This document shows, piece after piece, positions 1 through 64,000 of a DNA stretch of 64,000 nucleotides. The number at the start of each line of letters is the position of its first letter. Position 1 is the stretch's first letter. Source of the DNA: Chalara sp. BL73 (lineage: Eukaryota > Ascomycota > Leotiomycetes > Helotiales); contig CAKJVC010000210.1 of NCBI GenBank assembly GCA_918026815.1, positions 242,425-306,424 on the forward strand. The letters are read 5' to 3'. The translations under genes were made by a program, and so were the position numbers. The notes under the pieces were generated by a model. It did not search any database, was not told the origin of the DNA, and worked only from the letters and a program-made list of their open reading frames with translations.

Positions 1-264
1 ACTAACTAACTTGGAAGAAGCAGGTTGGTATATATACGCAATCGTGCCCCAAGCTACGGAATAGCATCTTCAAAGCACGCCATTTACCTTCAAAGGAGTT
101 AAGACCACGTGGTATATGAAAACTATAAGTACTGAGTTTGGTCTTGCACCATTTTAATACCTGCCTCATATCTCGCCAGCTTTCCCAACTGACCAATTCC
201 CCTCTCTCCTCAATATTTGCTCTCTCGCTGCTCGATATCCCAATAAACAATCGCAACTACCACC
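1..264. other. Left edge and upstream region of the DUF1993 gene
   Basis: No coding signal is seen here on either strand. The last ~150 bases are pyrimidine-rich (a run of CTCTCTCCTC and similar around 200-240), as is common just upstream of fungal start codons, and end in ACCACC directly before the ATG at 265. A TATAAGTA-like stretch lies near 124. It is most likely the promoter and 5' leader of the next gene. Confidence 0.4.
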
Positions 265-841
265 ATGCCTGCACTCACCCTCTACGACGCAACTGTCCCC
301 ACCTTCGTCAAGGGGCTGACGACCTTTGACCACCTGCTCACCAAGGCTGAAGAGTTCGCCAAGGAGAAGGGCATCGACGTCAACACCATCCCCCAGTGGC
401 GTCTAGTTGAAGACCAGTTTCCTTTCGCTTTCCAAGTCCAGAATGCCTCCAGGGCTGCCCAAGTTGGTGTCAATCGGCTGACTGGTGTTGAGTCGGCGGC
501 TTTTGAGAACAACGAGAAGACCATTGAGGACCTCCGCAAGCGCATTCAGAAGACGCTAGAACTGCTGAAGACCGTCGACGCCAAGACAGCCAATGCACGG
601 GAAGATGAGAAGGTTGATCTGTGAGTTTTCGCTGGGAAAATTGGACTAGAGGTCTTGTGCTGACTGATGTAGTCCACTGCCAGCTCAAGGCATAACTAAG
701 AGGATTATTGTCAGGGAGGGGCTCCTCAACCATAATCTCCCAAACTTCTATTTCCATATCTCTACTGGATATTCCATCCTCCGAGCGAAGGGGGTTCAGA
801 TTGGAAAAGGAGACTATCTGAATAGCTTTTTGGGTGTGTAG
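265..841 (+). CDS. DUF1993 family protein
   Basis: Two exons (265-620, 673-841) give 174 residues. The intron 621-672 starts GTGAGT and ends TGTAG; joining the exons keeps the frame (V-D-L then P-L). Exon 1 has the family's start (MPALTLYDATVPTFVKGL) and the conserved W-R-L-V-E-D-Q-F-P-F segment. Exon 2 restores the family's usual end: an L-P-N-F-Y-F-H-I-S-T-G-Y segment followed by I-L-R and a K-G-D-Y-L tail. Without exon 2 the protein would stop right after the splice site, so the two-exon model is well supported. DUF1993 proteins are small helical proteins of unknown biochemical role, common in ascomycetes and some bacteria. The ATG has ACCACC in front. No signal peptide or membrane segment is visible, so a cytosolic location is inferred. 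Confidence 0.9.
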
Positions 842-2574
842 ATGTATTATCGTTGCTGAGGAAGGATAACGTTGGTTCGTATGGACATGTGATGATGCAA
901 GGCTGATTCCGAGCATCCGCTGTGACGAATGGGTGGTGCCCGTGGAATCTGTTATCCTAAGGCCTTAAGCATATCTAAAACATCCGCAGAGCAATCAAAA
1001 AGTAAAATGAGCAAGTATACAGATCAGCCATGTGAAACACGACTGTAGCACGGATGAGGCTCGTTGAAGTGAGAAGAGATATTGGTGCTTGATTTGAGAA
1101 AGCCAGTGTGCTTCTATCCGATCATTTCCCCATGACTTGTGCCATGGTGGGGCATTGTTGAAGAAGCCATGAGGATTCCCTCCTATAGCCAGGTTGTCAA
1201 GGCACAAATATCCCTGAGGGCTTAGCCACGTTGTTTCAGGACATTACTGAAAGATATAGGTTCTGGGTATGTGTGGCTCTGCTCTGTCGCCCTAGGTGCT
1301 ATACTCTCATAAGGATCATTGTGGAGGGGGTAAAGGTGCTCTCTTCTCGGAGACGTAAGAAAGCACCACTCGCTGATTCGAAAAGCATTGCCCAAGTTGG
1401 GCACCTCGACAGGTGCATGGCTGAATCATAGGTCTTTGCCGAAACTTGAGGCTTGACCATTGATCCTGCTCATAAGTTGAGTCTTTGTCGAGCTTGAAGA
1501 TGGCATGAGGCAACATGTGTTGTACTAATTGGCCACAATTGGAGCGTGTATATTACAAGAATTTGTACTTTTAAGAAGGCACAGAACCAGATGTCTATAA
1601 AAAGATGGAAAGGTCCAGGATGGAAGAGTTGACAAAGATAGGGGGGAATTAGACAATCTTTGTCGTCAGCTGAGGGGTAATCGCAACCCTTGATATGCAG
1701 GGTTACTGACGCATGATGATTCATATACCAATCAAAACTCATGCTGGCCAGCATAATGGGAGAATACTACGTGAACGAAGTTGCCGGGATGCCGAGATGG
1801 TGGGATCAGACTGAAAGGAAAAGGAGACAAGCATTGCCAAGGAAGTGTATCCCGGCTTGGCTGAAGCTTCTTTCCCGACCATGGCGTCTCGATCGCCAGG
1901 TCCAAACGTCCTGTGGCGATGCAGCATGAACTAAGGTTTGTGCCTGGCTTTGGCTTGAGGACTCTTCGTGATACCTATACACAATCAACTTAAGGCGAGA
2001 GCAAATCGGAATGATCCATGAGATGGTCGATTTGGAGACAGGCGCTCAACAGATTCGTTCTTGCTCGAGTCATAAACTTCCCAGGCAGAAGACCAGGAAT
2101 GCGTGGTGGCGTGGAAACCAAGTTTGACGAGAGACTTCCCGGGTGGAGTTGCTGAGTGGCTTTCGTGACGCCAATCGTATCTGGCCCCGAAACTCTTAGA
2201 TCGTGGATAAGAGTTTGTCGCATGAAGATGCAAGTTGAGACAGCTTTGCCGTCTACGCGCGTGCATCGTATTGGTCTTAGCGTGAGGAGAAATTTAGGAA
2301 GGCTTCAGCTGTTCAGGTAAAGAAGGGATTCGTGACACCATGAATGGCCAATAGCTATCGAATCTGGTTAATAAGTGCATTAGTGATGGTCATGGCGACG
2401 CCTATTGTGTCATGGGAGCTGAGGGGTGGCCGCTGAAAAGATAAATACCTCCAGAGCCCACCCAAGCTTGATTACGAGTCTCGACCACAATCACACCAGC
2501 TTTGGTATTCTTGACAACAGTCTGTACTTCTATATCCTTTGAATTCATCAGCAATCCAATACCAATTAGACACA
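842..2574. other. Intergenic region, no gene recognised
   Basis: The frames open here (for example 470-916 and 1985-2266 on the minus strand) have no domain I recognise and no splice structure supporting them. The last ~140 bases are the promoter and leader of the CipC-like gene. Confidence 0.5.
2441..2449 (+). promoter_or_regulatory. Possible TATA element of the CipC-like gene
   Basis: The sequence GATAAATACC lies about 130 bases before the ATG at 2575, and the stretch in between is rich in pyrimidines and CAAT/CACA motifs, as expected for a leader. Position and sequence are the only support. Confidence 0.3.
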
Positions 2575-3067
2575 ATGGTTTTCGGCTGGGGTAAGCTTTT
2601 CCACTACCTTATCGTCCTCCATCCTGATGATTCTCGGACACAACGAAGGCGGGAAGAGAATTCAATGCTAATCAGGGCATAGGGGAATCCGAGAGAGCCT
2701 ACAACGACGTTCAACAGGGTGACCATCAGGCTAGTTTCGGACACGAAGTGCTAGCGGGAGCGGCTTCCTTCACAGCGTTCAAAGTTTTCGAGGACAGGCA
2801 ACGTGCAGAAGGTGGGAGATTTGCTATGCTAATCTGACACAAGGACTATTGGCTAATCTGCAACACGCAGGCAAGCCCGTATCCCATCAATTCGCCAAAG
2901 AACTCCTTGTGGGTTTCGCTGGCGCGGAAGTCGACAAGCTTGCGGAAACCAAAGGATTGGACTTCGTGGACCGCGAAAGAGCTAAGCACCATGCCAGAGA
3001 ACAAGTAGAGAACTTGTATGATCAGCACTACGTTCAAAATCACGGCGCCGATCAATACGATCCGTAG
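2575..3067 (+). CDS. CipC-like (DUF3759) stress/antibiotic-response protein
   Basis: Three exons (2575-2590, 2683-2811, 2871-3067) give 113 residues. The introns have GTAAGC..CATAG and GTGGGA..CGCAG ends, and the second has a GCTAATCTGAC branch region. The first exon codes only MVFGWG. The joined protein has the CipC signature: an H-E-V-L-A-G-A-A-S-F segment, then G-K-P-V-S-H, then K-E-L-L-V-G-F-A-G-A, then E-T-K-G-L-D-F with an R-E-R-A-K-H-H-A-R-E-Q helix. The family is named after the concanamycin-induced protein of Aspergillus nidulans; its biochemical function is not known, but members are strongly induced by stress and during host colonisation. The length matches the family. The 16-nt first exon makes automated models prone to miss the true start. 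Confidence 0.92.
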
Positions 3068-3627
3068 GTAGCATTCATGCGGAACTGTCCACAGGAGCTG
3101 ATTTGTATATTTAGAAACCAGTACGGGCCGCCAAGAGAGATCGAGAACTACCGAAACTGAGCTCATGGTGACTTGAGAGGCCAAGGCTACAATGTCGTAT
3201 GGATACAGATAACATAGTCTGCGAGGCTTACATGGATAGAACTGAAATAGATCCATTGTGATGGATCTGGGCCAGTCTTTTCTCTTTTTGATTTATGATT
3301 AGCTAGAGAATGTCGTCGTTGAGCTTACGGATCATATCAATATATCAATTCTCTCGTAGTGTTTCCGCGCATATGCTACTTTTGTTTCTTCGCATAGTAT
3401 ATTCTGCTATCCTTAGGCACAACATTTAAGTTGTTGTTCTTGTGCTTCTCCCATCCAGTTTCCTTCATGCGACACCTTGCCAAGACGTCACCATTCGCCA
3501 AGCTATTTAGATAGAGCTCCAATTGACCTTCCACTCTGGTCTTCCACTTTCCGTGCTCACACAGCTCCAAAACACCTACCATCTCTAGCCTCTCTGTACT
3601 ATACTGAAGTCGCCCAAATTATTCAAG
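3068..3627. other. 3' region of the CipC-like gene and promoter of the aminopeptidase gene
   Basis: No coding frame with recognisable content. The minus-strand frame 2846-3256 is a shadow of the CipC-like last exon. The last 100 bases are pyrimidine-rich and lead to the ATG at 3628. Confidence 0.45.
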
Positions 3628-5549
3628 ATGGTTAAGAACTTGAAGAGCAAATCTTCTAACCTGCAGGCAAAGATGTCTAATGCTGCTCCCCAAGGCAGCG
3701 CCACTGACCGAACAGGACACCTTCGTTCGTGGGCGAGTGAGCAACATTTGCCTTTCGTGCCTATGAGCTACAATGGTCCCGAGGGAGCTGTACGATCAAG
3801 AGCGTTTCCGACAAATGCGCAGAGCCACGGTTCCCCAGTTCCATCCTCGTTGGCGCACGATGAAGCCACAGAGACAGACTACTATACGTATCTTGCGCAA
3901 ACCCGGAACACAACGTGGGGTTCAAATATTTCTCTTGAATCTGGATCCGCGCAGAGAAAAGCGCCCGGATTAAGCTTATATGAGAACTACTTGGAGCGTC
4001 AAAAGGCTGGAGGCTACCGAAGCTTTGTTCCGCCATCCATTCCCACGGTTCTAGGAGGGGAGAATAAGCTCAAAAGTCCAGAAGCATACACTGAACCTTT
4101 CATTCGATTTATGACAGAGAACCCAACCGTCTGGCACGCCGTTGCTGCATTTGAGGACAGGTTGACAAAAGCCGGATTCAAGAAGGTATAGCCACAGATG
4201 TCTGCTGCCTGATGTCGCTAATTTGTTTGCAGCTTTCAGAACGCAAGACATGGAACGATGAACTCACTCAAGGTGGCAAATACTTCACCTCACGAAATGG
4301 CACCGCCCTCATCGCGTTCACAGTTGGCGACGCATACAAGAGTGGGAATGGCGTTGCGATGGCTGCGGGCCACGTGGATGCTTTGAGTGCACGACTGAAG
4401 CCCATATCAAACAAGAGAACCACAGGTGGTTATGTCCAACTTGGAGTTGCCCCGTACTCTGGTGGCCTCAACTCAACATGGTGGGATCGAGACTTGGGCA
4501 TAGGCGGCCGCGTTATTGTGAAGGATCATGAGACGGGCAAGATTTCCTCAAAACTTGTAAAGCTTGGCTGGCCAATTGCGAAAATACCGACACTTGCTCC
4601 TCACTTTGGTGTTGGGATGATGGGACAATCTAACAAAGAGACACAGATGGTTCCTATCATTGGCCTTGATTCCTCCGATGCATCATCGGCGGCTGAAGGC
4701 TTTGCCAATCTGACTCTCGGTGAAGTCGGCTCCTTTGCTGCAACACAGCCTCCAAAACTCGTGAAAGCGATCGCCGGGGAGTTGTCAATTACTGACTATT
4801 CTTCAATCATCAACTGGGAATTAGAACTTTTCGATACCGCCCCAGCTCAGACCATTGGCTTGGATAAGGAACTCATATCCGCTGGTAGAATAGATGATAA
4901 GGTCTGCTCGTGGGCCGCAGTTGAGGGTTTGCTCGCGTCTGCTGCCGATCCAGTTGAAGGAGATGGCATCGTTAAGCTTGTCGGCGTATTTGATGACGAA
5001 GAGATTGGAAGTTTGTTGCGTCAAGGTGCGAGGGGGAACTTCCTCCCTAGCGTCATCGAGCGTATCACCGAATCCTTTGCTCCATCGGGAACGCTCAGCG
5101 GCGCAAACCTTCTCTCGCAGACCTACGCAAACTCTTTCCTTCTTTCTGCCGATGTCACTCACGCTTTTAACCCCAACTTCCCAGCCTCTTATGAATCTTC
5201 TCACGCTCCACGTCTAAATGTTGGACTGTGTATTGCTGCCGACTCCAACGGACACATGACTACTGACAGTGTTTCGACTGCACTTCTTACTCGCATCGCA
5301 GAGAAATCCGACAATAAGCTGCAATTATTTACGATCCGCAATGATAGCCGCAGTGGAGGAACGGTTGGCCCAATGCTGTCATCAGCTATGGGTGTTCGAG
5401 CAATTGATGCCGGTATTCCGCAGTTGAGCATGCACAGTATTAGAGCTACGATTGGTGACAAAGATCCTGGGCTGGGGGTGAAAATCTTTGCTGGCTACTT
5501 TGATAATTTCGAGGCGGTAGATGCAGAGTTTGATCAAACGATGGGATGA
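3628..5549 (+). CDS. APE1: M18 vacuolar aminopeptidase, Ape1/Lap4 type
   Basis: Two exons (3628-4185, 4233-5549) give 624 residues. The 47-nt intron runs GTATAG..TTGCAG, phase 0. The protein follows yeast Ape1 closely from about residue 150: A-G-H-V-D-A-L (first zinc-ligand segment; yeast has S-H-V-D-A), G-R-I-D-D-K (the Asp ligand), V-F-D-D-E-E-I-G-S-L (Glu catalytic base and ligand), S-A-D-V-T-H-A-F-N-P-N-F, and the late S-M-H-S-I-R-A (His ligand). M18 enzymes remove N-terminal residues; Ape1 assembles as a dodecamer and reaches the vacuole by the Cvt/autophagy route. The ~150-residue N-terminal region is longer than in yeast (about 514 residues in all), is low in hydrophobics and rich in Ser/Pro, and I cannot align it with the yeast propeptide by eye. 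If the start is correct it may carry the targeting information. An internal ATG at residue 16 is an alternative start. Confidence 0.9.
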
Positions 5550-6812
5550 GCATGCTTGAGATACCATAGACGTTAAGTTGAGCACACGTATTTATAGACA
5601 TTAGAAGCACAAATTAGTCATATATAGCTAACACTTCCAAATCCACAAGAACAAGATATATAACGATCTATTATGCATGCCACACGAGAGCAGCATCGTT
5701 GCGCAAAATGCTGTTTTCCTCTGCATGGTGCAATACTAGTTTTCTACCATTTCACTGTCTCCCTCTTCACGATATTCTATTCTACGCGGCTACCAATTTC
5801 GTACTTCTTTGTGTTCCGAAGACCGAACTTCACCGTGTCGGTATCACAGAACATTGCACAACGCATGCCCGAGCCAGGGTAGGTCCTGTTTCCACAACGA
5901 ATATTTCCCTCAGGGACCCTGGGAAACGCGGGGCCTTTATCGCCAAAAGCCGCCTCTCTGCGAGACCTGCTCTGCGGTTCCGTCCTCCAATCCGCCCGTT
6001 CGAGGCCCGCCTTGGCGCCTCCAATCCGCCTTTCGAGATTCGCAATATCCTACCGATGCCATGCTCTGGCGCTAGGTAATATATCTTTCGTGACCCGGGC
6101 GGGACGGCCTTGGCGTCGGGGAACTGTGGTGGTGTGTAGGGGGTGTTATATGTTTCCGCTAATCCAGGCGCAGCTTTTGGACTGTCGACCGGGAATGAAT
6201 AGTTGGATGCCGAGACGGGAACGCTCTATCCCGCCGCTAACAGCGCTGGTAACTGTTGTTGGGAGGAGCTGGCTAACGTGGTATGTTCCATATCGCGTGT
6301 TTCGTTTTAAAAGACTAGAGCTGATACTGGGCTTTATGGGATATTGTTGGCGGCTGCACAATAACGCCTTGGAGGGCTTTGCAAAGGGCCATGCTTGGAC
6401 GGCTGCGCCTGGTTTTTGAGGATCGCGGTTCTGCGAGATAGATATAGACTGGCGATTGAGCAATCTCTTGCGGCTAGTGCATAGATTTTACGTAATAACA
6501 TGATATATGACGTTCAATTCCTTCTCCGTGATACTAAGGCATCTCTTGCGTGGACAAGTACGCATGGCTTGATTGTAAGTGGAAATATGCACGCGCAAGG
6601 GAACACTCACGTTTGAGCTTGCATAGGTTTGGATCTAGGAACAGAAGCTCTCGCATATGGACAACTCTATATTGTGCGTCGCTATAAATCAAGCTGGAAA
6701 ACAAATAGAACCGTTACAAAAAATTGCCTGCCAATGCTTCCATGCTCCTTCCTTTTTCGACTCCGTCTCCAAATAAATGCTATGGTATTCCTTGAGAAAA
6801 TCAATTCTATAA
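5550..6812. other. Intergenic region with a GC-rich stretch and a short direct repeat
   Basis: No recognised gene. Between about 5,880 and 6,300 the DNA is clearly more GC-rich than its surroundings and several frames stay open (6012-6419 plus, 5699-6079 plus), but their translations are rich in Arg, Pro, Trp and Cys with no domain pattern, typical of chance frames in GC-rich DNA. A 13-bp direct repeat CCTCCAATCCGCC occurs at 5984-5996 and 6018-6030, both copies followed shortly by TTCGAG. A non-coding RNA or an old element is possible; nothing decides it. Confidence 0.4.
5984..6030. repeat. 13-bp direct repeat, 34 bp apart
   Basis: CCTCCAATCCGCC is present twice, at 5984-5996 and 6018-6030, in the same orientation; TTCGAG follows two bases after the first copy and two bases after the second. 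It lies in the GC-rich intergenic patch. Confidence 0.6.
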
Positions 6813-9505
6813 CTAACCAGAAGCAGTCTTGTATTCATCGTAGGCCTTTTTCTGAGCCTCCCAGGCCTTGACATGTTTCTTGGCGGCACTCTTTGGTATG
6901 TCTTTTCCATCCTTGAGCTTTGTAGGGATGCCTCGCTCATCCCATGCAGAGAACTGCCTTATTGTCAGAATTTCATGGAAAATTAAGGATAACAATATGT
7001 TACGAACCTCATCAGTTTTAAACAAATCGGAAGGCGCAATCTTCGCTCTCTCGGCTCTCTCGGCATCAAGTTTTGCTTTTTCGGCCTTCTGCGCTTCCTT
7101 CTGCGCAAGTTTTTGTGCAAGTTTGTCGGCCTTCTCTTGCTGTTGGGCAAGTAGCTCTTCCTTAGGTATAAACTTAATCAATGAATCTTGCTCTTGCTTA
7201 TTTGTATCAACACCACGATCCTCAAGGTAAACTCCAAGATTTGTAAGGTCAACGTCACGGATCTTGTCTGACAATTCAAGGAGCTCCTTCTTCAGTTCTG
7301 GTGCTGGAGGGGGCTTGGAGCTTGCGAATTTCCGCAACAATCCTCGAAGAGTGGACACCGCTCGGAGATACGGATATGAGAGAACTTCAGGCTCCTTTTT
7401 ACCTGCTGTGGTGAGTGACTTAAACTCACTATTGATGTCGACTGCAAGAACTGCATCCACAGTGTCCGATTGCAGCTTCAGACTCTCGACTTTATCCTTC
7501 AGCTGTTGGTACACCTCCGCATATGGTGCAACAATCTGTTCTGGTGACACTTCTGCACCGTCAGAAGTTCTAGTCCAGCCTAGTCCATTATATGGTGTAG
7601 AAGCATTTTCGTCTAGACCAAATATCCCAACGATACGTGTAACCCAAATTCCCAGGCTCTTCAATCCAGAAATATCCAGTTCTGACTTCGGCTTGGACAT
7701 GTGTACGCTGGCTTTATTGATGAGCTCATCTATGATGCGCATTGCACGTGGCGTATCGAAGGAATCCTCTAAGGCGGATTTCATATCTTCTTCCGCCTTC
7801 TTAAGGACTAGTTGAAGCTCATCAGTCTCGGGACTAACCGAAAGGGTGCTCAGGTCGAGCTCGTCAGATGCGAGTACATGCGCCTTTACATTAATAAAAA
7901 AGTTCTGTAAATGTAAGTTTCATATCACTTGACTAAACACCCAGACTTACATTGACACTTGCTTCCCAACTTGAAGCCATCAGCCTCATATCGGGCGATA
8001 TCTCGACACCATCATTCCAACGGCCCAAGAGGAAAACTATTCGCATTCCTCGTGGTGTGTAGTCTGTTTTTAGAGCATCTTTAATGGTTTGGAAATTCTT
8101 CAACGATTTTGACATCTTTGAGCCAGCAATTGAAAGATGGCCCATGTGTAGAAAGTATTTCACCCAGATATGCTCATGGCCATGGTCACAATAATATGCT
8201 TCACTTTGAGCCAATTCATTGTCGTGGTGAGGAAATGCGAGATCAATACCTCCAGAATGAATATCCATCTGAGATCCTAACACATCAGATGCCATGACCG
8301 AGCACTCGATATGCCACCCTGGTCTACCCTCTCCCCACGGACTCGGCCAGCTAGGCTCTCCAGCTTTTGATTTTTTCCATAGAGCGAAGTCGCCTGCGCC
8401 TCGCTTGCCCCCCAGGCTCTTGCCCAATGACCCCTCACCTTCCTCCTGTAACGCCTTATCATTCCGGCTCTGGGGCCGTAATCGAGCATATGGGTTACCA
8501 GCTTTCTCGAACGCCGCAATGTCAAAATATACGGAGCCATCTGCCTCATAAGCGAATCCTTTCTGGATGATCTTCTCAACAAATGCTGCGATCTGGGGAA
8601 CATAAGCGGTGACTCGAGTGATAGTATCTGGCCTTAAGACATTCAGCGCATCCATGTCCTCCATAAATTGGGTCTCCCAGTACTCTGTTACATCTGTCCA
8701 AGTCTTGTGATCTTTCGCATCCACGGTCTCCTTGTACAGTGAATCCAAATAAGGCAGCAGAATCTCATCGGCACCACCAAACACTTTCTTTTCCTTTATG
8801 GCGTCGGTAGCAGCAGTCAGATTGCTGAGATGCATCTTCATTTTAGCTTCATCGTCCCCAGGCTTGCCTTCCCCACTAAGCGTACCACCCGCCAGAACCT
8901 TTCCATATACCTTATCCCGTGTTGTCGCATAATTGTCTGGGCCAAGAACCTTTCCATCAGACGTCTTCAGTAATTCTGGGAGATTCCCTTTCGCGTATGC
9001 CTCAAAGGCTTGCGCAGCCAGTTCTGATAACTCTGCCTCTGTGTAAGCCTTGGATTTCTCTAATTCGAGTAATTTTTGTCTGCGCGCCCGCAATATAATC
9101 TAGCATTTTTAATGTCAACGTTGGTTTGAATTTGGCGGGGCACTGACGCTTAAGGGGAGGGGCACCTACCTTGTCATCAACATCCGTAATGTTCATAACA
9201 AAATTCACTTTGAAATTGAAGTAGTTAAGCATAATCCGTCGAATGATATCCGTGGATACATAATTGCGCGCATGACCCAAGTGGGAATGATCGTAAACTG
9301 TCGGTCCGCAGGCGTACCAGGACACCTTTCCCTCGTCAATTGGGATAAAAGGCACAGCCTGTCCTGGCTTCAAAGAATTGTGAAGCTTCAATTGCGCCAT
9401 GGTTCGTGAAGGGGCAGTACTATATGCGCGAACAAAATGGGCATGAGGAGAAGAAGAAGCAAAAGAAGAAAAGAGTCGTGTAAGTCGAAAGGAATTCAGC
9501 AGCAT
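6813..9505 (-). CDS. CRS1: Cysteinyl-tRNA synthetase, dual mitochondrial/cytosolic
   Basis: Four exons on the minus strand (9505-9170, 9099-7951, 7904-7008, 6953-6813) give 840 residues. All junctions are phase 0. The last intron (6954-7007) is 54 nt and free of stops, so an unspliced frame would add 18 spurious residues; removing it restores F-K-T-D-E-F-S-A-W-D-E. Signature motifs: [10 protein letters not shown] then H-S-H-L-G-H-A (HIGH), G-W-H-I-E-C-S (zinc site), [10 protein letters not shown], and G-S-K-M-S-K-S (KMSKS). The enzyme charges tRNA-Cys. Residues 1-35 are rich in Arg, Ser and Phe and lack acidic residues, as in a mitochondrial presequence; residue 36 is a second in-frame Met (9400-9398) whose protein, 805 residues, begins like a cytosolic enzyme. 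Two starts feeding two compartments is inferred. The gene is divergent from TRM61 with about 200 bp between the ATGs. Confidence 0.95.
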
Positions 9506-9709
9506 TCAGGCGATATGCAGGATGAAGGCTGAGTGAGTCAAAATAGTTTTGGAACGATGACTCCAATTTGATTCTCCAGGGGTCGCCAAGCCCTAGCCTT
9601 GCCCGCACAGGCCACCAAGGCTGAATCTTCAATTTCTTCTTGCAAAAAGATAAATAATATCAAGTACCAACCAGGCTGTTTTCCTCCAAGTTATATAAAA
9701 GCACCCAAC
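9506..9709. promoter_or_regulatory. Shared promoter of the CysRS and TRM61 genes
   Basis: The start codons of the two divergent genes are 204 bp apart. The TRM61 side has GTTATATAAAAGC at about 9690-9702, TATA-like but only some 10-20 bp before the ATG at 9710, so it may lie in the leader. Both genes act on tRNA, which makes shared control plausible, but only the arrangement is seen. Confidence 0.45.
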
Positions 9710-11215
9710 ATGCCGGTGAAATCTTCACCCTTCCTTCACCCAGGCACAGTTGCGCAGGCTGGAAAGCTCTCTATTATTCATCTCAAGCGTGACCTTCAAT
9801 TGCCCACAGTACTCAAGGAGCATGACGATGACCATGAGGGGTATGCGGAGGGCAAGGTCGTGAACACACGATTTGGCTCATTTCCACATAGCACATTGAT
9901 TGGACAGCCATGGGGGACTCAGATCATAGCATCAAAGGTCGACACAGGCTCGAGAGGAAGGAGAATCAAGGAATTGGAGAAGAAACGAAAGCGCAACGGT
10001 CCACAAGCCGAAGACACATCGAGTAAGAGACAAAAGACTGGGGAAGATGGATATACAGAAGCAGTCATTGACGGCGCTGGCATAGGCAAGGAAGAGGTCG
10101 AAGCAGTTGCTGCTCAAAGTGGTTTTGCACATTTATTAGCACCAACACCAGAAAACTGGACAAGCTCTCTCCCTCATCGTACACAAGTCGTCTACACGCC
10201 AGACTATAGCTATATTCTACACCGAATACGGGCAAGACCAGGTTCAGCGCTTATTGAAGCTGGTGCGGGAAGTGGTTCTTTCACACATGCATCTGCTCGA
10301 GCAGTTTATCGTGGCTATCCGGAGACAGATGTGTTGCCGAATAAGCGTAGGAAGGTTGGTAAAGTCTGGAGCTATGAATTTCATGAGCAGCGTCACCAAA
10401 AACTTCAGGAAGAGATACGAGAACACGATCTAGAAGGAATTGTCGAGATCACGCATAGAGATGTATGCGAGGAAGGGTTTCTAGTGGACGGGCAAAGTCC
10501 CTGTGCCGATGCCATTTTCCTAGATCTGCCTGCACCATGGCTCGCTCTACCACATCTCGTTCGATCAAAACCCGGTTCGTTTGTGTCGCCACTTAATCCC
10601 TCAGCCCCTGTTCATATTTGCACTTTCTCTCCATGCATTGAGCAAGTTCAGAAGACGATGTCTGTGATGCGCCAGCTCGGATGGGTAGACATTGAAATGG
10701 TTGCGATTGCTCACAGGCGTTTAGAGATCCGCCGAGAACGAATTGGTATCGATAACGGTGCTCAACGTGGTCTTCAGACTGGTCCCGCTTCGGTCGATGA
10801 GGCTCTGCAACGCCTTCTTGAGGTTGAGGGCAACTTCAAGCTGTTCCACGAAACTGGTGCCAAGACAACAAGAAGAAAAGATAACCCAAATAACCGGGAG
10901 AAGATTATTGAAAGCTTGGTGGAGAGGAAGGTGTATAAGGAGGGAAAGCTGGTGCATCGAACAGAGCAAGAGGTAAAAAATCACACCAGTTATTTGGTCT
11001 TTGCCATCCTGCCTCAAGAGTGGACCGAGGAAGACGAGGCGAGAATGCGGAATCAGTGGCCTATTGAGATCCGACATGAAGTGGAGCCGCAGGCTGGTGG
11101 GCCTAATCCAATAAGCAAAAGAGCGCAGAAAAAAGCTGCGAAAGAGGCTGCGAAAAAAGCTTCTGGCGATAATCCCTCAATACTTGTTGATCGAACGGAT
11201 GCGACGACATCTTAA
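9710..11215 (+). CDS. TRM61: tRNA (adenine-58-N1)-methyltransferase catalytic subunit Trm61
   Basis: A single exon of 501 residues. I start it at the ATG at 9710: the frame is open 37 codons further up, but that part reads like leader sequence, while MPVKSSPFLHPG opens directly into the family's N-terminal domain. Visible: T-R-F-G-S-F-P-H with L-I-G-Q-P-W-G-T-Q-I, typical of Trm61/Gcd14; the SAM-binding loop L-I-E-A-G-A-G-S-G-S-F-T-H; and D-A-I-F-L-D-L-P-A-P-W (motif IV with the substrate-side D-L-P). Trm61 works with Trm6 in the nucleus to form m1A58 in the T-loop, which stabilises initiator tRNA-Met. Residues ~95-130 are a Lys/Arg-rich insert, K-K-R-K-R-N-G among it, that may be a nuclear signal. 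The C-terminus is Ala/Lys-rich. The family is usually about 380-500 residues, so this is at the long end. Confidence 0.95.
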   Translation: MPVKSSPFLHPGTVAQAGKLSIIHLKRDLQLPTVLKEHDDDHEGYAEGKVVNTRFGSFPHSTLIGQPWGTQIIASKVDTGSRGRRIKELEKKRKRNGPQAEDTSSKRQKTGEDGYTEAVIDGAGIGKEEVEAVAAQSGFAHLLAPTPENWTSSLPHRTQVVYTPDYSYILHRIRARPGSALIEAGAGSGSFTHASARAVYRGYPETDVLPNKRRKVGKVWSYEFHEQRHQKLQEEIREHDLEGIVEITHRDVCEEGFLVDGQSPCADAIFLDLPAPWLALPHLVRSKPGSFVSPLNPSAPVHICTFSPCIEQVQKTMSVMRQLGWVDIEMVAIAHRRLEIRRERIGIDNGAQRGLQTGPASVDEALQRLLEVEGNFKLFHETGAKTTRRKDNPNNREKIIESLVERKVYKEGKLVHRTEQEVKNHTSYLVFAILPQEWTEEDEARMRNQWPIEIRHEVEPQAGGPNPISKRAQKKAAKEAAKKASGDNPSILVDRTDATTS

Positions 11216-14200
11216 GATCCAAAAGCGGCGGGCGGTGGGAAGTAGAAGAGATGTACGTGTCCCTCAAACCAGTATCAATGTTCTCTAGCAAGGTAAATAA
11301 GGATGATATTTCTATCATAGATCCTGTAATTATTCTAAAGAATGAGATGGTGAATGTGGTATAGAAGTGAGAACCATCACAAGCCAGAGTATAAATACAA
11401 TTAGAAATGTTAACAAATTCATCTTCATGTTATGATAAAGTCATTAGGGTCTTCAAATTAGACTCTAGTCCGCTCTAGCAAGCTATCATCTGAAGCCCTC
11501 TAGACGCAATTACGCGGATATTCCGATTTCAGTGAACCTATTAAACATATGGCTTTGAGAAATATGAAATCTTTTCTTAGCGCCTCTGTCTATTCTTCAA
11601 TTGAAGCTCCATGGCTTCATAGTTTACTTAAACAGCTTTGGTAGATTAGTTAGCTAAGTGAACTTCAGCAGCTCTACAAATCCACGGTAACAGATTATAC
11701 AAAACAAGTAACCAGCTTGAATTGCATAGAATATCTGAGGCTCAATACACCTGTATGCTTCCCTATCAACCAGGCGTCCCCGTCAACTAACCTCAACCTT
11801 TTTCAGTGCAGCTCGGGTCAATTAGCAGGGTGTCTATTGAGGTGAGGGTCATCCCCGTTCGTCCTCTTCCATCCCGACGAAGAGAACTGGACAAAGTACG
11901 CCTTCTCTAATCCTTCCTGCCGTCACTCTTCGCCTTGTCCCTCGCAACCAAAGAGCCATCTCAAACATCACTACCGCCCTCAGTCCGTACCTGGAATTTT
12001 ATCAATCCTGCGTCACTACCTTCGTATTTAAAAACCTTCTCTATGGTAGACAAGGATATCCGCTTTTGATAATATAACATAGCAATCTAGTCCACAGTTA
12101 GTAGAGCTTATCATAGCAGCTGATCATGAAATCTTTATTCTGAGCCAACTTTTTGATGTCAACAATGCGAGGTGCTCCGTCATATACGCCTCCAAAGCTA
12201 TATTCGCCCGCGTCAGCCATTAATAACGGAGAGAGGACCTCAATGGACTAACTCCTGGAATCGTGATAAGAACATTCATCGCGCCGCGCTCGGTTCTTTA
12301 CACTAACTTGTTAAAAATGGCCAGCTTTTTAACGAATGGCCCGAATTAATCCTCTTTGCCTAGCTAGGATCTAAATAAGTCACTACTGTACATCAACTAC
12401 CTATTTTTATACATATTACACAAGATGAAAAATAACCTAATATATAAGGAATTTTTCTATGTTATACCTCAATTTTTCTTACGTTCTCCTGTGCATTTAG
12501 GTAAAAGGTCTATACTGTATATACGGCTGTTCTTCTTTTTCTTTTGCGTTATTTTTCTTTTTATTTATCACTGTTGCTGTTTTTCTTCTGCTTCCTCCGG
12601 TCTCACCCCTATGGGCCTGAGTCAGCGCTGAAACTGTGCCCGGTGGCGGGTCTCTCCCGCCAGGACACTTTGGATCCTTTTCTGGTCGATCACCGCATTC
12701 ATTTTCTGGGTCTCCCTTAACACTACTGCATGCAATCTAGTCTTCGTTACTTATATACCACTCAAAACCATGGGAGAGAACGAACTTCTATCCAAAGGTA
12801 TCTCCAAGCCATCCACGGGGGAGTAAAGTCATCGTAAGGGGGAACCTGAGCAGGAAGTCGTGTCAGAATGCATGTTCAGGAAATTGTGCAATAGCTCCTC
12901 TAAGAGAAATCCAAAAAGTGGGCTTTCACCGCGGGAAGGTGACTTACACACCAGGCCTTACCACGAACTTGTTCTGCCGCTTGATAGATCTCTTCAATAA
13001 GTCAGCTATTTCTATCACACTTGAAAAAGATTTGGTGATTTGTATTCACGTTGAATCTGAGTCTTGCGTTTGTCAGTCACCACCTTGTTACCATTCCCAT
13101 GGCCTCAGATCTCTTTAGCAGCTTGAGAGTTCAGTCAATACTTTTCCACAAAGCTTCTTGCTTGGCAAGCTTTTCGAAATCATCGAAGGAATCCGAGATC
13201 GTTTTTACATCAGGCGATGAACAGCCTTCCTAGCTAAAGAGCCTGACTCCCCGTAAGTTTTGGGCGGTAATATGGGACCCGTCAGCATTGAGCATAGGAG
13301 GGTACGGAGTAAATTCATCTTTTGATGTATCTGGTGCATAATCGAGTGGGTTAGGAGCTGATTTGGAGTCTCGTGGGCGAACTGAAGCTGGTTCTTCATC
13401 TCCATCCACAATGGGTACAGCAGCAACGCAAAGAACCGTAGTAAGATCAAGTAGGCCACGAGCCAGAAGTGAAGAAGAACAGAGAAATGCATTCTGCGTA
13501 TGTATTTAATGCATTTGGTTTTCAATGGGATACGTTTGATTAATTCGAAAGATATAAAATATCGAAGAGTTGGGATTAGAGAGATCGGTGTTTAAATGGA
13601 TTCTGTAGAGAAAAGAGAGACGGGAGGGGCTTTTCCACTCACATTTCGTCCTCTCAGAATCCATACTTGGTGATACATGGGTATTGAGGACGGGGCAGTT
13701 CGAACTCAATGGAGCCGACAAAGGCAGGCGAAGGAAGGACTCGACTAAGATAGCTACCTTAAGAACAAAAAATCGTATACTTGCATGAATGGAGGAATGG
13801 TAAAATAATGTATTTAGCAACACAGGGAACCGTTAAAGCCTCCAGCGTTGGGGGGCGAGACAAACTCTAGAGGGTGCACGTGATTGGATGACTTCTCCAG
13901 AGCATATAAGAGGCCTAAATAGCATGGAGCTGCGGAGGCGAATTCATGAAATATAGGGGGATGATTTCGATCCTCCCGCCATAGCCTGGGTATAACCGAT
14001 GTGCCCAATTAGAGCACCATCTCCTTGTAAGGCAACTGTACCGCCACACCCCCCGCCTACGGATGTGAGTACTGGTACCTTATTTGCACAGCCGGCGAAT
14101 ACCCCATCCTCATCGTCTCCATAAAATTAAAGTACCCAGGATCGATAAAGTACTCAACGCATACCAGGAGTACTGTTCGGTGTATTTATGAATCGCTTTT

Positions 14201-14264
14201 GCCTCATTTGGTACATCTTGACTAGCCTAACCACGCTCGACTCGTTAGAACTGCGAGCCTCAAA
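11216..14264. other. 3-kb intergenic region, no gene recognised
   Basis: No recognised coding region on either strand. Open frames such as 12425-12631, 13205-13525 and 13506-13823 translate to AT-driven strings of Phe, Leu, Ile and Ser without domain pattern. The stretch 12,300-12,560 is rich in T runs and TATA strings. A strong hairpin sits at 12644-12662. The last ~300 bases are the promoter of the next gene. Confidence 0.45.
12644..12662. repeat. Perfect 7-bp GC-rich hairpin
   Basis: TGGCGGG, a five-base loop TCTCT, and CCCGCCA form a perfect stem in otherwise AT-rich intergenic DNA. It is flanked by CTGTGCCC upstream and AGGACAC downstream. It could belong to a structured RNA or act as a terminator-like element; I could not fit it to a known snRNA, snoRNA or tRNA. 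Confidence 0.5.
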
Positions 14265-14957
14265 ATGACTTCTCGCAGAACATATGTCTGCGGTGGGATG
14301 ACCTGCCCATACGACAGCACGGTCCGCACTAGCTTCGGTGATAATGAAACCAGTATCTACGCATGGCCATCGAGAGGTGGTGTCATCATCCTCAACAAAG
14401 CCGATGCGGTTGATTTCGAGTTTCTTGGGCTTAACCCGCTTGATCCACCTATGGAGCGACTCGAAGATCGAAAAGCAGAAGATGCTTTTTGTCAACGCTT
14501 ATTACTTCTTGGTGCAAAGTGGTGGGACAGCGAAGCTCGTTACTCCATCATTGTTGCAGTCGAGGAGGGAGCCACTCGCGCCGGCAACGGCTCGTTTGTG
14601 ATCGCAGATCAGCCGCCGGCGACGATGCGAGAGAAGCGGTTTGTCAAAGTCGGGTGGCCACCGGCTGGTGGGCTATGGGTTGCGGAATTCGATACGGTCT
14701 TTGCGGGTGTCGATGAGGAGGATAATTTGCTGCCTGAAGCTCCATCACGGCTGCAGATGGCAAAGACGATGGATGAGCGGTGTGACATCTTGCGACGCCA
14801 GTTTGAGGCGACTTTCTATGAGGATCTAGAAGATTATGAAGGGTATGCCTTTCTCAAAAGCTGGGAAGAAAAGGAGAGTGGGGAGGTCGGACCACTATTA
14901 CAACCTGATGAGACTGTAGCGTTATGGAAGCAAGGGTATCACAGAACTCCCAAGTAA
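14265..14957 (+). CDS. Conserved fungal protein of unknown function
   Basis: A single exon of 230 residues beginning MTSRRTYVCGGMTC. The composition is that of a real soluble protein: charged and aromatic residues are mixed, with a W-G-like core (L-L-L-L-G-A-K-W-W-D, V-G-W-P-P-A-G-G-L-W-V-A-E-F-D) and an acidic, Trp-containing C-terminal third (F-Y-E-D-L-E-D-Y-E-G-Y-A-F-L-K-S-W). Two near-terminal cysteines (C9 and C14) could be structural. There is no signal peptide, membrane segment or family signature that I recognise. I kept the single-exon model because the frame is uninterrupted and starts and stops cleanly. Confidence 0.7.
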   Translation: MTSRRTYVCGGMTCPYDSTVRTSFGDNETSIYAWPSRGGVIILNKADAVDFEFLGLNPLDPPMERLEDRKAEDAFCQRLLLLGAKWWDSEARYSIIVAVEEGATRAGNGSFVIADQPPATMREKRFVKVGWPPAGGLWVAEFDTVFAGVDEEDNLLPEAPSRLQMAKTMDERCDILRRQFEATFYEDLEDYEGYAFLKSWEEKESGEVGPLLQPDETVALWKQGYHRTPK

Positions 14958-15480
14958 GGGAGATGATTGCAATACCTTCCATATTCCTTTGCTCAAGTAT
15001 CATGGTTTGTAGAACTATATAGTAGTTCAATTAATGGAGTGGATTTGAAGATTCTACAAGCAACTAAGGACTAATCCTACCCAAACGTTATACAACCTAG
15101 CATTCGATATCAACTAGTAAAAGGGCCGCACTGCTGCTATTCAATCTCAGATATATTATCCCGTTCGTAGCCTCAGTGCTCGTCTCAGTCTCCTTTCTCA
15201 CCCTACTCAGATGTGGCCTTGCATTCGTTCTGTGCGTGCCTAGACCACTTTCGGCCTGCTCATAATAGCCTCCTTGTTATCCATATATTCCCAGCTGCTC
15301 ATATTCTCCTAAATCCTGATCTGATCACTTATCCCGCCATTTTACGAGACAGCCACTAAGTTCAAAGCCGCGCCTGCAAAGATATAACGTTGAATGGAAA
15401 CATGGATCAAGTCGCAACTGGAATCTCAACGCTACCTAACTGTTAACCTTGAAGAAAAACTGTCAATTATTCCCAAATGA
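14958..15480. other. Intergenic region between convergent genes
   Basis: This 523-bp stretch holds the 3' ends of the unknown gene at 14,265 (plus) and of the Zn-cluster regulator (minus). The 15,060-15,100 part is AT-rich. I see no gene or repeat. Confidence 0.5.
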
Positions 15481-17446
15481 TTATTCAGGGAGAAGTTCGA
15501 TTGGTTCGGAACGGTGTTTGGTTTTGAAGTCGTCGCTAGAACGGAAAATTTGCTGAAATAGGTACTTGTTATAGCAGGAGCCTGCGTAGGTTAGTTCTCC
15601 TCTTTGTTACAGAAGGCAAAGAGAGCATACGTACATGGATGATGTTCCAAAGATTCTTTAACCTGCTTTAGGCCGTCTGCTACTAACTGGTAGCATTCGG
15701 AATCCCCCAGTGTCCCACTATTTAACGGACTCATTCCAGAGAAGCGTATCTGGAACAATGCGAGTAATGAACCAGCTATGTCCTCGTGTTCTAGAATAAG
15801 AACCTGATTACCAATTAGAGAAGACTCTCATAACGAAATGAGGTAATCAAAAGGGTGGACTTGCTCTACTGGTTCCCATAACAAGATACGCCCAAGAGCT
15901 GAAGATTAGCGTGAACGATAGAGCTACAGATGGCCACAGAGTCTTTGCCCGTGCGGTCCCTAAACCATTCAATCTATGAAGTATGAGTGCATGTAATCCT
16001 TCTTCTAGCAGACGGCAAAGCCTGATATAGTGCAAAAAAACCCCAAAGGAGTCAAAATCGAAGCCCTTTGTGCTAGGCGACCGGCAATCTGGCCACAGCT
16101 TCCTACAGGCCATACGAGCGACTACTGCATGGCTAAAGAGGCGAGTTGCTAATGTGACTAGATCGTACTGATAAAATTTAGACGCGACACCAAAGCTAAA
16201 GGATGTCTACTTACTCCCTCAAACCTTTTTGCAACATATGCTTGCCCAAGTTCAAAAATGATTCTTGAAAGGTTACCCTTGTGCAACCGCGGAATGATGT
16301 TGTACACAAATACCTCCTCTTCAAATGCGGATTCCATAGTAATGCTATAATAGCACGTTTCCCCCATAATATTGGTAAAGTAGCTTTCTCCGCCGCCACA
16401 GTCACAGCATGGCGAAATAAGATATTGGGTCTGAGTGTGAATCAAGCCATCCACAATGCTGAAATGAACCTCTCGTTTATCTGTGAACATACCGGCACAG
16501 CCTGCACAGACATGTATTGAAGACATTCTTACCATGTCGAGATTTAGATTGATGGGAAGGTCCTTCAAGCCTAGTGCATGAAAGTAGATTTAGCTCAGCA
16601 GTGAGGAATGTTTGATAGATGCTTACGGTAGTTTCCTGACAGGGTTGGCAAGCGATCCCGAACCGGAATACAAGGATTCCAGAACCAATCACCATAAAGC
16701 TTTATGCAGCGTCTACACTGTCTTCCATTCCTGTCTTCGCACTAGAGCCAGGTTGTTAGTGAGATGAGTCGCATAGAGGAGTGTACGAAACCTACTTTAC
16801 GGCCGCTGAACTGGCAAGGAAGACAAACACCACCATTTTTTCTCTTTTCTTTCACTTCTCTTTTCTCTAGATCTGTCGCAGGACGACGCTGACGCTTTCT
16901 CCTTAATGCTTTGGATTCCACAAGCCCAAATTGGCTTCTGTCACCAGCCGTTGTAACGTATTTCGGAATAACTGGCAGATTGATATATCGAGGCTCTGCT
17001 GTGCAGTCGTTGTTTCCTGCTCCAGATTTTACTTTCTGAAGGGGGTTGTCTTGTCGCGGCTCGGTTGAGGAAGCAGAATCGTTGTATAGGAGGGTTGAAC
17101 CGATCTGGCGCGGATCAACTAGTGCTGAGTTAAGTGTCCCCTGGTCAAGGAGAGCCGTGGCGGGGATTTCTGGGTTTATGGTGGCTTGGTTGACATTTTC
17201 AAGTGGATTGGAAATATGCGCATCCGCATAGGTATTCGAAACCCATCCGAGATTTGTGGGACTTGCATCAAATGGAATGTCAAAAAAGGAAGAGCCAAAA
17301 ATGGAAGTAGAATCGTCGAAGTCGAAGTTAAAGAAAAGAGGATATGGATCCATCAGAGAAGGATACTGCACTATCTGGGATAGGTCATCCAAGTTTGTGG
17401 TGCCACTCTCATCCTGAGGTTCCTGAGAACACTGGGCTGGTTCCAT
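15481..17446 (-). CDS. Fungal Zn-cluster (C6-like) transcription factor
   Basis: I rebuilt six exons on the minus strand: 17446-16796, 16741-16627, 16570-16215, 16167-15883, 15803-15635 and 15581-15481; every phase agrees and the product is 558 residues. Single-frame reading shows only fragments. A Lys/Arg-rich stretch (L-R-R-K-R-Q-R-R-P and K-R-E-V-K-E-K-R-K) precedes a cysteine cluster C208-x2-C211-x6-C218-x7-C226-x2-C229-x11-C241, split by intron 1 exactly before C218. This spacing fits the divergent Zn2Cys6-like class often found in ascomycetes. Residues 1-190 are acidic and Ser/Asn-rich, as in activation regions. The C-terminal 300 residues are helical, resembling the middle region of such regulators. 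The intron between exons 4 and 5 has a weak donor (GTTATG). A splice acceptor-like TTTTTGTCAG just before the ATG leaves open an extra 5' exon. A nuclear DNA-binding role is inferred. Confidence 0.8.
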
Positions 17447-18145
17447 TTCTGTGGAAGCAAACGCTGACAAAAACGAAAGATATCAGAACGTATAGCCTTC
17501 CTGGTGGACAAGGCTGTGATAAAGAGAAAGGTTTTCGAGTGAAATGAACACAGAAAAGACCAGATGAGCTGGGCGACATGCCAGATATTTAATACATACG
17601 CTGGCCACGTCATGATTTCTTGGCCCAACTAGACATCGAGGTGAGTTTATTCTACTGACTTCTCGATCGTCTTCGCAGCATTTCCTATTCGGGCGTTGAA
17701 GGTGGGGAGGGTGACTTACATAAGCGGCAGATACACACTCATTGGCCGATGTTGCCAAAAAGGGAAGTGCTGCAACAGAGGATTGAGCTGAGCGGTGAGC
17801 GATATTACCAGCCTCGTTTGGAACGTGACAATGCTATCCTCGCAGCAGAACCAGACTTGGAAATGCTGCCAGCAACGATCTTGCGATTTCAGAAAAAGAC
17901 AAGTTCGATTGGTTCCTGCCAAGTCGCAGCACTTCCAACAGAGGAAGTGCTGCAACAAGCTGACGGCGAGATTGTTTACCAGTGATGTAGACAATAAGAT
18001 TGCCGAAATAATGATAAGACCATCAGTTTGTTTTATATACAAAGGGACTACCAGAATTTGATATACTATGTGCTTGAAAACTTGACCAAGCCGTTGTTCG
18101 GAAGCGTTGCTGCTTCCTACTAGTCCAATCTTAGCTATCTCCACC
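17447..18145. promoter_or_regulatory. Divergent promoter with a three-copy element
   Basis: The 0.7 kb between the Zn-cluster regulator and the small membrane-protein gene holds three copies of GGAAGTGCTGC: plus orientation at 17763-17773 and 17943-17953, and inverted at 17926-17936. The last two make an 11-bp inverted repeat with a 6-bp spacer; the first lies exactly 180 bp upstream of the third. A looser match, GGAAATGCTGCC, is near 17858. A 78-residue frame (17749-17985 plus) spans the repeats, but its content is explained by them. Confidence 0.55.
17926..17953. repeat. 11-bp inverted repeat (GCAGCACTTCC / GGAAGTGCTGC)
   Basis: Two perfect 11-base arms flank the spacer AACAGA. A third copy of the same 11-mer is at 17763-17773, followed as here by AACA. 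The layout suits a dimeric DNA-binding protein, possibly the neighbouring Zn-cluster regulator; that link is inference. Confidence 0.7.
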
Positions 18146-18391
18146 ATGAGTAAGCCTACCCTCCCAGGTGTAAGAATCGATAGGCTGACACAATGAACAG
18201 CAGAGCCAAGAGATTTCCCAGCCACTGGCACAACTTCGGCCAAGAGTGTCTCCTCCTCAAGCAATTCGATCATCCAAATCATATTTGGTATTGTTGTGAC
18301 AATCGTTGGCATTGGTGGGTTGGTCCTGACCTGGAAAACCCGCCCGCGTACCAAGAAATCGAATCTCAATGTTGAACTCTCAGCAGTTTAA
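18146..18391 (+). CDS. Small single-pass membrane protein (64 residues)
   Basis: Exon 1 is only four bases (ATG A, 18146-18149). The intron 18150-18200 has GTAAGC, a GCTGACA branch region and AACAG. Exon 2 is 18201-18391. The protein has a Ser/Thr-rich N-terminal 23 residues (A-K-S-V-S-S-S-S-N), one hydrophobic segment at about residues 24-46 (I-I-Q-I-I-F-G-I-V-V-T-I-V-G-I-G-G-L), then a basic tail K-T-R-P-R-T-K-K. By the positive-inside rule the tail faces the cytosol. There is no catalytic motif. It is too short and too split for ordinary gene finders. It is divergent from the Zn-cluster regulator, across the three-copy element, so it may be a target of it. The minus-strand frame 17716-18369 is the shadow of this gene and the repeat region. 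Confidence 0.6.
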
Positions 18392-19371
18392 GAAGTGGTG
18401 AGGATGCCCTAGGGAATTCAAGCCTAAGTTTTATCCAGCAGCGTTTGCGGTTACTTCTCCAACTATGCTTTATCGGTGATGCCTACTAATTTTTTGGTCT
18501 CAGTCATTACTGCGCCATTTGCAAAGATGGAGAATTGGCGACCGGGTTCATTGGAGTGTTGCCTCCCCTCATTTCCTGAGGCAATGCATGCTGTAGAAAT
18601 TGTAAGACGGGATGTAATTATCGAATTCAATCATTAAAAAACATGTTCCGTTCAACCCGTGTGTGATTAATATGGAAGATGAAACCCACCGATCTAACCA
18701 CATTGCAGTTGGTAGACAGATACCTTTAATATTCCCGGGACTGGGTATCGCCTATGTCACAGTGGCGTGGCTGAAACAGCGCATAGCCGCGAGGCCGGTG
18801 TGTTACATCCTCTTAGACAGGTGCTGAGAGAAATTTCCACTTCTTTGCCATTCATGAGTCTTGGTCGTCCTTGAGGTTCTGATCACTTGCTTCGTGACGG
18901 TGACTGGGGTGCAATGGCAAAATAGGCATTCACCAAACATATTCATCAATTGATTCATCACTTTAACCCACCCTTGAACCGCTTCTTCGGAGGCTCTTAT
19001 TTGTACTTTCTATCCTTCTTTGGTAGCTAGGTTCCTTATAACCAAATGGAACTGCAACTTCGATTCGAGAAATTTCCAATGTACTTGTATACAATCAAGC
19101 CCCTTATGCGGGAAATAATTTACGGCATGGTCCGTATTCCAAAGAGGATACTAAAACCAAGAAATCCTTAGAACATGGTTTAATTTATTTCCAATTTTTC
19201 ACTAAAAATATCTCCGGTTTGTAGCCAATACCAGTCATAGCAGCTTCACCTTACCCATCCGCAGTGAAGCTGCATCAAGCGAACACAACAGTAGCAGATA
19301 TAATGGAGCCACAAGAAAAGGCTAAAGCTCCGAAAAAGCCGGCTACAAAATTATCATGATTCTATGTCTCA
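18392..19371. other. Intergenic region, no gene recognised
   Basis: No frame with recognisable content. At 19303 an ATG opens a short Lys/Pro/Ala-rich reading (M-E-P-Q-E-K-A-K-A-P-K-K-P) that stops at a TGA about 55 bases on; it could be a 5' exon of the small Cys-rich candidate that follows, but I see no clean splice pair. Confidence 0.4.
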
Positions 19372-19557
19372 ATGGCTCTCTCTTCTTTGCCACTACGCTC
19401 TCTTCCTTATCCCAATGATGATTACAGATGCCAAGAATGCGGGAGCCACGATCCGTTTCATAAATGCTACTTTTGCCCGTGTCGAGATCCCGAGAGGAAG
19501 ATCAGAGGTCATCGGCCCGGTGGATACTTGCCTCCGCCAGAAAAGGAAACAAATTAG
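19372..19557 (+). CDS. Candidate small Cys-rich (CxxC) protein
   Basis: A 61-codon frame. After a Ser/Leu/Pro start it reads as a compact metal-site-like module: C-Q-E-C-G at residues ~20-24, then H-D-P-F-H-K-C, then C-P-C, then a basic Pro/Gly tail R-G-H-R-P-G-G-Y-L-P-P-P. Two C-x2-C units with His between them suggest a small zinc ribbon. The composition looks coding rather than random, but no family is recognised and the true start may lie in an upstream exon. The overlapping frame 19364-19561 covers the same DNA in another phase and looks less protein-like. Confidence 0.35.
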   Translation: MALSSLPLRSLPYPNDDYRCQECGSHDPFHKCYFCPCRDPERKIRGHRPGGYLPPPEKETN

Positions 19558-20611
19558 CTAAAGACAGCGTTGAGCTTCTGTGACCACCATCAGAGATAAA
19601 GCTCCCGACTACGAACAATTAGACTTCACTTTGAAGAGAGGACTGGTGAGCTCTATTTGCTGTGGACTAGAGCGGCATCCGATTTCCATTCCCCAACATG
19701 GAGCATCTCTTTAAATCTCGTAATTTTCTCCCCCGCTGCAGCACAAGAGTAAATAATGAAATCAATTCGTTGCTTTGAAAATCAACCCTTTGAAGAATGA
19801 CTTGTTCTAGTCTCATAATTTCATCCAAGTTCAGCATTGGGACGTAAGCGAACCCCTTTTTTACGCGAAAACTTTGTCACTTGTGGGGCTTTGACGGCCC
19901 AGACAAGAAGGTGGGCCGGTGGACGTTTTAGCTCGACAGGTCCTAGAAGTCGATCGACATACTCGAACCATGGACCATAGCCGTACAAAAAGCAGGATAA
20001 GAGACGGAATAGCTCTACGTCGTGCTATTACACGAGTATGACGTCTTTCAAAAGATTAAGTTCTACACAAATTGAGAAGGTTCTTGAAGTGAATTGTCTC
20101 TCCCAACCGAATGCCAAGCGACAATGCCAGCTGCCACTCATGAAGTGCTTTATTCAGTTGGCCTGCGGTTACGATCCTTTCAACATTGGCCCGCTCCGGG
20201 CTTATATCAAGTAGACCGGGAATACACCCCTCTTTAATCGGCCAATTTTAGCATGGCCGCGAGACATGTCGTGCTTGTGGATTAGCCTGAGTATTCCCCA
20301 AGACCTCCTATTTTATGATTCTTAATTGGTAAGAAGTTCTAGAATAGTTGGTATAGATCGGTTCAATCGTTGCTAGAGAATTGTGGCCGAGGTGAGTGCT
20401 AGACATCAAGTAGCGCGCTCTCCTACAGGCCTCTATACGTGGTGACGATCTTGATCCGGCTGGAATTCACGAGTATACTCAAAACCAGTGCTCAAGTTTG
20501 AATGTGATAAGACTCTTTATTTACGAGTGTGGTCATCTTGCTAAAGTATAATAATGAGAGCAGATGCAATTGATTCAGCTCAAGCCCATCAGATACTGCA
20601 ATATAGTGGTC
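19558..20611. other. Intergenic region, no gene recognised
   Basis: No coding frame longer than about 60 codons with recognisable content. The last part is the 3' flank of the NmrA-like gene. Confidence 0.45.
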
Positions 20612-21559
20612 CTACCCCTCTAATAGAGCCTTTAGTACGTCAGCAGGCGTACGCTTAGGCGCAGCGAGCTCGAATACTTCCTTGCTAGTTGTGGAAGTTG
20701 AGGATTTTCCTTCCCACATAGGCTCCAGAGCGTGTCTGATAGACGAGATGACGTTCCTAGATTCCTGAGGTGCGGCGGCCACCAGGTGCTCGATGAACGA
20801 CATGTCCTTGAAGATGACATTCTCAACCGGCGTACCGATATGCTGCTCGACCATCTTTACAATCTGGTTTCCGGTGATATCTTCCGGCCCATTCAGAACA
20901 TATCTGGCGTTGCTGTGCACAGTAACGTCTTCAAGAGATAAGAGGCGAGCCGCAACGACTCCAATATCATGTGGATCGATGATGCCGACAGGCGCATCGC
21001 TTGACCCAATCAACCTAAGCGTATCCTGCTTTCCAGTCTTGCGGTATTGCTTAATGAATTCCGCCGCGGTGGAAAGATGAAGAGGGGAAAAAATGTTAGG
21101 CTGCAGGGAGGTCCACCGCAAGCCTTTAAATTCCGGCGAGCTCAGCAGGTTCTCGATTGCCCAGTGGGTGCGTGCATAGAAAGCGAGGCAGTCTGGGCGA
21201 ACATTCGCGGCGGCCGTTGAAATCCGCACAACATACTTAACACCTGCATTCAGGGCCGCAAGGTGGAATGTGGATTCTTCGGCAAATTGATTCGTCTGGA
21301 TATGTGGTGCAATAAAGGCTCTGACGACTTCGTGTTCACGCAGCCAGTCAGCAGTGATTTCGACCCAGTTCTGCTCTACTACCTCGATATTGGGCAGTTT
21401 CGCAAGCTGTTGTGCTGATGGGCTTTTCGAAGAACGCGTAAGAGCAAGAACCCGGTGACCAGACAAGACATTGCTAGTTTGCACTAAGTTTGACAGGGTT
21501 TCGGTAACGCTTCGGCCTGTGTTACCAGTCGCACCGACAATAAGGAGGCTAGGCGCCAT
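20612..21559 (-). CDS. NmrA-like NAD(P)-binding protein
   Basis: A single exon of 315 residues. The N-terminus L-L-I-V-G-A-T-G-N-T-G-R-S-V is the G-x-x-G-x-x-G dinucleotide-binding loop of NmrA/atypical short-chain dehydrogenases. It is followed by a strand with basic residues (L-A-L-T-R-S-S-K-S), which usually prefers NADPH. The middle has V-R-I-S-T-A-A-A-N where the catalytic Ser/Tyr region would be; the T-G-x3-G and Y-x3-K pairing is not intact, so a redox-sensing or non-canonical reductase role is as likely as catalysis. V-G-I-I-D-P-H-D-I-G-V-V-A is typical of the NmrA/isoflavone-reductase side of the family. A C-terminal helical region completes it, and length is normal. The gene is isolated, with AT-rich DNA upstream. 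Confidence 0.85.
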   Translation of the reverse strand: MAPSLLIVGATGNTGRSVTETLSNLVQTSNVLSGHRVLALTRSSKSPSAQQLAKLPNIEVVEQNWVEITADWLREHEVVRAFIAPHIQTNQFAEESTFHLAALNAGVKYVVRISTAAANVRPDCLAFYARTHWAIENLLSSPEFKGLRWTSLQPNIFSPLHLSTAAEFIKQYRKTGKQDTLRLIGSSDAPVGIIDPHDIGVVAARLLSLEDVTVHSNARYVLNGPEDITGNQIVKMVEQHIGTPVENVIFKDMSFIEHLVAAAPQESRNVISSIRHALEPMWEGKSSTSTTSKEVFELAAPKRTPADVLKALLEG

Positions 21560-23040
21560 GGTGACGACTCAAGTATAAGAGAACCTTTGACAGATACATT
21601 CGTGTGCTTAAATAGACTTTTTCAAGTACGTCGGCACTTTCTCTATGATTATAAATTAAAGGCGGGGCACTTTTATTCTGCAGAAAAGTGAAGATCTGTT
21701 GACGTAAACGAATGTGTGATTAATAATCATGTATAGTTTTAGAACGTGACTATGGCGGACTGACGATAGCTTTCTCCACTCTATAGTGTTATAAGGATTG
21801 ATTTTATTGGATTTGGCAATTGGCTAAGACTCGGTATATCAGTTCATGGCCTAGTATACTTTTGGGATCAAGATGAACAGGTGGTGGGTTTAATATTTCC
21901 GCCGCGACGGGGCTCCTATGAATCCGAGTACCCAACTTCTTACTAATTAAATATTTCTCCTACTTTGGGGGGGGGGGGGAGCCAAGGCCATTTTTGCCTT
22001 TGTAGTTCTCCAAAATAACAAGAATCTTAATACTCGGGTTATAGTAGTAGGAAATTTTATACGAGGTTGCTTTGCAGGAGCTTGCCTCATTCTAAACCAT
22101 TCAAAGACGGCCATTTCCAGTCTCGCTTGTTACATACACATTGTAAACAGTGTTTTCTCAATAGTATTGCCGTATTTTGGCATACGGGGCCTTAGAGGTA
22201 TAGTGCCGACTTTTTAATGCTACGTTAGTATCAGTATAAGATCCCCCCCAAAATAGGTAGTGTTAATATAAATTTTAATATTATACTATACGATCATACC
22301 ACTAAGTACAGTGGAAAATTGCAAATCAGCTAATATGTAGCTTTACAGTCAAAATATACTAAAATGATAGATAGGTTGTTCTTTTCATTTCCAACTTTTT
22401 AACTATCATTAATAAAATTATTACTACTATCAAAAGTATAATCTAGTGGAAGCTTGTATTGTACGCAAGGTCTGCCATATGCAGTGGTTCGAGAAGGGTT
22501 TTTTTTAGGTTATTAGAACTATCAAGAAGGCTTGTTAGTAGACGGACAGGAAAAGCATTCACCGAGTGACTAATCCCTTGCATAAGGTTACGACCTCTAA
22601 TACAACCGTCACATGATTTATAGACGGGCTGCGCTATCGGTTTCCAACAAAAATGGTAAATTATAAAAAAAGGCTAAATAGAAATAAAAATTTAATTACT
22701 AAAATTTATAAATTTTAAAAAGCCGTATAGCAAAATACAAACATTGTTACGCTTGTTCTATAACTCGCACATGGGTATTTCGGTTATTATTCTTGTTTAA
22801 AACTAGTAGCACGTAACCTGGTCCTATTTTTAAAAAAGATCCTTTTGAGCTCCACTTTCGTCATCTAGTTTAGTACTTTCATAATTGAACCGTACTATAG
22901 CTTTCTAAGCGCAAGTATTTTGTTTCGTGACAACTACTACCATTATGTGCCTTGTATTCATTTGTCAAATCATCAATTAGAACCTGCGCTTCAACAAGTG
23001 TAGTATCTGCCTCGTCTCACCCGACCATGAAACCTAAATT
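21560..23040. other. AT-rich intergenic block, possible decayed repeat DNA
   Basis: From about 22,200 to 22,860 the DNA is very AT-rich, with long runs such as TTTTTTTTAGG, AAAATTTATAAATTTTAAAAAG and repeated TATAAATT, and no frame survives. This looks like old repeat DNA worn by repeat-induced point mutation, but I cannot identify the element. A run of 13 G is at 21967-21979. Confidence 0.45.
21967..21979. repeat. Poly-G run of 13
   Basis: Thirteen consecutive G residues follow TACTTT and precede AGCCAAGG. Such runs are rare here and its length may vary or be misread. Confidence 0.9.
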
Positions 23041-25062
23041 TTATGGTGAGACCAAGGTGCGATTTGCCTTCTGGGACTCTTCCTTGATCGCCATTTCTGG
23101 CTGATGAGAATCGTGATCAGAGCTTAACTCCCCGTTCTTCATTTGCGTAGGCTGAACAGGCACATCATCGCCAAGGCCGGTGCTCCGCAGGCCTAGAGGC
23201 ACAAGGTCACTTTCAAGCTTAAAGACGCCGGCATCCGTCCTCATCACAGCCTCCGTTTCCCCGCTCACCAAATGGATTTCGGGCATATCCTGAATACAAC
23301 CGAGTCTGACGGTTACCGGTGGGTCGTTGTTCGTCGTAACGATCAGATTTACGAGCGAAGTAAATGACCAATGGATTGGGGGGAAGCAGGACAGACAGGC
23401 CCAGCTGACTGCCGCCAACAGCGCCGCGAGCGTTACCAGGAGAATTTGGAGGTATGATACTGCCGGCCCCAGAACGCTTAGCTCGATTGAAACGAGCGCG
23501 GGATCTAGACCAAGAATATAACCCCGAGAAAGGAGCAGAGTCTCGATTCTTTGATAATTATCGATAGTCCACTGATAGTTTTGTTCCGGGAGCGCTTGTG
23601 CGCTAGTATTCGACTCGGCCGCTGACTTCCCAAGACCTTGAAGCAAGAGTACTGCGCTAATATCAGTTTGGCCCCAAAAGTAACCGCCATTGCGCAGATT
23701 CACTTCATGAGCAATGCAATCCGTCATGTATACCTTTCCTCCCGCTGCTTGGTTTGCGAAGAATGAGTCGCATGCATTGAATGGTGTCGGGGAATCCTCG
23801 ATAGACTCAGAGCGCACCAGCGTTATGTTAACAATAGATACGCGAAACATTGTGTACACTCTTTCCCCGGGCAGTCCGTCAACATTCAACAACTCGTAGT
23901 TCACTTGAGCTACAGAAAGACCGTTCTCGGCCCCATAGTTGATACCGTATGCGTGGCTCAAATTATTTTTGCTGGCTCCTACGATTGAGTCGCTTATTAA
24001 GGTTACGGTATCTGCTAGGGTAGCCAGCTGTTCAGGTGTCGTGATAGCTGTCGGATTCGCCGTTCTCCAGATCAAGTCTCTGACCTCAGCAGGAGGAAGG
24101 GGGTTGCCGCTGGCAGTTGCAAGGTTCGTCTTTAGGATAGTGGCAACAAAAGTATGCTTTCTCTTTCCCTTGGCTACCGTGAACATCTGCATCATGGCCA
24201 TATTTCCAGCTCCTGTCCCCATTGATGCCCAAATGTTATCCCGTGGGTTCGGATCAACATAAGTAAAGGAATAATTGCGATCGGATGCCTCATCCCAGTG
24301 TACCTCAACGCGTCCAAGAAGTTTATTTTGTGTTATGTCATATGCAAACTTGTTCTGGAATGAGCAGTTCCATACTCTTTGTTCCTGGTTGTTGGCGGCT
24401 ATTATTATATTGGGACAATATAGCTGATCTGTCAAAACATTTGGAGAACCGAGGGGGACAGACGTCATCACTCTAGTATCTGTCGCAATAGAGAATCCGT
24501 CTTCATCTAACCATATCCTCGGTCCTTCGCCCTCTCGTTGCGGCGGTACAATAGCTGGCGATCCGCGATCAAAGGTACCAGTCAAGGAAAAATTAACTCC
24601 GGGCCGGAACAGATCAGCTTCCATGGACTCTTTAAGGATGTGATCGGTACGGTTGAGATCGCCAAGGACGGGAATAGAGATGACATAATTAGGACTGTCG
24701 ACAAGGGAACTTGCAATCGAGGCTACGGTCACATTTCTTTCCTTTGCAACATAGCCAGGTGCGTCGAGAGCCCAGAGGAGAGTCCCATAGAGGTTTGCTA
24801 TGGCGAATATGAATGTGAACATGAGTACTTGGAGCCCACCTCCTGAGATACCGCGCGAGTATATGAAGAATGCTTTCTGTAAAAGACTCTCGGCAAACAT
24901 AAGGTAGGCGGTAAAATCACAGCGTATGGCGGCTAGGAGGGAAAAGAATTTGTAAACAGAAATACCCAGCAGCAATTCAGCGCACCGGAATAGAAGAGAC
25001 TTCACTGCATTATGCGGAACGGCAATGCTCGAGCTTAAGAAGCCAGAAGAGGAGGAAATCAT
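23041..25062 (-). CDS. Glycosylated membrane protein with a large extracellular domain
   Basis: A single exon of 673 residues. The frame is open upstream to 25119, but the first ATG in it is at 25062 (M-I-S-S-S-S-G). Hydrophobic segments lie at roughly residues 25-60 and 78-102 (L-Q-V-L-M-F-T-F-I-F-A-I-A-N-L-Y-G), followed by a ~440-residue hydrophilic domain with many N-x-S/T sites (N-V-T, N-R-T, N-F-S, N-C-S, N-Y-S, N-N-L-S, N-I-T), then a C-terminal segment L-Q-I-L-L-V-T-L-A-A-L-L-A-A-V-S and a ~90-residue polar tail. This matches the general plan of a widespread, uncharacterised fungal family of surface proteins. I do not recognise a catalytic domain. The DNA on both sides is AT-rich and gene-poor. 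Confidence 0.75.
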   Translation of the reverse strand: MISSSSGFLSSSIAVPHNAVKSLLFRCAELLLGISVYKFFSLLAAIRCDFTAYLMFAESLLQKAFFIYSRGISGGGLQVLMFTFIFAIANLYGTLLWALDAPGYVAKERNVTVASIASSLVDSPNYVISIPVLGDLNRTDHILKESMEADLFRPGVNFSLTGTFDRGSPAIVPPQREGEGPRIWLDEDGFSIATDTRVMTSVPLGSPNVLTDQLYCPNIIIAANNQEQRVWNCSFQNKFAYDITQNKLLGRVEVHWDEASDRNYSFTYVDPNPRDNIWASMGTGAGNMAMMQMFTVAKGKRKHTFVATILKTNLATASGNPLPPAEVRDLIWRTANPTAITTPEQLATLADTVTLISDSIVGASKNNLSHAYGINYGAENGLSVAQVNYELLNVDGLPGERVYTMFRVSIVNITLVRSESIEDSPTPFNACDSFFANQAAGGKVYMTDCIAHEVNLRNGGYFWGQTDISAVLLLQGLGKSAAESNTSAQALPEQNYQWTIDNYQRIETLLLSRGYILGLDPALVSIELSVLGPAVSYLQILLVTLAALLAAVSWACLSCFPPIHWSFTSLVNLIVTTNNDPPVTVRLGCIQDMPEIHLVSGETEAVMRTDAGVFKLESDLVPLGLRSTGLGDDVPVQPTQMKNGELSSDHDSHQPEMAIKEESQKANRTLVSP

Positions 25063-27270
25063 CGTGATAGATTTTTCGCTTCTGAGAGATATCGAACAGA
25101 AAAAGAAGTTTCCCAGCAATCAGTCTAATACAAAGTTATAGGTCGGGGCTCAAAGCATACTTATTGTACAAGCCAGCTGATCTACAAACATAAAGTGTGG
25201 AGTTTCTTACCTGACTTTGAATTCCGCTCCTTCTCGTTGTCACGCCGTGAATTGGGAGTTGAACGACTGAATGCCTATTCATCCCCACGGAGATAGTAAT
25301 GTTTGTTTGGTGGGCCGACTACACTATTTCTTGGCAGTGTCTCAGCCTCACGCAATATTCCAATTGTCTTGACGCAAACACGACCAACTCAGTCAGCCTC
25401 ATGGACCTAACTAAGAATTTACGTAAGACATCGAAAAAGTAGCCCAAGACAAAGAAAAAATGGGCTTGCCCTGGCTCCTTGGGTCGGAGCTACATCACTA
25501 CATCCGTACAGATCTTGATCAGGGAGGTTGTTGGGCTTTGTCAAGCCAGATATGGCAGGCTTGGGGTTGTCACTTCTCTGAACCAGATTGGCTAAAGCGG
25601 CACAGCCTGCCTTGGAATGCGGCGTATTCCCAACACAATGTCTATGCAGGACTCCACAGCGGGCCGTAGCATTAAGCTTAGATTAAGTACGAAATCGATA
25701 AGCGGCGCAGGGCCTGAATTGATAGTTTCAACTGCCAATTTTCCAGTTTTCGGCGCTGGTCAGCTGCTCAAACTAGTTAAATATATCTTTAATTCAGTCT
25801 GTTTACAGTTTAATCATGGCCAACTAGCTTCAAAGACTCGACTTATACAAAGCAGTCCAAAAGCTATCGCCTATGTTGCGCAAAGTCAACAACATAATGC
25901 AGCTGCCATATGTTCCCCTAGGTCCATTCCCACTTTTTGACTGCCGTATAGGAATCAGGTCGCTGTAAATTGGGAAGGGCTTGGCGCTCGTATGAGTATG
26001 GCCGGCGGCTGGCTTCATAGACTAAGTATATCGCACTGAAGTCTGTTTATCCCAAGAGCACTTTCCTCAATCGCTCTGAAGTCATATCGAAACCTCAAAA
26101 TGTCTGATTCGACGTCCATAGGTTCCAATGTATCATATGGTCAGCGAAAGCATAGTTTTAGTACAGTGTGGGGAATAGTGTCACGGCTGTAATACGCCTC
26201 TGTATTTGAGACTTAAATACAGACATCCTGTATTTCAATACACTGTATTATTTAAGTATACAAACGGTTACAAACACAGTACAATACACTTGTATGGCCG
26301 TATTACAGGCGTATAAAATGCAGCCATAAGAGCGCTAGGCCCTTAGGCCAACGCAACATCTGGATTTGTTTGTAAAACCGTTAAGCACTTAATTTTTGCC
26401 AGGACTTAAAGCTTTTAATCCCCTTTAAATGAAGACCTTATATACAGTTGAAAGACCGCACTGTAAAGTTGCTCAGAGTATCTATCGACCCTAGTATCGT
26501 TTTCCCAACAATAATAGCCTAAAAAAATCGAGAGGGGCTTGTCTAAAAGCCCTGAATTAGAGCGTTGATTATATTAAAGACTGTACGATCCTAGCGTTGT
26601 TGGGAAAGAAGCTGCTAATTTGTATAGTTCAACTTATTCCTCACAACACTAGTCACAATAGGATACGAGCGTTCCAAGCGCAAATTTGTCATATTGATGT
26701 ACAGCCACTTTGCAATTTACTTCGACTCACCATAGTCTCCACAGATACCGTACATGAGTATGTAAATCGAATTCTCCCACGGTTCTGTTATATCATGGGA
26801 AGTGCCAGCTAGGTGGAACCTTCGAAAGCCAGACCCTAGGGTTCTCGAGTTTGCGAGGCAAGAAGAAAGGGGAATGGAAGGGGAAAGCGCTGTTATTAGC
26901 CTTTTCCTCTTGTTCCGTTCTCAGATTTACTGAGCACAACGGGACAGCTTGTCATTTGCCGAACCGGTGTATATGGGATGGTCAGGTTGGCTGAGCGGCG
27001 ACCTCGGGTATTGTGCCATTTTGGCCCGTATAGCACAATGGTAAAGCTTATCAACCTTTGACCCTGACACAGCGGGAGCGTTTCAGAACGAACACGCTTT
27101 AAAATATCTTTCTATTCACTACACAGTCCCTCCTTCATCAACGACGAGGAAAGGAACAACGAGATCCATTGAAAACCTTTCAACTTTGCTTCATTACACT
27201 TCCCAATGTTCGGACCGACGACATGTTGGCAGGCGTGGATATCCAAAGCGACACTCTCCAGGATAATATT
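25063..27270. other. Gene-poor region with a MITE-like element and a tRNA-like structure
   Basis: No protein gene is seen. The region has a possible miniature inverted-repeat element (26185-26325). About 200 bp on, an inverted pair TTTCCCAACAA / TTGTTGGGAAA lies near 26500 and 26600. A structured, tRNA-like stretch is at 26981-27068. AT content is high from 26,100 to 26,700, consistent with decayed mobile DNA. Confidence 0.45.
26185..26325. mobile_element. Possible MITE-like element, ~141 bp
   Basis: The left end reads GGCTG then ATACGCCT (26192-26199); the right end reads AGGCGTAT (26307-26314) then CAGCC. These are inverted complements with short spacers of different length. The interior carries several TGTATT/AATACA repeats in both orientations. 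I see no convincing target-site duplication and no coding capacity, so a non-autonomous element is only one reading. Confidence 0.35.
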
Positions 27271-28688
27271 TCAGTCCGACCACGAATACAAATCATCCGG
27301 AGCCTCATACTCAGGATCCTTGTCCCAGTCATCCGCATACAACGGATCACTAGCAGATGGTTTTGGCCTTGTATTTGCGCTCGCCCACTGGCAGCCTGCA
27401 AGATGGAGCCTGTTGCCCGCGGAATAAATGACTTTACAACTCCAGCAAAATTCTGTTCCGCATCCACCTAAAGGTCCATCTATCAGCTCTCTCAAATCAT
27501 AAAGCTAAGAGTTTACGGATTTACCTCCTTTTCTTTCGCAAAAAGTGTCCTTGCACTTCTTGCGCTTCTCCACTCTCTTCAGACACCCGCGCTTGGGACA
27601 GGCTTTCGTGGTTCTCAAGATAGTTTCTAGACTTTCGCGGTCAACTTTCTTGTAGTGTTGATATTGTATACATGTTTTCTTCTCGTGGTAGATCGTTTTG
27701 CAATTGAAGCAGTTGTATGCTGAACATTTACGGCACTTCCATTTTGGGTTCATGCCTTCGCAATGTCAATAGATTAGGGAGGGGGCATAGCAACAAGCGT
27801 TGACTTACTTCCAGACGGAATCTGTCCAGATTCACAGCCATCACCTGCACACCATCGGAAGTTTACAAGCTTTGAGAGGTTTTTCATAGTGACCAGCTCT
27901 TCATATCTTTTCCGGTTAGTTTTATTTGAGGATTTGAGTAACGATCCTTACTTTAAAAACGCCTCTCGAGAAGCAAAAGCTTGAACATCTCCTCCGGTCA
28001 AAACTTGATCACATCCGGAATCTGGGCATCGGATCTCTTGCCACCCTCCTTTATCAATTGCATTCGAAAGAAATCCTATCATACAATCCGAGCAGACACT
28101 TGGATCATGCTTACATTTGAAGGTAGGAGGCCGAGAAGGTGCATGTTCGAGTGGCTCCTCGCAATGACAGATCAAACACGTAAAAACTTGATATTTTTTC
28201 CACAGCCCTTTATATCTACAAATTGTTAGTTATCGAATACATATTTGGCTATTCGTTGAAAGGTTGGACATTCAACAAGACAGGCTCAAAGCTATTTCAT
28301 CATGCTTTTACAGAACTCACTTTCCCAAAATAGCCTCATCATCAATCTTGCCCTCCACAACTTCCATCGCAACATTCAGCAAGGACTCACAACCCTCAAT
28401 GAAACATTTCTTCTCCCTCCTGGTAACCCTCAGCAAATTATCCTTGTCGCAAATACTGCAAATACAAGACGCATTTTTGGGCAAGTCGCTCCACGTATGT
28501 CCCCTTCGACAGCTTGCTGCATCTCTCAAGAAAGTGGAGTGGTAGGTATTGCTAGCTTGTGTTTTCCCACACAAATAACAAATCAAACCCCGCCAGATTC
28601 GATCATGAAAGTGAAGATTGACTTCCCAACACAATGTCCAGTCGTCCATTTCTGGGCAGTATGATTTGGTGTGAGTGATGAGTACCAT
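27271..28688 (-). CDS. RBR-type E3 ubiquitin ligase (RING1-IBR-RING2)
   Basis: Five exons on the minus strand (28688-28321, 28215-27952, 27906-27809, 27755-27525, 27467-27271), all phases consistent, give 385 residues. RING1 has C136-x2-C139, C157-x-H159, C164-x2-C167 and C186-x4-C191. The IBR is complete: C230-x4-C235, C251-x2-C254-x4-C259-x2-C262-x4-H267-x4-C272. RING2 is degenerate: C296 and C301 are four residues apart instead of two. C311 in K-K-C-K-D-T-F-C sits where the catalytic thioester Cys lies in RBR enzymes, and G-C-G-T-E-F-C-W-S-C follows. The usual Gly-Cys-Asn-His-Met surroundings of the catalytic Cys are replaced, so activity may be altered. RBR ligases take ubiquitin from an E2 onto their own Cys and then to the target. 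The gene is head-to-head with a tandem ubiquitin-like gene, 397 bp between starts. Confidence 0.88.
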
Positions 28689-29085
28689 GTTTGAGCATCA
28701 AGGCTATGGGGTCGAATTCACAATGTCCTACACATTGTTCGAGAATTCTAGGATCCGGGCAGCGGGGAGGATTGGCAGCCTTCTGGTGCCCCCACCGCCT
28801 TCGACCAACGGTATCTGGCCACGGCTTTTATGCAGTAGCTCCCGAATGTGACGAGAAAACTATCCATAATTCTGGGTTTCTTCCGGCACCCTATCAAGGC
28901 TAGGTTGAGTTTAAGGATGCGCAGCCTCATTTAGGCAACTGGGAGGGAGCCTTAGGTAGTCTCGGACTTTTTACAAGGAGGCGTCCTAAGCGTCGCGGTT
29001 GGTTTCAGTTGTCAAAAATCACAGTACTAAATCCAGCCTGAACCTTGCATCCCTTGACACTCTCAATCGAGAAGAAGAGAGCAAG
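28689..29085. promoter_or_regulatory. Shared promoter of the RBR ligase and ubiquitin-like genes
   Basis: The 397 bp between the two start codons hold no other gene; the frame 28691-28903 has no recognisable content. The head-to-head layout suggests joint control, but no particular element is recognised. Confidence 0.45.
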
Positions 29086-29788
29086 ATGGAATGCGAAACC
29101 ATTAGTGATATTCAGGTTTTGGGGGTTGACGGGACCGGTAAGCAGGTTCTGAATGGAGTGTACAAGGAGATGACCGTAGATCGGTTGAAGAGGACCATCA
29201 ATATATTGAATAGAAAGCCGGCAAGTAGTTGGGAGAGTTTGCAGTTGTATTATTTAGGAAATGAGATGATGAATGGTGAGTCTCAGTCCTGAGTTCCACA
29301 CCTCAAAGCATTTTGCTGATGAGTTGAAACAGATCAGACGCTTGAAGCCTGCGGTATTCAAGATGTGCGCTACTTTCGTTTTTCGAGATTTGAGCATCTC
29401 TGACGAGAGTATCTAGGGAGCAATAATCCGCTACGTCTTCACTGAATCTGCACCTGAACAAGCACCTCCACCTTCCCGCACGCCTGTGATGAAAGCATCA
29501 ACGGACCTCCCCTCCTACGATGAAGCGGCGTTCTCAGGCAAAGAGCTGAGAACGGTCTTCGCCTTGGATGTGGATCAGAATCGGTCGATGAACGTGGGTC
29601 CTGTCAAGTTGGGAATGCCCGTGAAGACTTTCATCGAGAAGGTTGCCTCGAGACAGAGTATCGATCCTGAGCATTTGAGAATTATTTACAAGGGGAAGCA
29701 GCTCCAGAAAGGGAGTTTGATGGATTATGGTTTGCAGGATGAGGCTACCGTTCATTGTGTTATTCGTGTTACTGGAGGAGTCCTGTAG
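29086..29788 (+). CDS. Tandem ubiquitin-like protein with C-terminal Gly-Gly
   Basis: Three exons (29086-29275, 29333-29364, 29417-29788; introns GTGAGT..ACAG and GTGCGC..CTAG) give 197 residues. There are two ubiquitin-like folds: residues ~5-82 (ending L-E-A-C-G-I-Q-D-G-A-I-I-R-Y-V-F) and ~118-195 (L-R-I-I-Y-K-G-K-Q-L-Q-K-G-S-L-M-D-Y-G-L, then H-C-V-I-R-V-T-G-G-V-L). They are joined by a Pro/Ser linker. The end, R-V-T-G-G plus Val-Leu, resembles a ubiquitin-like precursor in which a protease removes the last residues to expose Gly-Gly; ISG15 is a known two-domain case in vertebrates. No enzyme domain is attached. The 32-nt middle exon is easy to miss. Being head-to-head with an RBR ligase suggests, but does not show, that the two work together. 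Confidence 0.85.
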
Positions 29789-29897
29789 CCTTTCGTAATG
29801 ATTTCGAAATGTTCCATCCTACTCAGAACCTATAATTACAGCTATATGTTCTATTATCTCTTAAATCACTATATTGTTGAATGAGAATACAGGATAA

Positions 29898-30791
29898 TCA
29901 ATCGTCCCCTCCTCTATCATATTTTTGATGATCAACCCCCCAAACCCCCCTCCACAAAACATCCACCAACGGCACAAAAGTCCAAAGAATGGTGATCTTC
30001 TTAATCATCAACTTTGTCGGGCAAAAGTTGGCAGGAGATAGCTGCACACTCCCCACCCATAATAAACCACCGCCTAAACATCTCAGCACGCAAAGAGCCA
30101 GGAGGAGCCTCAATGTGGTCTTGTCATCTTTGTACACCGACATTTCTAGTATTCCCTCTTCCATCAATACAAAGGAGATTACTCCCAGTAAAAGTATGAG
30201 AATGATCCAAACCAGGAGATCAACCGCAGCACCCCCGCGAAGCAGAGAAAAGCCAAAGCGATAATGTTTGTCTTGCGCAAGATAGTACCGCGCTCGAGAG
30301 CTAAATTTTATTGACTGGCTCGCGATTGTGCCGAAGAGGTAGATGGGAGGAAGTGCGTAAATGGACTCAACGAGGATAATTTCCCAGAGGTTGGCCCGAA
30401 AGGCGTTGTAGTCGAATGAACTGGCAAGCAACGTGGCTGCTCCAGGTAAAGGTCTTGCGAACCATGCCATGAGCAAATGTCGTAAAGGAACAGACGACTC
30501 GCGACCCCCGGTCGTCAAGATATACGCCGTGAGAACGCTCATGCTGATATTCCAAACAAGACTTCCGGCCAAGCTGACGAAGAAGTTTGTCGATTTGTCT
30601 GCGCAAAGGGGGATATTGAGCCGCCGTAATATTTTTCGGAAATCAAGCGACCCGAATAAAAGGGACCATGTACAGCTAATGACAATCATGGATACAAACC
30701 ATAGGAACACTTCCGGGGGGCTGAAGCATTGCCCATCGTCGGGGGTGACGTTAAAGAAGATCGTGATGGCACTTTGAGGAGAGCTTGACAT
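29898..30791 (-). CDS. Multi-pass membrane protein, unknown function
   Basis: A single exon of 297 residues. The frame extends to 30830 but the first ATG is at 30791 (M-S-S-S-P-Q-S). There are about six hydrophobic segments: V-F-L-W-F-V-S-M-I-V-I-S near residue 30, F-F-V-S-L-A-G-S-L-V-W-N, a segment at A-A-T-L-L-A-S, E-I-I-L-V-E-S-I-Y-A-L-P-P-I-Y-L, D-L-L-V-W-I-I-L-I-L-L-L-G-V, and L-L-L-A-L-C-V-L-R-C-L-G-G-G-L-L-W. Short charged loops separate them. I recognise no transporter or enzyme signature. It is convergent with the ubiquitin-like gene (109 bp between stops) and divergent from the coiled-coil protein at 31,207. Confidence 0.75.
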   Translation of the reverse strand: MSSSPQSAITIFFNVTPDDGQCFSPPEVFLWFVSMIVISCTWSLLFGSLDFRKILRRLNIPLCADKSTNFFVSLAGSLVWNISMSVLTAYILTTGGRESSVPLRHLLMAWFARPLPGAATLLASSFDYNAFRANLWEIILVESIYALPPIYLFGTIASQSIKFSSRARYYLAQDKHYRFGFSLLRGGAAVDLLVWIILILLLGVISFVLMEEGILEMSVYKDDKTTLRLLLALCVLRCLGGGLLWVGSVQLSPANFCPTKLMIKKITILWTFVPLVDVLWRGVWGVDHQKYDRGGDD

Positions 30792-31206
30792 CTTTCGTGA
30801 TTGAACGATAAAACCAAGTACAACCCACACGATTCAAATTGGTGAGAATGACATAAGAAATAGACTTCGGTGGGAAGAAGTTTTTCCAGAAGCCATAAAC
30901 TTCTTCAGGTGTTCGCAATGTAGGGGCAAGATAAAGGAAGGCTTCCGTCTGCCTTGGCAAGTGGGGCTGGGGTATCTGTCTGAGTTCACCACGTTCGCTC
31001 ACTCGAGCCAGCTGTGATTGTGGCTGCAGAAAGTTTGAAACCTCATAGCTCTTTTCGATGCGCTGCAGTCTCCAAGGCAGAGTCCTGGATTGCCAGCGAG
31101 GTTCCGCAATTCTCGACGGGCTGATAGATTCATTTCTCGCTCCTCGTCATTCTTCTTCCTCCAGCTGCCTGAGGAAACATATCTTTTTGGGAACGTTGTC
31201 ACTGCC
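30792..31206. promoter_or_regulatory. Divergent intergenic region of two membrane-protein genes
   Basis: This 415-bp region separates the starts of the multi-pass protein and the coiled-coil protein. Frames here (30751-31002 minus, 30999-31223 minus) have no pattern. No element is recognised. Confidence 0.4.
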
Positions 31207-31995
31207 ATGCCGGTCGTGGGCAAAATAAAAGGACATGTAGTGCTTGTGGCTCCTCCGTCAGATCCCCCACACGATATGCTATGGATGAGCGTCGGGATCT
31301 TGATCGGCTACTTCGTCCTTTCAGTCATTGTGAAATGCTTGGACAAGCTGAGAGGAAATCGAACAGCAAAACTTGAGGACATGGTCAATGAAATAGCTGA
31401 CCTGAGAACCAGAATCGATATCCGGGATAGAAGGATATCCTCACTCGAAGCGGACGTTCGATCAAGAGATCAGGCAATTCAGTCTCGTGATACCACTATG
31501 GCGAGTGAGCGACGTCAACGAACAGATGCGGAAGATGAAGTTGCCAGGCTCACGCCTTATGAGAGGGAAGCCAATGATCTTCGACCTCAAGTCGGGACAT
31601 TAAGGGATGGAATACGAGATAAGAATCGGGAGATCGCGAGTCTGAAAGCAGATATTACGAAAATCCAGGGCGACTTGGAGGTGGCGTACCAACGCTTCGA
31701 AGTTGTCAACCAACGAGCGGCTGAAAGTAAGGATAGAGAGAAGAATCTGAAGAACTTTATAAGGGAACGAGAGCTGGCATTCGAGAGAGCCAAGGCAGAA
31801 TATGAAAGGCGGTTCGCGGTATTATTGCAAGCCCACAAAGAGGAGAAGAAATCGATGCAACGGCATAGGGAGATGGAAATTGAAGCAGTGAAGAGGGATG
31901 CGAACGCTGAGCTAGATGCAATCATTATTACAAAAAATCGAGAGTCAGTGCCAGTTCGTTTCTTCAAGTTCTTTATCCCTAATGATCAGGGATAG
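31207..31995 (+). CDS. Single-pass membrane protein with a long coiled coil
   Basis: A single exon of 262 residues. The frame is open from 31,090, but the first ATG is at 31,207 (M-P-V-V-G-K-I-K-G). One hydrophobic segment sits at about residues 25-46 (M-L-W-M-S-V-G-I-L-I-G-Y-F-V-L-S-V-I-V). It is followed by ~190 residues of charged heptad-like sequence (E-D-M-V-N-E-I-A-D-L-R-T-R-I-D-I through E-R-R-F-A-V-L-L-Q-A-H-K-E-E-K-K), a typical coiled coil, and a short hydrophobic C-terminus. Such a plan suits a tether or organelle-surface scaffold, but no family is recognised. Confidence 0.75.
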   Translation: MPVVGKIKGHVVLVAPPSDPPHDMLWMSVGILIGYFVLSVIVKCLDKLRGNRTAKLEDMVNEIADLRTRIDIRDRRISSLEADVRSRDQAIQSRDTTMASERRQRTDAEDEVARLTPYEREANDLRPQVGTLRDGIRDKNREIASLKADITKIQGDLEVAYQRFEVVNQRAAESKDREKNLKNFIRERELAFERAKAEYERRFAVLLQAHKEEKKSMQRHREMEIEAVKRDANAELDAIIITKNRESVPVRFFKFFIPNDQG

Positions 31996-32836
31996 TCTCT
32001 CTGAGTGCCCCAAAAGATCACATACAATCAAGTGGCTCTGAAACGATGAGGCATAGGAAACTACTGACTCGTTAACTTATAGGCTCGATATGTTAAGGAG
32101 GCGACAAGATATGGCCTCAAGTGAGCAAAGGCCGGGCAGCTAGCGAGCTAGGCTATAGTCGATGGCTTAGCCAGCCGCTCCTGCAGAAAAAAAAAAAAAA
32201 AGGAGACTTGAGTTTTAGAAGCAATTCCATTGTCACCAATGGATTTCAAAGTATACTTCGCGAGGTTCTCTCCTGAGTGGCCCCTTTCTATAACCTGTAC
32301 ACTAAGTACTGATTCTTCGAAGAGGTTATCCTCACTTATATTGTGAGCGATTAGTCCAAGAATTGGCAGGTTATTGGGAGAAGACCAGAGATCTAGGGCT
32401 AGGTGGATAACAGTACGTGAGTTATAAAGTTGTGGTTTTTCTTGCTCTAAATCGAATTGCCATAATAGCCAGGTATCAATATTTTATTAAGAAAATAGAG
32501 AAGATGTCGGAAACCAGGACAGTCCACTAGACGTAGTGGAAAGTAACAAAAAGAAACCAGAAGCCAAGAACGCGAGAACCCTTCCTCGGATTGGATTAGA
32601 AAGAAAAATGGCCCAAAAACAAGTGTCAAATCCAATTCCCAGTTGAAGCTAAGTACGCACACGTATTTAATTGCCTAACTTTTGCCACGCTGGGACACAA
32701 GACATCTCTGACTGCGTCTCCTTCATTATCTTCGAAAGACCAATGTTTGTTACCAATAGTTCTCAATTAAGGCTAGATAACCACTCTTGCCTTAAGCTTA
32801 TATGTCATTTACAAATTGTGATGAATTCGTGAATAA
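31996..32836. other. Intergenic region, no gene recognised
   Basis: It contains a run of 15 A near 32,187, and no coding frame of interest. It separates the 3' ends of the coiled-coil gene and of the PD-(D/E)XK gene. Confidence 0.5.
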
Positions 32837-34352
32837 TTATAAAATGGTCTTTCGCGGCCTACCACGGCCACGTTTGACACTTTGGACGGTAGTTAGCGTC
32901 CCAGGCTTTCTTTTCCGAGGGCGTCCACGGCCCCTCGGGCCCTTGATAATGAATGAGGCTGCATCAACAGGAGCACATTCTTCTAAAGATTGCCATCCTT
33001 GTGACTCAAACTTCTTGGACAGGAAAATCTTCAACTGATGCCAGCCTGGGGCAAACATAGGCTGCAATGGAGCGATGATGGCCTCAATCACCTCGGCATC
33101 TGTCAACTCCCTTTTACAGGTAGGATCAAATTCCCTGGCGCGTGCTGACTGCTTCTCAGCTAACTCATACAACGTCTTTTCTCGGCGATCAAACCAGGCT
33201 TCCAGATGTTTAATCACAAAGTCATGATGATGTGTGACCGCCCAATCTTGAATCTGGTCTACAATGGCGATCAATTCGGCTGCCCCAGACTCTTTGCATA
33301 CATCGCCCTCCCAGATTGTTTCCATATGCTACAGGTTCGGTTAGAAAGGTTTCTCGGGGGAAACAACCACAGGTACTCACGCATAATCCTTGCTTGTGGT
33401 ACGCAATATATACTTTCCATTCCGATGCTGATGATGTGAAACAGAATATCTGCGACTTTGAACTATCTGGAAACTGGTACTGCTGAACATTCCCTGGTAC
33501 CCGGGCGAGATCGTCCAGCATGGCAAGGTACGTCTGAGCGGCCTCGATCGCCTGGTCTTCTGCTTGTTCAAAGAGCTCAGAATCTTTCTTGGCTTCATAG
33601 ACTGCCCATGGAAAGATGAGGTCTGCGCGACCCCATTTGCCGTCAACAACTAAGCCGCATGGTCCCCAATCTGCTTGGAGGTGAAGTCGTTCTTTTGATA
33701 GACAGGGATGAAGAGAAAGGGCTTTAGTGAGATGTTCTCCCCCGCTGTTGTCGAGAAATTCCGCTGAGAGCTTATCTAGCATAGTGCGAAGCCCCATAGT
33801 TGCATCAGGAGTCCGCATTTGAATGGACAATATTGAGCCATCTTGTTTTTTGTACTGATATGGTCGCTTGTCACTAGGTTCAAGGTCAGTAATAATGTAG
33901 TGAACTTGATAGTTCATTCCAATACCCACATCCTCAATTTCAAGTCCGCTCTGATTTCTCCAAAGACGTCATTCCTCACATCAGCTTCCCACGAAGATTC
34001 AGAAACTTCTTCCATCCTATTCTGCGTCGAGTGGAAAGATAAGGTGCTAGCTCGACGTTCGATCGAAAGCCGTTTATCTTCGCCCAGGTGTAGAAGGTAT
34101 TCGGCTATTTTGAGCTCGGGGAAGAAACAGCAGATCTTTCTAGTTTGGAATTTGCCACTCCGGACTTTGGGATTGTCTCTTGGCTTTCGATGCAGCTCCA
34201 GAGGCTCGGGTATTAGTGGCATTGTTCTCATCCGTCCAAGCCTAATAGGTAGTAAGATTCTAAGCATAGGAGACTAAACGCATATATGAAGATCGGGGTA
34301 GTCTAACTTACGGATTCTGGGTATCAATAGATGGGGAGGGAGCTGCAGCCAT
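32837..34352 (-). CDS. PD-(D/E)XK nuclease-like protein with two AT-hooks; one uncertain junction
   Basis: Minus-strand exons: 34352-34312 (M-A-A-A-P-S-P), then from 34241 after a GTAAGT..TTAG intron, and 33328-32837 after a GTGAGT..TGTAG intron whose exon ends at 33381; these junctions are phase-consistent. Core: A-D-L-I-F-P-W-A-V-Y-E-A-K-K-D, matching the D-x(n)-E-x-K heart of the fold, with T-Y-L-A-M-L-D-D-L-A-R and S-Q-I-F-C-F-T-S in the arrangement of a fungal PD-(D/E)XK-like family. The tail has two AT-hooks (R-G-R-G-R-P-R-K and R-G-R-G-R-P-R-K), predicted to bind AT-rich DNA in the minor groove. Between exon 2 and the core the reading frame shifts near 33,930-33,980. Either a 47-nt intron (GTGAGG..TTGAG, weak acceptor) bridges it or there is a one-base frameshift. 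If the latter, the gene is broken. Confidence 0.7.
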
Positions 34353-35469
34353 CGAGAAAAGAGTTGTTTAATTTTGGATTTCGAGGCACTGCAGCAGCGA
34401 CGTTCGACGCAAGCGGAAGTAAAATCTGTACTCGGCGGACAGAGTAGCATTTAATAGCAAACTTCATAGTATTAAAGCAGTCTGTGGGAGATTAGGCAAC
34501 TTTGTGGCCTTTATCATCTAAGATGTGAACTACTGGCACGTGACATACTCCATACAGTAGGCAGTTATCTTGTGGCGCAGTTCAAATTATGCAAATATGT
34601 TTTCTAATAACCAACCATACTGCAAAGAACCGAAAAACTTGTTGGATTTATAGATGGTTTAGGTTCTGGTTGGCTGCAGGGCGAGAGATTGTCCTTGCAT
34701 AGCTTGCTACCTGAAACAAATATCATAGCGCAACCTCCACAGCCACATCCGTCAACCGCTCAAACTACGATTTCGCTACAATAACGCTATAAAGTCGAGA
34801 AAGTAAATCGATTTTCGTGATCAGAGACCTTACTATGGTAATTCTGGTAGTCTGTCGATTCGCTGCCCAGGGCATATTGCAAGCCACAGAAGCATTGCTG
34901 TAGTTGGTTAAGTCACTGATTCCTCTCGCCTCTTGGATTAATGAGCTCGATGTAATTGTCGTATCCAGAACTTGCCATTCATCTCGTGGGCCTATGAGGT
35001 TCCACTCGCGATCGTAAAACATTAAGCAATAGGGCACAAGTAGCTCCGCGAGTCTCGACATACGGAAACGTATGTTGAAACCTAGGCAGCGACTTCGATT
35101 TAGTTACCAGAGTTGGTACCAACCTCTTGATTACACCTTTGGCCCCTATATACGTGATGGAATGGAACGAATCATCATCGCAAATTGCTCTGCTAGCATA
35201 TTCTTATTTTATAAGGGTTGCTTTCATTAACAACATGACTCTAGACTGAGCCTTGTGTTATTGGCTTTGGATATGCAAGTTTACCATTGTGCCCAGTGCT
35301 GGGATCCCTGGTGGTTGGCCGGCTACATATATACACGGCCAGTTCTAGGTCGGCTATTGTCGCTAGAACCATGCTCTGCTTTGTCGAATCTCTTGCATAC
35401 CGTGACATGCTTGGTCAACTTCGCATGCAACCCTCAAAACATTCTTTGCCACATCTCCTTATGGGAGAG
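34353..35469. other. Intergenic region with one weak candidate frame
   Basis: The minus-strand frame 35061-34765 (98 codons, M-S-R-L-A-E-L-L-V-P-Y) has a protein-like composition, and a GTAAGG donor lies inside it after T-R-I-T-I. No family is recognised and no partner exon is visible, so I do not call it a gene. The rest is featureless. Confidence 0.4.
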
Positions 35470-36655
35470 TTACAGGTACTCGGCAACCAGAACCTTCTTC
35501 GGCTGATAAGGCTCCTCGAGATATCTCTCCTCCTCGTCACTCAACACCTTACCTCTCGCCGTAATGGCTTGATCCAATCTCTCGACACTGCTGAACCCGA
35601 TGATAGGGCTTGTGACTCGCTTATTGATCCACGCAAGGGCGACATGTGCCATTGGCCAATCGTGCTTCTCTGCAATCTGAATGGCCTGCGTAATGATGGC
35701 CAAGTCTGCCTCTCCTATCCCGGTCGAGGACCTGTCTTTCTCGGCCTTACTCCTGATTGTCGAGCCGAAATCTGACGGTGGCCGAGCCAAGTGCCCACGG
35801 CAAAGAGGGGCCCACGGAATCAAACCGACTCCTGTGTCATTGCAGAATCGATTCATCTCCCTTTCCTCTTCACGATATAGTAAGTTGTACTGGTTTTGCA
35901 TGCTAATAAACTTGGTCCAGCCGTTGCGTTCGGCGCAGAACTGCATGCGCGCGAATTGCGTTGCCCACATGCTGCTTGCACCAATGTAACGGACCTTCCC
36001 TGATTGGACAAGATCATTCAGCGCCTTCATTGTTTCCTCAATCGGAGTAGTCGAGTCAAATCTATGGATTTGTAAAAGGTCGATATAAGTCGTGTCCAGC
36101 CGTTTAAGAGAAGCCTCGACTTGGTTGAAAATTGCCGCACGGGACAACCCAAACTGGTTCTGATAGTCCTTGGACTTTTCATATGGTTCTCTCAAGATCC
36201 AGTGCAATGCCTCTATGTATATTATTAGCTAATTCGTTGCCGGGGAGTTTAAAGTTAATACCAAGGTCTTCAGAAACACCCCAGAAGCATTTTGTCATTA
36301 TGACAACCTTTTCGCGTGGGATGGAGTATTTCTTGAGGGCTTTGCCAACGATTCTCTCAGAGGCTCCATTACAGTAAGCGTTGGCTGTGTCCCAGGTATT
36401 CAGGCCACGGTCATAGGCGGCTTTGAGCAGTGGAAGGGCCTACATTAGGCTTTAACAAGGTTGATATAACAAGCCTGATTTGAGAGCGCTTGCCTCTTCC
36501 TCACCAGTTGTCCATGACATGCACTTGGGATCACCAAAACTCATACATCCAAAGATAGGTACTGAAACTCTCAATCCACTATTGCCGAGCGTTCGGTACT
36601 CGCACTTAGAATTCTCTACAGACTCCTTGAGTCGTGCTGGGAGTTCTGATGGCAT
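35470..36655 (-). CDS. Aldo-keto reductase, with a GC-AG intron
   Basis: Three exons (36655-36494, 36439-36262, 36212-35470) give 360 residues. The AKR catalytic tetrad is visible: Asp and Tyr in [10 protein letters not shown], Lys in [10 protein letters not shown], and His in D-L-L-Q-I-H-R-F-D. The NADPH-side sequence near I-I-G-F-S-S-V-E-R is also typical. AKRs reduce carbonyls with NADPH; this one is closest to the voltage-gated-channel-beta/alcohol-dehydrogenase-like group common in fungi. Intron 1 begins GCAAGC after GAG and ends TGTAG, i.e. a GC-AG intron; only this choice gives the expected E-E-A-L-P-L-L-K run. Intron 2 is a normal GTATTA..CATAG. Length is that of the family. Confidence 0.9.
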
Positions 36656-38727
36656 CTTGGCTTCGGCCTACGTAGATTTTCCGATTTTATTGTACAATTG
36701 TAGAGGCAATAGGTAAGCAATGATGTGAGGCAGAGCGGACCTGTCCGCAAGATAGTAGATACGAGGGATAAATTGAAAAGCCAGACAAGTATTTATAACT
36801 TCTCGTACGTCGACAGTGCTAGTGTGAGACAGGGTTAATGCAGTGGGTCCCTGACGAGCATACACTAAGTAAACTACTGCACCCTGCTTACGGGCCAGTG
36901 GGCCCCAACTACCGCACACGGTTCTTCCATGGGTATATGCTGCATAGGGTTACATTTCAGATATCTGTACAATATAGCGTAATGCTTGAATAACCTGACT
37001 AGCACTGTATACTGTAGCAAGTTGCTGCCCATTACGGTCAAACTGGTGGTTGTTCCTTGCCATATCTAACCCCTCGCCAAAAAGGAAACTTTAATGCACT
37101 ACCCAGAGTTAAAGTGAAGAGGTAGGCGTCTACTACAAAACAAAAAAGCTTGGCCAAAGGTCCAATAGATGATGCACCGATTACCGAGGGCTAACAAACT
37201 ACCTGACCAGATTCGTCTGTTTCCTTGCTTGAAAATCAGCTCGATTGGACTATTAATTTTGCTAATTGTATAACTTTCTGATGACGGCTAGCAAGGGAAA
37301 GGGATATATGCCTCCCTTTCCCTCCTTGGGAGAGAGTAAGCCAGTTCCATACATCTACTAGGAGAACATGGTACGAATGGTTCAAGTCCAGGTTCGATTT
37401 GACAATGTCCAGTCGCCCGCAACTGAGGTCGCCATACCGAAGTTGCTAGAGATGCACGGCCATCCGATAACTGAACAGGCGTGGCAAACTCAAAGGAGAT
37501 GAGGAGATTGCAGAATAGGTTACATCAGAAGGCGTATCGTCAGTTTTTCCTTTTCGATCACGCTGAGCAGAACGAGCTCACGAACGGGTACGCAGAGAAT
37601 AGGATGCACCTTGGGCAACCGCTTTTACCAGTTCCGGGACGATTCGGAGAAGAATAAGCCATAGCCACTCAGCAGGCAGTTATGGACCAGATCTTGGTAG
37701 GGAGTGCGAGGGAGCCGAAATCCGCGCCTTCGCCAGAAGCGCCTACTTAAATCACACCCTCAAGGACCCACAGTCTTCGTGCCTGTAAATTTTGGTTCGG
37801 CTGAATGTCCTAACCACGGTCTCGACAAACACCTATTAATCACGGGAGTTCAGCTTCTTTTTACCGTTATCGAAGTCTATAGCCACGGTGCTGGTTCCCT
37901 TCACAACAAAGATTCGATACAGAGTACGCCAGGATGGGTATAGATGAACCAACAGATAGAACCTAATTCTACATCAATGTGACTGAGCATGAAGATATTG
38001 CGCTTTGCCTTTGGATATCCTACTCAAGGACAGATGTGTTGCGAGAGCCGAGTCAACCTATTGGGGAAAGTGGAGAAATGAGGTTGTCACATGGTCAGTA
38101 TCCTGTATCTACTTCACGAAGTCCGTCTAGAAGCGACAGAATTATTGAATGTGTCATACGTATATCTGGGAGATTTTTCTCTAGAAGGCAGACAACATAT
38201 ATATGAAAGTAAAGTTGGTATTCGAATGTTTTAGCGCTGTAAGACATGGGATGGTTCATCACATGTTTGAGTTGACAGGACAAAGACAAGATGAATGGGA
38301 TAGAATGTTTCGCGTGAGGCCAAAACCTATGGTAACATGCTATCAGCGGAGATTTTCTCGCGCACAAATAGCTTATTGGCCGAAGAAGATGTAAGGATTC
38401 TGGGTTCTGACGAACAGTATCATGGAAAATCATCGGATACATGAGATATGTAGAGAAGGTAAGAAAGCCATAAAGTCTTGATAGCCAGTGATCGTCTCAG
38501 ATTCCTAAATCACCCTATGACCTAATTCTTATTTTCTGGAGAGAACACACGCTATATAAGTGATATTCTGATCCTTGCTTCACGCTCTCAGAACAAATTT
38601 CGGAAAGCTCAGGTCCCTAGAAGCGCCTGTCGGCAAATGTGCATTCTCACCTTGTGGCTATCTCACACGTCCGAGCGGCTTTCTTATCCGTGAAGGCAAG
38701 CATACTGAAAACATTACCAGGGGCGCG
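36656..38727. other. Intergenic region holding a bZIP gene relic
   Basis: No intact gene. A fragment of a bZIP-type basic region is at 37,481-37,657. The frames on both sides (37704-37943, 37979-38206, 38095-38442) have no recognisable content; the DNA around 37,660-37,970 may be further decay of the same old gene. Confidence 0.5.
37481..37657 (+). pseudogene. Relic of a bZIP transcription factor gene
   Basis: The frame reads V-A-N-S-K-E-M-R-R-L-Q-N-R-L-H-Q-K-A-Y-R-Q. It contains the bZIP hallmark N-x7-R and resembles the R-R-x-L-Q-N-R-x-N-Q-R-A-Y-R basic region of the fungal DUF3425/bZIP group. It has no start codon, a TGA shortly upstream, no leucine heptads after it and a stop at 37,655. 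The rest of the gene is not found. Confidence 0.55.
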
Positions 38728-39955
38728 CTACGCAGCCGGCCTAACCAGCCAGGGCATTGTTGGATGCTGTACAATAAAGGAATCAGGGACTACCCCGACT
38801 GATGCTTTCAAAACATCATACGCAATATTGCCGTTCATCTTGCAAAGGTCATTGAACTCTCTGCGGTCAAGAAGTTCCTTGGCATGTTTTCCAGCAATTA
38901 CAATGGCCACGTCCTTCAGCATCCTGTCCGACTCGACGGTCTCTTCGTAAACTAACTGGAGACTTGCGGAAAACCCTGGGGTATTCCACTCCTTTGAGGC
39001 AATAGCCTCATATTTTATCTTGGCTAGTGTTTTGAGCGCCGAGAGATCGTATTTGTCGGCAATGATATACATCCTATAGCATCCAATTCATTAGTCGGAG
39101 ATGCCTTTGCAGGAATGGATAGTAAAGCACAAACTAGAACCTTTGCGGCCCTTACTATCACGGGATCGCATCCCTGTATTTAACACGTCATTTTCTCTCT
39201 CTCTCTTATCAATTCAATCAATTCCAATACAACCACATCAACTCTTTTTACATGATCTTGTTCTCTAACACTTACTGTGTATGAAAAATAATTTCACTTC
39301 CGGCCGTGTCGCTCTTGACTTCGGACGATGATTGTTTAGCTGGGGCTGCAACTGGAGGATGATCGGAACGAAAAATCGAATTCACCGGGGAAATTTTGGG
39401 AGTGGACCTGGATGAGGTTGACAAGGATGTTTGTATGGCCGGGTCTGCAACTGTAGGATTATCGGAACGAAGAAATGAAAATACTTGGGAATGGTGGGTA
39501 GTGGGTGTGGTTGGGGTTCCCCAGGTGAATGTCTGAGCTGGCGCTGTTGTGGATATCTCTCCCAGAGTCTTCTTGGAACTTATCCCATATTCGTAATGGT
39601 GAGTGTAAAGCCAGCGAATCATCTGGGCGACAACCTCCGGCGCATCATCATCCAAATCAATTTGGCTGGTATTAGCTTCCTATGCGAGATTGGCCTGTGG
39701 TCTATAAATCCGCCATCAGGAGGATGCACAGCAAGAATAACTTACCCTGAACGAGCCATCCATGGCCGCAGCAAAGACCTTGCTTTGCACGCAGACGATA
39801 ACCTTGTGGACGGGAAACTTTCTGCCTTTGCAGGCGATGACCATGTCAGAGTACTTGTCAGAGCCGTAAGACCTTGAAATGTGAGCATAGAAAGAGCGCA
39901 GTTGTAGATATTATTCTTACATAGCTGTGACGGAGGGGTCAATTTTAGTTGCCAT
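38728..39955 (-). CDS. BTB/POZ domain protein
   Basis: Four exons on the minus strand (39955-39921, 39872-39746, 39679-39276, 39073-38728), all phases consistent, give 303 residues. After M-A-T-K-I-D-P-S-V-T-A-M comes S-D-M-V-I-A-C-K-G-R-K-F-P-V-H-K-V-I-V, the conserved D-x(n)-F-x-V-H-K core of BTB. Then V-C-V-Q-S-K-V-F-A-A-A-M, I-D-L-D-D-D-A-P-E-V-V and M-I-R-W-L-Y-T-H-H-Y; exon 4 continues with M-Y-I-I-A-D-K-Y-D-L-S-A-L. BTB proteins dimerise and many serve as Cul3 adaptors. An ~85-residue Ser/Thr/Pro-rich insert (residues ~100-180) separates the two parts of the domain, longer than usual, and carries internal imperfect repeats (F-S-F-L-R-S-D-N-P-T-V-A-D-P-A and N-S-I-F-R-S-D-H-P-P-V-A-A-P-A). 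A broken second copy lies at 44,577-44,764, on the far side of the NLR gene. Confidence 0.9.
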
Positions 39956-40517
39956 TGCAATGTGGCTAGCGTATCGATAGTTGTCAGATGGAACGTCTAT
40001 AGGTGATATTATCACAGAATAGGTTGTAGAATAGAGCAAATAGAATTAACTATCTAGGGTGATGAAAATAGGGGTCCTGACGCCAAGACTGACTAAGCCG
40101 AATCTGGCCAATAGACTTTGGCCATTTTACAATAGTCGTCTTGGTAAACTTGGTAGAAGACAGTTGCGAAGGTTGTGTGAAGTTGGATGTTGTGTTTGAG
40201 CTTTGGTTTCGTAACTGTTTGTAGGAAAAGGGAGGGAGGAATAAGAAGATGGCGAGAGGTGCGGGGGTCAAGTTGAAGCTAAAACAAACGGCTTGGCATT
40301 TTCTGATTGGGCTCTCCAAGATAATAAGCGAAACTGCCAGAATAGGAAGTGCTAGGAGGTCTGTTCAAAAGGCTTCGGATTAAAACGGCAATAGATCCTT
40401 TAATATTACCGATTACGTCTTCAGGAGAACGTGAAATCAAACAACGAAAAGGAGAAAGGCACCATTGTCTCGAGCTTGGCGGTTTTGATAAAATTGAAGT
40501 TAATTTCGTACTGAAGG
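39956..40517. other. Upstream region of the BTB gene, duplicated near 44.8 kb
   Basis: No gene. Parts recur upstream of the broken BTB copy: GGCTAGCGTATCGATAGT here against GACTAGCGTATTGATAGT there, and GTTGTGTTTGAGC with TTGTAGGAAAAGG near 40,195 against the same strings near 44,835-44,870. This shows the duplication took the promoter along. Confidence 0.65.
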
Positions 40518-43500
40518 CTAGAAAACCCGCTTTCTCGTATTGCTTTCATCCAAAGTTAAGGAACCCTCTTCTGACAAACTCTCTTTGTCCTCAATTTCCC
40601 AATATTCGCCAGACGTAGTCACGGTTTCAACATTAAAGCGTCCGGTCGATTCGTTGAATCTTTCCGCATCCTGTCTTGAGCCAGATAGTATCACCATAGC
40701 TCGTTCATCAAGAGTTGCCCCAGCTTTCGATAGTATCTCTAACATCTCTTCGTCTCCCAACTCTGCTGCAAGAAATACTGCTGTCTTGCCGGTTCTCGTC
40801 CTTGCATCAATAAGCGGCCTCGCTTCAAGAAGAATTTTGAGGATGTCCCTATATTGATGCTTAACAGCCTCCATGATTGGCGTCCATCCAGCCTTCGTTG
40901 CGATGTCAACTGAGGCTCGGTGTTTCAGCAACAATTTTACAAGAGAATCCTGACCTCGTGAAACTACTTGGTGGAGAGCGGTCCAGCCAATATTCGTCCG
41001 TGCATTGACATCAGCACCTCTCTCAAGAAGGGCCTTCATGACTATATAGTTGCCTTGCCAGGCTGCACCTATCAGCGGAACCCAGGAACGCTGATTTCTG
41101 GTGTTTAGATTAGCGCCATTGTCGATCAAAGTATAGAGGCTGTCCATTTGTGAATTTCTAGCTGCCAGAGCTAGGGCAGTCCACCCATCATTCGTTTTAG
41201 CTTCGATATTCGCTCCATGCTCCAAAATTAACTTGACAGCTTCTGTTTCACCGGCCCAGGCTGCACAACTCAAACATGTCCAGCCATCCTTGTCATGCAT
41301 TACATCAACATCCGGATTTTTGGATAGGTATAGTTTCATGGTCTCGATCAACCCAAATGATGCCGCAATTTGAAGAGCGGGTGCAGATAGGACTCGACGC
41401 CGCTCAGAAAACCCGTAATGGAAGATCAAGCTATGCATTACGTAGCACGACTTACTCGGAAATTGTTCCAGTAGTTCTAAAATAATATGTTGCACGGCTG
41501 CCTCTGGACTCTGTCGAACATGATATCCCCAGTTTCGCGCTGCGTAGCCTAAAAGAGGATAATCATCCAATAGCTCCCCGATCCGGACCTCGTTATCCTT
41601 TGAATCGTGATCGCATTGGAAAGCGGAGAAAGAAAGGTACGTTAGACATGTTCGGCTGATATCAATGTGGGCATTTGCGAGGTGTTTGGCACCTCGACCA
41701 CTGAAATATTCCCGAGTTGTGTAATGCACCAGATGCATTTCACCGATGTCCCGATCAAAAACAACCAAACCGCAACAAAGAGATACCAATATATCTTCAT
41801 CCGTGAGGGCGTCGTGGTTGAATTCTTTTACCCCATATTCGACTGCAAGAGCGTGACGAATCTCGAGAATAAAAAGTGGGTGACGAGCATGATGGACCCA
41901 AGATAAAACGGATAAAGCAAGCCGAACATCGCCTTCGCTCTGGCCTAATACCCTTACCATAGTTTTGTCATAGGTTTCCCATAGCGTTTCAGGGAGACTG
42001 CTCAACGCTAATTTGAGATCCTTGACGTTACGTTTCTCTGACAAAAGAGCAAGATGGAGCTTTGGTAGCAAAAACCTGTGAAGTATCAGCCGCCAAATTC
42101 TTGTAAGTTTTTGATCAACGCCACCGTATAAACTTACATTCCAGTGGCATTCTGGGTGAGTTTCTGTATAATAGACTCGTGCAATGTTGGATCTTTTTTG
42201 ACCAATGAAGACAATTGAGGATCCTCTGCCATTCCTGCTTCAACATAGGTTTTGACGTCTTGCTTGTTTGCACGAATTTCAAGTCGCTCTGACTCCTTGA
42301 ATGGGCCGAGATCGGATCCTATAGAATGCCGCGAAGTTACCATGAGGTTAACATAAGGGATGAGTTCATGAAGTATGCGCAGAAACTCCGTCCTAGTTTT
42401 TTCCGCAGCTTCATCTAGAGCATCAATAATAATGAAGGTTTTGAGGTTGCGTTGCACCTCTACTAGTAGTAGCCCCGCAAGTTGTTGAATATTCGGATTC
42501 GTCCTCCCAAGTGCATGCTTGACATAAAGATCGTTGATGTTTTCAGGTACACTAGGAGACTTAGGCAAAAGCTGTTCCAAGAGACTTGCAACTAGATTTA
42601 TGGCTGACTGAGGTCGATGCTCATCGAAAGTAATATAGATGTATGCAAAGGAGCATTGATGGTACTCTGGTGAGATCTTCAGATGCTCAATAGCGATAGA
42701 TCTTGTAGCCTTAGTCTAACATACTTCTTGTTCATATAGGGATATACTTACGTGAGGACAGTTTTACCCGCACCGCCTGTTATCTGATTAGAATACATAT
42801 AGTTTATCTGGCCAGATATTTTGGAGGCTTACTAGGTCCAAAACACCATAGAGTCCCCGTCGATTTAGCAGCCCAATCTAAAAATTCTGGCGCCTCAAGG
42901 AACCACTGGCCCGTATCTTTCTTGGCTGATTCGTATATCTCATTATGCTTCGCTTCAAACCGTAGTGGTGACAACCAAGAGAGGATTTCTTCGCGCTTTT
43001 TGTCTAAACGAATCAAAGATGTAAGTATGTTAAATTATAATGATTTTTTAGATTTTTTTCAACTCCTTACAGCCGTGATCGCTAGACAGGATATTTAACT
43101 GTTTGGCGACAAGTCGTAGATCATTGTGGATGTAGGTCAGATTACTATGAATTGCTTCTGAGAGTCGTCTGTAGTTATTAGCTACAAAATTTCAAAGGTT
43201 GCTCGCACTCAATTACATATGGTCATTGTGAAGAGCAATGGCGAACAATGATTTCTGCCGTTCAACGCGAAGGAGTATGCCGCTGATTTCTTTTATCGTG
43301 AATGGCCAAATCAGCCGTTTGGTAATTCGGCCTACTCCCTTAACCGGCGCAAATTTGGCCTGAATTTCTTCCAAAGCTTTCTTATATTCTTCCAGCGGCC
43401 CTTGAGGTCTGTTTAAAGATTTCAGGGTTGCAAACCATTCACGGCTGCCACCGGTTCTCCCCACAAGGTCACTCAGAGTGTGCAAGAGACCGTGAGCGCT

Positions 43501-43629
43501 GATGACTTCATTCAAAATCTTTTGGCGGTCCTCTGTCGCGTCTTGAACATCATTGATGTACTTGATTACCATCGCACTAACCTTCAGTATAGCTATTATG
43601 CTCGCGGTTGTTCCGACTGCCTCTGCCAT
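40518..43629 (-). CDS. NLR-like NACHT-ankyrin protein
   Basis: Six exons on the minus strand (43629-43217, 43168-43071, 43003-42833, 42776-42752, 42701-42138, 42075-40518) give 942 residues. Exon 4 is just 25 nt and carries the heart of the P-loop. N-terminal ~135 residues: a helical domain of the kind that begins many fungal NLRs (A-S-I-I-A-I-L-K-V-S-A-M-V-I-K-Y), similar to HeLo-like or related death-inducing N-domains. NACHT: Walker A G226-P-S-G-A-G-K-T233, Walker B F-I-I-I-D-A-L-D-E near 325-333, and the L-M-V-T-S-R-H sensor. A winged-helix-like region follows, with C-C-G-L-V-V-F-D. From ~655 to ~885 come about seven ankyrin repeats (for example D-G-W-T-A-L-A-L-A-A-R and I-G-W-T-A-L-H-Q-V-V). 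Fungal proteins of this plan act in non-self recognition and programmed cell death. The acceptor of intron 4 was chosen (ACAAG over CTAAG) because only it keeps the frame. Confidence 0.92.
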
Positions 43630-44576
43630 AGTTGCTGAAATTATGTTAATACTAAACGAAGAAAAAAAAAAGAAGAAGAAAGGATTCAGTAAGAACGTGT
43701 GTATTATCTTGAGTATTTTTGTGGTGGTGCCTCGAGATCAGCCGGATTGCAAGGCGCAGTATTGTTGGCAGATTTCAGTGATTGGATCGCTACAATCGTT
43801 CGGCGGCATGTCGGATGGGTTTCTTTTAATCGCAAAGGGCCTCACAGAGCAATCGGAGCACAGAACATGCAAGCCCCGACCAATCCTCGTGCGGAACTCG
43901 GAAATTATTCCTTTTCCAACACCAAAGTCTATCAACCGCAATCGATGTTCTAGCCTTGCCACTAATCGTTCAATCGATCATAACTGCGGGCTTATCAATG
44001 AGGTGATTTCAAATATAGTATATAAAATTGGGAAGTAAGAAACGAACTGGTAGGCAAAGATGTGGTGCAGAGACAAGGTGCAGAGTACTAGGCAAATGCC
44101 TTATGCCAATTACCTGATCACGTGTGACTACACGCGCGCCGCCTTTCAGCCTTAAGTAGTCGGCACGTTCTACACCCTCCTAAACTCCTTAGTTATACTA
44201 TTCTATCAGTTCTTATTCTTGGTTCCCTTGCCTTGAGTAAGATCCCTGGCATCACCCAGTGACATTATACTTCACGCTGACCTGCCGATTAATAAAAAAA
44301 GACAACATGGAAACTATGACAGTAAAGAGGAAAAGATTATTTAAGAAGATAAGGTTTAAGAAGCAGATAGATAATGAAAGGAAAATAGAAACAGTGTAAG
44401 AGATAAAAGACTGCAATATTTGAGCAAATCATGTAATAAAAGACTGAATACCAGGCTCAATAACATACAGAAAAGGTGGGTTTTGAGCTCTTCTAGTAAC
44501 AAAGAGCCTATTTTGATCATATTAGCACTACCAAGAGGATCGTACCGTAACTCACCTTAAATGGCCCACCTATAGC
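43630..44576. other. Upstream region of the NLR gene
   Basis: It begins with the NLR promoter: a purine-rich tract of AAAAAAAAAAAGAAGAAGAA at about 43,662-43,682 lies close upstream of the start. The frames 43553-44038 and 43738-43962 have no domain pattern. The part from 44,290 is AT-rich. Confidence 0.45.
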
Positions 44577-44764
44577 TGCAGGAAAGACCTTATTTTGCGC
44601 GCAAATGACAACCTCGTGAACGCGAAACCTCCTGCCCTTACAGGCGATGACCATGCCAGAGTACTTTTTCGGGGCCATAAGACCCAGTAACATGAGCACA
44701 GAAAGTGAAGCGAAAGCTAATAGCCTTACGTGGCTGCAACGGATGCATCAACGCTGGTAGCCAT
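44577..44764 (-). pseudogene. Truncated, broken duplicate of the BTB gene
   Basis: Minus strand. Exon 1 matches the intact gene (M-A-T-S-V-D-A-S-V-A-A-T against M-A-T-K-I-D-P-S-V-T-A-M) and is the same 35 nt long, with the GTAAGG donor kept. The acceptor before exon 2 has changed from TTCAAG to TACTGG, so AG is lost. Exon 2 has one extra base in an A run (GAAAAAG where the intact gene has GACAAG), which shifts the frame. The core G-M-V-I-A-C-K-G-R-R-F-R-V-H is still readable in the shifted frame. No counterpart of exons 3 and 4 follows; the copy ends within exon 2 at its former donor. Confidence 0.82.
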
Positions 44765-45955
44765 CGTGATTTGACTAGCGTATTGATAGTCGCCTAGGCG
44801 GGCTTGGGAGAAGGCAGCTTTGAGCTTGAAAGTTGTGTTTGAGCCTTGGCTTCACGAAGACTTGTAGGAAAAGGAGAGAGGAAAGCCGGAAAGGGAAAGG
44901 GGGCGATGAGATCCACGATACAGATCCAAAGGCGAATGCAAAGCGAACGCTTTGGCTGATACGATCAAGGCGTGCCTTGGTGGAAGAATTTACTCAGACC
45001 GAGGATATGTTATGTCCGGCGAAGTGCAGTAGCACCCCAGGAACAGGTATCAGATTACTATGCGAGTTGGTCGCGCGAATTTTCTGATTAAAGGATAAAT
45101 ATCTACTTACATAGAACATTCGTAGTGTTGGTCCTATGGAGAACTATCACGTGATCAACCCCTTTTTCTTGCCTATGAGTAGCCTAGTCTCGATTTACTC
45201 CATAAAACGAGTGGATGGCCCGGTTGGCCCTTCTGAGACATTATCACCATGCCCCTTCACAACATTGGCATATTGTGGGCAGGCTCTCCCAGATACAAGA
45301 TGTGGGTTGTAAGCGAATGTTTGATCACTAATAATTGTTTGTCATTTATGCGTTTTACATCGCTTCTTCAGTCATTAATTGTAATGCTATGGCTATTAGA
45401 TCAAAGAATCTATTTCCATCAACATGACATGACTCTGGTACCGGCTCTCTCACGCCCTCACAAGCAGCAGAGACTTTGGAAGATCCCTCATCCATCACCT
45501 CTCAGACACTATCAGAGCACTCTTTTGTTTACCCTTAGCACTTTTAAAGGTTGGTGAATAACGCACTCCGTGACTCCATAACCTACCTACCTTTTATATA
45601 AGATACCGGCCCCCAATCTTCTCATACATCAATTCAAAATCACTTATATCCTGCATCTTAAAACTCACCAAGAATAATACACTCCGCGATAAACTCAAGT
45701 TCATGGCGTCATTACTCGTGTCCCCAGAAGTCTTGTTGAGGAAATGAGACTAAGCCGTATCAGTTTCAGCTTTAGTGCCATAAAATTTCAAAGTCCTCAA
45801 AAGGCTTGCATGTCTTAGCTCCACGCGAGATATGTTGCTGCGTGGACCTGTGATCTCAAACATTCGCGGTTGCCGAGGCAGCCTTGTCAAGAAATAGACA
45901 GCTGCAAAGTTTAGTGTCGGGCCGGAATTTCTTCAGCCTTTCCTTTTAGTAGCAA
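44765..45955. other. Intergenic region; first part duplicated from the BTB promoter
   Basis: The first ~120 bases repeat the upstream region of the intact BTB gene. A further short match, ATTTTCTGATT, at about 45,078 here against 40,297 there, may mark the far end of the duplicated segment. The frames 44833-45087 and 45249-45557 look like chance. The last part is the 3' flank of the disordered protein gene. Confidence 0.5.
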
Positions 45956-47305
45956 TCATCTTGAGCGATCAACGCTCTTCCCCTTCGTGTCAGTTCTTGT
46001 TGACTTCAACAAGTCTCTAAGGCTTCCTTCGGCATACGATCCATTTCTTGCTCTTGATTGGAAGTTCCCCATCGGTGCCACATATCTGCTCCAAGGCAGC
46101 CAAGTGCTGATAGATTCTAGGATAGATGGTCGGGGTGCAGCCGAGACTCGCGATGGTGATGCTGCAGCCGCGTTGTATGGACTAGCTGTTTTGAACGATG
46201 TCCAAAGAGATGTTGGTGACGTCAATTCCCCTCCCTGCTCAATATTGCTATCAAGGATAGCCGTTGATGTCTGCGGTCTGGCAGGCTCGCTGATTAGCGA
46301 TATTGGAGAAACAAGGCTCGTGGCCGTATCGTGCCTAGAGCCGTGGGTATTGTCAATCATGATGGAGGCAAATGTTGCCGACTTTGATCGGACGTGCCTT
46401 GTTGGTCGATCAGGCTCTGCCTGGATGATATCTTCGTCCGAATCCTTTTTCGTTGAAAGTGACTCTAGCTGCTTCATTACTCGCCCTCTAACCTCTTCTG
46501 CCAACACCGCGGCCGGCTTTTTCTTCGACTTATCCTCTTCTGATGATCTCGAAGACGAGATGATCGTCTCGAGTGTTCCATATGCCATAGATCTTGTCCT
46601 TCTCCCACCTCTCCTGCTAGAATGTCTTGATTGTTCGTCGTCAGATGCAATTGCCTCCAGCGTTGGGCCACTTCCATTTGAAGCTGTTCCAACTAGGATC
46701 AGGTCGCCCCGTCCGTGTGGTGGCATGTGAACCTCGTACTGATTGCTCAAACTGTATTTGCTCCTGGCGCATATCTCCGCAATTCGCTCCAAGTCCTCTG
46801 ATACCCCACTCCTGATCTCATCCATTATTCCCTTGAAGCTGAAGGCCTCGACCGGCGGGAGCTTCAAATCCATCTTATTCGATATTAATGGAGGATACCC
46901 ATTTTCCCGTTTCACGACAACCAGGTCCCTCTTCTGGGTCGTCCGTTGCCTTGGTGGCCCTGAATATGTCCGCACAATGACCGGCTGATTGTATGTGCTG
47001 CTCCGTGCTCCTGTTGACTTTGCATATCGATGTCTTGATCGTGTTGAGCCTTTCAACTGTCGCAGTGCCGAGATTCGATTTGCGACGGCTCCTTCATCAA
47101 GGATATGTTCTCCGCGGGCAGCTTGGTCAGTTTCCGCAAGACTTGCAGTTGAAGTATTCGCGCTCCAGCGATTTGTCGGTAGAAAGTGATGCGGCAGTGA
47201 GTTTCGTCTTGAATGGTCTGGTGCCGACTGCACGATTTTTGGGGAGGACAAGGTGGGGGATTGCTTGGCTTTCGTGAGGGTTGCGGGGGATGTCTCTAAT
47301 GCCAT
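45956..47305 (-). CDS. Largely disordered conserved fungal protein
   Basis: A single exon of 449 residues starting M-A-L-E-T-S-P-A-T. It is rich in Ser, Arg, Thr and Pro with many S-P and R-x-x-S sites, as in phosphorylated regulatory or scaffold proteins. The one likely ordered part is at residues ~140-190: L-K-L-P-P-V-E-A-F-S-F-K-G-I-M-D-E-I followed by E-D-L-E-R-I-A-E-I-C-A-R-S-K-Y-S-L. The tail has S-T-W-L-P-W-S-R-Y. There is no signal peptide, membrane segment or domain I recognise. It is divergent from the gene at 47,746, with 440 bp between starts. Confidence 0.75.
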   Translation of the reverse strand: MALETSPATLTKAKQSPTLSSPKIVQSAPDHSRRNSLPHHFLPTNRWSANTSTASLAETDQAARGEHILDEGAVANRISALRQLKGSTRSRHRYAKSTGARSSTYNQPVIVRTYSGPPRQRTTQKRDLVVVKRENGYPPLISNKMDLKLPPVEAFSFKGIMDEIRSGVSEDLERIAEICARSKYSLSNQYEVHMPPHGRGDLILVGTASNGSGPTLEAIASDDEQSRHSSRRGGRRTRSMAYGTLETIISSSRSSEEDKSKKKPAAVLAEEVRGRVMKQLESLSTKKDSDEDIIQAEPDRPTRHVRSKSATFASIMIDNTHGSRHDTATSLVSPISLISEPARPQTSTAILDSNIEQGGELTSPTSLWTSFKTASPYNAAAASPSRVSAAPRPSILESISTWLPWSRYVAPMGNFQSRARNGSYAEGSLRDLLKSTRTDTKGKSVDRSR

Positions 47306-47745
47306 GATGGTGATGCGTATGCGATGCGTGTCTTACTCAGGTTGGATCTGAGTCCATTGTCCGCCTGCTGCTTCTTCTGCGGGGAGTGCGATTGAGCCCG
47401 AAGGTTTAAGATGGTCGTCTTTGTTACTGTGGTTCGATATTATATTTTTGAGAGGTGAAGGCCCAAAAAAAAAAGGAAATATGCAGAGTGAAGTGGCAAC
47501 CTCCTGAGTTGGTCCACTAAAGAAGCGTTTCTGGGGAAAAGGCCCAGGGAGCCAATGGCACCCGCCAATTACACGCCACTTAAGATGATTCCACACAAGC
47601 TGTCACGGACCTCGTCCCATCCCCCAATCTCAACAATCTGGCCGCCCCTCATTGTTGACGTCGGCGTCGACGAAGACAACCTTGACCTCAGCCTGTTGAA
47701 AGACTCTTGACACCGCCAATTACCACCAAACACAAGCTATGCAAC
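47306..47745. promoter_or_regulatory. Divergent promoter region
   Basis: This 440-bp interval separates two divergent genes. It includes the near-palindrome TTGACGTCGGCGTCGACG at about 47,655, with TGACGTC resembling a CRE/bZIP site. No coding content is seen. Confidence 0.45.
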
Positions 47746-49218
47746 ATGTCGAAGCCTGAACCAGACCAGGAGTCTCGCTCCACCGTGCCAAAACACGAAA
47801 ACCCTTTCATCAAATTCCGGCAGTTCGCAGATGACAAGGTTAGCACTCTGCTGCAAGGCATTATCGGCCTCCCATCCGCGCTATCAAGAGCGCCATCTAG
47901 CAATGTTCGGTGGGCAGACTTCGACGATGATTTTCGACGGCGAGACGAGCCACAGGTCAGGCAGGGCAAGCTAAAGGAAGCAGAGGCAACAAATACGAAA
48001 TATTCTGGAAATAATGGAGGCAGCGGGAGTATTGGCGAGAACAGCACACACGATGGCACGGCAAATAGCCGGACTTCTGATGTACGTGCTGCACGGTTAA
48101 TAGAAGACCTGCCGCTCTACTCTCAAGGTATACGAGAACTACTGGCAGACCTGGGCCCTAATGGTGATGGAATCAGCGGCTGGTCACTGCTTCTGCCTTC
48201 TCGAGATTCAGGACGACCAACAGACCCCTTAGCCACTGTGCGGCATCACATCTTCATGCAGCCGAATTTGCCTGGATATGGCGGCAGACTATCCAGCGAG
48301 TCGGGCAACACTCTTCTTCCATATCTGCTCTTTTCGCCATATTCCCCATTGAAACTTAGCGCCGGTACAACGGCTAGCAGCTCGACGAAGAATGACTTCC
48401 CGTACTGCGAAGCTTTCGAGGATTTACTGCGAACATCATTCCCCCAGGCATCACGGGGACCGCGATATGTTTTTGACACACCACCAAACCGTGCGGTACA
48501 ATATGTTTCGTACATAGATCATCTACAATCGGCCGGCCTTCTTGAATTGCCTAAGCCCATTCATACGCACTTTAGGGAATATAATATACCGGCAAAGGCT
48601 TGGGAGCAGGAACAAGATGCACAGACAGAGCAAGATGCATATGAACGTTACGAGCAGCAAAAAGTGGATGAGCACCATGCAGTTGATCTCCTTGATTCAC
48701 TGCTCAAAGATGTATATCGAGAGTTTCACAGTTGGAAACCAGAAGCTGAGCGATTTGTGCGCACTGCTTTCGATGAACTGAAGTCCAGCGAATCAGAAAG
48801 CGAGAGAAATATTGGGTCGATCATGGAATCGCTATTCAACTCGGTTAGCTCTAAGAAAATGGATGATCGCCAGCGCGATTTCCAATCATTTGTGGATGAG
48901 ATGTTCAAGGACCTTGAGCCGTACTCGCGTAAGGATGTTCAAACTACGTCAAAATTCGAATCAGATTGGAAGTCCGGCGACGAACCCCACTCGGACAGAG
49001 TTATATCTACTAGCACTACTACAGAGCGAACTACCAATGAAGATGGCTCCATCGAGACAAGAGTGACAGTCTGGAAACGCTTTGCCAATGGTCGTGAGGC
49101 AGTGACAACAACCAACCACGTTGAGGATCCCAGGAAAAAGAGCGAGGGACAACCTGCTGAACAAACCTCCGCTCCAGAAGCGAAGAAATCAGAAAAGAAA
49201 GGCTGGTTCTGGAACTAA
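47746..49218 (+). CDS. Conserved fungal protein with Thr-rich C-terminal motif
   Basis: A single exon of 490 residues. The frame opens at 47,707 but the first ATG is 47,746 (M-S-K-P-E-P-D-Q). Most of the protein is hydrophilic. There is an N-terminal segment N-P-F-I-K-F-R-Q-F-A-D-D-K-V-S-T-L-L-Q, a Gln/Glu-rich helix near residue 300, and a conserved-looking C-terminus with E-D-G-S-I-E-T-R-V-T-V-W-K-R-F-A-N-G-R-E, ending K-K-G-W-F-W-N. That strand-like T-V-W-K-R-F-x-N-G-R-E pattern recalls the tail of HAX1-like proteins, but this is a vague resemblance. No signal peptide or catalytic motif is seen. Confidence 0.75.
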   Translation: MSKPEPDQESRSTVPKHENPFIKFRQFADDKVSTLLQGIIGLPSALSRAPSSNVRWADFDDDFRRRDEPQVRQGKLKEAEATNTKYSGNNGGSGSIGENSTHDGTANSRTSDVRAARLIEDLPLYSQGIRELLADLGPNGDGISGWSLLLPSRDSGRPTDPLATVRHHIFMQPNLPGYGGRLSSESGNTLLPYLLFSPYSPLKLSAGTTASSSTKNDFPYCEAFEDLLRTSFPQASRGPRYVFDTPPNRAVQYVSYIDHLQSAGLLELPKPIHTHFREYNIPAKAWEQEQDAQTEQDAYERYEQQKVDEHHAVDLLDSLLKDVYREFHSWKPEAERFVRTAFDELKSSESESERNIGSIMESLFNSVSSKKMDDRQRDFQSFVDEMFKDLEPYSRKDVQTTSKFESDWKSGDEPHSDRVISTSTTTERTTNEDGSIETRVTVWKRFANGREAVTTTNHVEDPRKKSEGQPAEQTSAPEAKKSEKKGWFWN

Positions 49219-49584
49219 ACATATTTTCAGCATGCTATGTTATTAAAATGGGAATAAGGATGGCAAAAGGTTGGGACAGGATGCATAATGACAATAGGGA
49301 AATGGGCAGGGCATAGGGAAAAACGGAATTTATCATCATGGGGTTGCGACTGGTCTTTACTGAATCTGCATGGAATCAAGGAGTTTTCTTTACTGCAGTG
49401 GATGATATTGCCTATGTGATACCTGATGTGACATATCTGTACTCTGTTCTATCCTTTCCTGCGTGTTCAGCTGTGGATCGTATCTCTCGTCTTCGTACCA
49501 GATCATCAGGTCATTTACTTCCCACCTTCGAGAGAGCCGCATCATGTTCAGCAGAAGCATCCCCACCTACATGTCCTCTGACAG
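49219..49584. other. 3' flank and unassigned sequence
   Basis: Frames 49338-49712 and 49463-49645 are open but show no domain. If the candidate membrane-protein exon at 49,585 is real, its upstream exon should be in this stretch; GTGATA..GTTCAG (about 49,416-49,471) and GTTCAG..TGACAG (about 49,542-49,584) are possible introns. Confidence 0.35.
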
Positions 49585-50229
49585 AACAAGACTCCCAAGA
49601 ATTGTCTTCACGGGTGTGCCCGCACAAGCTACCTCGTTGTCGTAATCCTCATCACTATTATTTACGGCTTTTGTTGTGCATCCTCGGCAACCTCTACTCG
49701 TCGCTCAGGTAGTGAAAGCTATCACCAGGGGCATCCGGAACGAGCCACGCATGGAAAAGGGTGCTTTGCACTTCATGATAAATTGGCGTTGCGTTTTGGA
49801 TCGGCAACGTCGAGCTATTACCACCCTGGTGCTCCTCCCTCTCAACCAGCCCTCAAATCACGGTTTCATCTGAGGGCATCTCCCATACTTGACTGGGAAA
49901 CTTGGTTTATCACAAGCAATTCATGGACAGGCGATGTCAAGATTCAGAACTCTACCTCGCTTGCTGCAAGCCTAAATAACAGACCAAGGCGCGGCGTACA
50001 AAAATCGCCAAAAGGTGGTCAACCGGTTAAGAGGAAGCATGAAATAAGCAAAGAGAAATATCATAATATCGGTGGAAATGCAAAAGAAATCTGGAATGGA
50101 CCTGTTACCTGCAGCTCATTCCAGTGGAACTACCACCTAGAGGGTTATGAGATTTTGGAACAGTGCTGTACCTTGCAGTTTGTTCCGGGCATATCAGTGG
50201 CACTACCACCTGGTATGCCCACCGTATGA
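49585..50229 (+). CDS. Candidate 3' exon of a small membrane protein
   Basis: The frame is open for 645 bases, starting right after a good acceptor (CTCTGACAG). It reads N-K-T-P-K-N-C-L-H-G-C-A-R-T-S-Y, then a hydrophobic segment L-V-V-V-I-L-I-T-I-I-Y-G-F-C-C-A, then a Ser/Arg/His-rich tail. A Cys-containing loop followed by one membrane segment with a juxtamembrane Cys pair is a real protein plan in fungi. The part beyond about 49,870 looks less protein-like and may be chance. No upstream exon with a start could be fixed, so this may be a relic. Confidence 0.3.
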   Translation, partial: NKTPKNCLHGCARTSYLVVVILITIIYGFCCASSATSTRRSGSESYHQGHPERATHGKGCFALHDKLALRFGSATSSYYHPGAPPSQPALKSRFHLRASPILDWETWFITSNSWTGDVKIQNSTSLAASLNNRPRRGVQKSPKGGQPVKRKHEISKEKYHNIGGNAKEIWNGPVTCSSFQWNYHLEGYEILEQCCTLQFVPGISVALPPGMPTV

Positions 50230-52173
50230 AAGAGTCACTTACCGGACTTACTGCGCTTTCAGGGCCTGGATAGAGAGGGGAAGAGTAGCTGTCACAGTGT
50301 ATAACAGAGACCTCACGATGCATATTGTGCTGGAAAGGACAGAATGGTGGATGGAGGGAAGATGGGGAGGGAGGAGTGATGGAGGGAGTCACTAGGAGTC
50401 GCTTCACAGCACACAACACAACCCATCATCGCTTCACAAGCACAACATTCACAAGAACTTCACAGCAAGCACCAGCAGGGCCTACGGATGCAGTTCAACG
50501 TCATGACCAGGACGCAGGCTTAGAGGTTCCGCGGCCCATTTCGACGGGTGCTGTCTTTGAGCGGCCCAGGTCTGAGGATTCATAGCTCCTACGGACGGTG
50601 GAGCAACGCTGTAACGGAGGTACTTCAGAACGCGTGAGACGGTATAGCAGGCGCTTCAGAACAGGAGCACAGGCCTGACGACCACCGCAACGATGCTGAA
50701 CGAAACTCGACAGGGGCTGCAGGCGCTTCCTGTAGCGGCCGGAAGGTACTTGCCCGGCAGTTTAACGTCTTGCCTAGGACGCAACATACCTATGGACCAT
50801 GGGGCTGAGCGACTGACCATATTTGCATGCTACTGTGCAAACGCATCCTATATAGTTTCCAAATGGTTGTTTGTGCCGTGCTAGAAGACTAGTGAGGCCC
50901 ACGCAGCATTGTGGTTGGCTGGAGGGCAGCTAGGGGGAGGGCTATATTGGCTTGGTGGGAAACAAGCGATCATGCTAGTTATTTGTTGATGAAAATTACC
51001 AAAAAAAAAAAAAAAGGAATATGCGGAAAGGGATAACATTTCCTGGAGAGCTACGTTCTCATGAAGCATTGCAAGTCAAGGATAAAATCAGCAAAGGCAT
51101 TGCTGCATACGGTAGTTGCAGACAGCATATGGAAGGAGCTATCAAGAAGCTTTTCTTTCTTCACTGATACACCATCTTAAAGCAATGGCAATGTTTTGTC
51201 TAACAAAATGGCAAGGGAATCACGTAGGCAAACAGTTCCAGGTCCGAACTACATCATTAGTGAGATACCGTCATAGAAAGGTACTATGGTTGGTCGAGAA
51301 CAGACGCTCGGCCCGTGCTCGCCGATCAGGTACTTGGTGAGGTGCTGTCGCAGTAAAGACCGAAAAGAACAGGATCACAAGCTTTGCTTGTTCGCACAGA
51401 CGATCATTGGGATTAGATCAGTGATCGCATCTCGCATGAGAAGGGAGGGAGAAACCGCCTCATTGCACGCTATTACAACGATAGTAGGCATGTGTCTCCG
51501 GGGAAGCCGCGCCTTGCTACCCCGTAACCCTCCTTCTCAACGGCAGGACGAACATCTCGATCTTTAGGAGGCGCCACCACAAACTTGGCTTCAGAGTTGC
51601 GTGGATGTTCATGATGCCCGGGAATCTCCTCGCCAAGATTCGAAGTCATCCCGGAACTAGGATTCTCAGATACGTCTGCTGGGAACCATCATTCAACCAG
51701 GTGGAGGGGAACCTTACTATAATTTTTTTGGGGAAAGGCGTGGGGTAGCTCAGCATGTTTGAGTTTAACCCAAAGGGCAAGCGGTGGCACCTTGTATATG
51801 GCTTTTTTTTCTTCTAAATGATGTAAAAACCTGACAGGCTCAGGCGATTCAATATACCACACATGATGTTTTATCTTAATCAAATCTTGAGTCCCCAACA
51901 TCGAATTTTTTTATGCTTACAACTCTGATGTGTTGGTGATAATTGCCTGATGTTCCTTACGTTGATCATGGCACCTGACTTCTGTTTATGCCCCTATTTT
52001 GGTTGCTGTGGTGAAGGACATAAAAATGGGTCGCTCCAGAACAGCGTGCTATTTCACGTGGTGAATCTCAACTTGGAGGATATATGCATGCAAAATCATT
52101 ATATTTTGATCCCGTCTCATTTTATCATTAACGAAATGGCACTCGTGGTAGCAGAGTCCATTTCTACATCCCA
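50230..52173. other. Intergenic region, no gene recognised
   Basis: It includes a CA-rich stretch (50,400-50,480), an imperfect repeat of TGGNACTACCACCT (copies near 50,126 and 50,200, just inside and at the edge of the previous candidate), and a run of 15 A near 51,001. The long plus frame 51950-52408 overlaps the 3' exon of the GMC gene and is mostly its shadow. No gene is supported. Confidence 0.45.
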
Positions 52174-54077
52174 TCATATCGATGTTCTCTTGATGATATC
52201 AGCTGCCCTCTCGGCAACTGCATACAGCGTCGCCGTCAAATGTCCGCTAATCTGGGTAGGCAGCACAGAAGCATCAACAACTCGCACATTCGCTGTCCCA
52301 TATACTCTCAGCTCTGGGTCCACCACGCCTCCCAACTCTTTAGCCATCATCGAAGCCGTACCGAGACCATGCGAATTAGCGTTCACTATCAGGCTGAGTC
52401 AGCATTGAGAATCTCGCAATTAAAGAAGGGGCAAGGAGCTCACGTGTATCTTTAACAAAGCCTTCCCACTGTGCGTCCGTAGCATTTAGGGGCACGACTT
52501 CAGGAGCAGGCAAAATCTGCCCCGTCGCGTACTGGGAAATCGGCTGAGAATTCCAAAACCGCCGCACATACTTCGCTACAGCTACTGTACCACTCAGGTC
52601 AAAGTCAGCCAGGAAAAACCGGGGATTGATAAGCGGGTTGTTAATGTCCTCTGCCGATTGCAAATGCACGCTGCCCCTAGAAAATGGGAACAGGATCCAG
52701 AAGTTTGAGGCGAGGAGACTAGGCGGTATAACGGTGATGACCTCAGCAAACGTGATATTTTGTTTGAAGAGAAGGTCATGTTGGATACGCAACAACTCCC
52801 TGACGGCCTTGAAACTTAGAGCCCCGTTGTGGGAGGCATCCACGATCGCTTGTGCCCATTTTGACAGCTTAGCCCGAGTAGATTTCTCGACCTCTGCCAA
52901 AGAGCTGCCGAACACATCTCCAGCGGTGATGAAGGTGTGGTATCCGCTTGGTGACGGCTCCAGGTTTCCAGAATACCCAATGAAATTGTTGGGTTGCTCG
53001 ATGAGGTTCTCGCCGACGCCGGGAAGATCAACCACGGTTTCGATCCCGAGAGACTTCAGAATTCTCGGGTTTCCCACGCCAGAGGATTCGAGCACGAGTG
53101 GCGTCCGTACTGCCCCTGCGGATACTATCACCTCCTTTGAAGCTTTAAGGATGTTCAGGGTCCCGTCGTCAATAAGATACTCAACGCCATCAGCAACCAC
53201 ACCTCTCCGGGCTCGCTGTTTTATCCACGTGATGCGTTTCACCGTTCCTTTGATGATTTTTAAGTTCGACCTCCGATCAATTGGCTGATAATAAGCCCTT
53301 GCCGAGTCAAACCGGATATTTGCTGCCGCGTCAAGTGTCTGTGGGCCCATGGAGAATCCGCGCAGGGAGCCACTGTTCAAATCAGGGTTATGCGGCAATG
53401 ATAAACTTTTCCAGGTCTCAAGTACAGGCGCTGAGAAAGATCCATTAGAAAGGGCGGCAGGGTACCCTACATGAACATGGCCACTGTAACCATGGTACGT
53501 CGATTGATAAGTTGCTCCAGCGTCTAGCTGTGCAGTGGTTGGAATTGTGTAGTTCTCGGATTTCTTGTAATAAGGCAAAAGCGCCTTCCAGTTCCAGCCT
53601 CGACTGCCCAGCTTCTCCCAGCTATCGATCTCTGGTGCATTGGCGCGGATATATGTCATTGCTAAGAATCACTTCTTAGTATTTCAAACTGTAATAGTAG
53701 CTGATCGTATTCCTAAAGTTTCATAAAGAGCACTACGCACCATTTATAGTACTAGTCCCACCCAATGCCTTTCCCTGATGCAGGAGAAGCTCCCTGCTAT
53801 TTGCCCCCGCCTGTGCTGTGATATTGTACTGCCAGTCAATTTCGGTGCCGAACGATAGAGTGAATTTCTCTACGTCTGTTACCAGAGGGTTATCGCGTTG
53901 GTCTGTGCCTGGTTCAATTACAGCGACAGTCACAGAAGGGTCTTCGGACAGACGGTTCGCAATGACTAAACCGCTAGTCCCGGCGCCGACTACGATGTAG
54001 TCAACTGACTCCGCCAAGGCATTTTTCAGTCCATTAAAGAAAACGATGGCGCGCAAATGCGCGGACACATTGACCAT
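52174..54077 (-). CDS. GMC-family oxidoreductase (FAD-dependent)
   Basis: Three exons (54077-53741, 53661-52444, 52385-52174) give 588 residues, with all phases agreeing. Near the N-terminus is [13 protein letters not shown], the FAD-binding G-x-G-x-x-G, with V-I-E-P-G at the end of the next strand. [13 protein letters not shown] matches GMC signature 1, and [17 protein letters not shown] matches signature 2. The C-terminal [10 protein letters not shown] carries the active-site His, followed by [15 protein letters not shown]. Family members oxidise alcohols, sugars or aryl alcohols, or act in secondary metabolism. The first ~25 residues are mildly hydrophobic but not a convincing signal peptide. 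The final acceptor is at ...CTGATAG; an earlier CAG would bring a stop. Confidence 0.93.
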
Positions 54078-56850
54078 CGTAACAGGTCTTTACTTCAGCC
54101 TAGAGAATATAACACTGTTTGTAGACCATAAAAATTCAAAGATCAAGCATGAATGAGAAACACCAATATCACGGATTTATATGAGCCATGATATGATGTT
54201 TGTGCCCTACAGGTGCATTGAAACTCGGCATGCGGGAGTAAATTGCTTTGCCTCCGGGTTGGCTTACCGTAGTCTCCGTGAAGCGATCCGAAAACAGCTT
54301 TACGAGTGGTTTGGGGGGTTCTTACCGATTGATGTAAAGTTCAAATACTGCCTAGTCCTTAGGCTAAATGTGGCGGACCAATGATCTTCAAAGCTCAATT
54401 CGCGAACAAGAATACCGTGCTTCCCCATTTCGGAGCAAATTAATTCGCGATTGTTCGCTTTCGCTCACTCACTGAAGCTCTCCAGGAGCTCACTTATGGT
54501 TGCTTTGCCATCCAAAAGGGGTGAGCTTTGCGAGCTGGCAGGAAGTGGGCCACGCACAACCTTCCAGGTGATCTGGCTGAAGCAAATGGAGCCTCTAGTT
54601 GCTCAACAATGTCGGTTCCTCAAGGATCACTCGATCCTGGTAATAGAGCTTCAAACTCTAGGTTACGCGGACGAACCAGAAACCAGCGCAGCAGTCGACA
54701 TCGACCCAGGGTTTTGTGTAGATCAATAAATAATTGGATCACCAAGACCTACCTATTGGCCAGGGTCATGGAAGGTCAACTCGACTCAAATAAGCAAGCC
54801 GAGAGCGTCTTCATAAGTCTTAATAGAGCAGTAGCTCTATTTCCAGGGTGGAGGCTAACGGGGAATCCATCCTCTGTGCGAATCGGCTCTGGATGCTGCG
54901 ATTCTTGCGACGCATCTGTATCAAGCTCAAGAAGCTTCTTCATGAGACTGTGTATATTTTCTCGTTGGTTGAGCTGGCGTCGCACTAATTTGTAAGGCTA
55001 TCTTGCAGCCACTCTCTCGTTCAACCATATTGATATCGGCTGTTTATCCTTGGATGACCAATACAAAACTGCACGAACAGACTCTGGGAACAAGAAGTTC
55101 AAAGCAAACGCGGAATCGGCATAGGTGAGAGCGGCCTGTTTCCAAACTAAAATGTCTTGACTTCAAATCAGGCATTACTATAATGGATGACAGAGGTAGA
55201 AATGCCGGATGCAGTGTGACGCGATCAGCAGCCAGAACTTGGAAGGCGTATCAAAGCAACTTCAACACAACGCATCAGGTAGACATAAAAAATATTTCCT
55301 CCAAGTCTCAAGCCTGGCTTTGGGACTGAGGCGGTTTCCATTTGAGGTAAGAAGACTAAATGCCATATTTCCATAGCTCATCTTTCGCTAGCGTAATCAG
55401 GAAATAATTCAACAAGCACAGCTTCAAGACGCAAAAAAGTTTTCTAGCAACGATTTAGTCTTGCTCGATGACAAATCTCGCTCAGCGCGAGATTCTTATG
55501 CAGTCCTTCGCCTCACTCGAGGATAGACTTGTCCAGATACTACTAACAGTCGGCGGGATACCTTTGCTGTCGAGAAATCCCCAATGGTGGAACCGTTCTG
55601 CTCAAAGGCGTCAGACAGACCTGCCGCACTGTTACTCGAGTAAAACATGTCCACCAACTTAATCGATACATACATTGTCTGGCCTTGACAAAGTTCGACT
55701 AACAATATATGGTAGCATTAAGGATGCAGCAATTGAATCCTGTTGGTGTCATGCCTAGAACAGATTCCTCCAATAATGCAGGCATCAGAAAGTCCCTCAG
55801 GAGGAAGCCTCACTAGTACATGATCGCTCTCCAACCAGCATACTGTCATGAGATTATGGTGGCGTCGCCAGTCTTGAATTCTGGTCTATAGGGCATTTAG
55901 CTTGGAAGCTAGAGACATTTCGACTTACGCATCTGTTCTGCTACAGCCTCACAATTGCTGGAAAGATAAGGTCTTTAAATTATCCAAGAAGCAGGTTTTG
56001 TCTTCTCATAGCCAGCTGAACTTGCAAAAGCCGAAGCTGCCGGTCCGACGACAACATAGAGTTTGTCGGGCAAAAGTTGACCGATACTGATGTTATTGTT
56101 GATGAAAGGTGCAGCAAAGACTTTGTGACGATTTCTCGGTGGCTGGGGAATGAAAGAGTTGATTGGGTAATTAATTAACATGAAACACTTGCGCGCTTGT
56201 CGCTTACCATATGTAGCTTTTTATAGCCGATTGCCGCGCCTCTTGCATGATGGCAACTCAGCCCCGGGGGATCTCGTTGTGTGGGTTGGCCAATCGTAGC
56301 AGCATTTGACGACGTTGACAATTCTGTCTTTAGTTCTGTCATCCCCGGCGTCATCTTTCGCTGGCTTATCTGTTTCCTGCCTAAAAAAAACCAGTTATTT
56401 TGAATTCCTATGTCTGCGTTGTTTGTTGTTAGAGTTTTTGACTTGAGACCAAGAATCAAGTCAGCCCTGAACGATCAACTCTTAGCCTACTCTACAACAA
56501 AACTGTGATGTGGGCGGACTTCCTTCGCTATAGAGTGTCGTGTTAAGGGATTCCTCGGCGCAGCGGGCTCAAGTGACTCCTGCCCTAGCAGCGAGGCGGG
56601 GAACATAAGCATCGCACCGCATCTTTGACTACATTTGACCGGCTCTCATCATCAAGCCACATACTCGTTTGCCTGCATAAAGTTTGAGTGCTTGCTGATG
56701 CATACAAAGGTAGTGGTGCCGCCACTTTTCCCTGCACCTCATCATCCATCCTCGGCACCTCTAAAAACTAGTATACCCATCAAGCACCGTCAACACACGT
56801 TTCCGTACCCTAAAATCTCCTTCGCAACAACATACCAAAGAAAAATCAAA
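54078..56850. other. 2.8-kb intergenic region, no gene recognised
   Basis: Frames 54528-54995 (plus) and 54776-54985 (minus) overlap and have Arg/Ser-rich or mixed content with no domain pattern; one could be a relic. Elsewhere I see nothing. The last ~150 bases are C/A-rich and are the leader of the secreted-protein gene at 56,851. Confidence 0.4.
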
Positions 56851-57204
56851 ATGAGGATACCCATAAGCACCCTGCTATCTCTCATCTCCTTCACATCCCT
56901 CACAACCGCCCTCCCAACACCCCAATCATCTACCAGCGACAGCATCAACGTGACCCTCTACGGTGCAACATCCAACCCAGCGGACAAATATTCACTGTCC
57001 GTGCCCTTTGAAAGCTGGACCTACACCACATCTTTCGACCCTCAAAGTTTGTCGATATCGAGGGTCGAATACGATCATTCCGGCACGCAATGCTGGTTCG
57101 CGGGCGTGGACCAGAAGACTGCGCCGCCGGTGGAAAGTAACGGCGGTCAGCTGGGCCCGCCGCAAAAGATTTATGCGGTTTATTGTCAGCGGTACGGGAG
57201 CTAG
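56851..57204 (+). CDS. Small secreted protein, effector-like
   Basis: A single exon of 117 residues. The frame is open further up, but the ATG at 56,851 follows a typical A/C-rich leader (CAAAGAAAAATCAAA) and gives a clean signal peptide M-R-I-P-I-S-T-L-L-S-L-I-S-F-T-S-L-T-T-A, with cleavage likely after the T-A-L region. The mature part has two cysteines (G-T-Q-C-W-F-A-G and Y-A-V-Y-C-Q-R), a beta-rich pattern with alternating polar and hydrophobic residues (I-N-V-T-L-Y-G-A, one glycosylation site) and no known domain. Size, signal peptide and low Cys count fit a secreted fungal protein acting outside the cell; an effector role is a guess. It is the gene upstream of the split tRNA gene. Confidence 0.75.
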   Translation: MRIPISTLLSLISFTSLTTALPTPQSSTSDSINVTLYGATSNPADKYSLSVPFESWTYTTSFDPQSLSISRVEYDHSGTQCWFAGVDQKTAPPVESNGGQLGPPQKIYAVYCQRYGS

Positions 57205-57722
57205 AGCTTAAAATGGCTGGTCTTCTTGGGCAGGTTGAGCAGTAAAGCGAGGATGAAGCGCCGCAAATGGACGTGCCCCAGGAGGATGTAGGAGCTCTAA
57301 GAAGGGAACCGTTGATTGAGAAGAGTAAAATGGGGGAAGGGGTTCTGGGCATCAACTACATAGCGTCTGGATTGGGTTTTGCTGCATACAAAAGCGTGGG
57401 GATATAGCGTTGGCGCATGGTGTTGGGATACCCCTTGGCGAACAGGATATAATCTGAAAATTTATCCGCAAAAAATGGCACATGCATCGTTCCCTTCGCT
57501 TCCTCTGTATCCCCTTCACGTCCATTCCAAACCGTTGTTTCCTTGAAAGACATGTCTCGCCCCTTCTTTGTCTCCCCCCGTCACAGGTCCCGCAACGATA
57601 CAACAGCGTCGTTATCTCCGAAACACCCATCCTTACAGCCGCCCGTCCGTTCACCACTTGCCAAAGCGGCGACCTGATATATCTACCCCGATTATCAACG
57701 CGCCAAACAAATTCTTCTATAT
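57205..57722. other. Interval between the secreted-protein gene and the split tRNA gene
   Basis: No gene is recognised. The frames 57352-57747 (minus) and 57482-57736 (plus) are unpatterned. The last 80 bases, rich in C and A, are the 5' flank of the tRNA gene; no obvious upstream promoter box is seen. Confidence 0.45.
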
Positions 57723-57732
57723 GGTCCTGTGG

Positions 57733-57783
57733 GTAAGTCTGCCCCATTCCATTTCAAAAGAGAAAGAGCTAACGAGTGCACAG
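57733..57783 (+). other. Spliceosomal-type intron 1 inside the tRNA gene
   Basis: 51 nt, GTAAGT donor, CTAAC branch point at 57769-57773, CACAG acceptor. It lies between tRNA positions 10 and 11. Its size and signals equal those of the mRNA introns in this window. Exon bases CTGTG (57727-57731) can pair with the intron's last five bases CACAG, so a helix across the junction is possible. Confidence 0.75.
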
Positions 57784-57792
57784 TCTAGTGGT

Positions 57793-57840
57793 GTAAGATC
57801 TCATGACTCTGTACTAAAAGAAAACGCTAATGGTATATAG
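57793..57840 (+). other. Spliceosomal-type intron 2 inside the tRNA gene
   Basis: 48 nt, GTAAGA donor, CTAAT branch point near 57827-57831, TATAG acceptor. It lies in the D loop, after the conserved G-G-T. GTCTA (57783-57787) can pair with TAGAC (57838-57842). Confidence 0.75.
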
Positions 57841-57922
57841 ACGATTCTTGCTTCGGGTGCTTCCCGGATATGTAAATATCCATGTGTGTGAGAGGTCGTG
57901 GGTTCAAACCCCACCAGGGCCC

Positions 57923-58260
57923 ATCCTTTTTTTGGTCTTTTTGCCTGTTGCTTGCGGTTATTTACTGTTCTATCGTGTTTCACGGAGGGCTGTGAGGAAA
58001 GAAGGTTGGGATGGAGAGGTGATGGTTGAGAAGAATCTGGGCTTGTGATTCCTTGTGGAAGGTCACGATGAGGGGCCTCTCGGCTCATGATTGTGTTGGC
58101 TGGCAGACGCTGGAAGTCCTCGATCGTTCACAGATTTAGGACCGGCTCCATGCATATTTCGGGTAATCCTCGGGTTGTATTGATGAGGTGTGTATCAAAG
58201 GCAACAACTTGAGAATACTTTATATATCATAACAGCACTTTAATACAGTGAACTCTCATC
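57923..58260. other. Interval between tRNA gene and F-box gene
   Basis: Apart from the T7 terminator I see no feature; it ends in the 3' flank of the F-box gene. Confidence 0.5.
57927..57933 (+). terminator. Pol III terminator of the tRNA gene
   Basis: Seven consecutive T begin four bases after the discriminator base, the usual place and form of a Pol III stop signal. It argues that the locus is still transcribed by Pol III. Confidence 0.8.
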
Positions 58261-59763
58261 TTAGTGCTCACGCGGTTCTGGCAGCACTTGGACCCTCTTC
58301 CCTATACCATTATGAGCGCATCTCTCAAAGTCCACTTCCTCATCCCAACCCCATCCCCTCTCATAGTAATAACCATATTCTCGAAGGGCCATCGCCCTCG
58401 CATTCAGCCCCTTCTCCTCTGCAACGCGTAGCACCCGGCCTACACGTTGTATCATCTCCTCGCCTTCAAACGGCCCTTCAAAAACTAGCTCGCGCAGCTG
58501 GGGGACGCATTCCTTCCGCTGCAGTAGCGTCTCAAATGCTGTGGCAATATGCGCGTGTTTGTCCCCGAATATGAACGCTGCGTTCGTGACGTAAAGGCTT
58601 TCCAATTGATGAGGTAATGCCTCGCACAGCCTGTTCTTCATCTTAATATCAGCAGGGGATCCGGGCTCAGGCGCACGCTGCAGATCCGCATCTCCGAAGA
58701 GGAAGACAGGGGCCACACGTAGCTGAGTGAGAGCCGCAAAGCTGGTGAAGGAGAGTGGGTATGGGTGGTCATCTGTGTCGAGGCTCTGTTGGAAGGGATA
58801 GTAGTAATCGTGGTCGAGGGCTAAGCGGCAGATGGAGGTGGCGTGGATTTCTAAGGAGGAGAGAATTTCGGGTGTCCGGACTGACGTCCGAGCCCAGCTG
58901 TTGCCGATGTGGTAAATAAGAGTGTGCGGAGATTTGAGGGCGCCGATAATGACGGCGAGGTCGTCGAGATGCAGTTTGGAGTCGCGGAGCTCCAGCGTTT
59001 CGATAAGGGACGTAGCCGGCCGGAGGTTTGAAAGTTCTAGCTGGGGACGGTCGTCTTCGGCTCCAAGGCGGTGCCCATAGAGTCGCTTTACAGCTGGGAA
59101 GTTGCTACATGCGGCAAAGAGGACATACGGCATTGGGTACTTGTCATCCATGCTGGCAAGCATGATATCAGTGAGCTGAGTAAACACCGGTTTACTGTCG
59201 AAAGGTGGCTCGCAATAGGCGATCCGATTAAAGACTCGCTCGAGGAACCCGACCTCGGAGTTGCCAATCTCAAAGTCCAGTCGACGTAGCTTCGGGAAAG
59301 AAATAAGAAGAAGAGCAAATATAGCATCGTCTCGCCGTCCATCGGAGGGCAAGACTTCCTGGAGCCATTCTGCCTCCTCTTGTTCTGAGCGCGAAATCTC
59401 TCCGACCACCCGCCTTAGAATATCGTCACGATCCGGGTGATCAGGCCAGGGCAATCGTGCCTCTTCGTCATCAGGGTCGAGTGAAGAGGGATATTCGTCA
59501 AGAAAACCGCCACGAAACGTGAAAGTTTTGACAAGAGACGCGATGTATGGGTTTTTTAGAATAAGAAACGTAAACGGAAGCAAGTACCTTGCTCCCCATT
59601 CCGATTCAGATTCTAGAAATACATTCTGGTAAAGATGGGGTATTGTTAGAGACTTAAATTTCGAAGATACTAGAGTAAGATGGAAGAGAGAGGAACGAGG
59701 CTCTACGAAGCTGATAACCCTCTCGAGCAACTCAAGAGGTAGTGAATCTAAGGGGAAAGGCAT
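58261..59763 (-). CDS. F-box protein
   Basis: A single exon of 500 residues. It opens with an F-box-like motif, L-D-S-L-P-L-E-L-L-E-R-V-I-S-F-V, then S-L-F-H-L-T-L-V-S-S-K-F-K-S-L-T-I-P-H-L-Y, the L-P-x-E-L pattern that recruits Skp1 in SCF ubiquitin ligases. The rest is leucine-rich and helical with irregular repeat-like stretches (L-S-S-L-E-I-H-A, L-T-Q-L-R-V-A-P, L-E-S-L-Y-V-T-N) and would be the substrate-binding region. The C-terminus is rich in aromatic and acidic residues (G-Y-Y-Y-E-R-G-W-G-W). Ascomycetes hold many such proteins with unknown targets. Confidence 0.85.
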   Translation of the reverse strand: MPFPLDSLPLELLERVISFVEPRSSLFHLTLVSSKFKSLTIPHLYQNVFLESESEWGARYLLPFTFLILKNPYIASLVKTFTFRGGFLDEYPSSLDPDDEEARLPWPDHPDRDDILRRVVGEISRSEQEEAEWLQEVLPSDGRRDDAIFALLLISFPKLRRLDFEIGNSEVGFLERVFNRIAYCEPPFDSKPVFTQLTDIMLASMDDKYPMPYVLFAACSNFPAVKRLYGHRLGAEDDRPQLELSNLRPATSLIETLELRDSKLHLDDLAVIIGALKSPHTLIYHIGNSWARTSVRTPEILSSLEIHATSICRLALDHDYYYPFQQSLDTDDHPYPLSFTSFAALTQLRVAPVFLFGDADLQRAPEPGSPADIKMKNRLCEALPHQLESLYVTNAAFIFGDKHAHIATAFETLLQRKECVPQLRELVFEGPFEGEEMIQRVGRVLRVAEEKGLNARAMALREYGYYYERGWGWDEEVDFERCAHNGIGKRVQVLPEPREH

Positions 59764-60375
59764 TTGGGATACTCAGAGAATGAACACAAAAGGAGATCTA
59801 TTGGGAATGGTTATGTCGAGGTTTTGGCTTGTGAGAAAATAGTGCTTGTGGCTACCTGGAATTCTAGGCAGCCATCGAGGGGCGTACAGTATCTGCCTCT
59901 AGAGGACATACAACTGTTTGCACCACCCCTCCCCCTCCCGATTTTAAATAAATGTTATACGGTTGGTTTTTTTTTTTAGTCAGGCTCTAGAAAGAGATAT
60001 TCTAAGTGGTCTATTTTTTGGGAGGCACGAGCTATAAAAAGGATTTCAACCCTTGCTACGAAACGGATATACAACCGGAATTGTAAAATCCTAGTAGAAA
60101 ACGCTTGGCTTTGTTCATTGTTTGCACTGTATAACCTTTAATTAGGGAGCGGAGAGATTTACATGGAGATCACAAGGCCTGCCCACATATCTGACTTGCA
60201 GCATCAAAGCGAAGTGGCGTTTCCTGGGCACGCTTAGATGCGCAGCCATTCTTGGTGTTGCTCATCCATGCTCCTCAAATCAATGATCAAAAAGATAATT
60301 GATGATCGACTTAAGGTCTCTTAATGCTAAACTCAAGCACACATTCATACCCAAAGCATTAGCATTTTCTTCGCT
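59764..60375. other. Intergenic region between divergent genes
   Basis: No coding content recognised. A T run (about ten) is near 59,970 and the DNA is AT-rich. Confidence 0.45.
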
Positions 60376-61275
60376 ATGATGGATGCATCAGAGCCTCCGC
60401 CCTATGTTCAGCAAAAAGGTGAGAAACGGTCGTAGACCTATGATTATTCACAAGCGGTTAGTTTTGCGGACATACTTTTGCACCTTTCGAATAAGCTACC
60501 AGTTCTACCACCACATATTTGCATCTTCTGAACAAGAATTCAATTCTGCCATCGTACCAGGCCTAAATGGTATATCGGGCAATAGATTTCCACCTGTGCA
60601 GCTAGCAGCCAGCTAAATATGCCGCCATCTATAAGATTGACGTGGTGATGAAGGCTTATCCGTCCTTTCAATGAGAGCTCTGCGAAGGGCGAAATGTTGT
60701 TTTTAACTTCATTCGATATTGCTCTTGCTAAACTTGTCTTGCTCGCATCTCTAGATTGTCTCAAAGGAGTTGAGAAACGTTGCATGTTCCTTGCCCCTCT
60801 GAGTAGACTTGATCTTACAATCAAATTGCCAAGAAGCTATGGTCACTAGAGCTGTCAACGCGTCCATTGGCGCTCCTATTCTCAGTATCTATGATCCTCT
60901 CCTGCGAACTTTGAACACCCAGATTTGTGAAACCTTCTAAGCACCTACTGATATCCAGCAGATCAAATAACATACCTGAAAAACATCCTAGATGTTGGAA
61001 AGAAATTCACTATTTACCTCGACGAGAAGAATCGTGATACAGTCACTGCCAAGGACATCGATATATGGAAGCTACCGATCAGGGTCACGGCGGAGAGATT
61101 TCTTGGACGAATTCCACATATATGCATATTCAATATGCCCGAGGCTGCGACGGCGGTCTTCAAGGTCCACAAGGAGAAGATGCACTTCAGAGTCATAAAA
61201 TGTATAAACAAGCATCTTTCCCCTATAGGCCTCAACTCTCCAGGTGTGTTTCTCTCCCATATATACATTTGGTAA
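60376..61275 (+). pseudogene. Decayed multi-exon gene of an unknown fungal family
   Basis: Three coding-like pieces lie in order on the plus strand. (1) 60376-60418 reads M-M-D-A-S-E-P-P-P-Y-V-Q-Q-K and ends at a good GTGAGA donor. (2) 60839-60940 reads M-V-T-R-A-V-N-A-S-I-G-A-P-I-L-S-I-Y-D-P, then stops. (3) 60952-61275 is open for 108 codons without a Met at the start: P-A-D-Q-I-T-Y-L-K-N-I-L-D-V-G-K-K-F, then a charged stretch, W-K-L-P-I-R-V-T-A-E-R-F-L-G-R and F-R-V-I-K-C-I-N-K-H-L. Piece 3 could end at GTGTGT near 61,244. The segments between have stops in the linking frames, so a broken gene is likelier than an intact one, though small introns could rescue some of it. The family is not recognised. 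Simple start-to-stop ORF search misses piece 3. Confidence 0.4.
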
Positions 61276-61969
61276 TCTAACTTTTTTACAATGACTGCCC
61301 TATCTTATACCCTTCCTGCTTGCGGCTTCTCGACTTTCCACTGTCACCCGATTGCCATACCAGTTGAGATTAGTATGCAAGTCATAAAATATGTAGCTAA
61401 TAACGCCTAGTTATCGCCATAACGCGAGAGAATCACTGTGCACAAAGCTCACCACCCAATAGCATCAGTATCAAGAACACTTAGTTCCATCTACCTCGAC
61501 CTTCGACAAGCTTGGGGGCCAGCTTAAGTACTCTGGCACCCCTCTCTATCACAAACGAAACATTTGATATACATGAGACGCTATTGATATTCTTAGCAGA
61601 AGTCCGGGCGTAGAGATGGATAGCTAATTTCGATCTGAGAGATAGGCTTAGGATAATTTATCGATAATAAAACTCGATCATGTCAGCTTTGGTAAGACTT
61701 TTGATGTTGCTGGCGTCTCTGAGCGACCGTCCAGCAAGGCCAATAGCCACAGGCTCTAGTGTAATAGGCTTTGTGATCGCATTGAGGAAGCAGGGACTCA
61801 TTCCTTAGAGTTGTCTTCGGACGTTGTGAGATGTCTTCGCTCTAGAGAAATGGGAACGCCTTAGTGTGAATGTCTCTCACTGTGAGAGAGACTATTTGCG
61901 AACAGTGAACCATATAATCAGCCAACAAACTAGCCCTGCCAGCCAATTACAAAAGCTAGCAAGTCCCAT
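61276..61969. other. Intergenic region, no gene recognised
   Basis: No frame with recognisable content. It may hold further remains of the decayed gene to the left; a palindrome-like CTCACTGTGAGAG lies near 61,877. Confidence 0.45.
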
Positions 61970-62947
61970 TTAGCTTCTAGCGACAGCAAATACAGGCTGG
62001 ACTTCAAAACTGCGGATATTGTCGCTGAGAATCTTCTCTCTAAGTCCTACAATAGCATCCGTTATGGACTTGTACCGGGCCTTGTCGCCAATCCACTTGC
62101 AGTCAAAGTCCCCACGATCGGCATTCCAAACAAACTCTCCTTCTCCCGTGCTCTCAATCCCCCACAATTGATGCGCCTTTATGTCGCTACCTACAAGCTG
62201 TATATTCGGCCGCACTTCGACGATAATGAACAGCGTTGTGATCCAGGAATAGTCCTCTAGTATGTAGATAAGCTCATCGGCGTACTTACTATGAAGCATT
62301 GCCTCTGGCATAGCGATACGAGTGACGTTTGGCCTAACATCAACACTGCGGTTAATCAGATCCGGCTCAGAGCGTCGATCGCTGGGCTCTTCCACGAAAT
62401 CACACCATTGGTCAACACCTATATACAGTACATCGCGCATCATGTCAAAACAGCGTACGAAGACTGGGTCTTGTTTCATACCGTGGCGACTAGATTCACC
62501 GTCCTTGATAACGAGGTTACCATCCGGACGAAGGTCAGAAGCTTGCTCGCGAATAGCTTCATTTTCAGTATTCTCGCGGATGCGCATCTTGATCTCATCA
62601 CCCTGTTCCTTGACCCAGGCTAGTGCAATCTCACGAGCCTCGTGGTTGACAAAGACCAGTGGTAGCTCAAACTGGACAGGTTCTACTAAGTCGGTGCAGA
62701 ACTCGAACCACAGATTAAGTTCCTCATCGTCATAGCCGTCTTCATGATAAAATCCTTCGTCGGACTTTGAGAGTTGCCGAGGGCACCAGCAGCCTCTTTT
62801 ATAAAAGTGCAAGGTAGGCCCAATTTTAGGCAGGGCTTCACGCCATATTTGGTCGCGTAGCTCTCCTGGGAGGCTCGAAAAGAATTGAAATGTTGACGGC
62901 CTGATTGCCTTGGTTGCCATGATCGTTGAATTTGAGGTGGCCGACAT
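61970..62947 (-). CDS. 2EXR domain protein
   Basis: A single exon of 325 residues. Residues ~20-45 read F-Q-F-F-S-S-L-P-G-E-L-R-D-Q-I-W-R-E-A-L-P, the opening of the 2EXR fold widespread in filamentous fungi, followed by L-P-L-V-F-V-N-H-E-A-R-E-I-A-L near residue 97, which gives the second E-x-R. The central part is acidic. Members are numerous in ascomycetes and their function is not established. An alternative start at residue 10 (M-A-T-K-A) is possible. No signal peptide. Confidence 0.85.
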   Translation of the reverse strand: MSATSNSTIMATKAIRPSTFQFFSSLPGELRDQIWREALPKIGPTLHFYKRGCWCPRQLSKSDEGFYHEDGYDDEELNLWFEFCTDLVEPVQFELPLVFVNHEAREIALAWVKEQGDEIKMRIRENTENEAIREQASDLRPDGNLVIKDGESSRHGMKQDPVFVRCFDMMRDVLYIGVDQWCDFVEEPSDRRSEPDLINRSVDVRPNVTRIAMPEAMLHSKYADELIYILEDYSWITTLFIIVEVRPNIQLVGSDIKAHQLWGIESTGEGEFVWNADRGDFDCKWIGDKARYKSITDAIVGLREKILSDNIRSFEVQPVFAVARS

Positions 62948-63750
62948 ATACTATACGGGTATAGGTACGTGTGAAGGAAGTGGAAAAGTCTATGAGTGAT
63001 GAGGACAAGAAGTTTCCGCCCGGCCGTACTGGTGACAGGCTCGAGGAGTGGAAATGAATTCAAATGATATAAGACAGAGGTGTCGCTGGTGAGATTCTGA
63101 GGCTCAAGAATACCGCGGCAACGATGGATCAAATAGATTTGGGAGTGCAGATAAGGATGGGTGGCTGTACTTGTGGGGCTTGGGCCACAGCCTCACCAGT
63201 CACGTTACACAGGCTACATGAGGTGGTTCTAGCCAATCAAACACTCGAAACAATGGCACAGCCCCAACTCGATATTCCATGTCCAAATCCGGTAGAATAT
63301 GCGACTAGTTATTCTTCATATCTGCCTACGTAATATTTCTTTCCAAATTCAACGCCCAAGGCTGCTCAAGGCAAGTACCCAAATAGAAATGCATTACTTC
63401 ACGTCAATTAGGTAAAAAGCCACATCCTTTTAAATCTCAGGAAGGCGATGAATGTTTCAAGCAAGCCTAAAGAGGTATTGACCAGCACGTTAGAAAAAGA
63501 GAATATATGGTCATTTAGACGGGATGAATAAGTATAAGAATCTAAAGAACTCAATGTAAACATCTCCATAACATACTCATACAAACATTTCTAAGAACAT
63601 TTATCCATCCTATCTTCTTTCCAGTATCTCTAACGTATCGTCCACTCCTGGGACCTCCAAAAACTTTAACAAATTCAACATCACAGTTTGTGACCCATGT
63701 TACAATGTTGTATGTTTTTAATAATCATTTAAACAGGAAACTCAGTCATC
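62948..63750. other. Intergenic region
   Basis: No gene is recognised; the plus frame 63124-63333 has no domain pattern. The last 150 bases are AC/CT-rich and lead to the secreted-protein gene at 63,751. Confidence 0.45.
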
Positions 63751-64000
63751 ATGTTCCACTTGAAGACCTTGCTGTTGGCGGCATTCTTGCTCGCAACTAA
63801 CGCACTCGCTGTAAGAATCAGCTACTATACACAATATCTCGGAGGTTTGAAGGGGCCGAATGGAGAGGAAGCACACACTTCAAGAGCTGGGAACATTGCC
63901 GACGACAAAGTGCAAGCTGTTCTCAGCAATATAGGAACATGGTCCAACAATAAATACACGGCAAAAGGGGAGAATCGGCATCACTGTCGAAACAACCTCA
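63751..64000 (+). CDS. Secreted protein, partial (runs off the right edge)
   Basis: An ATG at 63,751 opens a frame to the end of the window (83 codons, no stop). It starts with a clear signal peptide, M-F-H-L-K-T-L-L-L-A-A-F-L-L-A-T-N-A-L-A, followed by V-R-I-S-Y-Y-T-Q-Y-L-G-G and a polar region with N-I-A-D-D-K-V-Q-A-V-L-S-N-I-G. One Cys is seen so far (H-H-C-R). The open reading and the signal peptide make this a real gene; the C-terminus is not visible. The family is not recognised. Confidence 0.65.
   Translation, partial: MFHLKTLLLAAFLLATNALAVRISYYTQYLGGLKGPNGEEAHTSRAGNIADDKVQAVLSNIGTWSNNKYTAKGENRHHCRNNL

Follow-up and report, generated by a model that had tools for sequence, protein, structure and literature searches.

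A tRNA-Pro(CGG) gene broken by three inserts occupies positions 57723 to 57922 on the plus strand of the window, by which we mean the whole 64,000-nucleotide stretch of DNA that was analyzed. Two of the inserts have the ends and branch sites of spliceosomal introns, and the third lies at 37/38, the canonical site of eukaryotic tRNA introns. The features of the locus are as follows.

57677-57682, plus strand: TATA-like stretch ATATAT, 46 nt 5' of exon A, which may be an upstream element for Pol III
57723-57732, plus strand: exon A, tRNA-Pro positions 1-10, GGTCCTGTGG
57733-57783, plus strand: GT-AG intron 1, 51 nt, at 10/11; donor GTAAGT, branch CTAAC, acceptor CAG
57781-57791, plus strand: A-box-like word cagTCTAGTGG, made of the intron 1 acceptor CAG and exon B; T8 is absent, judged against what we take to be the A-box consensus
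57784-57792, plus strand: exon B, 9 nt, tRNA-Pro positions 11-20, TCTAGTGGT
57793-57840, plus strand: GT-AG intron 2, 48 nt, at 20/21; donor GTAAGA, branch CTAAT, acceptor TAG
57841-57922, plus strand: exon C, whole, including the third insert
57841-57857, plus strand: first part of exon C, positions 21-37, anticodon CGG
57858-57886, plus strand: canonical-site tRNA intron, 29 nt, at 37/38; its register slides by at most 2 nt
57887-57922, plus strand: second part of exon C, from position 38 to discriminator C73
57901-57911, plus strand: B box, GGTTCAAACCC
57927-57933, plus strand: T7 run resembling a Pol III terminator

The original prediction described these exon pieces, the three inserts and the T7 run, and all are present as described. 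In both GT-AG inserts, a donor, a branch site and an acceptor are recognizable, as had been claimed, with the branch A located 11 nt (intron 1) and 10 nt (intron 2) from the intron end. Judged from the sequence, the second insert allows a single register, which is the GT-AG one, and the first allows two, one of which is GT-AG. When both strands of the window are considered, a strict motif of donor, CTRAY and acceptor was found at 14 distinct sites. Two of them adjoin each other, exactly at the tRNA junctions, which is more than chance would give. The proposed likeness to mRNA introns in length also holds: the inserts of 51 and 48 nt compare with spans of 45-62 nt for the strict-motif sites, and with the 70- and 46-nt mRNA introns that are most consistent with protein alignment of the CysRS gene in the window. 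Another protein of the window, TRM61, has 98% identity with a protein of Bisporella sp. PMI_857, Bisporella being a helotialean ascomycete.

Introns 1 and 2 are not at the canonical 37/38 site, and only the third insert is there. In a predicted fold, CCC in the third insert pairs with GGG of the anticodon loop, in line with the anticodon pairing originally proposed.

The window tRNA gene is detected by neither RF00005 nor ARAGORN: ARAGORN run without introns found no tRNA anywhere in the window, and an Rfam search of the window gave nothing above gathering scores. With introns allowed, ARAGORN made wrong Gly or Glu calls when none or one of the GT-AG inserts had been removed. When both had been removed, it returned the right 72-nt cloverleaf, labeled Thr(cgt) because the program picks a different register for the 37/38 intron. 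Removing the 29-nt intron at 37/38 as well gave tRNA-Pro(cgg), 72 nt, in three equivalent registers. Thus, the exons do join to a 72-nt tRNA-Pro(CGG), and the forecast that a tRNA finder would return it once the two inserts were out held for the cloverleaf; the Pro-CGG label required removal of the 37/38 intron too. Energy folding of the 72-nt product gave no clean cloverleaf and a stability that is not unusual (z -0.79), so the energy folds lend no support to a spliced tRNA-Pro product.

Interrupted tRNA genes in the genome assembly

The survey target was the same assembly (58.66 Mb in 199 contigs), in which the window lies in contig C187. An RF00005 profile search yielded 63 scored matches from 2453 first-look candidates. 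The D-arm word TGGTCTAGTGGT, with one mismatch allowed, occurs at 226 places, of which 30 were fetched among the 100 listed. Two B-box-plus-T4 patterns, which required T runs, gave 86 and 60 rows; the rows resembling tRNA 3' ends were fetched, as 40 stretches. BLAST searches with spliced or typed tRNAs were also part of the survey. ARAGORN isotype labels are unreliable for intron-bearing genes, and some were re-read by eye; tRNA position numbers were assigned manually. The nuclear count excludes contigs C115, C188, C189 and C192, which are putatively organellar, and seven tRNA-like or B-box loci (L058, L059, L060, L107, L110, L118 and L124) lie outside it.

In this incomplete survey, 84 loci could be read as nuclear tRNA genes, of which 63 are uninterrupted or have a 37/38 intron only (17 + 20 + 14 + 9 + 3) and 21 carry GT-AG inserts. 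The 21 comprise 20 loci with a total of 24 GT-AG introns and a near-identical copy of the window locus on contig C51. What had been presented as a single odd gene is instead part of a genome-wide pattern that extends to Pro, Lys, Leu, Gln, Arg, Ser, Ala and initiator Met tRNAs. The interrupted loci are listed here by anticodon.

Pro-CGG: the window gene; its C51 copy; L126, with introns at 10/11 and 33/34
Pro-TGG: L113
Pro-AGG: L136 (G000:C143:64300-65170), with three GT-AG introns of 54, 175 and 55 nt and a 37/38 intron, four in all
Lys-TTT: L054
Lys-CTT: L055, L056, L057 and L131
Leu-TAA: L104
Leu-CAA: L111
Gln-TTG: L091 and L092
Arg-TCT: L117
Arg-CCG: L102
Ser-TGA: L122
Ser-CGA: L123
Ala-CGC: L127 and L128
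Initiator Met: L135

All but one of the 18 spliced models were recognized as tRNAs by ARAGORN, and the remaining one (Pro-AGG L136) was too, once its upstream exons had been located. A cloverleaf, conserved bases and a readable anticodon are present in the spliced tRNAs, including that of the window gene. Counting other Pro-CGG genes, as the original prediction advised, turned up one other distinct gene, L126 on contig C75. It has two GT-AG introns, one of them at the same 10/11 site as intron 1 of the window gene.

At least 5,586 bp around the window gene (window 57252-62835) recur on C51 (L035, G000:C51:356500-366499) with no mismatch, seven gap openings and a different left flank. The interrupted arrangement was therefore assembled twice, and the repeat is either a recent duplication or an assembly duplicate. 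More generally, the assembly may lack genes or hold duplicated contigs. The incomplete survey found no nuclear genes for Asn, Phe, Tyr, Ile-TAT, Ser-GCT, Thr-TGT, Thr-CGT or Val-TAC, and its searches found for Asp only a degenerate Asp-like copy (L059). BLAST with ten typed tRNAs for absent isotypes recovered only initiator Met, and an anticodon-arm pattern for Asn, Phe and Tyr had one match, on the putatively organellar C188. The isotypes absent from the survey may be interrupted too, or may simply have been missed. Among the tRNA-like loci, L103 (G000:C62:908700-909050), labeled Glu(ctc) by ARAGORN, has a 64-nt insert, the ends of which form a 9-bp inverted repeat, GCTCTCCGC...GCGGAGAGC.

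Signals and boundaries of the introns

The 24 introns compared here leave out the C51 copy. All 24 have GT at the start and AG at the end, a rule that was used in placing them; 23 have G at donor position 5, and 23 have C or T before the AG. They are 46-78 nt long (median of all 24, 53 nt), except for one of 175 nt, which is intron 2 of Pro-AGG L136. The branch site played no part in placing the introns. A CTRAY motif with its A 7-20 nt from the 3' end occurs in 20 of the 24, as compared with 8.2% of shuffles; for all but two of the 20, this distance is 10-12 nt. The motif is absent in the other four introns. In size and donor, the tRNA introns resemble mRNA introns (median 53 nt versus the 70 and 46 nt of CysRS, a small mRNA sample).

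Boundaries were also placed by alignment to paralogues alone, with no splice rule, in nine comparisons. A GT-AG register was allowed in eight, which are all that resolved. For Lys-TTT, Pro-TGG, Ser-TGA, Lys-CTT L056 and L057, and initiator Met, between two and four registers were allowed, one of them GT-AG in each case; the Ser and initiator Met comparisons include one mismatch to the paralogue. The two Gln-TTG genes gave a unique register, which is GT-AG, relative to comparators that were typed joins, contiguous in the sister copy. The comparison with Lys-CTT L131 did not resolve because of that gene's 9-nt canonical-site intron. In Leu-CAA L111, the choice of acceptor is ambiguous by 4 nt. 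Random insert boundaries had been named as a mark of dead copies; the paralogues show exact GT-AG boundaries instead.

Like genes with canonical eukaryotic introns, the window gene has a 37/38 intron that pairs with the anticodon loop, whereas its two inserts with GT-AG ends and branch signals are positioned at 10/11 (intron 1) and 20/21 (intron 2). It might be proposed that the tRNA splicing endonuclease cuts these introns too and that their GT-AG ends are incidental. Non-canonical introns in the D, anticodon and T arms are described for a Cyanidioschyzon merolae nuclear tRNA gene, and the same two sources report several introns per gene in these arms in C. merolae, nucleomorphs and archaea, as is likewise observed here (PMC9602550, PMC4090602). 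The introns of those organisms are ascribed to the tRNA endonuclease and are without mRNA-type signals, in contrast to the GT-AG ends of 24 of 24 introns and the CTRAY motif of 20 in the present set. Constant GT/AG ends, a donor consensus and branch sites are unexpected for the endonuclease class, and no bulge-helix-bulge was seen by eye in one minimum-energy fold. We regard this explanation as extremely unlikely.

The introns do not appear to be a shared mobile family, since BLAST among the 24 detected similarity only within the four Lys-CTT copies. The GT-AG introns of Ala-CGC L127 and L128 are offset by a single nucleotide (20/21 versus 21/22), and Ser-TGA L122 and Ser-CGA L123 have a common 30/31 site occupied by unrelated intron sequences. 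Scattered sites, unrelated introns and uninterrupted paralogues suggest that introns were repeatedly gained, or precisely lost, in this lineage.

Conservation of the spliced tRNAs and uninterrupted copies

The original prediction took the paired stems as a sign of selection on the spliced product, and the pairing across introns is indeed kept. In 16 spliced tRNAs, the two acceptor strands flanking the introns are complementary at 111 of 112 positions, by many pair types, as compared with a mean of 63 and a maximum of 85 in 2000 partner shuffles; the test is partly circular, because 5' strands were partly recognized by their pairing. The one unpaired position is a T-T mismatch in Arg-CCG L102. 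Conserved tRNA bases are present in 175 of 176 checks, the miss being A14 in Ser-TGA L122.

The Lys-CTT genes (L055, L056, L057, L131 and L010, on contigs C57, C62, C122, C169 and C141) permit a closer comparison. The first four have a T-loop intron that splits the B box. L056 and L057 are identical over 73 exon positions and differ at 11 of 50 intron positions. In L131, a single exon base has changed and the intron has diverged further, and the last exon of L055 is without one C. The uninterrupted L010 matches them in its exons, and its flanks look similar by eye, so that it provides a precise presence/absence case.

When 13 spliced tRNAs were used as BLAST queries, Lys-TTT, Lys-CTT and Pro-TGG each proved to have full-length copies that are uninterrupted. 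Further uninterrupted genes are Pro-AGG L061, Ser-TGA L121, Leu-CAA L105 and initiator Met L132-134. The same BLAST search found no uninterrupted copy for seven anticodons, namely, Pro-CGG, Gln-TTG, Leu-TAA, Arg-TCT, Arg-CCG, Ser-CGA and Ala-CGC, a non-match that is not proof of absence.

These data bear on whether the interrupted copies are dead tRNA genes that were hit by introns, with the cell using uninterrupted genes. For Lys-TTT, Lys-CTT, Pro-TGG, Pro-AGG, Ser-TGA, Leu-CAA and initiator Met, uninterrupted paralogues exist that the cell could use, and L102, L122 and L055 show flaws; these three may be decaying copies. Also, a tRNA-intron review relates that eukaryotic tRNA genes with D- or T-arm insertions are regarded as pseudogenes, the insertions mostly being confined to a single gene among many synonymous ones (PMC4090602). 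Against this, exon pairing and conserved bases are kept, the Lys-CTT introns drift and the exons do not, and seven anticodons are left with no uninterrupted copy found by BLAST. The pseudogene reading is weakened by this pattern of exon conservation, pairing across introns and missing uninterrupted copies, and we consider it very unlikely. Two options were raised originally: joint processing by spliceosome and endonuclease, or a gene that was recently broken. The former is favored by the lack of an uninterrupted Pro-CGG match and by the interruption of 21 of 84 loci.

Proposed transcription and maturation, and relation to known systems

To our knowledge, the spliceosome is not known to act on tRNAs. 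GT-AG introns in tRNA genes imply that the spliceosome is likely needed to make these tRNAs, and maturation of the tRNA-Pro(CGG) precursor into a functional tRNA very probably involves the spliceosome together with the tRNA splicing endonuclease. Pol III would transcribe the window locus through to the T7 run, given that a B box and this run are present; the AG of intron 1 would re-form most of the A box; the major spliceosome would take out introns 1 and 2; the Sen endonuclease would cut out the 37/38 intron, with subsequent ligation; and the product would presumably be used in translation.

The promoter poses a difficulty for this scheme. Introns interrupt the A box of many copies, as well as the B box of Lys-CTT, and this should hinder Pol III. 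In the window gene, the A box is not intact in the DNA, being split by intron 1, and the acceptor CAG gives back R9 and G10 of the A box, not T8. The acceptor CAG of L126 also gives back R9 and G10, and in L054 and L136 the acceptor AG gives back R9, with T8 missing in all three; these readings of the four genes use an A-box consensus that we presume to apply. Among interrupted genes, 13 of 19 have TATA or ATAT at -55 to -25, as do 23 of 30 among the uninterrupted ones; these counts come from an AT-rich region and have no background control.

Split A or B boxes would be accommodated if the introns were spliceosomal and each locus were read, without Pol III, as part of a longer Pol II transcript, with the tRNA being trimmed out later. 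Spliceosomal splicing is normally coupled to Pol II, which also favors such an arrangement. Against it are the T runs 3' of the window gene and of the copies found by B-box patterns (the latter runs not being independent, because the search patterns required them), and upstream TATA-like elements like those of uninterrupted tRNA genes. We judge it to be highly improbable. Introns are known in U6 genes, and in some fungi these are of the mRNA type. Such U6 introns are, like those proposed here, spliceosomal introns in a Pol III transcript. U6 differs in being part of the spliceosome, and in the present genome it is the tRNAs that host introns: six U6 matches over the cut-off span 97-110 nt and ten 5S matches over the cut-off span 120-122 nt, with no sign of introns in either.

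Short spliceosomal introns in structural RNA genes outside Pol II are likewise found in lichen rDNA, and yeast takes a lichen spliceosomal intron out of Pol I rRNA (PMC8527467). The present introns differ from those of lichens in that their hosts are tRNA genes, with exons down to 9 nt and internal promoters. Eukaryotic tRNA genes are said to be limited to one intron in the tRNAscan-SE 2.0 paper (PMC8450103). The tRNA-intron review names nucleomorphs and a red alga as carriers of non-canonical eukaryotic introns, and the word element spliceosom- is absent from its main text (PMC4090602). PMC11782384 and the reference list of PMC4494063 contributed nothing on the question. A search of the open-licence PMC literature, judged by titles, abstracts and the passages cited here, turned up no account of nuclear tRNA genes with spliceosomal introns; an earlier account may exist elsewhere. 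Structural RNA genes are already known to carry such introns, whereas tRNA genes are not known as their hosts.

If spliced products are confirmed, the spliceosome acts on tRNA precursors with exons down to 9 nt, and the system would directly probe the extent to which splicing requires exon definition, capping and Pol II. Intron gain would also be visible in a gene class in which boundaries are readable from structure and paralogues. We consider it fairly probable that the spliceosome is obligatory for tRNA-making in this lineage, that decoding of UUA, CAA and AGA depends on tRNAs for which only intron-bearing genes were detected, that translation capacity is wired to splicing, and that intron gain continually targets tRNA genes. 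Under standard wobble rules, these codons need the Leu-TAA, Gln-TTG and Arg-TCT tRNAs. UUA, CAA and AGA are used 9, 25 and 13 times, respectively, in the 1470 codons of three long window ORFs, two of which were taken from stop to stop. Because tRNA finders miss genes such as those described here, tRNAs that are "missing" elsewhere may hide a similar arrangement.
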